Assembly: GCA_018624035.1 (NCBI GenBank)
Contig: JAAZUU010000009.1
Coordinates: forward strand, 1 to 36,612
DNA length: 36,612 nucleotides
Origin: Rhodobiaceae bacterium
Lineage (GTDB): Bacteria; Pseudomonadota; Alphaproteobacteria; Puniceispirillales; Puniceispirillaceae
Direction: 5' to 3'
The notes below the pieces were generated by a model, which was given only the letters and a program-made list of their open reading frames with translations, was not told where the DNA came from and made no database searches. Each line of letters starts with the position of its first letter. The stretch's first letter is position 1. Shown in pieces: positions 1 through 36,612 of this stretch. Made by a program: the position numbers and the translations under genes.

Positions 1-1
1 G

Positions 2-703
2 GGGCTGCGCATGGTGAAAAGCGAGGCCGAGATCGACAAGCTTCGTCATATCTGCGCCATCGGCTCGGCGGCCTTTGACGCGGTGCCGGAATTCGCTTTT
101 GCCGGCCTGCCGCTCGACGATCTGTTTCGTGCCTTCAGGCGTGCCGCCATCGGGTCCGGTGCCGATGATGCGCCCTATGTCGTTGGTGGGGCCGGTCAGG
201 GTGGCTATGCTGATGTGATCTCGCCGCCAACCTCGCGGCCCTTGCAGCCAGGTGATGTGCTGATGCTCGACACCGGCTGTTTCTGGGACGGGTATTTCTG
301 TGATTTCGACCGCAACTGGGCGATCGGCCGTGCCGATGACACGGCAAGGCGGGCGCATGACGTACTATGGCGCGCCACCGAGGCAGGCATCGACGCGGCG
401 CGGCCTGGCAACAGCTGTCGCGAGCTGTTCATCGCCATGTCCGAAGTGATCGCCGAGATGGATGACAGCGGTGGTGATGTCGGGCGGCTTGGTCATGGGC
501 TTGGCATGCAGCTGACCGAACAGCCTTCGCACGCCATGTTCGACAAGACCGAGCTTGCCGAGAACATGGTGCTGACGATCGAGCCGTCCCTGTCCTATGG
601 CGATGGCCTGATGATGGTTCATGAGGAGAATATCGTGGTGCGTGCCGGCGGCGCTGAATTGCTGACGCGCCGCGCCGAGGCGGAGCTGCCTATTATCGGG
701 TGA
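2..703 (+). CDS. M24 family metallopeptidase (Xaa-Pro dipeptidase-like), 5' end cut off
   Basis: C-terminal catalytic domain of a pita-bread-fold M24 peptidase. The reading frame is open to the left edge, and the residues GLRMVKSEAEI resemble the linker that precedes the catalytic domain in prolidase-like proteins, so the ATG at 11 is probably internal and the N-terminal domain lies outside the window. Visible metal-ligand motifs in order are LDTG (Asp), CDFDR (Asp), LGHGLG (His), IEPS (Glu) and HEEN (Glu), the full five-ligand set, so the enzyme should be active as a dipeptidase, a creatinase-type amidinohydrolase or an ectoine-hydrolase-type enzyme; the substrate cannot be told from this fragment. 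The next gene is a class III aminotransferase 62 bp downstream, suggesting a shared amino-compound degradation operon. Confidence 0.88.
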   Translation, partial: GLRMVKSEAEIDKLRHICAIGSAAFDAVPEFAFAGLPLDDLFRAFRRAAIGSGADDAPYVVGGAGQGGYADVISPPTSRPLQPGDVLMLDTGCFWDGYFCDFDRNWAIGRADDTARRAHDVLWRATEAGIDAARPGNSCRELFIAMSEVIAEMDDSGGDVGRLGHGLGMQLTEQPSHAMFDKTELAENMVLTIEPSLSYGDGLMMVHEENIVVRAGGAELLTRRAEAELPIIG

Positions 704-765
704 CCGGATGCGTCGTGTGGCATCCTGACGCCTGCGGCATCCTGAAAGCAGGGAAGGATATGGCA

Positions 766-2088
766 ATGTCACATGTATTTCCGCGAAGCATGAAGACCGA
801 CCCGCCGGTCGCCGTGGCCGGTGAGGGGTGCTACATCGTCGATTCCACCGGCAAGCGCTATCTTGACGGGTCCGGCGGCGCGGCGGTGTCCTGTCTTGGC
901 CACGATCATCCGGCGGTGATCGAGGCGGTGCGTTCGCAGATCGGCAGGCTGGCCTTCGCGCATACCGGGTTTTTCACCTCCGAGCCGGCGGAAACGCTGG
1001 CCGGCCTTCTTGCCGCGCAGGCACCGGCGGGTATCGACCATGTCTATTTCGTGTCCGGCGGTTCCGAGGCGGTGGAGGCGGCGATCAAGCTGGCGCGGCA
1101 ATATTTCGTTGAGCGCGGTATGCCGGAGCGACGGCACATCATCGCGCGCCGCCAGAGCTATCACGGCAACACGCTTGGGGCGCTGGCCACCGGCGGCAAC
1201 GAATGGCGCCGCCGTGCCTTCGCGCCGCTGCTGGTCGAAACAAGCCATATCGCGCCCTGCTACGCCTATCGCGAGATGCGCGACGGTGAGAGCGAGCGCG
1301 CCTTTGGCGAGCGTGTCGCCGATGAGCTTGAAACCGAAATCCAGCGCCTTGGCCCGGACAATGTGATGGCATTCGTCGCCGAGCCCGTTGTCGGCGCCAC
1401 GCTTGGCGCGGTGCCGGCGGCGACAGGATATTTCGCCAGGGTTCGTGACATCTGCGATCGCCATGGCGTGCTGCTGATCCTTGACGAGGTGATGTGCGGC
1501 ATGGGGCGCACAGGGTATCTGTTTGCCAGCGAGGCGGATGAGGTGCGTCCCGATATCGTGACCATCGCCAAGGGGCTTGGCGCCGGCTATCAACCGGTCG
1601 GCGCGATGCTGTGCAGTGGTGACATCTACCGCACCATTGAATTCGGAAGCGGGTTTTTCCAGCATGGCCACACCTATCTCGGTCACCCGACAGCCTGCGC
1701 GGCGGCGCTGGCGGTGGTGACGACACTTCTCGATGAACAGCTGATCGGCCGTGTCCAGGTCCAGGGCGCGAAGCTGAAGGCCGCGCTTTATAACCGCTTC
1801 GGTGCGCACCCGCATATTGGCGACATTCGTGGACGTGGCCTGTTCCTAGCTATGGAATTTGTCGCCGACCGGGCGACGAAGACCCCGTTTGATCCGGCCG
1901 AGGCGCGGCATCGGATGTTCAAGGCGGCGGCATTCGAGGCCGGGCTGATCTGCTATCCGATGGGCGGCACAATTGACGGCCACCGGGGGGATCATGTGTT
2001 GCTGGCGCCACCCTTCATCATCAGTGATGACCAGATCGGCGAGATGTGTGACAAGCTGGATGTGGCGGTGCGATCAGCGTTGGCCTGA
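766..2088 (+). CDS. Class III PLP-dependent aminotransferase (aspartate aminotransferase family)
   Basis: A 440-residue fold-type I transaminase. The start is set at ATG 766 because a GGAAGGA ribosome site ends about 7 bases upstream; the open frame continues back to a GTG at 700 but that would overlap the preceding gene and add non-conserved residues. Family marks are the N-terminal DGSGGAAVSCLGHDHP segment, the PLP-phosphate-binding SGGSEAVEAAIKLARQY, the LILDEVMCGMGRTG stretch with the ring-contacting Asp, and the Schiff-base lysine in TIAKGLG. It belongs to the omega-amino-acid:pyruvate/BioA-like group whose substrates are mostly unknown. Pairing with an M24 hydrolase recalls amino-compound catabolic operons (ectoine degradation uses both families), but the sequence does not establish a substrate. 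Confidence 0.9.
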   Translation: MSHVFPRSMKTDPPVAVAGEGCYIVDSTGKRYLDGSGGAAVSCLGHDHPAVIEAVRSQIGRLAFAHTGFFTSEPAETLAGLLAAQAPAGIDHVYFVSGGSEAVEAAIKLARQYFVERGMPERRHIIARRQSYHGNTLGALATGGNEWRRRAFAPLLVETSHIAPCYAYREMRDGESERAFGERVADELETEIQRLGPDNVMAFVAEPVVGATLGAVPAATGYFARVRDICDRHGVLLILDEVMCGMGRTGYLFASEADEVRPDIVTIAKGLGAGYQPVGAMLCSGDIYRTIEFGSGFFQHGHTYLGHPTACAAALAVVTTLLDEQLIGRVQVQGAKLKAALYNRFGAHPHIGDIRGRGLFLAMEFVADRATKTPFDPAEARHRMFKAAAFEAGLICYPMGGTIDGHRGDHVLLAPPFIISDDQIGEMCDKLDVAVRSALA

Positions 2089-2330
2089 CACGGTCCAGGC
2101 CCGACACCGTTTCAAGGCTGGTATAAGCGGCCATTCTGCGCCACCATGTGACTGTGGCGTGTCATCGCCTTTCACCACAATCGATATCACCGCCATTATT
2201 GTTGTTGTTATTGAGAAGCGTTGGTGATTGCCGGCCCGGGGAGTGCTGTCATCTTCATATCTATCGACCATCGCGTGTTCCTGCTGTCATCGCTGGCGCG
2301 CCGGAAACGCTCCGTGATCACCGGTGCGGC

Positions 2331-3248
2331 ATGACCATCCCGATGGCAGGCGCCACGCCGGCACACCCGTCTCCGAAAGCTGGCGACAATGTGAAGGGCG
2401 CGCTGTTCATGCTGGCCGGCATGTTCGTGTTCTCGGCTGTCGATGCCCAGGCCAAATATCTGACTTCACACTTGCCGGCGCTGCAGATCGTCTGGGTCCG
2501 TCAGATCGGACTTGTGCTGGGTGTTCTGATGCTGATTGCCTGGCATGGCCGGACAGTCTTGCAGACCGGCTTTGCGATGTTGCAGGTTAGCCGCGGGGTG
2601 GCGGCAGCCGTGTCAGCGACGCTGTTTATCATCGGGCTGAATTTCGTCGCGCTGGCCGACGCCGTGGCGGTCACCTTCGTGGCACCTCTTGTCGTGACGA
2701 TGCTGGCGGCGCTGCTGCTTGGCGAACGTGTCGGGTTGCATCGCTGGGCCGCCACGATCATCGGGTTCCTTGGCACGCTGATCGTCATCCGGCCCGGAAT
2801 GGAGGGGTTTCATCCCGGCCTGCTCCTGCCCCTGATGGCGGCGATCCTGTTTGCTGTCAGGCAGGTCATCTCACGCCATATCGGGTCGCGTGATCGTACC
2901 GAGACAACGCTGGCCTATACGGCGCTTACGGCTTTCCTGATGCTGAGCGTTGTGCAGCCTTTTGTCTGGCAGCCGGTCGACTCGCTGAAGCTCGTTGGCA
3001 TTATCACCGCGATGTCACTGATGGCGGCGCTTGGAGAATTCCTGGTCATCCGCGCTCTTGAGATCGGGCAGGCTGTCTTTGTCTCGCCGCTTCACTACAC
3101 CATCATCATCTGGGCGAGCCTCTATGGCTATCTGATCTTCGGCCAGTTTCCGGATATATGGACCTGGACCGGATCCTTCGTGATCATGGCGTCGGGACTC
3201 TATGTTTTTCACCGCGAGCGCAAACGCGCCGCCGCAAGTCACCGTTAG
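2331..3248 (+). CDS. EamA/DMT-superfamily transporter
   Basis: A 305-residue inner-membrane protein with about ten hydrophobic helices in two EamA repeats, of normal length for the drug/metabolite transporter superfamily. Start chosen at ATG 2331; the open frame runs further back to a GTG at 2148 but that adds an arginine/proline-rich leader uncharacteristic of the family. No strong ribosome site is seen before 2331, and ATG 2343 is an alternative. Substrate is not predictable; the family contains exporters of amino acids, nucleosides and other metabolites. It follows the aminotransferase on the same strand after a 242-bp gap, so co-transcription is uncertain. Confidence 0.87.
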   Translation: MTIPMAGATPAHPSPKAGDNVKGALFMLAGMFVFSAVDAQAKYLTSHLPALQIVWVRQIGLVLGVLMLIAWHGRTVLQTGFAMLQVSRGVAAAVSATLFIIGLNFVALADAVAVTFVAPLVVTMLAALLLGERVGLHRWAATIIGFLGTLIVIRPGMEGFHPGLLLPLMAAILFAVRQVISRHIGSRDRTETTLAYTALTAFLMLSVVQPFVWQPVDSLKLVGIITAMSLMAALGEFLVIRALEIGQAVFVSPLHYTIIIWASLYGYLIFGQFPDIWTWTGSFVIMASGLYVFHRERKRAAASHR

Positions 3249-3314
3249 CGCTGCATAAAACGCAGCGACGTGATCGGATTTTGACGCTGTATTGCAGCGA
3301 TCCCGCTGTTTATC

Positions 3315-3689
3315 GTGCCGGTTTCACAATGTGGTAAAGCCATAATCACGAAGCACTATCGGAAGGGAGAGTCGGTTTTCCGTGCCGGCGACAAATCGGC
3401 ATCGGTCTGTCTGTTGCTGTCCGGTGAGATCGGCCTTTTCTTCCCGAACGACGATCGCGATCCCTATATGTATATCAGGGATCATGAGACCTTTGGCGAG
3501 ATGGGGCTGATCGAGAACGAGTTGCGGAATGCGCGTGCAATCTGCCTGTCAGATTGTGAGGTTCTGCACATAGAAAAACCGGATTTCGAGGCGCGTATCC
3601 ACGATGCTGACCCGCTTCTGAAGGCTCTTATCAGAACGTTGAGCGCACGACTTCGCGATGCCAACAGAAAGCTGAGCATCCGTCACTAG
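3315..3689 (+). CDS. Stand-alone cyclic nucleotide-binding domain protein (Crp-like, no DNA-binding domain)
   Basis: A 124-residue protein consisting almost only of a cNMP-binding beta-barrel: GESVFRAGDKSASVCLLLSGEIGLF forms the first strands and FGEMGLIENELRNARA is the phosphate-binding cassette with FGE and the conserved Arg. The last 25 residues form one helix and there is no helix-turn-helix, so it is not a complete Crp/Fnr regulator. The GTG at 3315 is the only standard upstream start after a stop at 3282; no clear ribosome site precedes it. It could sense cAMP or another ligand and act through a partner. No partner is evident among the neighbours. Confidence 0.8.
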   Translation: MPVSQCGKAIITKHYRKGESVFRAGDKSASVCLLLSGEIGLFFPNDDRDPYMYIRDHETFGEMGLIENELRNARAICLSDCEVLHIEKPDFEARIHDADPLLKALIRTLSARLRDANRKLSIRH

Positions 3690-3715
3690 ACTGTGACGAC
3701 CCGAAACGAGGGAAG

Positions 3716-3734
3716 GCGGCGCGGTTCACGCCGC
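3716..3734 (+). terminator. GC-rich hairpin between convergent genes
   Basis: A 6-bp stem GCGGCG/CGCCGC with a 7-base loop lies between the cNMP-binding gene and the convergent small gene. There is no T-run, so it is at best a weak, possibly bidirectional terminator. Confidence 0.3.
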
Positions 3735-3745
3735 AGAACCACAGG

Positions 3746-3940
3746 TCACACCGCATATCCGAGGCGCTGATAACCGACCGCCTTCAGTCTGATATCGGGG
3801 AACAGCAATTTCAAATCGCCGGCCATCTCGCGGATTCGCGCTTCACATTGGCGTTCGGTGAGATGCAATCCTTTCGAATCGGCAAGAGTGGTGCATTGCC
3901 CATAAAGAAGTCCGCAGACGAAAAGCTTGGCGATGAACAT
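3746..3940 (-). CDS. Small hypothetical protein, 64 residues
   Basis: Not recognised. The frame opens further upstream to an ATG at 4024 (92 residues), but the shorter form starting MFIAKLFVCGLLYGQCTT looks more protein-like and is followed by LTERQCEARIREMAGDLKLLFPDIRLKAVGYQ, a charged amphipathic segment unlike a random frame. No strong ribosome site supports either start. The hydrophobic start with two Cys could be a short membrane-associated or lipoprotein-like leader, but no standard lipobox is seen. It is convergent with the cNMP-binding gene and divergent from gpgP. It may be a real small gene, but only comparison to relatives would settle this. Confidence 0.45.
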   Translation of the reverse strand: MFIAKLFVCGLLYGQCTTLADSKGLHLTERQCEARIREMAGDLKLLFPDIRLKAVGYQRLGYAV

Positions 3941-4099
3941 GGCTTGGATCCGCCCTGTTGATGTCGGATGATTGACATAGCTCACGAAGCGCGATGCAGA
4001 ACACTGCCAAATTGACATCCGCATGATGCAATTAATGCAGCGTGATTGACCTGTGCCACTGGCCCGTCACGCCAATTCAGCCCCTGACCAGCGCCAGAT

Positions 4100-4116
4100 G
4101 ATGCAAAATTTGCATC
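4100..4116. promoter_or_regulatory. Perfect 17-bp palindrome upstream of gpgP
   Basis: GATGCAAA-A-TTTGCATC is a perfect 8-bp inverted repeat around a single base, 92-108 bp before the gpgP start, within an otherwise AT-enriched leader. This is the size and symmetry of an operator for a dimeric regulator. It does not match the two LacI-type operators at 8381-8418, so a different regulator, for example one sensing osmotic or nitrogen state, may control synthesis. The regulator is not identified. Confidence 0.5.
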
Positions 4117-4207
4117 GCCGCCAATCAAATATAGCTCTTTCAGTATATGCCCGTCCGCCTTAACACCGCAGGCTGGCTCCCGAGTGAGCAGCAAGAAGGG
4201 TACCGCT

Positions 4208-5029
4208 ATGGGACTGATGTTCATGACCGATCTTGACGGCACATTGCTGGGCCATGACGATTTCAGCTTTGCGTTGATCCGAGATGACATTCTGGCGTTG
4301 CTCGGCACCGGCGTCACGATTGTTCCGAATTCGAGCAAGACAAGCCGCGAGATCAGCGTCTTCTGTGATGAACTTGGCGCCAGCCTTCCTTTCATCTGCG
4401 AGAATGGCGCGGCTCTGGTCAACAGGCCGCTGTTTGATCTTCCGGCAGCCCCGCGCAGTGCTGATGTTGTCGGCCTCGCGCCGGACCAGTTGATGGCGTT
4501 GTGGGGCCAATCCGTTGATTCCACGCTGAGGCATCACTGTCATTTTCTGGCTGATCTTCCCGAGGCTGAGCAGGCTTGGCATCTCGGGCTTCGCGGTGCC
4601 GCGCTGAAGCAGGCTCTGGCGCGCGATTATTCGGCACCCTTCGTGTTTACCGGGCCGGACGCGGCATTCGCTGACTTGCGGAAGCAGGCCGTCAATGCCG
4701 GGCTTTCCGTCAAACGGGGTGGCCGGGTCTGCAATCTGTCGGCCGGTCATGACAAGTCGGGATTCACGAAGTCGCTACGCGCTGAATATCAGGCCGCCGG
4801 CACCGAACTGGTCATTGTCGGGTTTGGCGATGGTGAAAATGACATCGGCATGCTCGAGACATCCGACATTGCCTGTGTTGTGCCACGACCGGGTCATCCG
4901 CCGCTGACGCTGGCCTCGCCGCCACCGACTGTCATCACCGCACGGCGCGCGGCGCCGGAAGGATGGCTGGAAGCGGCGCGGCAGGCGCTTTCAATTCTGG
5001 AATTCAAGAGGGGAGACAATCATGGGTGA
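4208..5029 (+). CDS. gpgP: Glucosyl/mannosyl-3-phosphoglycerate phosphatase (HAD-IIB)
   Basis: A 273-residue cytoplasmic HAD-superfamily phosphatase of the mannosyl-3-phosphoglycerate phosphatase type. It would dephosphorylate the glycosyl-3-phosphoglycerate made by the next gene, giving the free hexosylglycerate osmolyte. The motifs are DLDGT (catalytic Asp8 and Asp10), the SSKT loop, a Lys in HDKSGF and GFGDGENDIGML (metal-binding Asp pair). The start at 4208 follows an AGAAGGG site at 4193-4199; an upstream in-frame start at 4184 is less likely. The last 8 bp overlap the glycosyltransferase gene, so the two are translationally coupled. Whether the sugar is glucose or mannose is inferred from the partner enzyme. 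Confidence 0.83.
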   Translation: MGLMFMTDLDGTLLGHDDFSFALIRDDILALLGTGVTIVPNSSKTSREISVFCDELGASLPFICENGAALVNRPLFDLPAAPRSADVVGLAPDQLMALWGQSVDSTLRHHCHFLADLPEAEQAWHLGLRGAALKQALARDYSAPFVFTGPDAAFADLRKQAVNAGLSVKRGGRVCNLSAGHDKSGFTKSLRAEYQAAGTELVIVGFGDGENDIGMLETSDIACVVPRPGHPPLTLASPPPTVITARRAAPEGWLEAARQALSILEFKRGDNHG

Positions 5030-6290
5030 TTTCCAGCAGGGCGGCGTTGTCGCCACACTTCATAATTTCCACACTAAGCCGCTTGAAGAGCTTGAGGCGG
5101 ATCTGAAGCTCTTCTCCGGCTATCGGCCCATGGAACTGATCCTGCCAAGCCTCTATTCAGAGCTGGACGGACCGGCACTTGACCATATTGTCGAAGAGAT
5201 CGCCAAGGTCGACTATCTTGGTCATGTCACCATCGGGCTCGACAGGGCGGACCGTGACGGTTTCGAGCGCGCCTACAGCTTCTTTTCGCGGCTGAAGACG
5301 CCGTTTTCGATCCTGTGGAATGACGGGCCGCGCCTGCGCGCCATCCAGCAGGAGCTCGAGGAACGGTCGCTTGGTCCGACCGAGGTCGGCAAGGGCCGCA
5401 ATGTCTGGTACTGCATCGGCTTCACGAACGCCCGTGGCAAGGCCGAGGCGGTGGCGCTTCACGATTGCGATATTCTGACTTATGACCGCAGTCTGCTGGC
5501 AAGGCTGTTCTATCCGATCGCCAATCCGAATTTCCAGTTCGAGTTCTGTAAGGGCTATTATGCCCGCGTCGCCGAGGGGCGGATGAATGGCCGCGTGTCG
5601 AGACTTCTTGTCACGCCGTTGCTACTGGCCATGGAACGCGTGCTGGGGCCAAACGACTATATCAGCTTCATGAAGAGCTTCCGTTACCCGCTTGCCGGCG
5701 AATTTTCCTTCCGGCGCTCGCTGATCCCGGAATTGCGGATCCCTTGGGATTGGGGGCTTGAGGTCGGCGTCCTGTCCGAGATGCAGCGCAATCAGGCAAG
5801 CAACCGGATCTGCCAGGTCGATATCGCGGCGAATTATGATCACAAGCATCAGGAACTGTCGGAAGCCGACAGCACATCCGGCCTGTCTCGCATGTCGATC
5901 GATATTTCAAAAGTACTGATCCGCAAGCTGGCGACGCAGGGGCACTGTTTCGGGTCGGATACTTTCCGGACGATCAAGGCAACCTATTTCCGTATCGCGC
6001 TGGATATGGTCAGCTTCTATCAGAGCGACGCCGAACTCAACGGCCTGTCCTTTGACATCAATGCCGAGGAACGTGCTGTCGAATTGTTTGCCGAAAACAT
6101 CATGCGGGCTGGCGATGACTTCACCTACACGCCGATGGAAACGCCTTTCATCCCCTCCTGGACACGTGTGAATTCGGCCATTCCCGATCTTGGATACCGG
6201 TTGCGGTGCGCTGTCGAGGCTGACAATCAGGAAATGCGGACGCCTTCGCACACGCAGGTGGTGTGGCCGATGGTCGGGCGGGCCGGATGA
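5022..6290 (+). CDS. gpgS: Glucosyl-3-phosphoglycerate synthase-like glycosyltransferase (GT81-like)
   Basis: A 422-residue GT-A glycosyltransferase. The N-terminus (GDFQQGGVVATLHNF) and the ALHDCDILTYDRSLLARL segment, with the metal-binding DCD at about residues 148-150, match the pattern of bacterial glucosyl-3-phosphoglycerate synthases, which use NDP-glucose and D-3-phosphoglycerate. Together with the overlapping phosphatase gene this is the two-step pathway for glucosylglycerate, a charged compatible solute used in salt or nitrogen stress. A mannosyl enzyme would usually belong to GT55, so glucose is the better guess, but donor specificity is not proven by sequence. A 15-bp tandem repeat follows directly after the stop codon. 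Confidence 0.75.
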   Translation: MGDFQQGGVVATLHNFHTKPLEELEADLKLFSGYRPMELILPSLYSELDGPALDHIVEEIAKVDYLGHVTIGLDRADRDGFERAYSFFSRLKTPFSILWNDGPRLRAIQQELEERSLGPTEVGKGRNVWYCIGFTNARGKAEAVALHDCDILTYDRSLLARLFYPIANPNFQFEFCKGYYARVAEGRMNGRVSRLLVTPLLLAMERVLGPNDYISFMKSFRYPLAGEFSFRRSLIPELRIPWDWGLEVGVLSEMQRNQASNRICQVDIAANYDHKHQELSEADSTSGLSRMSIDISKVLIRKLATQGHCFGSDTFRTIKATYFRIALDMVSFYQSDAELNGLSFDINAEERAVELFAENIMRAGDDFTYTPMETPFIPSWTRVNSAIPDLGYRLRCAVEADNQEMRTPSHTQVVWPMVGRAG

Positions 6291-6300
6291 CGCATCGCGG

Positions 6301-6390
6301 GCCGGTTGCCAATGGGCCGGTTGCCAAGGGGCTGGTTGCCAAGGGGCCGATTGCCAGGGTGTCCGTTGCCAGGGCGTCGGTTGCGAGCGC
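6301..6390. repeat. 15-bp tandem repeat, six degenerate copies, after gpgS
   Basis: Six head-to-tail 15-bp units with consensus GCCGGTTGCCAAGGG fill the space between the gpgS stop and the end of the convergent unknown gene. Copies 1-3 differ from one another at only one or two positions, while copies 4-6 are progressively diverged. Every unit keeps a TTGC core. Because 15 is divisible by 3, spurious pentapeptide frames arise on both strands; neither belongs to a convincing gene. Confidence 0.9.
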
Positions 6391-6407
6391 GCCGGCCGAT
6401 GCTTGCC

Positions 6408-8285
6408 TCAGCCTGTAGAATCCACCATCGACCGGCGAATGATATCGGCAAGGCCGGCCGGGGCGGGACTATCCTTGCCAAGCGCGCCATAGATGGCGTC
6501 CCATCCCGCTCGTTCATGCGCCAGCCGCGCCGCCATTCCGGTCTCGCAGAATGACAGGCAGGCGGCAAGCCGCGACGCGCCCTCACTGACATAGCTGCCG
6601 CCCTTCGCGGCGCCGTCAATGGCAAAGATCAGACCGGCAAGAGGTGCCGGATCCGGCGATATGAAACAGGCGGTGAAGGGCCACAGACGGTCGCGGAGCG
6701 TCTCGAACCCCTGCGGATGAAGCTCCGCATAGCGACTGAAAAGCAGCAATCTCTCGATGTCGCCGATAGCCTTGCCGTCGCTGGCATGCGCGATGGCGCG
6801 GGCGGCAAAAGCCTGCTTGTCATGTCGCATGATCAGCCCTTCGGCATGGAGATGTCCGAGATATTCCGTCTCGCCGAATGCCGATATGGCATAGGCCTGA
6901 TCCTCGGCCCGATTGATGAAGGTCGGGGTGAAGGGCCGCCAGCGGCGAAGCGCGTCGGCGGTAATGCCGGTCGTGCCGCCGGTCACATGAACACGCTGAA
7001 AGCCGGGTGCCCGTTGCAGGATTTCTGCCTCGGTGGAGATCGCCTGCGGCCATTGCGGGCAGAACAGGCGACGCGATGTCAGCGGTGCCGGGAGCGCATC
7101 GGTATCGGGCCGCCTGACATCGGGGATGAACAATCCGTTCGCGGCGTCTGACTCATTGACCAACCCGCCGGCAAGCATGCCCAGATCGACAAGCCTGCCT
7201 TCGTGATCACGCGCCGTGCCACCCCAAAGGGGATTGGCGATGGCCCGCAGGGCGGTGCGCCCGGTATGCGCCTTCAGCGCCGTCTGGTCGAAGATCTGGT
7301 CAAGATCGATTTTGAAGGTGAATGCCGCGCGTGGATTGACCACCATCTGCCAGACAAGAAGAATCACCTTCAGAAAGCTGTAATGCCGGCCATAGGCGCC
7401 ATTCACACCGAGCATATCGGCCGCCGCCGCGTCGCCCGGACACAGGCACCGCGCCATGGCGCGGCACCGGTCCTCGTCAAACAGAAAGACCCGCAAATGC
7501 CGCAAATCCAGATGGCGGGTGATGATGTCCCGCACATAGGCAAACCCCGTTTCCTCCATGCCCGGATGTGTTGCCGAGATCGACATGACGAGATCCATCC
7601 GTGCCGTGGCCGGCAATGTACCGGCTTCGCATTCGGCGGCCAGCGCCCGGTCGAGACTGGCAAGCCCGTAAAGGATCTCGTTTTCCTCCGGCCGCGCATC
7701 GAGCGGGATGGGATGGTCATACCAGAAGGCCTGCCGAGTGTTGGCAAAGCGGCGTCCGGCCGCGCGGTGATCCGCCGGGACATCGGGTGAATCGGGATCG
7801 AGCGGCGGACTGATCAGGGCGTTGGCCGTGAACAGCAGTTCCTCGGCCGGCGCGCGAAGCGGTGCCGATGGCGACGCGATGCCATGCAACCGGCGCCGGC
7901 CACGGATGGTTTCGGCCATATCATCGGGCGCGGCGCTGGCGGCGGCGGCCGGCGGGCAGAAGATTTCCCATGGATGGCGCCGGTCTTCGGGGTCGACGGC
8001 AAGGTCGGCGAGACTGCGTTTCAGAAAGGATGCCAGATGGTGCATCACGGTATCGTCGGGATTGTTGGGTGTCGCGGCTTCGGCCTGTTTCACCAGTGCC
8101 TGTGCCGCCGCGTGATCGGGATGTGTGGCCAGTCCACGAAGCAGCCAGGCACGGCAAAGCCGCGCCTGATCATCAGGCGCCGTGTCAAGGCTGAGCGCCG
8201 GCCAGTCATCGCCGGTCAGCAGCCGGCCGCCCGGCGCGTGAAGGCGGCGTTTGATCCGGTCGGCTGTTTTCCCGGCTTCCGTCAT
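6408..8285 (-). CDS. Large protein of unknown function, possible GT-A-type glycosyltransferase
   Basis: A 625-residue soluble protein with no signal peptide; an AGGGAG ribosome site precedes the ATG at 8285. I do not recognise the family with certainty. The N-terminal ~150 residues are helical and alanine-rich. The middle contains SISATHPGMEETGF (about 235-248), RVFLFDED (about 265-272), NGAYGRHYSFLK (about 295-306) and AFTFKIDLDQIFD (about 321-333). The last segment, a strand ending in Asp-x-Asp, resembles the metal-binding edge of GT-A enzymes, and SATHPG could begin the nucleotide-sugar fold. It lies between gpgS and the LacI-controlled uptake operon, so a role in extending or modifying the glycosylglycerate is plausible but inferred. 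The gene is divergent from the LacI gene and shares its regulatory region. Confidence 0.6.
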   Translation of the reverse strand: MTEAGKTADRIKRRLHAPGGRLLTGDDWPALSLDTAPDDQARLCRAWLLRGLATHPDHAAAQALVKQAEAATPNNPDDTVMHHLASFLKRSLADLAVDPEDRRHPWEIFCPPAAAASAAPDDMAETIRGRRRLHGIASPSAPLRAPAEELLFTANALISPPLDPDSPDVPADHRAAGRRFANTRQAFWYDHPIPLDARPEENEILYGLASLDRALAAECEAGTLPATARMDLVMSISATHPGMEETGFAYVRDIITRHLDLRHLRVFLFDEDRCRAMARCLCPGDAAAADMLGVNGAYGRHYSFLKVILLVWQMVVNPRAAFTFKIDLDQIFDQTALKAHTGRTALRAIANPLWGGTARDHEGRLVDLGMLAGGLVNESDAANGLFIPDVRRPDTDALPAPLTSRRLFCPQWPQAISTEAEILQRAPGFQRVHVTGGTTGITADALRRWRPFTPTFINRAEDQAYAISAFGETEYLGHLHAEGLIMRHDKQAFAARAIAHASDGKAIGDIERLLLFSRYAELHPQGFETLRDRLWPFTACFISPDPAPLAGLIFAIDGAAKGGSYVSEGASRLAACLSFCETGMAARLAHERAGWDAIYGALGKDSPAPAGLADIIRRSMVDSTG

Positions 8286-8332
8286 TCCAATCTCCCTTCA
8301 TCCGACATGCGGCACAGATTGGCCGTGCCTTA

Positions 8333-8347
8333 GATGCGAACCGCATC
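8333..8347. promoter_or_regulatory. Inverted repeat in the divergent unknown-gene/lacI promoter region
   Basis: GATGCG-AAC-CGCATC is a perfect 6-bp inverted repeat, about 48-62 bp upstream of the unknown 625-residue gene. Its outer GATGC/GCATC arms recall the palindrome upstream of gpgP (4100-4116), but the spacing differs by two bases, so a common regulator is only a possibility. Confidence 0.35.
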
Positions 8348-8380
8348 AAGCTTTCACAGGATAGGATGGAAAAATGATGC

Positions 8381-8396
8381 CCGAAAGCGTTTTCGG
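8381..8396. promoter_or_regulatory. LacI-family operator, distal copy
   Basis: CCGAAAGCGTTTTCGG is a 16-bp near-perfect palindrome with the central CG typical of LacI/GalR-family operators. It lies 36-51 bp upstream of the LacI gene start and 22 bp (centre to centre) from a second copy, about two helical turns, which favours cooperative binding on one DNA face. Confidence 0.7.
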
Positions 8397-8402
8397 TTGA
8401 CT

Positions 8403-8418
8403 CCGAAATCGCTTTCGG
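8403..8418. promoter_or_regulatory. LacI-family operator, proximal copy
   Basis: CCGAAATCGCTTTCGG is a second 16-bp palindrome with one mismatched base pair, the same arms as the distal operator and the same CG centre. It ends 13 bp before the LacI start codon and abuts the GGGAAGGG ribosome site, so bound repressor would block the operon promoter and give negative autoregulation. Confidence 0.72.
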
Positions 8419-8431
8419 GAAGGGTTTTGCG

Positions 8432-9526
8432 ATGGGGGGACCAGCAAGATTAAAGGTCATTGCCGAGCGGCTGAACCTGTCGCAGAGCACTGTGTCACGG
8501 GCTCTGAACGACTATCAGGACATATCGGACCGGACCAAGCGGCTTGTTCGTGCGGCGGCCAACGAGCTTGGCTACCAGCCGAACATGCATGCCAGACGGC
8601 TTGCGCTCGGCAAGTCCGAGACGCTTGGCTATGTGATGCCCTGGCAGGATCGGCAGGTGACAGAAGCCTTCCTCAGCGAACTCATGGCCGGCATGGCCAA
8701 GGCGCTGGCCGGCTATGGCTGGGACTTGACGGTGCTTGTTCCCCACAGTGTTGCCGAAGAGCTGGAGCTGTTCCAGAGAATCGCCCGCACACGTCATATC
8801 AGCGGGCTGGTGATTTCCCGAACCTACAGCGACGACATGCGCTTCGGTGTTCTGCGGGATTTGCAGATCCCGTTTGTTTCGCATGGCCGGTCCAATCATT
8901 GTGATGAGACGGCCTGGCTTGACGTTGACAATGAACTTGCCTTTGCGGAAATGACGACATATCTCGCCGGGCTCGGCCACCGCCGGATTGCGCATATTGC
9001 CGGCCCGGAGGTCTATAATTTCGCCCGTCAGCGCCGTACCGGTTGGCGCCGCGGCATCAGTGAGGCCGCGCTTGACCCGGCCAGCGCGCCTCTTGAGGAG
9101 ACCGAGCTCAGTTTCGAAGGTGGCAAGGCCGCGATGGTCAGGCTTCTGGCGCTTGACCCGCCACCGACCGCCGTTTGCTGCGTGTCGGATGTTGTGGCCA
9201 TTGGCGCGATGCAGGCGATCCGCGATGCCGGGCTGGTGCCGGGACGTGAAATCTCGCTTGTCGGCTATGACGGGCTCGAGATCGGTGCCTGGATCGAGCC
9301 GCCCCTCACCACGATGAGCCAGCCGCAGCGCTCGGCGGGGCGCCAACTGGCGGAAATGTTGATCAGTCTTGTCGAGGGCACCACTGGGCCCGCCGACAAT
9401 CAGGAACTCGTGCGCGCGTCACTCGTGCGTCGGGGAACGGCCAATCCACCCATTTCGGGTTGGCCGGAAAGCCGGCAGGCAGTCCGGCAAACAACAAGAG
9501 CAAACTCTGGAGGTGTTGACTCATGA
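8432..9526 (+). CDS. LacI-family transcriptional regulator of the glycosylglycerate uptake operon
   Basis: A 364-residue LacI/GalR regulator. The N-terminal helix-turn-helix reads LKVIAERLNLSQSTVSRALN, followed by the hinge region ANELGYQPNMHARRLALGKS and a periplasmic-binding-protein-like effector domain (GLVISRTYSDD, GLGHRRIAHIAGP, CVSDVVAIGAMQAIRDAGLVPG, SLVGYDG). The start has a strong GGGAAGGG site. The last bases overlap the solute-binding-protein gene, so it is the first gene of the transport/hydrolysis operon and probably represses it, with the imported glycoside or a product as inducer. The C-terminal tail after the effector domain is about 30 residues longer than usual and rich in Arg/Gln. 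Confidence 0.92.
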   Translation: MGGPARLKVIAERLNLSQSTVSRALNDYQDISDRTKRLVRAAANELGYQPNMHARRLALGKSETLGYVMPWQDRQVTEAFLSELMAGMAKALAGYGWDLTVLVPHSVAEELELFQRIARTRHISGLVISRTYSDDMRFGVLRDLQIPFVSHGRSNHCDETAWLDVDNELAFAEMTTYLAGLGHRRIAHIAGPEVYNFARQRRTGWRRGISEAALDPASAPLEETELSFEGGKAAMVRLLALDPPPTAVCCVSDVVAIGAMQAIRDAGLVPGREISLVGYDGLEIGAWIEPPLTTMSQPQRSAGRQLAEMLISLVEGTTGPADNQELVRASLVRRGTANPPISGWPESRQAVRQTTRANSGGVDS

Positions 9527-10866
9527 GACCACTTTTCCTAACGGCAGCGACGGCGGTGATCACCACCCTTGTCGCGGGCGTCGCACAGGCGGACACGATT
9601 CGCTTCTGGACGACCGAAAACCAGCCGGCGCGCCTTGCCAAGCAGCAGGCGATGGCTGAGGATTTCAAACAGAAGACAGGCCACACGGTCGAGGTGATCC
9701 CGGTTGAGGAGAAAGACCTCGGCACGCGTGCAACGGCTGCCTTTGCCGCCGGTGCGCTTCCCGATGTCATCTACCACCCGCTGCAATATGTGCTGCCCTG
9801 GGCCGAAGCCGGCATTCTCGATGTCGAGTCCAATTCCGACATCGTTGACGATCTGCAGAAGAACACTTTTGCGCCAGGTGCCATCACCATGGCGCAGTTC
9901 GACGGCATGACAGCCGCTGTTCCGGTCGATGGCTGGACGCAGATGGTTGTGTATCGCAAGGATCTGTTCGAGGCGGCCGGTCTTGACGCACCGACAAGCT
10001 ATGCGGCGATCGAGGCGGCTGTTGACGCGCTTCACAATCCGCCGTCGATGTATGGTTTCGTGGCGCCGAACAAGGTTGATGAGAACTTCATGAGCCAGGT
10101 TCTGGAGCATGTGTTCCTCGCCAATGGTGTCTCGCCGGTCAGCTCCGACGGCTTCGCGCCGCTTGATGCTGGCGCGACGACCGAGGTTCTGGACTTCTAC
10201 AAGAAGATTGCCAAGGCATCGCCTCCGGGTGAGCTGTTCTGGAAGCAGTCGCGCGAAATGTATTTCGCCGGCAAGGCGGCGATGATCATCTGGTCGCCCT
10301 TCATCCTCGACGAGTTGGCAGGCCTTCGTGACTCGGCCCCGCCAACCATCAATGATGACCCGACATCGCCCGAGCTGGCTTCGAAGACAGGCATCGTGAC
10401 CACCTTTGGCGGTCCGTCGAACCCGAGTGGCGCCGCCTGGGCCGATATCCGCTATTTCGGTGTCACCAGCGATGCCAACATCGATGTCGCGTCCGAGTTC
10501 GTGACCTATTCGATGAAGGATGGCTATACCGCGACCCTGTCGATCGCGCCCGAGGGCAAGTTCCCGGTCCGTCGCGGCGAAGTCACCGACACGGCCCGTT
10601 ATGTGAAGGCATGGTCGAAGCTGCCTGTCGGTGTCGACCGCAAGGCCCCGCTGTCCGAGCTGTATGATCAGGCCACCATCCGGCGGATTGTCAGCGGTCT
10701 CGAGACCGCCAATCGCTGGGGTGTCAAGGAAGGCCAGCTTTCGCTTGCGTCGAAGATGATCAACACGCAGGCCATTAACCGTGTCGTTCGTCAGTATATT
10801 GATGACGAAATCGGCGCTGCTGACGCAGTTGCCAAGCTCAATGCCGAGCTTGGTGCCGTCCAGTAA
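9523..10866 (+). CDS. ABC transporter solute-binding protein, family 1 (sugar type)
   Basis: A 447-residue periplasmic binding protein. A Sec signal peptide of 23 residues ends at VAQA before DTIRFWTTEN. The mature part has the two-lobed family 1 pattern, including DVIYHPLQYVLPWAEAGIL, VPVDGWTQMVVYRKDLFEAAGLDAP and a C-terminal helical region. It would deliver an oligosaccharide or sugar derivative to the permeases encoded next. From the GH63 hydrolase in the same operon the ligand is inferred to be glucosyl- or mannosylglycerate. Its ATG overlaps the LacI stop. A stable hairpin follows the stop codon and may raise this gene's message above that of the permeases. Confidence 0.9.
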   Translation: MRPLFLTAATAVITTLVAGVAQADTIRFWTTENQPARLAKQQAMAEDFKQKTGHTVEVIPVEEKDLGTRATAAFAAGALPDVIYHPLQYVLPWAEAGILDVESNSDIVDDLQKNTFAPGAITMAQFDGMTAAVPVDGWTQMVVYRKDLFEAAGLDAPTSYAAIEAAVDALHNPPSMYGFVAPNKVDENFMSQVLEHVFLANGVSPVSSDGFAPLDAGATTEVLDFYKKIAKASPPGELFWKQSREMYFAGKAAMIIWSPFILDELAGLRDSAPPTINDDPTSPELASKTGIVTTFGGPSNPSGAAWADIRYFGVTSDANIDVASEFVTYSMKDGYTATLSIAPEGKFPVRRGEVTDTARYVKAWSKLPVGVDRKAPLSELYDQATIRRIVSGLETANRWGVKEGQLSLASKMINTQAINRVVRQYIDDEIGAADAVAKLNAELGAVQ

Positions 10867-10881
10867 ACCTCTATAATCTGC

Positions 10882-10909
10882 CCGGCAGCCGTATCGTGGC
10901 GGCTGCCGG
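10882..10909 (+). terminator. Intra-operon stem-loop between binding-protein and permease genes
   Basis: A perfect 9-bp stem CCGGCAGCC/GGCTGCCGG with a 10-base loop, followed by a T-rich stretch at 10914-10923. It sits 15 bp after the binding-protein stop and 31 bp before the permease start. This is a common place for partial termination or mRNA-end protection that keeps the binding protein more abundant than the membrane subunits. Confidence 0.6.
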
Positions 10910-10939
10910 CGCATTTCATTTTTGACATAAAGACAGCAG

Positions 10940-12229
10940 ATGAATCACATGGACCAGCCAGATCGCCGACGCGAGGGCGCGCTAGCACGCCGCGAAAAGC
11001 GGCTTGCCTACATCTTGCTGATGCCGACATTTCTGCTCGTTCTGGCGGTCGTGCTGCTGCCGCTGCTGGCCAATTTCTGGATTTCGGTGAAGCCTGTCAC
11101 CCTCGCCGAGCTGCGTCCGCCTTCGCTGATCCTGAAGGAACAGGTGCGGGGCGATTTCGCCGGCGCCGGTGACGAGGCGCGCCTCGAATATCGCTATCGC
11201 AACTCCTCAATCAAATATCCGCTGGAGGATGTTGTCTTCACCGACAGCCTTCCGGCCGGGGTGGAGGTCACGTCGCTTGATCCGGCCTGTGGGCTTGATG
11301 CCGGCGGCGGCCTTCGCTGTGAACTTGGCACACTGGACGGCAAGGCGCGCGGCAAGATCCGCATCGGGATCAGGGCCGGCGACGGTTTCACCGGTGACAA
11401 GTCCAGCTTCAAGGCCGGTACGCCGGAAGCCACCTTCACCGCCTATAACGTCATGACGTCGTTCGATTTCACGCTGGCGAATTTTGAACGGGTGTTCTCG
11501 GCGGCGGAGTTCTGGGACGTGTTGAAGGTGTCTGTCTATTACACCGTCTTCGGGACAGCGGGGGCGCTGCTGCTTGGCCTGTTCGCTGCGCAGATCCTGC
11601 AGAAGGCGTTCTTTGGCCGGCCGGTGATCCGCGGGCTGATGCTGTTTCCCTATGTCGCGCCGGTGATTGCCGTCGCCTTCTCCTGGGTGGTTCTGTTCGA
11701 TCCGTTCTCGGGCGCGGTGAATGCCATGCTGCAGCAGATGGATGTCGCCGAGGGTCCGATCAATTTCTTCGGCCAGCGATCAGTCACCATCGATGTCTTC
11801 GGGTTCGGCCTGACCCTGCCGATGGCGCTGACGATGGTCATTCTGTTCGAGGTCTGGCGGTATTTCCCTCTCTCCTTCCTGTTCATTCTGGCCCGCATGC
11901 AGTCGATCCCCTCGGATATCTACGAGGCGGCGGAAATCGATGGCGCGACGCCGATTCAGCAATTTTGGTTCCTGTCGCTTCCCTATATCGCCGGCATCCT
12001 GGCGGTGCTGTTCCTTCTCCGCTTCATCTGGACCTTCAACAAGTTCGACGACATCTTCCTGCTGACCGGTGGCAATGCCGGCACGCGGACGCTGACAGTC
12101 AATGTCTATGAGCAGGCTTTCGCGATCTCGAATCTCGGTGCCGGCGCGGCGGTGGCGGTGGTGATCTTCGCGCTGCTTCTTGTCTTCTCGGTAATCTTCA
12201 TCCGCTTTTCACCAAAGGATGCCAGCTAA
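10940..12229 (+). CDS. ABC sugar permease, MalF type, with a periplasmic DUF11-like insertion
   Basis: A 429-residue inner-membrane permease, about 120 residues longer than a normal MalF-type subunit. After the first membrane helix (about 22-48) comes a ~120-residue periplasmic segment. Its core at about 78-148 (LEYRYRN, VVFTDSLPAGVEVTSL, CELGTLDGKARGKIRIGI) resembles a DUF11 beta-sandwich repeat, with Cys117 and Cys127 possibly forming a disulfide. The usual permease core follows from about 185, with the EAA loop at YEAAEIDGATPIQQFWFLSLP. The insertion could contact the binding protein or the cell envelope. The stop codon overlaps the start of the next permease (TAATG). Confidence 0.9.
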   Translation: MNHMDQPDRRREGALARREKRLAYILLMPTFLLVLAVVLLPLLANFWISVKPVTLAELRPPSLILKEQVRGDFAGAGDEARLEYRYRNSSIKYPLEDVVFTDSLPAGVEVTSLDPACGLDAGGGLRCELGTLDGKARGKIRIGIRAGDGFTGDKSSFKAGTPEATFTAYNVMTSFDFTLANFERVFSAAEFWDVLKVSVYYTVFGTAGALLLGLFAAQILQKAFFGRPVIRGLMLFPYVAPVIAVAFSWVVLFDPFSGAVNAMLQQMDVAEGPINFFGQRSVTIDVFGFGLTLPMALTMVILFEVWRYFPLSFLFILARMQSIPSDIYEAAEIDGATPIQQFWFLSLPYIAGILAVLFLLRFIWTFNKFDDIFLLTGGNAGTRTLTVNVYEQAFAISNLGAGAAVAVVIFALLLVFSVIFIRFSPKDAS

Positions 12230-13458
12230 TGAAGTTCTGGATGCATGGCATGTTCGGCGCTGTTCTGGCAGGCGGGATCTGGGTCGCCATCTGGCAGATC
12301 ATCGTGACGATGGCGCTGATTGTCACCACAGGTGCCGGGCTGACGCTGCAGGCCGGCCCGGCCCTGCTTGCCGGCATGGTCGCCGGCCCGGTGGTCATCC
12401 TGTATCGCCCGCCGGGCCAGCTGCTTCGGCATGGCATCGGCATCGCGGTAATGGCGGCGCTTCTCTGGGGTTTTACCCTTGGCGCGCCATTTGACCCGAA
12501 CGGATTGCTGCCGGTCTGGCAGAGTGTGGTGGCCATGATCATTGCCGCCGCGGCAGGCTGGCTCAGCCTGAGCGCCTCCATTGGCGCGATGCCGCCGACG
12601 ATGCAGGCCCGCTATGCTGCCGAAACATTCTATCTGCGCCTGTTATGGGGCCTTGGCCTGATGATGTTCGTGCTGATTGTCGCCATCCCGTTCTATGTGA
12701 TGGTGATGACAAGCCTGAAAAGCCAGCAGAGCCTGCTTGCCAACCCGCTGGATTTCTCGATTGACCCGGCTGTCGGGGGCACGGTCCTGTTCCGGTCCTA
12801 TATAGAGCTTTTCACCGAATATGATTTTGGCACATTGTTGCTCAATTCGGCGATCGTCTCGGTGGCGACGGTACTGATCACGCTGCTGTTCTCGGTGCCG
12901 GGGGCCTATGCCGTGGCCAAGCTTCGCTTTCCCGGCCGCAAATGGCTGTCCGGGTCGGTACTGCTGATCTATCTCATTCCGGCGATCATCCTTGTGATCC
13001 CGCTTTATGCGGTGTTCAGCCAGCTTGGGCTTCGCAATTCGCTTCTGGGGCTGTGCATCGTGTATCCGGCGACGACGATTCCGGTCGCGCTCTACATGCT
13101 TCGCGGCTATTTCGCCGGCCTGCCATCGGAACTTGACGACGCCGGGCTGATGGATGGCCTGTCACGCCTGCAGATCATCACGCGGATCGCGATGCCGTTG
13201 TCGATGCCGGCGATCGCCTCGGTCGCGCTCTATGTCTTCATGATCGCCTGGAACGAGTTCCTTTTCGCCTTCATGTTCCTGGATGATGTGAAGCTGTTCA
13301 CGCTGTCGCGTGGTATTGTATCGCTGAATTCTTCGGAGGTGCCGCGCCAGCATCTGATGGCCGGCGCCGTGATCGCCACAACGCCGGTTCTGATACTCTT
13401 CCTGTGGTTCGAGAGGTTCCTTGTCACGGGACTCACGGCAGGAAGCGTCAAGGGATAG
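12229..13458 (+). CDS. ABC sugar permease, MalG type, with a four-helix N-terminal extension
   Basis: A 409-residue permease whose C-terminal ~275 residues are a standard MalG-type subunit (from about 135), with the EAA loop at ELDDAGLMDGLSRLQIITRIAMP and the family ending GLTAGSVKG. The first ~130 residues add about four extra hydrophobic helices (roughly 10-33, 43-58, 67-84 and 93-118) absent from ordinary MalG. Because MalF in the same operon is also enlarged, the two additions may form a joint accessory structure. Translation is coupled to the preceding gene. Confidence 0.9.
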   Translation: MKFWMHGMFGAVLAGGIWVAIWQIIVTMALIVTTGAGLTLQAGPALLAGMVAGPVVILYRPPGQLLRHGIGIAVMAALLWGFTLGAPFDPNGLLPVWQSVVAMIIAAAAGWLSLSASIGAMPPTMQARYAAETFYLRLLWGLGLMMFVLIVAIPFYVMVMTSLKSQQSLLANPLDFSIDPAVGGTVLFRSYIELFTEYDFGTLLLNSAIVSVATVLITLLFSVPGAYAVAKLRFPGRKWLSGSVLLIYLIPAIILVIPLYAVFSQLGLRNSLLGLCIVYPATTIPVALYMLRGYFAGLPSELDDAGLMDGLSRLQIITRIAMPLSMPAIASVALYVFMIAWNEFLFAFMFLDDVKLFTLSRGIVSLNSSEVPRQHLMAGAVIATTPVLILFLWFERFLVTGLTAGSVKG

Positions 13459-13489
13459 AGGACAGAAGTCCGCAAACAGAGGATAGAGG

Positions 13490-14779
13490 ATGACAAGCCG
13501 AATCGAAGAAGCCATCAGGACCATCAGGGTGAATGACCGAGGCGGGTACACGGTGCCCACAAACCGGCTTTATCCCTATCAGTGGAACTGGGATTCCGGG
13601 TTTACCGCGCTCGGTATATGGCATTTCAACAAATGGCGGGCCTGGCTTGAAATCATGGCGCTTCTCGACGCGCAATGGGATGATGGCATGGTGCCGCATA
13701 TCGTCTTCCGGCAGCACGATCCGGACTATTTCCCCGGCCCCGGCGTCTGGCAGACCAACACCGAACCCTCGACCAGCGGCCATTCGCAGCCGCCGGTTCT
13801 GGCAAGCGTGATTCTGCGGATGGTTCGCATGGGCACCGCCTATGACAGCCGCAAGGCGCGCGAGGTCTTCCCGCGCCTGATGGCGTATCATCGCTGGTTC
13901 TGCAATGCCCGTGACCCGCAGGGAACCGGCGTGATCGGCATAATTCATCCCTGGGAGTCCGGCCGCGACAACTGCCCCGACTGGGATATCGGCATGGAAG
14001 GCATCACCGTTCCCGAGAACCTGATGAGCTATCACCGCCGCGACACCTCGCATGTCGACAGCGACCAGCGACCGACACAGTCGCAGTATGACCGCTTCAT
14101 CGCCATCGTCCAGTTCGGGCGCGAGGTGGGCTGGGACCATCACGCCATCCATGCAAGGGGGCCCTTTCTTATGGCCGATCCCGGGGTCCAGTTCATTCTG
14201 CTTCGCGCCTGCCGTGATCTGCTAGAGCTGGCGCGCCTGCTCGATATGGATCAGGCCTTTGCCGAGATACGCGAATGGATCGACCGGTTGACCACGGGTT
14301 GTGACTGGTTGTGGAACGACACCATTGGCGGCTATTGCGCGCGCGATATCCGCACCGGCATTTTCAGCAACGCCATTACCAACGCATCCATGCTCAGCTT
14401 CTATGCCGGTGCCGGATCGGCTGAACAGCGTGCCAGCATGGCGGCGCATTGCCGGCGGATCCTTGATGCCTGTCGTTACGGGATGCCGAGCTGGGATCCG
14501 GAACATGCCGATTTTGAATCAAAGCGGTATTGGCGCGGGCCGGTCTGGGCAATCATGAACCATATGGTCTGGACCGGTCTTGCCGATGCGGGCGAGGCAG
14601 AGCTGTCGGCGCGGATCAGCAACGACACCCTTGGCCTTGTCGAATCGCAGGGCATGGCGGAATATTTCGACCCTCTCGACGGCACCGGACTTGGTGGCAT
14701 GGATTTTTCCTGGACCGCCGCCATCTATCTCGATCTGTGCCGTGAAGAGGTCGCCGCGCTGCACAAGGAAACAGCTTAG
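13490..14779 (+). CDS. GH63-type glucosylglycerate/mannosylglycerate hydrolase
   Basis: A 429-residue (alpha/alpha)6-barrel hydrolase close in length and motif order to bacterial mannosylglycerate and glucosylglycerate hydrolases of family GH63. Visible signatures are YPYQWNWDSGF near residue 30, DDGMVPH near 65, HPWESGRDNCPDWD near 155 (presumed general acid Asp), a substrate-loop region rich in Tyr/Asp, GMAEYFDPLDGTGLGG near 390 (presumed base Glu) and FSWTAAIYLDL near the end. There is no signal peptide, so it acts in the cytoplasm on imported solute, giving hexose and D-glycerate. An AGAGG site precedes the ATG. Sitting between permease and ATPase genes, it defines the likely substrate of the importer. 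Confidence 0.82.
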   Translation: MTSRIEEAIRTIRVNDRGGYTVPTNRLYPYQWNWDSGFTALGIWHFNKWRAWLEIMALLDAQWDDGMVPHIVFRQHDPDYFPGPGVWQTNTEPSTSGHSQPPVLASVILRMVRMGTAYDSRKAREVFPRLMAYHRWFCNARDPQGTGVIGIIHPWESGRDNCPDWDIGMEGITVPENLMSYHRRDTSHVDSDQRPTQSQYDRFIAIVQFGREVGWDHHAIHARGPFLMADPGVQFILLRACRDLLELARLLDMDQAFAEIREWIDRLTTGCDWLWNDTIGGYCARDIRTGIFSNAITNASMLSFYAGAGSAEQRASMAAHCRRILDACRYGMPSWDPEHADFESKRYWRGPVWAIMNHMVWTGLADAGEAELSARISNDTLGLVESQGMAEYFDPLDGTGLGGMDFSWTAAIYLDLCREEVAALHKETA

Positions 14780-14818
14780 ACAAACCGCAGGGGACAATTG
14801 CGGGAGGGGATCTGTCAC

Positions 14819-15883
14819 ATGGCGTCGATTGAGCTTCGGGCGATTGAAAAATGGTTTGATGACCTGCAGGTCATCAAGGGTGTCGATTTCGACATTGGCG
14901 AGGGTGAGTTCATCGTTCTTGTCGGTCCGTCCGGATGCGGCAAGTCGACCCTGCTTCGAATCCTTGCCGGACTCGAGGACGCCACCGTCGGCTCGATCCT
15001 GATCGATGGCGATGATGTGACCGACCGGCTGCCATCCGAACGTGGCCTGTCGATGGTCTTCCAGTCCTACGCCCTCTATCCGCATATGGATGTGGCGTCG
15101 AATATAGGGTTCGCCCTGAAGACGGCGGGTGTCGGCAGGGCCGAGATTGACGAGCGCGTCAGGGCGGTGGCGAAAATCCTGCGTCTGGAACCGCTTCTGG
15201 ACCGGCTGCCGAAACAGCTGTCCGGCGGTCAGCGCCAGCGTGTCGCCATCGGCCGCGCCATCATCCGCGAGCCGAAAGGCTTCCTGTTCGACGAGCCGCT
15301 GTCCAATCTGGACGCCGCGCTGCGGGTGAATATGCGGCTGGAAATCTCGCGTCTCCATGAACAGCTTGGCATCACCACCATCTATGTGACGCATGACCAG
15401 ATCGAGGCGATGACGCTGGCTGACAGGATTGTGGTGCTGAATGAGGGTGAAATCATGCAGGCCGGCAGCCCGCGTGATCTCTACAATCTGCCACAGAACA
15501 AATTCGTCGCCGAATTCATCGGCAGCCCGAAGATGAATCTGATGCCGGCCGAAATGGCGGATGGCAAGCTTCGTCTTCTGGCCGGAACGGAGCGGACTTT
15601 TGGCGGTGATGCGATGCCACCGGAAATCGCCTGGCTTGGCGTGCGGCCGGAAAACATCACTCTGTGTGGTCCGGATGATGCGGATGACAGCATGATCACC
15701 GGGTCTCTCAGCGTTTGCGAATATCTCGGATCGGAGCAGTTTGCCTATGTTGATTGCGGCTTTGAAGAGATGATCACCGTGCGGGTCGATCCGGCCGAGG
15801 AACTTGTCACCGGCACGACGGTGGGGCTGCGTTTCGACCCGCAGGCCCGGCATTTCTTTGACCGTGCCGGCAAGCGGATATAG
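14819..15883 (+). CDS. ABC sugar transporter ATP-binding protein (MalK/UgpC type)
   Basis: A 354-residue cytoplasmic ATPase that powers the preceding permeases. Walker A is GPSGCGKST, the Q-loop is FQSYALYPHM, the signature is LSGGQRQR, Walker B is FLFDEPLSNLDAAL and the switch His is in YVTHDQIEAMT. The C-terminal ~110 residues form the TOBE/OB region of CUT1 ATPases. The start is ATG 14819, preceded by GGGAGGGGA with 8-base spacing; an in-frame TTG at 14798 is unlikely. It is the last gene of the LacI-headed operon. Confidence 0.93.
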   Translation: MASIELRAIEKWFDDLQVIKGVDFDIGEGEFIVLVGPSGCGKSTLLRILAGLEDATVGSILIDGDDVTDRLPSERGLSMVFQSYALYPHMDVASNIGFALKTAGVGRAEIDERVRAVAKILRLEPLLDRLPKQLSGGQRQRVAIGRAIIREPKGFLFDEPLSNLDAALRVNMRLEISRLHEQLGITTIYVTHDQIEAMTLADRIVVLNEGEIMQAGSPRDLYNLPQNKFVAEFIGSPKMNLMPAEMADGKLRLLAGTERTFGGDAMPPEIAWLGVRPENITLCGPDDADDSMITGSLSVCEYLGSEQFAYVDCGFEEMITVRVDPAEELVTGTTVGLRFDPQARHFFDRAGKRI

Positions 15884-15950
15884 CCTGCCGCGCATCCGTT
15901 ATCGTCGAGAGCAATCCTGGCACTGTCCATGCCGGTGTCCTGACCGCACC

Positions 15951-15993
15951 GCTTGCCGGATTCTGCCAGCTTGCCGGATTCTGCCAGCTTGCC
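15951..15993. repeat. 18-bp tandem repeat between convergent genes
   Basis: Two identical 18-bp units GCTTGCCGGATTCTGCCA (15951-15968 and 15969-15986) plus a seven-base partial third copy. They lie between the ATPase stop and the stop of the convergent oxidoreductase gene. Like the repeat after gpgS, each unit carries a TTGCC core. No termination hairpin is obvious here. Confidence 0.9.
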
Positions 15994-16006
15994 TGACTCC
16001 GACTGA

Positions 16007-17224
16007 TCAGATGATGGCGGTCTCGACGATCGGGCGGTTGGCGGGAATCCGGTCAAAGGTGAATGGTGACAGATCGAGTGAGCGGTACTCGCCATAGGTG
16101 ATCAGCTCGGCAATGCCGCGCCCCATGGCCGGGCTCTGCTGCAGCCCGTGGCCGGAAAAGCCGTTCTGGAAGATGAAATTGCGAACCTTGTCATGCGGTC
16201 CCAGAATGGCGTTCTGGTCGAGCGTGTTGAAGGCGTAATGCCCGGCCCATTCTGTGACCACGCGGATGGCCTCGAATTGCGGAATGCGCGCGGCGATGAT
16301 CGGCCAGACATGAGTCTGCCACCGGTCATGGTCCATGACGAAATCATCATAGGCGACAGCCGGGTCGGGTTCGGCCGGGCAGCCGGCAAGATAGGTTTCG
16401 GGTCCGTCCTGGCGGACATGCACGCCTGACGGGTCGATGGTCAGCGGCAGGTCCCGGTCAAGCGGTGTTTCGGCGGTGAAAATCCAGGTGAAGCGCTTGC
16501 GTGGCTCAACCGGCAGATCGATCCCGGCCATGGCCGCCGTGCGCGCGGCGCGTGGACCGCTGGCATTGACGACAGTGCCACAGGCAATGGTCTCGCCGCT
16601 TGCCAGCGTCACATGCGTGACCTTCCCGCCGTCGCGGGACATTGCCGCCACCTCGCCGCAAAGATAGTCGACGCCGCGTTCCCGGGCGCCGCGCCGTAGC
16701 CAGTCAAACACTGTTCCGCTGTCGAAATATCCCTCGTCACGGCGGTTGATCGAGCCAAGCACAAGATCATCGACATTGTAGAACGGATAGCGGGCGGTGA
16801 TCTCCTGCGCTGTCAGCAATTCGGTCTCGGCACCGGCGGCGCGCTGGATGTCGCGGTTGCGGCGCAGCAGCTCGGCAAAGCCGTCATTGTCGGCAAGATA
16901 CAGATAGCCGTAATTCTGGATGTCCAGTTCCGGCACCCGTTCGTCGCCGCCCATATGGGCGCGCAGATTCTTCACGAAATCCGCGGCGAACTGCGAAATG
17001 CGGATGTTCAGCTCGGTCGAGAATTGCTGACGCATGCAGGAATTGGTATGCGCGGTCGAGCACAGCTGATAGCTCGGGTCACGCTCGACGACCAGAACCG
17101 AACCGTCGAAATCATCGTTCTGCGACAGAAAGAAGGCCGTTGCCGATCCCATGATCGCCCCGCCGACGATCACCACGTCATAGGCCGCGTGCGGTGCCTT
17201 GTTCGGCATGGCTGCAATGTTCAT
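16007..17224 (-). CDS. FAD-dependent oxidoreductase of the DAO family
   Basis: A 405-residue flavoprotein with an N-terminal Rossmann motif VIVGGAIMGSATAFFLSQ and a C-terminal FAD-contact segment NFIFQNGFSGHGLQQSPAMGRGIAELI, the layout of D-amino-acid oxidase/sarcosine oxidase/FOXRED1-like enzymes. The family oxidises secondary or tertiary amines and related compounds; the substrate is not evident. It follows the AGE epimerase gene on the same strand after 22 bp and so is probably co-transcribed with it. The ATG at 17224 is used; Met6 is an alternative. Confidence 0.87.
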   Translation of the reverse strand: MNIAAMPNKAPHAAYDVVIVGGAIMGSATAFFLSQNDDFDGSVLVVERDPSYQLCSTAHTNSCMRQQFSTELNIRISQFAADFVKNLRAHMGGDERVPELDIQNYGYLYLADNDGFAELLRRNRDIQRAAGAETELLTAQEITARYPFYNVDDLVLGSINRRDEGYFDSGTVFDWLRRGARERGVDYLCGEVAAMSRDGGKVTHVTLASGETIACGTVVNASGPRAARTAAMAGIDLPVEPRKRFTWIFTAETPLDRDLPLTIDPSGVHVRQDGPETYLAGCPAEPDPAVAYDDFVMDHDRWQTHVWPIIAARIPQFEAIRVVTEWAGHYAFNTLDQNAILGPHDKVRNFIFQNGFSGHGLQQSPAMGRGIAELITYGEYRSLDLSPFTFDRIPANRPIVETAII

Positions 17225-17246
17225 GTCCCGGCCCCCGCCATGCTTG

Positions 17247-18449
17247 TCACCCGGCGTCCATTACCGACAATATATCCCAACAGGCACCCATGGTGTGATA
17301 ATCGACCTTGCCGGCCGGCGATTTGAACGGTTCGAGCCATGCCCCCTCGCGGCTCACGATGCGGTACCAGGCGCCATGTTCATGATCGACAAGATGATCC
17401 CATGACCATGCCCACAGCCGCCGGTAATCGTCACGATAGCGGGTCTTTCCGGTGCGTCTGTAGAGCCGCCAGGCGGTGGCGATGGCCTCGGCCTGAACCC
17501 AGAAATATTTCGTCGAATCGGCAAAGCCGCCATCCGGCGCATAGCCATAGACAAGCCCGCCATGCGCCGCATCCCATCCGCGTTCCATCGCCCTGTCATA
17601 GAGCGGGGCCGCCGTGGCCAGGTGCCAGTCGGCATGCCGATGCGAGTCAAGCTGCAGCAGCAGCTTTGCCCATTCCACCTGGTGTCCGGGCTGGAATCCC
17701 CATGGCTTGAACAGATCGTCCGGCCTGTCGATATTATACTGCCAGTCATGGTGCCAGCCGGAATCATAATGTTCCCAGACCTGCCCGTCCGCGGCGGTGG
17801 CCAACTCAACGGTGAATTTATGCGCCACCATCTCGGCGCGATCCAGATAGCGCGCCTCGCCGGTGGTCTCGAAGGCGGCGAGCAACGCCTCGACCATATG
17901 CATGTTGGCGTTCTGCCCGCGATAGCTGTCGAGTTGTGACAGGTCGGCCGAACGTTCATCCGCATAGGCGCCATGATCCGCCTCGAAGAACTGCGCCTCC
18001 ATGAAATCCCAGCATGACTCCAGCATCGTGTCGCCACCATCAATACCGATGCGCGCCGCCCAGGCCGCCGCGAGAATGACAAAGGCGTGGCCATAGGTCA
18101 TCGCGCGCCCATCCTCGATCACATCCGCCTTGCGCTGCCACAGATAATGGCCTTGCGGCGCACGGTGATGGGCCTCCAGATAGCGCAGCCCATGCGCCGT
18201 CCAGTCGCGGTAATGAGGCTTGCCGGTTTGCAGAAAGGCGTTGGCATGGTTGAAGACAAAACGAGTCGAGCTCACAAGATGGCGCGTGTCCCGGTCATAG
18301 ACCGTGCCGTCATCGAGAAAATGATGAAAGAATCCGCCTGCCGGATCGAACGCCGAAGATTCATAGAAGGCCAGAATGCTCTCGACATGCGAGCGCAGGA
18401 AAGTCGGGGATTCGAAATCGGGTTGGTCGGGTTTGTCGTCTCTTGTCAT
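17247..18449 (-). CDS. AGE-family sugar epimerase/isomerase
   Basis: A 400-residue (alpha/alpha)6-barrel protein of the N-acylglucosamine 2-epimerase superfamily, which includes mannose isomerase, sulfoquinovose isomerase and cellobiose 2-epimerase. Expected active-site motifs are visible: TRFVFNHANAF, YRGQNANMHMVEALLAAFE, GFQPGHQVEWAKLL, FWVQAEAIA and DYHTMGACWDIL, giving the usual set of His residues and the Glu/Gln loop. If the nearby transporter/hydrolase releases mannose, a mannose-fructose isomerase would be a logical partner; with glucose the link is less direct. Its start faces ltnD across a 200-bp divergent gap. Confidence 0.83.
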   Translation of the reverse strand: MTRDDKPDQPDFESPTFLRSHVESILAFYESSAFDPAGGFFHHFLDDGTVYDRDTRHLVSSTRFVFNHANAFLQTGKPHYRDWTAHGLRYLEAHHRAPQGHYLWQRKADVIEDGRAMTYGHAFVILAAAWAARIGIDGGDTMLESCWDFMEAQFFEADHGAYADERSADLSQLDSYRGQNANMHMVEALLAAFETTGEARYLDRAEMVAHKFTVELATAADGQVWEHYDSGWHHDWQYNIDRPDDLFKPWGFQPGHQVEWAKLLLQLDSHRHADWHLATAAPLYDRAMERGWDAAHGGLVYGYAPDGGFADSTKYFWVQAEAIATAWRLYRRTGKTRYRDDYRRLWAWSWDHLVDHEHGAWYRIVSREGAWLEPFKSPAGKVDYHTMGACWDILSVMDAG

Positions 18450-18649
18450 ATCAGCCTGCCGGTCGCGCCAACGTCACTTGCGGGCAACGCGCTCTTCTTC
18501 GCTCGTCACCCGGATATGGATATCAGGCAGGACCCGGTCCTTCCAGTTGTAATCTCTGATCGAGGCGCCGCGACAGCGGGCCATTATCGGTCTTGTGATC
18601 CTGTTGGCCGTTGTTATTGTACTGACACACCTCAAGGGAGACAGGTAGC

Positions 18650-19558
18650 GTGCCCGCAGACAGTGTCAGGAAGGTCGCCGTTTTTGGCCTTGGTTCGATG
18701 GGATATGGCATGGCGCAGTCGCTTCTTCGTGCCGGTCATGCGGTGCATGGATTCGACGTGGTGCCCGAGGTGATGGCGCGTCTTGAGGCCGAAGGCGGCC
18801 TGCCTGGCGATCTTGCCGACATCGCGCCTGATCTGGATGCGGTCGTCATTGTCGTGCTGAATGCCGCACAGACCGAAAATGTTCTGTTTGGCGACAGCGG
18901 CGTTGTGCCGATGCTCCACTCGGGGACGGTCGTGGTGTCCTGTGCCACCGTGCCGCCGGAATTTGCCCGTGATATGGCCGCCGCCTGCGAGGCGCATCAG
19001 GTCCTGTATCTCGACGCGCCGATCTCCGGCGGGTCGGTGAAGGCCGCCGCTGGACAGCTCAGCATCATGGCTTCCGGCAGCCGGGCCAGCTTCGACGCTG
19101 CCGCGCCGGTTCTCGAGGCCACCGCCGAGACCGTTTTCACCATGGGTGATGCCCCGGGTGCCGGCTCGGTAATGAAGGTGGTCAACCAGCTTCTGGCCGG
19201 GGTTCATATCGCGACGATGGCCGAGGCGATCACCTTTGGCATGAAACAGGGGCTGGAACCGGACAGGTTCCTCGAGGTGATCTCGAAATGCGCCGGCACA
19301 AGCTGGATGCTGGAGAACCGCGCGCCACACATCATCGAGGGCGATTACACACCGCATTCGCAGATCGATATCTGGCTGAAGGATCTGGGGATTGTCCTCG
19401 ACATCGCGAAGGCGAACAAATTCAGCGCGCCGATCACCGCCACCGCGTTGCAGCAATATGTGGCCGCCTCGGGCATGGGGCTGGGGCGTGAGGATGATGC
19501 TGCCGTCGCCAAACTCTATGCCCGCAACAGCGGGCTGGATCTGCCGGGGGAGGCGTAG
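18650..19558 (+). CDS. ltnD: L-threonate dehydrogenase-like beta-hydroxyacid dehydrogenase
   Basis: A 302-residue NAD-dependent enzyme of the 3-hydroxyisobutyrate dehydrogenase family. It has the dinucleotide motif VAVFGLGSMGYGMA, the substrate-binding segment DAPISGGSVKAA and the catalytic lysine in GSVMKVVNQLLAGVH. As first gene of an operon with otnK-otnC-otnI it is assigned to oxidation of L-threonate (or a related tetronate) at C2. The GTG start follows a clear GGGAGA site, and the stop overlaps the next ATG region (TAGATG). No regulator gene adjoins the operon. Confidence 0.87.
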   Translation: MPADSVRKVAVFGLGSMGYGMAQSLLRAGHAVHGFDVVPEVMARLEAEGGLPGDLADIAPDLDAVVIVVLNAAQTENVLFGDSGVVPMLHSGTVVVSCATVPPEFARDMAAACEAHQVLYLDAPISGGSVKAAAGQLSIMASGSRASFDAAAPVLEATAETVFTMGDAPGAGSVMKVVNQLLAGVHIATMAEAITFGMKQGLEPDRFLEVISKCAGTSWMLENRAPHIIEGDYTPHSQIDIWLKDLGIVLDIAKANKFSAPITATALQQYVAASGMGLGREDDAAVAKLYARNSGLDLPGEA

Positions 19559-20827
19559 ATGGCGACCATCCTGGGATGCATCGCCGATGATTTCACCGGC
19601 GCGACCGATCTTGCCGGACTGCTGGCGCGCGCCGGGGTGCATGTATCGCTTCGCCTTGGCGTGCCAGAAACCCCGCCTGAGGACACCGCGCCGTTCGAGG
19701 TGATCGCCCTGAAATGCCGGACCGCGCCGGTGGATGAGGCGGTGGCGGAATGCCGGGCCGCGCTGGCCTGGCTAAAACAGGCCGGCGCCGAACGCTTCTT
19801 CTGGAAATACTGCTCGACCTTCGACAGCACTGCCGAGGGTAATATCGGTCCGGTGGCCGAGGCGCTGATGGATGATCTCGGTGCCGGTCAGACCATCTAC
19901 TGCCCGGCTTTTCCGGAAAATGGCCGCTCGATCTTCATGGGGAACCTGTTTGTCGGACAGCAACCGCTTGCCGAAAGCCCGATGAAGGATCACCCGCTGA
20001 CTCCGATGCGTGACAGCAATCTGGTGCGTCTGTTGCAGCAGCAGGTCACACGTCCGGTCGGGCTTGCCGACCGCCTGATTGTGGCGCGCGGTGCGGCAGC
20101 GCTTGGTGACAGGCTGGCGGCGCTGAAGGCCGAAGGCGTGGCGCATGTCGTCGTCGATGCGGTGGCGAATGAGGATCTCGGCATCATCGCGGCCGCCTGC
20201 CGGGAGATGGTGCTGATGACTGGCGGGTCAGCGGTGGCGATGCCGCTGCCGGACCTCTACCGCCGGGACGGGTTGTTGCCTGCCGACGCGCCCTCGCTGA
20301 AGGCACCTGACCTTCCCGCCGGAGCGGTGGTGCTTTCGGGAAGCTGTTCGGCGATGACGAATGAGCAGGTTGCCGCCTATGCGGGGCACGGCCCGTCATT
20401 GCGGCTGAGTCCGCTTGACCTTGCCGAGGATGGGCCGGTGGCGGCGCTTGACTGGCTGGCGGCGCAGCCACTGGACAGCACACCGATGATCTATGCCACC
20501 GCGGCGCCGGATGAGGTGCGCGCGGCACAGGACAAGCTTGGTGTCTCGCGCGCCGGCGAGGTCGTGGAGCAGACGCTCGCCGCGCTGGCGCTGGCGGCGT
20601 TTGATGCTGGCAGGCGGCGTTTTGTGGTCGCCGGCGGCGAGACATCGGGCGCGGTGTCGCAGGCGCTTCGTCTCTCGCGGCTTGATATCGGGACCGAGAT
20701 CGCGCCGGGTGTCCCCTGGACCTTTGCCACGGTCAAGGCTGCGCCGATCGCCATCACCCTCAAATCTGGCAATTTCGGGGACCGCGATTTCTTCGCCACC
20801 GCGCTGGCACGGCTGGAGGCATCATGA
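19559..20827 (+). CDS. otnK: 3-oxo-tetronate kinase (four-carbon acid sugar kinase)
   Basis: A 422-residue two-domain kinase of the former DUF1537 family. The N-terminal domain begins LGCIADDFTGATDLAGLLARAG with the characteristic DDFTGA motif, and contains FWKYCSTFDSTAEGNIGPVAEAL. The C-terminal nucleotide-binding domain contains VLSGSCSAMTNEQVA and the glycine-rich VAGGETSGAVSQAL. It phosphorylates 3-oxo-tetronate to the 4-phosphate for the decarboxylase encoded next. The last 4 bp overlap otnC. Confidence 0.9.
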   Translation: MATILGCIADDFTGATDLAGLLARAGVHVSLRLGVPETPPEDTAPFEVIALKCRTAPVDEAVAECRAALAWLKQAGAERFFWKYCSTFDSTAEGNIGPVAEALMDDLGAGQTIYCPAFPENGRSIFMGNLFVGQQPLAESPMKDHPLTPMRDSNLVRLLQQQVTRPVGLADRLIVARGAAALGDRLAALKAEGVAHVVVDAVANEDLGIIAAACREMVLMTGGSAVAMPLPDLYRRDGLLPADAPSLKAPDLPAGAVVLSGSCSAMTNEQVAAYAGHGPSLRLSPLDLAEDGPVAALDWLAAQPLDSTPMIYATAAPDEVRAAQDKLGVSRAGEVVEQTLAALALAAFDAGRRRFVVAGGETSGAVSQALRLSRLDIGTEIAPGVPWTFATVKAAPIAITLKSGNFGDRDFFATALARLEAS

Positions 20828-21474
20828 CCAGCGAGACAAAGCTTCGCGAGCAGATCTGCGTGCTGGCGAAATCGATCTTCGACCGGGGACTGACCGGTGG
20901 CAGCACCGGCAACATCTCGGCTCGGACCGAGGATGGGGGGTTGCTGGTATCGCCGACAGGGACCAGTTTCGGGCGGCTGGATCCGGCGCGGCTCAGCCGG
21001 CTCGATGCCAGCGGAACGCTGATCGATGGTGACAGGCCAACCAAGGAAATGCCGCTTCATGCCGCCTTTTATGACACGCGATCAAGTGCCGGCGCGGTGG
21101 TGCATCTGCATTCCTGCCATTCGGTGGCATTGTCGATGCTTCCCGACATCGACCCGGACAATTTCCTGCCGCCGCTCACGCCCTATGCCATCATGAAGCT
21201 TGGCAAGGTGAAGCTGCTGCCGTTTTTTCTGCCGGGCGACCCGGCGATGGGTGAGGCGGTGCGTGGTCTGGCTGGCAAGCGGTCGGCGGTGATGCTGGCC
21301 AATCACGGCCCGGTGGTCGCCGGCAAGGATGTCGAGGCGGCCTGCAACGCCGTCGAGGAGCTTGAGGATACGGCACGGCTGGCGTTGCTGACCCGCGGGA
21401 TGACTCCGCGCCTGCTGACCGCCGCGCAGGTGCGCGATCTGGTAACAGCCTTTGACATAGAGTGGGATGAATGA
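20824..21474 (+). CDS. otnC: 3-oxo-tetronate 4-phosphate decarboxylase (class II aldolase fold)
   Basis: A 216-residue class II aldolase/adducin protein. It shows TGGSTGNISARTEDGGLLVSP near the N-terminus, the metal-binding VVHLHSCHS histidines and a third His in ANHGPVVAG. In tetronate pathways this enzyme decarboxylates 3-oxo-tetronate 4-phosphate to dihydroxyacetone phosphate, feeding glycolysis. The overlaps with both neighbours (4 bp each) indicate a tightly coupled operon. Confidence 0.88.
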   Translation: MTSETKLREQICVLAKSIFDRGLTGGSTGNISARTEDGGLLVSPTGTSFGRLDPARLSRLDASGTLIDGDRPTKEMPLHAAFYDTRSSAGAVVHLHSCHSVALSMLPDIDPDNFLPPLTPYAIMKLGKVKLLPFFLPGDPAMGEAVRGLAGKRSAVMLANHGPVVAGKDVEAACNAVEELEDTARLALLTRGMTPRLLTAAQVRDLVTAFDIEWDE

Positions 21475-22232
21475 CGCGATTTTCGGCGAATCTGGGGTTT
21501 CTGTGGTCTGGCCGGCCACTTGTCGATGCCATCCATGCGGCGCATGATGCCGGGTTCGATGCTGTTGAATGCCACTGGCCCTATGATCATGACCCGGCGG
21601 AGGTGAAGGCGGCACTTGATGCCACCGGCCTTGCCATGCTTGGGCTGAACACGCTGCGCGGGGATGTTGACTCAGGTGATAACGGGCTGACGGCGCTTCC
21701 CGGGCGTCGCGACGAGGCGCGCATGGCGATCGACCATGCCATTGCCTATGCCGGCTTTATCAACAAGCCGAAAATTCACGTCATGGCGGGGTTTGCCGAG
21801 GGCATGCAGGCCGAGGCCTGTTTCGTCGACAATCTGCGCTACGCCACCAAAGCAGCGAAGGACATCACCTTCCTGATCGAGCCGCTCAACCAATATGACG
21901 CGCCGGGCTATTTCCTGAACCATACCGACCAGGCACGGCGGGTCATCGAGTCCGTCGGCGCGGCAAACCTGAAACTGATGTTCGACTGCTATCATGTCCA
22001 GATCATCGAAGGTGATCTGACCCGCCGGCTGAAAGCTAATCTTGATATTATCGGCCATATCCAGTTTGCCGGTGTGCCGTCGCGCGGTCGCCCTGACCGC
22101 GGCGAGATCGACTATCGTCATGTCTTCGCGCATATCGCCGAGATGGGCTATGACGCGCCGCTTGGTGCCGAATACAAGCCTGAAGACGGCGATACCGACA
22201 GCAGCCTCGGATGGATGGAGACGCTTCGCTGA
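21471..22232 (+). CDS. otnI: 2-oxo-tetronate isomerase (hydroxypyruvate isomerase-like)
   Basis: A 253-residue TIM-barrel protein of the xylose isomerase-like/Hyi family. Marks are FSANLGFLW at the start, FDAVECHWPYDHDP, FLIEPLNQYDAPGYFL with the catalytic Glu, LKLMFDCYHVQIIEGDL and IGHIQFAGVPSRGRPDRGEIDYRHVF. In this gene context it interconverts 2- and 3-oxo-tetronate before phosphorylation. It completes the operon. Confidence 0.88.
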   Translation: MTRFSANLGFLWSGRPLVDAIHAAHDAGFDAVECHWPYDHDPAEVKAALDATGLAMLGLNTLRGDVDSGDNGLTALPGRRDEARMAIDHAIAYAGFINKPKIHVMAGFAEGMQAEACFVDNLRYATKAAKDITFLIEPLNQYDAPGYFLNHTDQARRVIESVGAANLKLMFDCYHVQIIEGDLTRRLKANLDIIGHIQFAGVPSRGRPDRGEIDYRHVFAHIAEMGYDAPLGAEYKPEDGDTDSSLGWMETLR

Positions 22233-22326
22233 CACCGGCAAGCTGCGGCATCAACGCCTCTTGTCGTGCGCCCGTCGGGCACTTACCACTGGCGCAAGTC
22301 CAAAGCAGCTAATCAGGGAGTGGCGC

Positions 22327-22749
22327 ATGGCCATTCTGGCTCTCATTCACGCGGCGATTGCCGGCTTCATGCTGTTCTTCATGGCTGTCGTGCCGCAGGC
22401 CGCCTTCAAGACCTTGTCGGCGAAGGCTGTGGGGGCGTTTCTGCGGGTGTTGTTCCCGCGTCTGTTCCTGTTCGGCCTTATGCTTTCACTGGCTGCATGT
22501 GTGGCGGCGCTGATGGTCGGTGCGGGCTGGCAACTCACTGTCTCCATCCTGATCGCCGGCGGGTTCGCGCTGAATGTCTTCATCCTGACACCGCGGATCA
22601 ACGCCTATCGCGACCGTGACCTTGACGGCGACGCAACAGCAAAACGCATGTTCGGGCTGCTGCATCTTGTGTCGGTCGGCATTTTCCTGCTGCAGCTTGC
22701 CGGCAGCCTGGCGGTGATTGGCATTTATTCGCTCGGCAGCGTCGCCTGA
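22327..22749 (+). CDS. Small four-helix membrane protein, DUF4149-like
   Basis: A 140-residue inner-membrane protein with four hydrophobic helices; the stretch LTPRINAYRDRDLDGD between helices 3 and 4 resembles the TMEM205/DUF4149 group. Function is unknown. The start is the ATG at 22327, preceded by a CAGGGAG site; the open frame continues upstream only through the end of otnI. It overlaps no neighbour and may be its own unit. Confidence 0.7.
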   Translation: MAILALIHAAIAGFMLFFMAVVPQAAFKTLSAKAVGAFLRVLFPRLFLFGLMLSLAACVAALMVGAGWQLTVSILIAGGFALNVFILTPRINAYRDRDLDGDATAKRMFGLLHLVSVGIFLLQLAGSLAVIGIYSLGSVA

Positions 22750-22801
22750 AACGCCTAGACTGCGCGCGGGCGCATCAGTGCGAGCGGTGAGGACAGTCGA
22801 T

Positions 22802-23722
22802 TTGGCCGAGATTCTGAATAATTTCCTGTCCTCGGTCTTCCCTGTCGCGCTGATGTTCTTCCTCGGTTTCTGGCTGGCGCGGCGTGGCGTGTTCGATGGG
22901 GGGGAAGCCGCGGCGATCCTGAAATTCATTGCCCGTATCGCGGCCCCGGCCATCCTGGTCAGCATCCTTGTAACATCCGATTTCGGTGCCGCCGACCTGA
23001 CGCTGGTCGGACTTTATCTGCTTGGCGAGGTGCTGCTCTATGTGGTGACAGCGCTAATCGGTGTCTGGCTCTTCAGGCTTGATTTCAAGAATGCGATTCT
23101 TGTCGGTATTGCCGCGTCCTTTTCAAACCATGTGATGTATGCCTATCCGATTGCGCAGTTCGCCTTTCCGGCCGAGATGACCCTGCCGGTGCGCAGCATC
23201 ATCGCCTTCGACATCATCATTTTCGCACTGTCCATTGTGCTGCTCGACGTCAATGCAGGCGCCGCGCGCGGCATCGGCTCGGCTCTGGTGCGGCAGCTTC
23301 GCAATCCGCTGCTGCTGGCGCTGATTTTCGGGCTGGCGGTCAATCTGGCACCGGTGACGCCGCCGCTGGCGCTTGTTCGCGGGGCCGGATTCATCGCCGA
23401 CACCGCCGCACCCTGCGGTTTGTTTGCCGCCGGAGTGTTGCTGGCAGCACCTTTCGACCGGTCGCATATGCGCCTTGCCGGGTTTATCACCGGCATGAAG
23501 ATGCTTGTTCATCCGCTGTTGGCCGCCTGGCTGATCCTGCTATGGGGTGGCTACGCGCTGGAGGCGGCGCGGACATCACTTCTTGTCGCGGTCTCGCCGG
23601 TCGGGATCATGGCGCTGACCTTCGCCAACCGATATGGTGGCGAGACGGACGCCATCGCGCTGTCGATCCTGTGGAGCTTCGTACTTTCGGTACTGGCGAT
23701 CCCTGTATTGCTGGCTCTGTAA
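22802..23722 (+). CDS. AEC-family transporter (auxin efflux carrier-like)
   Basis: A 306-residue inner-membrane protein with about ten helices in the pattern of the AEC/MleP family: FPVALMFFLGFWLARRGVF at the start, SNHVMYAYPIAQFAFP in the middle and ALTFANRYGGETDAIALSILWSFVLSVLAIP at the end. The family exports or exchanges organic acids and other metabolites. The start is set at TTG 22802 after a GGTGAGGA site; the longer open frame back to 22718 overlaps the preceding gene. Confidence 0.83.
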   Translation: MAEILNNFLSSVFPVALMFFLGFWLARRGVFDGGEAAAILKFIARIAAPAILVSILVTSDFGAADLTLVGLYLLGEVLLYVVTALIGVWLFRLDFKNAILVGIAASFSNHVMYAYPIAQFAFPAEMTLPVRSIIAFDIIIFALSIVLLDVNAGAARGIGSALVRQLRNPLLLALIFGLAVNLAPVTPPLALVRGAGFIADTAAPCGLFAAGVLLAAPFDRSHMRLAGFITGMKMLVHPLLAAWLILLWGGYALEAARTSLLVAVSPVGIMALTFANRYGGETDAIALSILWSFVLSVLAIPVLLAL

Positions 23723-23734
23723 GCGCCACCCGGG

Positions 23735-24019
23735 CTAGAGGCGAGTGAGCGCCCGCACGGTCTTGGCTGTCACCATCTCCATCGTCGCCACATCGAAACG
23801 CCTGAAATGTGCTGATTCCAGATGCGCCTCGAACGCGGCGCGGTCATCATAGATCTCATAGAGAAAAATACGGTGCGGTGTGTCGGGGTCCTGACAGACA
23901 TCAAACTGCCGGCATCCGGGTTCCTCTCGCACCGACGCGGCAGCGTTTTCCGCCATCAGTGGCAGGAATGCAGCCAGATGATCGGGTTTGATCTCGAAAT
24001 CGACGATGATCACATACAT
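23735..24019 (-). CDS. ABM-domain (antibiotic biosynthesis monooxygenase-like) protein
   Basis: A 94-residue ferredoxin-like-fold protein. MYVIIVDFEIKPDHLAAFL begins the first strand and helix; EEPGCRQFDVCQDPDTPHRIFLYEIYDDRAAFEAHLESAHF is the typical YgiN/ABM motif order. Members act as small cofactor-free monooxygenases or quinone-handling proteins. The ATG at 24019 has a GGAG site on the minus strand. It follows the dehydrogenase gene by 16 bp, so the two are probably one operon. Confidence 0.85.
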   Translation of the reverse strand: MYVIIVDFEIKPDHLAAFLPLMAENAAASVREEPGCRQFDVCQDPDTPHRIFLYEIYDDRAAFEAHLESAHFRRFDVATMEMVTAKTVRALTRL

Positions 24020-24035
24020 TATCCTGTCTCCAGAA

Positions 24036-25151
24036 TCATTCCGTTCGGTGAAGGCGCGCAAGGACGGCGTCTGTCATGGCGATGGTTCCCATATCACCGC
24101 CAAATTCCATCGGCCGGAGTTCGTTTGCCGCAAAGCCCGCCGTGATGGCATCCTCAATCCGCGCCGCCGCCGCCTCATAGGCCGGCAGGCCGCATCGCGC
24201 GGCAAGGTAATCCAGCATCATCGCCCCGCTGAGGATGGCGGCAAGCGGGTTGGCCATATCCCGGCCGGCAATATCGGGTGCGGACCCGTGCGCCGGCTGG
24301 AACAGTGCGTTGTCATCGCCAATCTCACCGCAGGCGGCCATGCCCATGCCGCCGACCAACCCGCCGGCAAGGTCGGACAGGATGTCACCGAACATGTTCT
24401 CCATCACCATCACATCGAATTCCCAGGGCTGGCGGACCATGTCGAGCGCCATCGCATCAACATAGTTGTAGCCGGTTTCGATATCGGGATGGAATGTCGA
24501 GACCTCGTCGAAAATCGAGCGAAAGAAGGCCTGTGATTTGAAGACATTCGCCTTGTCAACGCAGGTCAGGCGGGCGCGCTTGCCTCGCCTGCCGCGTCGT
24601 GCCGCCAGCCGAAAGGCAAATTCATGAAGCTTGCGCGTTGTATCGGCGGAAATCCTCATGATGTCGGATACCGCGCTGGGAGCGGCCGGGTCCCCCTCCA
24701 CCGGCGAGCGGTCATGCACCGCCGCGCTATAGAACAGCCCCTCGGTGGACTCGCGGATGATGACAAGGTCGAGGTCTGCCGCGCGCGGATCGGCAAGCCG
24801 CTGCGGCGCGTTCGGGTACGCCCGCACCGGACGGACACCGGCATAAAGCTGGAACCGGTCGCGCAGTCGCAGATGCGGCGAGATTTCGGTGCCGTCAGGG
24901 TGGCGAATGGATGGCAGGCCGATGGCACCGAGAAAGATGGCGTCGGCGCTACCGGCGCGTTCCTCGCCGCCGGGTTCGATGTCCTTGCCGGTGCGTTGGA
25001 AACAGGCCGCGCCGGCCTCGATGTTGTCACATGTAAAGCCCGTCGCGCCGACAGCATCAAGCGCCGCCGCCGTAATCGTCAGCGCCGCATCGGTGACATC
25101 GCCGCCGATCCCGTCACCCCTGATCACCGCCACTTTTGGTATGCGTGCCAA
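24036..25151 (-). CDS. Isocitrate/isopropylmalate-family beta-decarboxylating dehydrogenase
   Basis: A 371-residue NAD(P)-dependent dehydrogenase. The N-terminal KVAVIRGDGIGGDVT, the substrate loop RESTEGLFYS, CVDKANVFKSQAFFR, YVDAMALDMVRQPWEFDVMVMENMFGDILSDLAGGLVGG and the cofactor region FQPAHGSAPDIAGRDMANPLA are the family hallmarks. The loop reads RESTEG rather than the RELTGG of true LeuB, pointing to a tartrate/D-malate-type or other hydroxyacid substrate. Only a TTG at 25151 is available as start after an in-frame stop, with AAGGA nine bases upstream. Confidence 0.85.
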   Translation of the reverse strand: MARIPKVAVIRGDGIGGDVTDAALTITAAALDAVGATGFTCDNIEAGAACFQRTGKDIEPGGEERAGSADAIFLGAIGLPSIRHPDGTEISPHLRLRDRFQLYAGVRPVRAYPNAPQRLADPRAADLDLVIIRESTEGLFYSAAVHDRSPVEGDPAAPSAVSDIMRISADTTRKLHEFAFRLAARRGRRGKRARLTCVDKANVFKSQAFFRSIFDEVSTFHPDIETGYNYVDAMALDMVRQPWEFDVMVMENMFGDILSDLAGGLVGGMGMAACGEIGDDNALFQPAHGSAPDIAGRDMANPLAAILSGAMMLDYLAARCGLPAYEAAAARIEDAITAGFAANELRPMEFGGDMGTIAMTDAVLARLHRTE

Positions 25152-25566
25152 TCCTGATTATCCTTTTCTCGTGACCATCAAACTGCGGCGCGTCCGCACC
25201 CTGACCATGTCGACGGGCCCAGGCGCGGCGGGCAAGCTTCCGCAGGCGCAGAATGTCATCGGGGACGCGATCAATCAATGGCCGGTCTCATCCTCTTTCG
25301 ATATCTGAAAAACCGTCCAGAGGAAGCCGGAGGCGATGGTTCTGGCAGGACTGTCCCCGGCGGCGGAAAATGGCGACGAACATGTGGCATATGGTTGAGC
25401 GTGATCGTCCGGCCGATCGCATGCGGGGCAATTTTGTCGGCGCAGACATCCTGAAATACGTTACAGAATCTGGCCGGTCAGACTGGCCTTGCCGGATTCC
25501 TATTGAAAAATTCAGACTCTGCGCTCAATGTGAGCAGCGATGATCTGTTTTTGATGTTTGGTTGTC
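25152..25566. other. Intergenic stretch with no supported gene
   Basis: This 415-bp gap separates the minus-strand dehydrogenase from the plus-strand MarR-like gene. It must hold both divergent promoters. A 96-codon plus-strand frame at 25253-25543 has Arg/Trp/Cys-rich composition and no ribosome site, so I do not call it. No tRNA, repeat or hairpin of note is seen. Confidence 0.5.
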
Positions 25567-26043
25567 ATGTCTTTTGACGAAAATTTTCAGCTTATCTGGC
25601 GGCGATTTCTCGAAATGGAGATCATCCGCAGCCAGCATTGCCTGAAAATGGCCGGCAGTGCTAACGCCTATCTGGTACTGCAGGTGGTTTGCTGGCACCA
25701 TTTCCTGCTTGTCAGCGAGGACATTGACGACACCTCCTATGATGCCACGCGAGAGAATTGGATTGCCCTTGCGAACCAACCCGCGGCAAAGGGCAAGAAG
25801 CTGACCTATGCGCTGATCGCCGAGCTGACAGGTCTCGACAAGGAAACGGTGCGTCGCAATGTCAAGGCGCTCGCCGACCGCGGCTGGGTGACGGCTGACC
25901 GGAAACTTGGCGTGATATTCTCGCCGACGGCGGAGTTGAATGACAGGCTCGTCAATGAACTCAACCCTGTTGAGACAAAGCTTGTGATGCAGTTCGCACA
26001 GACGCTTGAGCGATATGGATATATGCCATCAGCCGGTGACTAG
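25567..26043 (+). CDS. MarR-like winged-helix regulator
   Basis: A 158-residue protein with a predicted winged helix in its centre: KLTYALIAELTGLDKETVRRNVKALADRGWVTADRKLGVIFSP contains the recognition helix ETVRRNVKALADRG and a wing. N- and C-terminal helices would make the dimer interface, as in MarR proteins. Ligand and targets are unknown. The ATG at 25567 lacks a clear ribosome site. It is convergent with the pirin gene, overlapping it by 4 bp. Confidence 0.72.
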   Translation: MSFDENFQLIWRRFLEMEIIRSQHCLKMAGSANAYLVLQVVCWHHFLLVSEDIDDTSYDATRENWIALANQPAAKGKKLTYALIAELTGLDKETVRRNVKALADRGWVTADRKLGVIFSPTAELNDRLVNELNPVETKLVMQFAQTLERYGYMPSAGD

Positions 26044-26744
26044 CGCGCCTCGATCCGCCCCGGCACCTCGATAACCAGAATTTCGCTGTCAGCTGCCGCG
26101 CCGAGATCGATGCTGCCCTGTCCGGAGATGGCAAGCCCGTCACCCCGTCTCCCGACATGACCGTCAATGGTCACTTCGCCCTCGGAGACCAGAAGATAGG
26201 CCTGACCTTCGATCTGGTGGGTCAGCGAGGTGCCGGCGGCAAGCGTGCCGGCATAGATCCGGGCATCCTGATGGATTGACAGCGGCGCCGAACCGTCCCC
26301 CGAGACAAGCAGCGGCAGCCTGTCACGTGAGGGTGTTTTTGGGAATTCGGCCGTGTCCCAGCTTGGTTCGATACCGCGGCTTCGTGGCATGATCCAGATC
26401 TGGAAGATGTTGGTTTCCTCGTCTTCATGGTTGTATTCCGAATGCGAGATTCCGGTGCCGGCACTCATCACCTGGATATTGCCGGCGGTTGTGCGCCCGC
26501 TGTTGCCACGGTTATCCCTATGGCTGATGGCGCCGCGGCGGACATAGGTGATGATCTCCATATCCGCATGCGGATGCGTGTCAAAGCCGGTATGCGGCTG
26601 GATCACGTCATCATTGATCACCAGCAATTCACCAAAGCTCATTTTCGCGGGATCCCGATAACCGGCAAAGCTGAAATGATGCCTAGCGTCCAGCCACCCA
26701 TGGTCGGTGCCGCCAAGCGTGTCATATTTATGGTGAGTGATCAT
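26040..26744 (-). CDS. Pirin-family bicupin (quercetin 2,3-dioxygenase-like, YhhW type)
   Basis: A 234-residue two-domain cupin. The metal site is fully conserved: His57 and His59 in THPHADMEI and His101 and Glu103 in HSEYNHE, with FGELLVINDDVIQP before them. Homologues have quercetinase activity or act as redox-sensitive cofactors; the physiological role in bacteria is unclear. The start is ATG 26744 with a GGAG site; an upstream in-frame start at 26786 is weaker. A divergent LysR gene lies 108 bp away with an inverted repeat between, the usual arrangement for a regulated pirin gene. Confidence 0.9.
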   Translation of the reverse strand: MITHHKYDTLGGTDHGWLDARHHFSFAGYRDPAKMSFGELLVINDDVIQPHTGFDTHPHADMEIITYVRRGAISHRDNRGNSGRTTAGNIQVMSAGTGISHSEYNHEDEETNIFQIWIMPRSRGIEPSWDTAEFPKTPSRDRLPLLVSGDGSAPLSIHQDARIYAGTLAAGTSLTHQIEGQAYLLVSEGEVTIDGHVGRRGDGLAISGQGSIDLGAAADSEILVIEVPGRIEAR

Positions 26745-26812
26745 CTGCCATGCTCCTGTGTCGGCGATCCGCAAATATCTCAACATGAGCCGTCATCTAT
26801 GGTAAGTAAATG

Positions 26813-26844
26813 ACCTGAAATTCACTAGACAAGTAACTTCAGGT
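26813..26844. promoter_or_regulatory. Probable LysR operator between pirin and lysR genes
   Basis: A perfect 7-bp inverted repeat, ACCTGAA at 26813-26819 and TTCAGGT at 26838-26844, separated by 18 bp. The right arm ends 8 bp before the LysR TTG start and the left arm is about 69 bp from the pirin start. Placement fits LysR binding that autoregulates its own gene and activates pirin. Confidence 0.55.
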
Positions 26845-26852
26845 TATCAATA

Positions 26853-27767
26853 TTGTTATATTCCTCGTCAGTCGATATTTTCCGCGCGGTCATGAAACGC
26901 GGCAGTTTCGTCGGTGCGGCCGATGAAGTCGGCATTTCCGGCGCGGCCGTCAGCAAGCAGATCAAGTCTCTCGAACAGCGTCTGAATCTTGTGCTGTTCT
27001 ACCGTACGACACGCAGCGTCGTGCCAACCGAGGCGGCTGAACGTCTTGCCGATCTGCTGGCGCGCGGTCACGATGAGCTGGGCATCTTGCTGGATGAGCT
27101 TGATGACGCGCAGAGTCGCCCGTCAGGCCGGCTTCGGGTCAATGTGCCGATGTCGTTTGGCGAGCTGTTTCTGCGCCGCCCCATCGCGATCTATGCCAGG
27201 CAATATCCCGATGTCATCGTCGATGTCGATTTCGATGACCGCCGCGTTCATCTGGTGGAGGACGGCTATGATCTGGTCGTGCGGATCGGCGTATTGGAGG
27301 ATTCCGGCCTGATCGCAAGACGGGTCGGGGATTGCCCGCTATATCTGTGCGCCGCGCCCCGACTTTTGGAAGATCACGGTGCGCCGACGGGTCCGGCAGA
27401 TATTCCGGCCCTGCCGGCGGTGATCTATTCACTGGCGTCCGCCGCGTCGAGCTGGTCATGTCGTGACGCGGCGGGTGTGCAGACGACGGTGGCGCTGCGA
27501 CCGGCGCTATACGCCAACAGCGCCGGCATGATGCTCGATGCCTGTATTGAGGGGGTCGGGATCGCCATCCTGCCGCATTTCAGCTGTGCCGACGCGCTGG
27601 CCTCGGGGCGTCTGGTCAGGCTTCTGCCCGCATTTGAAACGATACCTGATCTTGGCATCTATGCTGTCTATCCCGACAAGCGGTTCGTGCCGCTGAAGGT
27701 GCGAAGCTTTATCGATGTCATCGCCGCCGAGCTGGCCTCCGAGGAGGCGCGTCTCGCCCCGTCCTGA
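26853..27767 (+). CDS. LysR-family transcriptional regulator
   Basis: A 304-residue LysR protein. The helix-turn-helix is at about residues 6-60 (IFRAVMKRGSFVGAADEVGISGAAVSKQIKSLEQRL shown in part by SGAAVSKQIKSLEQRLN) and the effector domain begins near GRLRVNVPMSFG, with the PRPI/DVDFDDRRVHLVEDGYDLVVRIG segment typical of the aaeR/dmlR-like group. TTG 26853 is the only standard start after a stop at 26826. It likely controls the divergent pirin gene. Confidence 0.9.
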   Translation: MLYSSSVDIFRAVMKRGSFVGAADEVGISGAAVSKQIKSLEQRLNLVLFYRTTRSVVPTEAAERLADLLARGHDELGILLDELDDAQSRPSGRLRVNVPMSFGELFLRRPIAIYARQYPDVIVDVDFDDRRVHLVEDGYDLVVRIGVLEDSGLIARRVGDCPLYLCAAPRLLEDHGAPTGPADIPALPAVIYSLASAASSWSCRDAAGVQTTVALRPALYANSAGMMLDACIEGVGIAILPHFSCADALASGRLVRLLPAFETIPDLGIYAVYPDKRFVPLKVRSFIDVIAAELASEEARLAPS

Positions 27768-27877
27768 AGGCGTGGCACGACCGGAACATGACCGGGATGG
27801 CGACAGCATGATCATGGTTGCCAGATTGACGGTGACATGCTTGAAACCAGATCCGAGACCCAAGGGAGACAGACATC

Positions 27878-28762
27878 ATGACCATCGCCGTTGAATGTGT
27901 CGTTGATTGCCGGGCGCGGCTTGGTGAGGGCGCCTGGTGGGATGTTGATGACAGGGCATTATGGTGGGTCGACATCAAGGCCGGCCTTGTGCACCGGTTT
28001 GATCCTTCAAGTGGCGAGAATGTGAGCTTTGACTGGGGTGAACCGGTGGCCTGCCTCGCGCGGCGGGATGCCGGTGGTCTGGTTGTTGGCGCGGCAAGCG
28101 GGATCTACCTGTTCGACCCCGGCACCGGCGCGCGTGATCTGCTGGCCGATCCGGAGTCTGGCCTGACAGGCAACAGGTTCAATGATGGCACGACCGACCC
28201 GCGAGGCCGGTTCTGGGCCGGTACGATGCGCGATGACGGATCGCCGCCGGAACGGCGTGGCCGATTCTACAGGGTTGATGCCGACCATGACGTGACAGGC
28301 TGGTTCGACCCGGTGTTCACCACCAACGGGCTTGCCTTCTCGCCTGACGGACAGGTGATGTATCTTGCCGATACGAATCGCGACGTGCGGACCATCTGGG
28401 CCTGTGACTATGACCTTGAAACCGGCACGCCGTCTGCCAAGCGGCTGTTTTTTGACACAAGCCGGATCGCCGGCCGCCCCGATGGCGCCACCGTGGATGC
28501 TGACGGGTGCTACTGGATGGCCGGGTTTGGTGGCTGGCAGGTGGTGCGGATCACACCGGACGGGCAGATCGACCGGATCATCGAAATGCCGGTGGAACGC
28601 CCGACCAAGGTGATGTTTGGCGGTGCCAGCCTCGACACGCTTTATGTCACCTCGATGGGAGATGGCCTGGCCGACGACCCGGCGCAGCAGCATGCCGGCG
28701 GGCTGTTTGCCATCACCGGGCTTGGCACGTGCGGTGTTCCGCAGGCGCGGTTCGCCGGTTGA
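27878..28762 (+). CDS. SMP-30/gluconolactonase-family lactonase
   Basis: A 294-residue six-bladed beta-propeller of the senescence marker protein-30 family. The metal ligands appear in order: Glu17 (LGEGAWW), Asn in GNRFNDG, Asn in TTNGLAFSPDG and Asp in RPDGATVDADG. These enzymes hydrolyse sugar-acid lactones such as gluconolactone or L-arabinonolactone in the cytoplasm. A GGGAGA site precedes the ATG. It stands after the LysR gene but with a 110-bp gap, so co-regulation is not shown. Confidence 0.9.
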   Translation: MTIAVECVVDCRARLGEGAWWDVDDRALWWVDIKAGLVHRFDPSSGENVSFDWGEPVACLARRDAGGLVVGAASGIYLFDPGTGARDLLADPESGLTGNRFNDGTTDPRGRFWAGTMRDDGSPPERRGRFYRVDADHDVTGWFDPVFTTNGLAFSPDGQVMYLADTNRDVRTIWACDYDLETGTPSAKRLFFDTSRIAGRPDGATVDADGCYWMAGFGGWQVVRITPDGQIDRIIEMPVERPTKVMFGGASLDTLYVTSMGDGLADDPAQQHAGGLFAITGLGTCGVPQARFAG

Positions 28763-28874
28763 CCGCCAGTGACAGACGCCGCCTGACGATCTGCGGACAT
28801 GGCTTCATCAGGGGCATCTGTGCTAGGATGACGCGATCATTGCAGGCGCCCTTGATGACACTGAATGACAGGTG

Positions 28875-29792
28875 ATGACCGAGGACAGGTTCGACAGATT
28901 GCGGGAATGGATGGAGCTCGAATTCGAGGAGACGCTGGATGATCTTCTCGAGGTTGAGTTCAATGAACCGATGCTGTCGGAAGAGGTTCGCAAGCTCTAT
29001 CAGAAACAGCACCCTGACAGTCTCGACGGTCGAATCTATTATCCCAACCTGCTTCGCCTGCAGGCGGAAATGATCAAGCTTCAGGACTGGGTCGTCGAGG
29101 AAAACGCCAAGATCCTGATCATCTGCGAAGGGCGTGACAGCGCAGGCAAGGGCGGGGTCATCAAACGGATCACGCAACGTCTGAACCCGCGCGTGGCGCG
29201 CGTCGTGGCGCTGCCGAAACCGTCCGAGCGTGAAATGTCGCAATGGTATTTCCAGCGTTATGTTCCGCATCTTCCCGCCGGTGGCGAGATCGTCCTGTTT
29301 GACCGGTCATGGTATAACCGCGCCGGTGTCGAGCGGGTCATGGGCTTTGCGACCGAGGACGAGGTCGAGCAGTTCTTTCAGGATGTCACCGAATTCGAGA
29401 GGATGCTGGTCCGTTCGGGTATCATCCTTTTGAAGTACTGGTTCTCGATCACCGATGAGGAACAGCAGCTCCGCTTCATGATGCGGATTCACGATCCCAT
29501 GAAACAGTGGAAGCTGTCACCGATGGATCTTGAAAGCCGGATCCGCTGGGAGCAGTACACCAAGGCCAAGGAAGAGATGTTCGAGCGCACCTCGATCGAC
29601 CAGGCGCCCTGGTACATTGTCGAGGGCAATGACAAGAAGCGCGAGAGGCTGAACTGCATGGAGCATATCCTCTCGCGGATCCCCTACCATGAAATCCCGC
29701 ATGAGAAGGTTGTGCTGCCGGAGCGCGTGTTCAATCCGGATTACGAGCGGCGGACCCTTCCCGACGATCTGTATGTCCCCAAGATCTACTGA
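28875..29792 (+). CDS. ppk2: Polyphosphate kinase 2
   Basis: A 305-residue PPK2-family enzyme that transfers phosphate between polyphosphate and nucleotides. Walker A is EGRDSAGKGG (about 85-94), the Walker B/lid region is LFDRSWYNRAGVERVMG (about 133-149), and the C-terminal part carries KYWFSITDEEQQLRF and DQAPWYIVEGNDKKRERLN as in one-domain class I PPK2. It may make GTP/ATP from stored polyphosphate. GTG 28872 directly precedes ATG 28875; the ATG is used here. Confidence 0.93.
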   Translation: MTEDRFDRLREWMELEFEETLDDLLEVEFNEPMLSEEVRKLYQKQHPDSLDGRIYYPNLLRLQAEMIKLQDWVVEENAKILIICEGRDSAGKGGVIKRITQRLNPRVARVVALPKPSEREMSQWYFQRYVPHLPAGGEIVLFDRSWYNRAGVERVMGFATEDEVEQFFQDVTEFERMLVRSGIILLKYWFSITDEEQQLRFMMRIHDPMKQWKLSPMDLESRIRWEQYTKAKEEMFERTSIDQAPWYIVEGNDKKRERLNCMEHILSRIPYHEIPHEKVVLPERVFNPDYERRTLPDDLYVPKIY

Positions 29793-29821
29793 TCACACCG
29801 GCTCCTTGACGGTAAGTCCGG

Positions 29822-30082
29822 TCATGCCTTCGGGGTCAGCAGATCACGGCGGTCCGGTCTGACGGCGCGGCCCTCCGGCTCACTGTAATCGACATCCTCA
29901 ACGCCGCAGGAGATGGCGAAACAGGCAAGTGCCACGGCTTTGGGAATTTCAACCGACCTGTCGCTGCGTTTGCCTTTCTCGTAATACTGGATGGTACGAA
30001 TCTTCAGGCCAAGCTTCCGCGCCGCGCCGGTCTGGCTCAGACCATTGGCTTTGCGCCACAGCTTGAATTCCTTTGCATTCAT
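29822..30082 (-). CDS. XRE-family helix-turn-helix regulator, small
   Basis: An 86-residue DNA-binding protein: FKLWRKANGLSQTGAARKLGLKIRTIQYYEKGKR is a standard XRE helix-turn-helix. A short Asp/Arg-rich tail follows. The start is ATG 30082 after GCGGGA; an inverted repeat lies immediately upstream, suggesting autoregulation. It is divergent from the Nudix gene, which it may control, and convergent with ppk2. Confidence 0.83.
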   Translation of the reverse strand: MNAKEFKLWRKANGLSQTGAARKLGLKIRTIQYYEKGKRSDRSVEIPKAVALACFAISCGVEDVDYSEPEGRAVRPDRRDLLTPKA

Positions 30083-30092
30083 CGACCAATCC

Positions 30093-30105
30093 CGCAATAA
30101 TTGCG
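30093..30105. promoter_or_regulatory. Inverted repeat between XRE and Nudix genes
   Basis: CGCAAT-A-ATTGCG is a perfect 6-bp inverted repeat around one base, ending 11 bp upstream of the XRE start codon and overlapping its ribosome-binding region. A TGCGCA palindrome at 30113-30118 lies next to it. This is the expected place for an operator of the XRE protein acting on both divergent genes. Confidence 0.5.
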
Positions 30106-30146
30106 TTTAGTTTGCGCATTTTGTGCATATATCTCAAGGGGTGATC

Positions 30147-30656
30147 ATGAAAGTTGGCGCCATTGCCTATAGAAAGACATCCAGGGGAATTGAAATCTGC
30201 CTTGTCAGCAGCCGACGCCACAAGGGCAAGCTGACCCTTCCAAAGGGTGAGGTGAAACAGGGTGAGACGCTTGTCACGGCGGTAAAGCGCGAATTGTTCG
30301 AGGAGGCCGGCCTGCACGGCAAGGTCAAGCACAGCAAGCGCCCGCTATGCTTTGCGGCAAAGTCGCGGCAACATGATCCGGTGTTCTATTTCCTCGTGAA
30401 GATCACCGATGTGAAGATGAAATGGCCGGAAAAGTCCGAACGGAAGCGCGTCTTCACCAATCTTGCCGGCATGAGCGGCCTGCCGCTTGGCGACGCGCCG
30501 AAATCACTGCTTCGGCAGATGCGACGACTGCCGCTCCTTGCCGATGCGCGCAACAGTGACCAGCCGGCTGAGGATGATGTGGCCGCCAACGACCCCGTGC
30601 CCTTTCACGCCTCTGCCTTCCGGCGCGCCTTTCCCCGCTGGCGTCGCGGGGCCTGA
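30147..30656 (+). CDS. Nudix hydrolase
   Basis: A 169-residue protein with a complete Nudix box at residues 34-56 (G-x5-E-x7-REL-x-EE-x-GL), preceded by the usual strand GAIAYRKTSRGIEICLVSS. Family members cleave nucleoside diphosphates linked to other groups; the diphosphoinositol polyphosphate/diadenosine group has a similar KGKLTLPKGEV entry. The C-terminal ~50 residues are a low-complexity acidic then Arg-rich tail. AAGGGG precedes the ATG at 30147; an in-frame ATG at 30123 lacks such a site. Confidence 0.9.
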   Translation: MKVGAIAYRKTSRGIEICLVSSRRHKGKLTLPKGEVKQGETLVTAVKRELFEEAGLHGKVKHSKRPLCFAAKSRQHDPVFYFLVKITDVKMKWPEKSERKRVFTNLAGMSGLPLGDAPKSLLRQMRRLPLLADARNSDQPAEDDVAANDPVPFHASAFRRAFPRWRRGA

Positions 30657-30692
30657 CAGACCAGACTGATCCGGCCTGCTTGCGAGCCCGGT

Positions 30693-31022
30693 TCAGGAGG
30701 CGGCGTCGATGGCGACCGAGGTGGACATCGCCTCGCGCTCGAATGCAAGGACACAAACGCCGGAAAAACGGCTCTGCTTGAAGACAAAGGCCTGCTTTAT
30801 ATCTTCAAGAAGCATCGGAATTTCCCGTTCGAAATTCGTCATTGGGGTGACGTCTTCAAAGCGGACATTGATGGCAAGTTCGCCTTCCTTGCCGATCGTC
30901 ACATGAAGGCCATGGAAATCGAAAATGCTGATCCGGCTCTTCAGGAGTTCACATAAGGTCTGTGCCGCGATCTTGGCCTCGGCGACGGATGCGAATTTGA
31001 GCTGAAGCTGGGTCGAGAACAC
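30693..31022 (-). CDS. Small protein of unknown family, partner of GAF protein (copy 1)
   Basis: A 109-residue protein not recognised from any named family. It aligns end to end with the product of 32821-33141: shared positions include KF..VAEAK.AA near the start, a central ..I.IGK.G.L.I...FE, and LKQTFV/IKQAFV followed by GV(C/Y)...(F/N)(E/Y)EA near the end. The alternating pattern suggests strand-helix-strand-strand-helix-strand. The GTG at 31022 aligns with the ATG of the second copy and lies 4 bp after the GAF gene stop, so the pair is co-translated. A longer frame to 31118 would overlap the GAF gene and is not conserved. Confidence 0.75.
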   Translation of the reverse strand: MFSTQLQLKFASVAEAKIAAQTLCELLKSRISIFDFHGLHVTIGKEGELAINVRFEDVTPMTNFEREIPMLLEDIKQAFVFKQSRFSGVCVLAFEREAMSTSVAIDAAS

Positions 31023-31026
31023 GGCG

Positions 31027-31917
31027 CTACCCCAACTTTCCCAACAGGTCGTCGACACCCCGGCCCTCGGGTGCGATCGTCTGCTCGCTGCCGCGATAGG
31101 TCTCCGGCGCCAGCCCAAGGGCGGCCCGCAAATCAGTGCCGTCGCGTGTCAGTCGCCAGTCACCAGCCTCGCTGGCAATGATGGCGTCGGCGGCCAGCAT
31201 GTCCATTGTCGCCGCAGGAGCTGTGCCACGGGCGCAGAAATCAAGAAACCCCATCAGCTCATCAAGCGTGCCATCGGGCGCGAATTGCCTGAATTTTGCC
31301 AACATGCCGACGATCCGCGAGGCTGTCAGCGAACTCTGCTCGGTCATCAGCTGGATCTGCGCCGCCGCTGTTGTCGCCAGTTTGGTCATGAGTCTCAGCT
31401 GCTCTTCATTCGGGGACAATGGCGTTGGATGCGTGCCGCACAACGTGCCAAGCACAACGCCATCGGGTGTGTTCAGCGGAAACCCGGCATAAAAGCCGCA
31501 ATTCAGAGGTGGCTTGGTCAGAGCCGATCCGGCAAAGCGCTCGTCACGGCTTGTATCCGGGACGATGAACGGTTCCGGCGACAGCAACGCATACTGGCAG
31601 AACGTCAGATCCTGCGGCACGCCAAGCAACGGGTCATATCCCTTGCCAGCGCCGCCAATGGTGTATTGGCAGGCCCCGTCAAGCAGGTTGACCATCCCCG
31701 TCTCGCAGCCAAGGATTGTCTTGGCGATCTCGGCGAAAATCTCGAACTGGCGCGATACATCACGGCCAATCAGCCCGGTTTCACTGACGCGGGCGGCGCG
31801 CAGGGTCTCGTTCTGCGGTTTTGGCGCGGGCGGGACCTTCTGCGAGGTCGCCATCGCGTATCCGAGCTTGAGAAAATTACCCAGGCCCTCGGCCTTTATG
31901 GCGCGTCGAAGAGACAT
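31027..31917 (-). CDS. GAF-domain protein with conserved C-terminal region (copy 1)
   Basis: A 296-residue cytoplasmic sensor-like protein. After a ~40-residue variable leader the GAF domain spans about 45-205 (FEIFAEIAKTILGCETGMVNLLDG, FCQYALLSPEPFIVPDTSRDERF, CGFYAGFPLNTPDGVVLGTLCGTHP, SPNEEQLRLMTKLATTAAAQIQL). The remaining ~90 residues share pattern with the product of 33144-33971, including a possible winged-helix segment (LAADAIIASEAGDWRLTRDG) and an acidic/hydrophobic tail ending LLGKLG. No kinase, cyclase or phosphodiesterase domain is attached, so the output must pass through a partner, most simply the small protein encoded next. ATG 31917 follows GCAGGA. Confidence 0.8.
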   Translation of the reverse strand: MSLRRAIKAEGLGNFLKLGYAMATSQKVPPAPKPQNETLRAARVSETGLIGRDVSRQFEIFAEIAKTILGCETGMVNLLDGACQYTIGGAGKGYDPLLGVPQDLTFCQYALLSPEPFIVPDTSRDERFAGSALTKPPLNCGFYAGFPLNTPDGVVLGTLCGTHPTPLSPNEEQLRLMTKLATTAAAQIQLMTEQSSLTASRIVGMLAKFRQFAPDGTLDELMGFLDFCARGTAPAATMDMLAADAIIASEAGDWRLTRDGTDLRAALGLAPETYRGSEQTIAPEGRGVDDLLGKLG

Positions 31918-32009
31918 CACAAAATCCTGCCATACTCACAATCCAAGTGTCAGCCGAAGCCGCGGATAAGTCCAGTGGCGTGTCGCCGCGGCACCGGTTT
32001 GCCGCTGTG

Positions 32010-32432
32010 CTAGATGGAAAAGGCAACTGCGGCGGCAATGATGGCCAACGCGATGCCACCCCGCCCCAGCTGCATGAGCCGCTTCATCAATGCGGCGTTG
32101 GGGGGGCGCTTTGCCTTCATCGCGCCATGCACATGGATGTTGCCGAACAGTGACACGCCAAGGATGATCGCCGCACCAAGGAGCTTGGCGTGAAACGCGC
32201 CATTGATGGCAAGCCCTCCATAAAGCAGATGCGCCAGTCCGATGCCGGTGATCCACAGAGTCAGGATCGAGCCAAGCCCGATATAGCCGAGCAGGGCGAA
32301 GGCCTTGCCGACATGCGGCGGTGGCACCTCGCCGGCGCGGACATAGGCTGACTGCATGATGGTGCTGCCGACTGTGACACCGCCAGCAAACAGGATCGCG
32401 AAATAATGCAGGATCTTCAGACCAATTTCCAT
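32010..32432 (-). CDS. Small four-helix membrane protein between the two GAF modules
   Basis: A 140-residue inner-membrane protein with about four hydrophobic helices: LKILHYFAILFAGGVTVGSTIM, AFALLGYIGLGSILTLWITGIGLAHLL, AKLLGAAIILGVSLFGNIHVHGAM and GGIALAIIAAAVAFSI. It resembles small DUF2269-like or copper-resistance-type membrane proteins only in outline. The His residues in helices 1 and 3 could bind metal or haem, but this is speculative. The start is ATG 32432 with a GGAGGT site; upstream in-frame starts at 32447 and 32519 are weaker. It has the same direction as both GAF modules and lies 92 bp before copy 1. Confidence 0.72.
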   Translation of the reverse strand: MEIGLKILHYFAILFAGGVTVGSTIMQSAYVRAGEVPPPHVGKAFALLGYIGLGSILTLWITGIGLAHLLYGGLAINGAFHAKLLGAAIILGVSLFGNIHVHGAMKAKRPPNAALMKRLMQLGRGGIALAIIAAAVAFSI

Positions 32433-32519
32433 GATACCCACCTCCATGGCCAGCTGTTGATATATGCCGACCCTGTCGACAAACCCGATCCTAGCATGGA
32501 TTGCATGTCGGTTTTCCAC

Positions 32520-32820
32520 TCAAGTCAGGATTGATGCGAATCCTTGCCCGCCCGGCGTCGTTCAGTCAATCGTGACAGTCTTTGGCATGTTGGGCGTGCC
32601 TCTTTCCAGGGCCAGCCGGCGACAGCATGGCCCGATGGGTCCGCGATCTGCTGCCACGGCTCCACCTGACCGGACGCCGGCGGTCCGCCGGATCATCACG
32701 CCGTGACGGGCCGGTCATTCAACCGGGCCCGCCAAATCAACACGGCCCGTTAAATCAACACGGCAAAGAGCCGACTATACAATGCCGGGCAGGATTGCTG
32801 ACTGCCGGCACCGTGGAAAG
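32520..32820. other. Gap between GAF module copy 2 and the membrane-protein gene
   Basis: About 390 bp without a supported gene separate the small-protein stop at 32821 from the membrane-protein start at 32432. It holds an 18-bp two-copy repeat (32728-32763) and presumably the promoter of the membrane-protein gene. Frames crossing it are Pro/Arg-rich and lack ribosome sites. Confidence 0.5.
32728..32763. repeat. 18-bp tandem duplication in the GAF region
   Basis: CCCGCCAAATCAACACGG and CCCGTTAAATCAACACGG, two adjacent 18-bp units identical at 16 positions. A third, more diverged unit may precede them (32710-32727). The unit size equals that of the repeat at 15951-15993, but the sequence is unrelated. 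Confidence 0.75.
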
Positions 32821-33141
32821 TCAGTTTGCGGCGACTTCCGCCTTGATGGCCTCGGCCTCGTAATTGAAGATATAGACGCCGGCGTAGTTGTCTTCCTTGT
32901 AGACAAAGGTCTGTTTGAGGTCCGCGAACACTTCGGCGGCTTTCACCTCAAAGCGTTTCAGATCGTCACTGGACTCGAACTTTGTCTGGATAGACAGGCT
33001 GCCGCACTTGCCGATCGAGATGTTCAGCGAGCGCATGTTGCTGTCGACGATAAGCTTGCCGAACGCATCGGAAATGAAGGATGCGGCGACCTTGGCTTCG
33101 GCGACACCATTGAATTTGAAATTGAAAATTTTCGCAAACAT
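32821..33141 (-). CDS. Small protein of unknown family, partner of GAF protein (copy 2)
   Basis: A 106-residue protein, paralogue of the product of 30693-31022. It begins MFAKIFNFKFNGVAEAKVAA, matching VFSTQLQLKFASVAEAKIAA of copy 1 at many positions, and continues with ISIGKCGSLSIQTKFESSDDLKRFE and LKQTFVYKEDNYAGVYIFNYEAEAI. The ATG is 2 bp after the stop of the upstream GAF gene, so the pair is translationally coupled. No signal peptide or membrane segment is present. No named family is recognised; the fold may be a small alpha/beta sandwich. Confidence 0.8.
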   Translation of the reverse strand: MFAKIFNFKFNGVAEAKVAASFISDAFGKLIVDSNMRSLNISIGKCGSLSIQTKFESSDDLKRFEVKAAEVFADLKQTFVYKEDNYAGVYIFNYEAEAIKAEVAAN

Positions 33142-33143
33142 GG

Positions 33144-33971
33144 TCAGTCAATCTCCGCAAACATCTCGTCCAGCAGGGCCTCGGCCTCACCGCCATCCAT
33201 CTTGATCCGCTTCATCGCCTTTTGCTGAAGGTTCATGTCGAATTGCAGTCGGCGTCCGGATTCTGTCATCTGGACCCGGCCGGCATCATCAACCTCGGCA
33301 AGGCCGACCCGAATGATTCCCGCCGCATCATCGGCTGACACATTCAGCTCGGAGCAGAGCGACACATACATCTTGAAGTCGTCAAGGCCGAAGCGCTCAT
33401 CAACCTTCTGGAAATGCGCCAGCGCGTCAAGCATGCGCTGCGATGTCAGTTCCTTCTGCTTGATCTGCAGATCAAGCATATGCGCTATGCTGTTGGTGAT
33501 CTTCTTGATCTGCGTGACCTGCTCGTCATTCAATCCCTTGGGCCCGCTCGGATTCAGCATGCACAGCGTGCCAAGCGCGAAATTCTCGCTGTTGATCACC
33601 GGAAAGCCGGCATAGCCGGGGCCCTGTTCCATGCCCTGCAGGTTCGGATGGTCCTTCCAGGTGGGATCCTTGAGCATGTCCTCCATAAGCAGGGGCTCGG
33701 TATCAAGGAGCACATAGGCACATACATTCAACTCGCTCCGTTCGGATTTTGAACCCGGTACGAAATCATCATTGCCGGCCTCGGCGATCGAACATTTCAT
33801 CTCGCCGTCATAGAGGCTGAAAGTGGCTGTCTCGAAGCCGGTGATGTCCTTGGCCAGATCGCAATAGATCTGGAACAGATCGGGGTTGGGCGCATCGATC
33901 AGTCCCGTCTTCACGACGGTCTGCGCGCGCAAATCCTCATTCGCTGGGCGGGGTGCCAGACCCATATTCAT
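33144..33971 (-). CDS. GAF-domain protein with conserved C-terminal region (copy 2)
   Basis: A 275-residue protein with the same layout as copy 1: GAF domain at about 25-180 (LFQIYCDLAKDITGFETATFSLYDG, CAYVLLDTEPLLMEDMLKDPTW, GYAGFPVINSENFALGTLCMLNP, LNDEQVTQIKKITNSIAHMLDLQ), then RMLDALAHFQKVDERFGLDDF and a possible winged-helix segment (SADDAAGIIRVGLAEVDDAGRVQMTESG) and an acidic tail EALLDEMFAEID. A perfect AAGGAGGT site precedes ATG 33971, implying strong translation. The long frame upstream to 34337 is not used. The ligand of the GAF domain is unknown. Confidence 0.85.
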   Translation of the reverse strand: MNMGLAPRPANEDLRAQTVVKTGLIDAPNPDLFQIYCDLAKDITGFETATFSLYDGEMKCSIAEAGNDDFVPGSKSERSELNVCAYVLLDTEPLLMEDMLKDPTWKDHPNLQGMEQGPGYAGFPVINSENFALGTLCMLNPSGPKGLNDEQVTQIKKITNSIAHMLDLQIKQKELTSQRMLDALAHFQKVDERFGLDDFKMYVSLCSELNVSADDAAGIIRVGLAEVDDAGRVQMTESGRRLQFDMNLQQKAMKRIKMDGGEAEALLDEMFAEID

Positions 33972-33997
33972 GATGTACCTCCTTAAAAGACATTCTT

Positions 33998-34011
33998 GTG
34001 CCGAAAGGCAC
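33998..34011. promoter_or_regulatory. Hairpin in the leader of the GAF copy 2 operon
   Basis: GTGCC-GAAA-GGCAC is a 5-bp stem with a four-base loop, 27-40 bp upstream of the GAF start. It could be a 5'-leader mRNA structure or an operator; function is not shown. Confidence 0.3.
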
Positions 34012-34064
34012 GGATCCTGAACTGACTGAGGTATGCTGATTGATCGGTTGTCGAGGCCGATCAC

Positions 34065-34070
34065 TGTCAA
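34065..34070 (-). promoter_or_regulatory. Possible -35 element for the GAF copy 2 operon
   Basis: A perfect TTGACA on the minus strand, about 95 bp upstream of the GAF start. No good TATAAT-like -10 is found at 16-18 bp spacing, so this is a weak call. Confidence 0.25.
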
Positions 34071-34249
34071 ACATTCTGGCGTATGTCTGAGCGATGTCAA
34101 TTGTGATTCGAGACGGCGACCGGGGACAGGCCAGATAATGAAAGGCCGCGCAGAATGAGACCAGGCATATGCGATCTTGCCTTTCAGTCCGTCTTCCGCA
34201 AGATAGCCTGTCGCCGTCCGGCGTCGCCACCTGCCATGGAGATCCGCCG

Positions 34250-35242
34250 GTGACAGTTTCCGATACCGACCAGATCGATGCGCTCGCCAGCCTTGCGGCG
34301 GCGTCGCTTCCGCTCTGGGATGTGCCTGCTGACGCAACGGTGCGGATGATCAACCTGTCCGAGAACGCCACATATCTCGTGGAATCGCCGTGCGGTTACC
34401 GCACGGTGCTGCGCCTGCATCGAGATGGCTATCACAGCCGCCGCGCGATCGAATGCGAGCTGGCCTGGATGGCGGCGCTTGACAGCGATGGCGGCGTCGA
34501 GACAGCGCGGCCTGTTGCCGGCCGTGACGGGGCCTTGATCCAGGAGCGGGGACGTGCCGGGATGGCGCCGCGCCGCCTGGTGATGTTCGAGTTTCTCGCT
34601 GGCGCGGAGCCGGACCCCGATCAGGATCTGTTCGCCCCGTTCCGGCAGCTTGGCGCCATCGCGGCGAAGACGCATCTTCACACAATGAGATGGGCCCGCC
34701 CGCAACCCTTTGAGAGGCTGATATGGGATGACGAAACGGTGTTCGGGCCGGATGCCACCTGGGGCGACTGGCGTGATGCGCCGGGGCTGGATGCCGAAAG
34801 CAGCGCCCGTCTCGAGGCTGCCGAGATGCTTGTTCGCGAACGTCTGGCCGCCTATGGTCGCGGGATGGACAGGTACGGGCTGATCCACGCCGACATGCGG
34901 CTTGCCAACCTGCTGATCGATGGTGGCAGGACAAGGCTGATCGATTTCGATGATTGCGGGTTCGGGTGGTTCATGTACGACTTCGCCGCCGGCATCAGCT
35001 TCATGGAGGACCATCCCCGGGTGCCGGCACTGCGCGCCGCCTGGCTTGAGGGTTATCGCGCTGTCAGGCCGCTGAGCGAAGCCGACGAGGCGGAAATCGA
35101 CAGCTTCATCATGTTGCGCCGGATGGCATTGCTGGCCTGGATCGGATCGCGTGCGGGAACCGAACTGGCCCGTTCGCAGGCGCCTCATTTCGCGTCTGTT
35201 TCGGCGCAGCTGGCGCACGACTATCTGGATCGGCGCGGCTGA
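34250..35242 (+). CDS. Phosphotransferase-fold kinase (APH/homoserine kinase-like)
   Basis: A 330-residue protein of the aminoglycoside phosphotransferase/choline kinase/SrkA fold. The catalytic loop LIHADMRLANLLIDGG (H-x-D-x4-N) and the metal-binding LIDFDDCGFGWFMYDFA are intact, and an N-terminal nucleotide loop reads LSENATYLVE. The pattern is closer to homoserine kinase II/SrkA-like proteins than to true resistance enzymes, so a metabolic substrate is more likely than an antibiotic. The GTG at 34250 follows TGGAGAT; the open frame extends back to 34169. The stop overlaps the start of the EamA gene, so the pair is co-translated. Confidence 0.85.
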   Translation: MTVSDTDQIDALASLAAASLPLWDVPADATVRMINLSENATYLVESPCGYRTVLRLHRDGYHSRRAIECELAWMAALDSDGGVETARPVAGRDGALIQERGRAGMAPRRLVMFEFLAGAEPDPDQDLFAPFRQLGAIAAKTHLHTMRWARPQPFERLIWDDETVFGPDATWGDWRDAPGLDAESSARLEAAEMLVRERLAAYGRGMDRYGLIHADMRLANLLIDGGRTRLIDFDDCGFGWFMYDFAAGISFMEDHPRVPALRAAWLEGYRAVRPLSEADEAEIDSFIMLRRMALLAWIGSRAGTELARSQAPHFASVSAQLAHDYLDRRG

Positions 35243-36150
35243 TGGCGTGGTTCGGGCTCACCCGTGACGAGGCGCGCGGCCATCTTGCCATGCTTGGATT
35301 CTCGGCGCTTGTGGCCGGTTCGTTCAGCCTTGGCACCATCGTCGCCAATGATATCGATCCGCAGGCCATTACCGCGGCACGCTTTGTCCTGGCGACCGTC
35401 GTCATGGGAATTGTCGCCGCCATGCAGTGCGACCTCAAGCCATCCCATCTTCGCAGGCCCTGGCGCTATTTCATTCTTGGCGGTCTGTTCACGCTGTATT
35501 TCGTGCTGATGTTCGAGGGGCTGAAGACGGCCACGCCGGTCTCGGCTGCGGCGGTGTTCACGCTGATGCCGCTGATGTCGGCCGTCTTTGGCTGGCTGTT
35601 GCTTCGCCAGGTCACGTCGCCGCGAATGGCGGCGGCTCTCGCCATTGCCGGCGGCGGCGCGCTATGTGTGATTTTCCGCGGTGATGTGGCAGCGTTGAGG
35701 GCGCTGGATATCGGGCGTGGCGAGATGATCTATTTTGTCGGCTGCATCGCGCATGCGCTCTACACACCGATGGTGCGCAAGCTGAATGCCGGCGAGGGGG
35801 CGGCTGTCTTCACCTTCGGCATGCTTGTTGCCGGCTCGATCCTGCTTGGCGTTGTCGGATTCGATGAAATCCGCGCCACTGACTGGCTGGCGCTGCCGTC
35901 GATGGTCTGGATCACCATCGGCTATCTGACGATATTTTCCACCGCCTCGTCCTTCTTCCTGCTGCAATATGCGACCCTGCGGCTGCCAAGCGCCAAGGTC
36001 ATGGCCTATTCCTATCTGACTCCGGGGTGGGTGATGCTGTGGGAAATCGGTTTTGGCAACGCGCTGCCGCCGGTGCCGATGCTGCTTGGCCTTGTCGCCA
36101 CGGTGGTGGCGCTGGTGATGCTGCTGCGCAACGAGGATCGCGCCGGCTAG
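35242..36150 (+). CDS. EamA/DMT-superfamily transporter
   Basis: A 302-residue inner-membrane protein with about ten helices in two EamA repeats, of usual length. Typical segments are GSFSLGTIVANDIDPQAITAARFVLAT, VSAAAVFTLMPLMSAVFGWLLLRQ and YLTPGWVMLWEIGFGNALPP. The start ATG shares a base with the stop of the kinase gene (TGATG). The substrate may be the compound phosphorylated by that kinase or its precursor, an inference from coupling alone. It is distinct from the EamA protein at 2331-3248. Confidence 0.9.
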   Translation: MAWFGLTRDEARGHLAMLGFSALVAGSFSLGTIVANDIDPQAITAARFVLATVVMGIVAAMQCDLKPSHLRRPWRYFILGGLFTLYFVLMFEGLKTATPVSAAAVFTLMPLMSAVFGWLLLRQVTSPRMAAALAIAGGGALCVIFRGDVAALRALDIGRGEMIYFVGCIAHALYTPMVRKLNAGEGAAVFTFGMLVAGSILLGVVGFDEIRATDWLALPSMVWITIGYLTIFSTASSFFLLQYATLRLPSAKVMAYSYLTPGWVMLWEIGFGNALPPVPMLLGLVATVVALVMLLRNEDRAG

Positions 36151-36153
36151 CGT

Positions 36154-36612
36154 CTAGCAGTTCTGGCACAGACGCAGCGCGTCGGTCACCGCCGCATTGA
36201 CGTTGCGGCTGGCCACGGCATCGCCGATCCGGTGAAGCTCGAACGCCGAAGCGCCATTGGCAGATTGCGGCTGCGCGATGCCAGCCACCATCATTCCGAG
36301 ATCGGTCACACCATCATTTCGTGACTGCGGCGCCAGCTCGTGAAACAGCGCATCCGCCGGCACCGTGCCATAATCAAAAATCACCTGCGCCGCGCTTTTT
36401 TCCAGATCGCCGCCGGTCAGTTCGCTCCGCAATGTGGCGACAAGCCGGTTGCCCTCGCGCCTGACGCCGACAAGCGCATGTTCGGTGGTTGTCTCGATCC
36501 CGGCCTCGGCGGCCCATTTGCGCCAGATCACCCGCTCGGCATAGGCCTGTTCCATGGCCAGCGTCTCGTCAATGGTCACCAGGCTGACCCGCGCGCCGGC
36601 GGCATGCGCGAC
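36154..36612 (-). CDS. C-terminal part of an NADH:flavin oxidoreductase/dehydrogenase, 5' end cut off
   Basis: The frame is open from the right edge; only the last ~152 residues are present. The segment AGARVSLVTIDETLAMEQAY, a strand-helix unit, then VIFDYGTVPADALFHEL and a final IGDAVASRNVNAAVTDALRL resemble the C-terminal nucleotide-binding domain of Old Yellow Enzyme-type dehydrogenases (2,4-dienoyl-CoA reductase, trimethylamine/histamine dehydrogenase), where the closing GDA motif contacts the flavin. The catalytic half lies outside the window. It ends 3 bp from the convergent EamA gene. Confidence 0.72.
   Translation of the reverse strand, partial: VAHAAGARVSLVTIDETLAMEQAYAERVIWRKWAAEAGIETTTEHALVGVRREGNRLVATLRSELTGGDLEKSAAQVIFDYGTVPADALFHELAPQSRNDGVTDLGMMVAGIAQPQSANGASAFELHRIGDAVASRNVNAAVTDALRLCQNC

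Follow-up and report, generated by a model that had tools for sequence, protein, structure and literature searches.

What do two adjacent, similarly organized gene pairs encode in a marine alphaproteobacterium, and do the two products of each pair work together? The window, a stretch of 36,612 nucleotides from a Rhodobiaceae bacterium, carries two genes for GAF-domain proteins (PF01590/PF13185), each followed by a gene for a small protein. In pair B, GAF protein B (33144 to 33971, minus strand; 275 amino acids; Pfam GAF_2, 38.1 bits against a cut-off of 28.6) is followed after 2 bp by small protein B (32821 to 33141, minus strand; 106 amino acids). In pair A, GAF protein A (31027 to 31917, minus strand; 296 amino acids from an ATG, 297 from an upstream GTG; Pfam GAF, 50.6 bits against a cut-off of 22.4) is followed after 4 bp by small protein A (30693 to 31022, minus strand; 109 amino acids, GTG start). 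The initial annotation had placed the small genes 2 to 4 bp past the GAF stop, which is correct, as are the common strand and gene order that it described. The separation of 1.8 kb that it gave is the spacing of the two small genes; the pairs themselves lie about 0.9 kb apart (31920 to 32821). This gap contains an open reading frame of 140 residues (32010 to 32432, minus strand), which precedes GAF A in the same orientation and has no Pfam match. Its family also precedes pair A in L036, L059, and L060, of which L036 and L060 belong to the same contig, and is absent from all other stretches compared; it is probably not part of the module. No further convincing copy of either gene was found in this genome, where one other match was at chance level (E 0.39).

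The two small proteins align without gaps over 106 amino acids with 33% identity (E 1e-21), and the two GAF proteins share 32% identity over 209 amino acids (E 7e-31), bearing out the full-length paralogy claimed for the former and the common layout claimed for the latter. We reject a recent tandem duplication because small proteins A and B are less similar to each other than type B relatives from other genera (g2, g4, g7) are among themselves (52 to 90% identity), and because types A and B each form their own group with members from several genera. Judged from these sequences, the window's two pairs are old paralogues. The paralogue groups of the GAF and small proteins correspond closely (r 0.89; maximum of 500 permutations, 0.095). 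Since neighbouring genes share their history, this congruence is no demonstration of binding.

The initial annotation proposed asking how often homologues of the small protein lie directly downstream of a GAF gene; homologues mostly lacking such a neighbour, or membership in a known family, would have spoken against its reading. A GAF gene stands directly upstream of the small gene, on the same strand and at a distance of −1 to +14 bp, in 147 of the 149 distinct copies examined, and the small proteins fall into no named family above cut-off in Pfam, NCBIfam, PHROGs, or PADLOC. Of the two unlinked copies, one lies at a contig end and the other is a truncated remnant. The 149 copies are 150 minus L064_3217, in which the locus end truncates pair B of the window itself; they were distinguished by the last 150 GAF residues, and with the last 100 instead, linkage is 145 of 147. 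Linkage was examined among the matches listed, which comprise 150 of 158 for the small protein and 150 of 154 for the GAF protein.

The small gene is present in 93 of 136 SAR116 genomes, in up to four copies per genome, and the GAF profile (E ≤ 1e-20) finds the same set except G070, i.e., 92 genomes. As 43 of the 136 genomes have no small gene, the module is dispensable. Small-protein matches outnumber GAF matches in nine genomes (G069, G070, G093, G106, G112, G114, G117, G118, and G121), and the reverse holds in five (G015, G067, G097, G120, and G122); because the counts differ in both directions, lone genes or fragments beyond those seen may exist. In G015 (L210), an intact, tail-bearing GAF gene has no adjoining small gene, and a full pair lies elsewhere in that genome; in G026 (L020), an in-frame stop interrupts the small gene alongside an intact GAF gene. 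Linked relatives are rare elsewhere in the Alphaproteobacteria, and the GAF and small gene arrangement is retained even in distant copies from beyond the order, namely in G276, G239, and G881. A 398-genome phylum sample gave one match (E 0.007) and the class sample two (E 0.006 to 0.008), all taken as chance. The pair is thus mainly a SAR116 feature. Its flanking genes, clustered into families, vary between clades while the pair persists, and no conserved wider operon was seen around it in the stretches compared. Phage or plasmid cargo was rejected, given that the small-protein alignment has no match in viral contigs and small protein B has none in plasmids. We likewise rejected a toxin-antitoxin or antiphage defence pair, since none of the four proteins matched PADLOC at E ≤ 1 and those viral contigs and plasmids gave no sign of a mobile distribution.

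Regarding the GAF protein, GAF_2 is matched at E ≤ 1 in 28 of the 29 members of our alignment. Pfam matched no enzyme domain in GAF A or GAF B, so the description of a GAF protein without an enzymatic output domain stands; both are nevertheless more than a bare GAF domain, with additional C-terminal parts. The AlphaFold2 model of GAF B (mean pLDDT 84, with residues 252 to 264 and 273 to 275 below 50) comprises a GAF domain at about 30 to 170, a long helix at 149 to 190, a region resembling a winged helix-turn-helix (wHTH) at 191 to 246, a low-confidence linker at about 246 to 259, and a C-terminal helix at 260 to 274. GAF A has an N-terminal extension and ends in the tail GVDDLLGKLG. This C-terminal tail is conserved: when each of 43 representatives was left out in turn and scored against the C-termini of other proteins, 98% exceeded the 95th percentile of the latter. 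Given the helical stalk, the wHTH-like region, and the conserved C-terminal helix, the GAF protein may carry an output surface of its own beyond sensing. Cysteines C84 and C137 are invariant in the alignment, and both positions are also cysteines in the solved GAF protein DcsBis. Free methionine-R-sulfoxide reductase, a GAF enzyme, relies on catalytic cysteines. The structural neighbours that VIA lists for the GAF model, which cover residues 1 to 175 and hence exclude the wHTH part, include 4mn7. Separately, an unannotated 5.8-kb phage record contains a single match to GAF A, spanning half of the protein (31.6% identity), and both GAF proteins match PHROG 14602, a family with no assigned function, presumably via the GAF domain.

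For the small protein, the AlphaFold2 model of small B has a mean pLDDT of 79, with the last 20 residues (87 to 106) below 50. Its best Foldseek match is 2op5 (E 2.8e-5, TM 0.72), and its best VIA Z score is 11.5. The model predicts a ferredoxin-type barrel fold like that of the antibiotic biosynthesis monooxygenase (ABM) family. Pfam found no ABM match in the window's two small proteins or in 24 members of the small-protein family. The window also encodes a true ABM protein, to which the small-protein profile shows no similarity by hhalign.

Linkage, co-occurrence, and co-inheritance lend good support to the idea that the GAF and small products work together. The best reading of the pair is an undescribed two-protein signalling module, and we moderately favour the view that the two genes encode a single such module, made up of a GAF sensor and a fixed small barrel partner. 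Sensing would fall to the GAF protein, whose GAF domain would form a homodimer like that of DcsBis and accommodate a small hydrophobic ligand in a pocket. The C-terminal helix of this domain would continue as a stalk, followed by the wHTH-like region, which lacks the look of a DNA-binding domain, by a short linker of basic character, and by an acidic, amphipathic helix tethered at the end of the protein. The small protein would be a cotranslated, fixed partner, forming a homodimeric ferredoxin-like (ABM-type) barrel used for binding or as a scaffold rather than as an enzyme. Ligand binding by the GAF domain would alter the stalk and how far the C-terminal helix is exposed, and would thereby affect both the complex formed with the small partner and its contact with a downstream target. 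We infer the physical complex, the dimer states, and the nonenzymatic role of the small protein; the ligand and the target are guesses. Coupling to cyclic-di-GMP is unlikely, as no GGDEF domain reached E ≤ 1e-10 in the 61 genomes searched, namely that of the window and those of 60 relatives.

Other readings assign different roles to the same parts. The order of elements after the GAF stalk in the model (helices at 196 to 206 and 217 to 221, short strands at 225 to 227 and 233 to 235, and a helix at 237 to 245) would suit a DNA-binding transcription regulator with the small protein as its cofactor. We consider this unlikely: over 142 proteins, the recognition-helix position, as placed from one model, has a mean net charge of −0.9 with 1.2 Lys/Arg, and the whole wHTH-like region a mean net charge of −2.2; among the six parts compared, mean column entropy also peaks in this region, and Pfam HTH models match only single members among 29 (E 0.058 and 0.086). 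That the small protein is instead an ABM-type enzyme, making or removing the GAF ligand, would fit its predicted fold, whose structural neighbours include LsrG, YgiN, SnoaB, and ActVA-Orf6. Enzymes of the ABM family typically have invariant residues of the His, Asn, Tyr, or Trp type, whereas the invariant residues in the 15-sequence small-protein alignment are F10, A16, K17, A19, F55, E65, and E97, with none of these four; together with the missing Pfam ABM match, this makes an enzymatic role distinctly unlikely. Finally, vertical inheritance alone could keep two genes together within a genus even if they had no functional interplay. Such mere co-inheritance is very improbable, however, for a pair that persists across several paralogue groups, in differing surroundings, and in other alphaproteobacterial lineages.

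A motility role for the pair is a further reading, which we regard as a weak lead. The C-terminal peptide of CheZ and the N-terminal peptide of FliM bind CheY, and by eye the GAF tail is like them, a flexible linker being followed by a short terminal helix that is acidic and amphipathic. The module could control the flagellar motor or a motility-related receiver in flagellated bacteria without chemoreceptor arrays; its acidic end helix would then engage whatever the FliM N-terminus binds, or the surroundings of FliM. We regard this as quite improbable. A broader idea, that SAR116 steers or gates its motor by a family of array-free cytoplasmic sensors, is a long shot; here each GAF protein would bind a metabolite and, with its barrel partner, offer the switch or a stand-alone receiver an end helix resembling that of FliM or CheZ. 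In favour of control of the motor, CheW was found in none of the 136 genomes and GGDEF in none of the 61. FliM occurs in 69 of the 93 pair-bearing genomes, where 71.3 would be expected from completeness if all had it, and in 25 of 41 pair-free genomes, where 35.9 would be expected; the latter count leaves out two FliM-free genomes of unlisted completeness. Among 43 good genomes, FliM is present in 16 of 18 with the pair and 14 of 25 without (Fisher p 0.04), both comparisons being uncorrected for phylogeny or genome size, and an N-terminal FliM segment of the type LSSDEVNALIEGL is retained in all 10 genomes read. Yet FliM also occurs in pair-free genomes, with its N-terminal segment retained there (G056, G020, and G124), and two genomes with pairs, G005 (99% complete) and G106 (90%), have no FliM match. 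The tail profile resembles the FliM N-terminus weakly: set among the N-termini of other proteins, this segment ranks no higher than the top 1.3 to 11.6% (6 of 10 FliMs scored), and we did not retain a FliM-like tail as established. A CheZ function was rejected, with PF04344 found in none of 61 genomes.

In the part of the literature available to us, motility and chemotaxis contigs are described as enriched in groups including SAR116 (PMC6040077); as that category merges flagella and chemotaxis, the statement gives the CheW finding no support and does not clearly conflict with it either. When the main texts of PMC12262181 and PMC8547437 were searched by term, no mention of flagella, motility, chemotaxis, or GAF turned up, and literature searches returned no paper combining SAR116 or dimeric ferredoxin-like with GAF domain. 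A search for antibiotic biosynthesis monooxygenase returned a proteomics paper, and the papers returned for stand-alone GAF concerned fluorescent proteins and a cyanobacteriochrome. PMC8547437 counts SAR116 with the heterotrophs that are most abundant in the surface ocean. A module found almost only in this group, often in several copies, could be a main route of metabolite sensing. With FliM in 94 of 136 genomes and CheW in none, how SAR116 controls its swimming becomes a concrete question, to which the pair is one candidate answer. The pair also gives an unannotated barrel protein a genomic partner, and is a case of a DcsBis-type GAF domain employed with no GGDEF as its output.

Among known systems, the small protein is close in length to 2op5, a "dimeric ferredoxin-like protein" of a Global Ocean Sampling family from an uncultured marine organism, which PMC2557142 names among five structures that represent novel families from metagenomes. 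It differs from 2op5 in sequence (14% identity, no sequence match), and 2op5 is absent from the top 50 VIA-align entries for the small B model. It shares the beta-alpha-beta-beta-alpha-beta order of the ABM family (PF03992) and other dimeric alpha/beta-barrels, and its model superimposes on PA0709, 2od4, LsrG, and YgiN with Z scores of 9.8 to 11.5 and rmsd values of 2.0 to 2.5; unlike ABM proteins, it has no PF03992 match. For the GAF protein, the nearest solved GAF is that of DcsBis (PA2771, 4zmu), a GAF-GGDEF diguanylate cyclase. DcsBis matches the GAF alignment profile with its N-terminal segment included (E 1.4e-30), the GAF B model (Z 19.5, rmsd 2.4 over 163 residues, 29% identity), and GAF A (E 2.4e-20, with the FC, FYAG, and GTLC stretches aligned). 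It is reported to form a dimer via the GAF domain and to have a large hydrophobic pocket, with no binding of cAMP or cGMP (PMC4937426). Whereas DcsBis ends in GGDEF, which Pfam finds in neither GAF A, GAF B, nor the 29 alignment members, the GAF protein of the pair carries a wHTH-like region and a C-terminal helix in its place, and has a separate small partner.

The genome that carries the window is a member of SAR116 (Puniceispirillales), and two pairs of genes lie on the minus strand of this stretch. In pair B, a GAF gene (GAF B, 33144-33971) is followed after 2 bp by a gene for a small protein (small B, 32821-33141); in pair A, small A (30693-31022) begins 4 bp past the end of GAF A (31027-31917). 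These coordinates confirm the shared order, single strand and 2- to 4-bp spacing described in the initial annotation, but the pairs lie ~0.9 kb apart, not 1.8 kb, with a 140-residue ORF inside the gap. Small A and small B align over 106 residues without gaps (33% identity), in keeping with their description as full-length paralogues, and GAF A and GAF B share 32% identity across 209 residues. Both GAF proteins have a Pfam GAF match above the cut-off and no other Pfam domain, as stated for proteins lacking an output enzyme domain. No additional convincing copy of either gene was found in this genome. A short tandem repeat (32726-32764; 2.2 copies of an 18-base unit) lies 3' of small B, and a small HTH_3 gene divergent from a NUDIX gene (29822-30097 and 30123-30656) adjoins the module. 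Elsewhere in the window, the minus strand holds a 625-residue ORF (6408-8285) that gave no Pfam match at an E value of 0.001; it could be either a genuine gene from an unknown family or a frame arising by chance.

The small protein was detected in 34 of 61 genomes in the family-level search and in 93/136 genomes of the order (158 matches in the per-genome table, 150 listed), as well as at 17 loci in genome_contigs. Beyond the order, the class search (385 genomes) gave two strong matches, in G276 and G239, and the phylum search (398 genomes) gave nothing convincing except the window. That homologues of the small protein adjoin a GAF gene, as the initial annotation anticipated, was true of 147 of the 149 distinct copies among the matches listed, each directly 3' of a same-strand GAF gene, with gaps of -1 to +14 bp (most commonly -1 or +2). 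A distinct copy was defined by the small protein plus the last 150 GAF residues, with window duplicates removed and the out-of-order relatives G276 and G239 included; with the last 100 GAF residues as the key, 145/147 were linked. Both exceptions are incomplete: at L185 the contig stops 66 bases upstream of the small gene, and at L186 the GAF gene is absent and the small gene lacks its first third. In a third relative beyond the order (L209), the small gene likewise lies 3' of a GAF gene.

The reverse search with a GAF profile (E ≤ 1e-20) matched 92/136 genomes (154 matches, 150 listed), the same set as for the small protein apart from G070, where the small protein matched weakly. Compared as counts per genome rather than site by site, matches to the two genes differ in 14 genomes, with small-protein matches in excess in nine and GAF matches in five. 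One genome (G015) has a solitary GAF gene with an intact tail (L210, 4001-4822), no small gene 3' of it and a convergent next gene; in G067 and G122, the GAF gene runs off the contig end. In G026, an in-frame TAA breaks the small gene (L020, 1501-1818) downstream of an intact GAF gene. A homologue sharing 89% identity with small B (L039, 2821-3138) occurs in a record labelled Gammaproteobacteria, which is probably mislabelled or a mixed bin.

Neighbouring genes were clustered across 50 stretches, some overlapping or from one contig. The GAF gene was found in 50/50 and the small gene in 48/50; the two stretches missing it (the window and L042) both carry the gene and reflect annotation losses from simple ORF choice. 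The next commonest cluster, which by eye looks like an ABC-type ATPase, occurred in 10/50 stretches at variable positions, and the remaining clusters in at most 6/50 each. Trees of the two proteins from 142 pairs agreed closely (r = 0.89; permutation maximum, 0.095), as expected for genes moving as one; this agreement does not count as evidence that the proteins bind each other. The A and B types form separate groups with several genera in each; therefore, the window's two pairs represent an old paralogy. In family f3, two genomes (G101 and G108) have four copies of each gene.

The small-protein model (mean pLDDT, 79) has the order beta-alpha-beta-beta-alpha-beta; its last 20 residues are uncertain yet hold the conserved G88 and E97. 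The top Foldseek match was 2op5, a marine metagenome structure (E = 2.8e-5), which is absent from the first 50 VIA-align entries, and ABM-type barrels (the PF03992 family and other dimeric alpha/beta-barrels related to it) reached VIA-align Z scores up to 11.5. Sequence searches found no relation to 2op5 or to these barrels. The small proteins matched no named family in Pfam, NCBIfam, PHROGs or PADLOC above the cut-off, in line with the initial annotation. Their invariant residues are few and not of the kind known to be catalytic in ABM enzymes. The window also encodes a true ABM protein (23735-24022; PF03992, E = 3.4e-24), adjoining an isocitrate/isopropylmalate dehydrogenase gene; profile comparison revealed no similarity between this protein and the small proteins.

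The GAF-protein model (mean pLDDT, 84) comprises a GAF domain, a helix (149-190) and a winged helix-turn-helix-like region to residue 246, then a linker and an end helix (260-274). Model confidence is low for the linker and for the opening residues of the end helix. Among 29 diverse members, R15, C84, P93, Y120, F123, P124, G134 and C137 are invariant. The winged helix-turn-helix-like part is weakly conserved and its recognition position is not basic, which argues against binding to DNA. A conserved motif marks the end helix, with both hydrophobic residues and acidic ones, as in LLDEMFAEI, VDDLLGKL, LIDNALDKL and LMNMLDQI. Under leave-one-out testing, 98% of 43 representatives scored above the 95th percentile of C-termini from 464 other ORFs, and the distant L092 fitted poorly.

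We lean slightly toward reading the pair as a two-protein signalling module in which the GAF protein is the sensor and the small barrel its fixed partner, chiefly because the linkage is tight and independent of gene context. The two proteins would form a complex, with a putative ligand, signal direction and target. An association with flagellar motility through FliM is improbable, although the GAF tail resembles the FliM N terminus by eye. FliM was found in 94/136 genomes: in 69/93 pair-bearing genomes, near the 71.3 expected from completeness if universal, and in 25/41 pair-free genomes (35.9 expected), the latter set leaving out two pair-free, FliM-free genomes. Among genomes at least 90% complete without a FliM match, eleven are pair-free and two (G005 and G106) carry the pair. 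The EIDALL-like N terminus of FliM was conserved in 10/10 genes read, whether or not the pair was present. Profile comparison of the tail with the FliM N terminus was weak; therefore, motility is kept as a rival at low probability. SAR116 genomes often encode flagellar FliM, but no chemotaxis array was detected: CheW was matched in 0/136 genomes at E ≤ 1e-5 (controls, 7/14) and CheZ in 0/61.

The solved structure nearest to the GAF protein is DcsBis (PA2771; PDB 4zmu), a GAF-GGDEF diguanylate cyclase (profile E = 1.4e-30; structural Z = 19.5). The report on DcsBis describes GAF-mediated dimerization and a large, hydrophobic pocket, without binding of cAMP or cGMP (PMC4937426). DcsBis raises the idea of coupling to cyclic-di-GMP, but this is unlikely, because GGDEF proteins were matched in 0/61 genomes at E ≤ 1e-10 (controls, 8/14). 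Our literature searches found nothing joining SAR116, or the label "dimeric ferredoxin-like," with GAF domains, and flagella, motility, chemotaxis and GAF are unmentioned in the main text of two comparative SAR116 papers (PMC12262181 and PMC8547437). GAF sensors and ABM-type folds are known already; the fixed pairing of the two proteins, the GAF protein's additional regions and the narrow distribution appear to be undescribed in the searchable literature.
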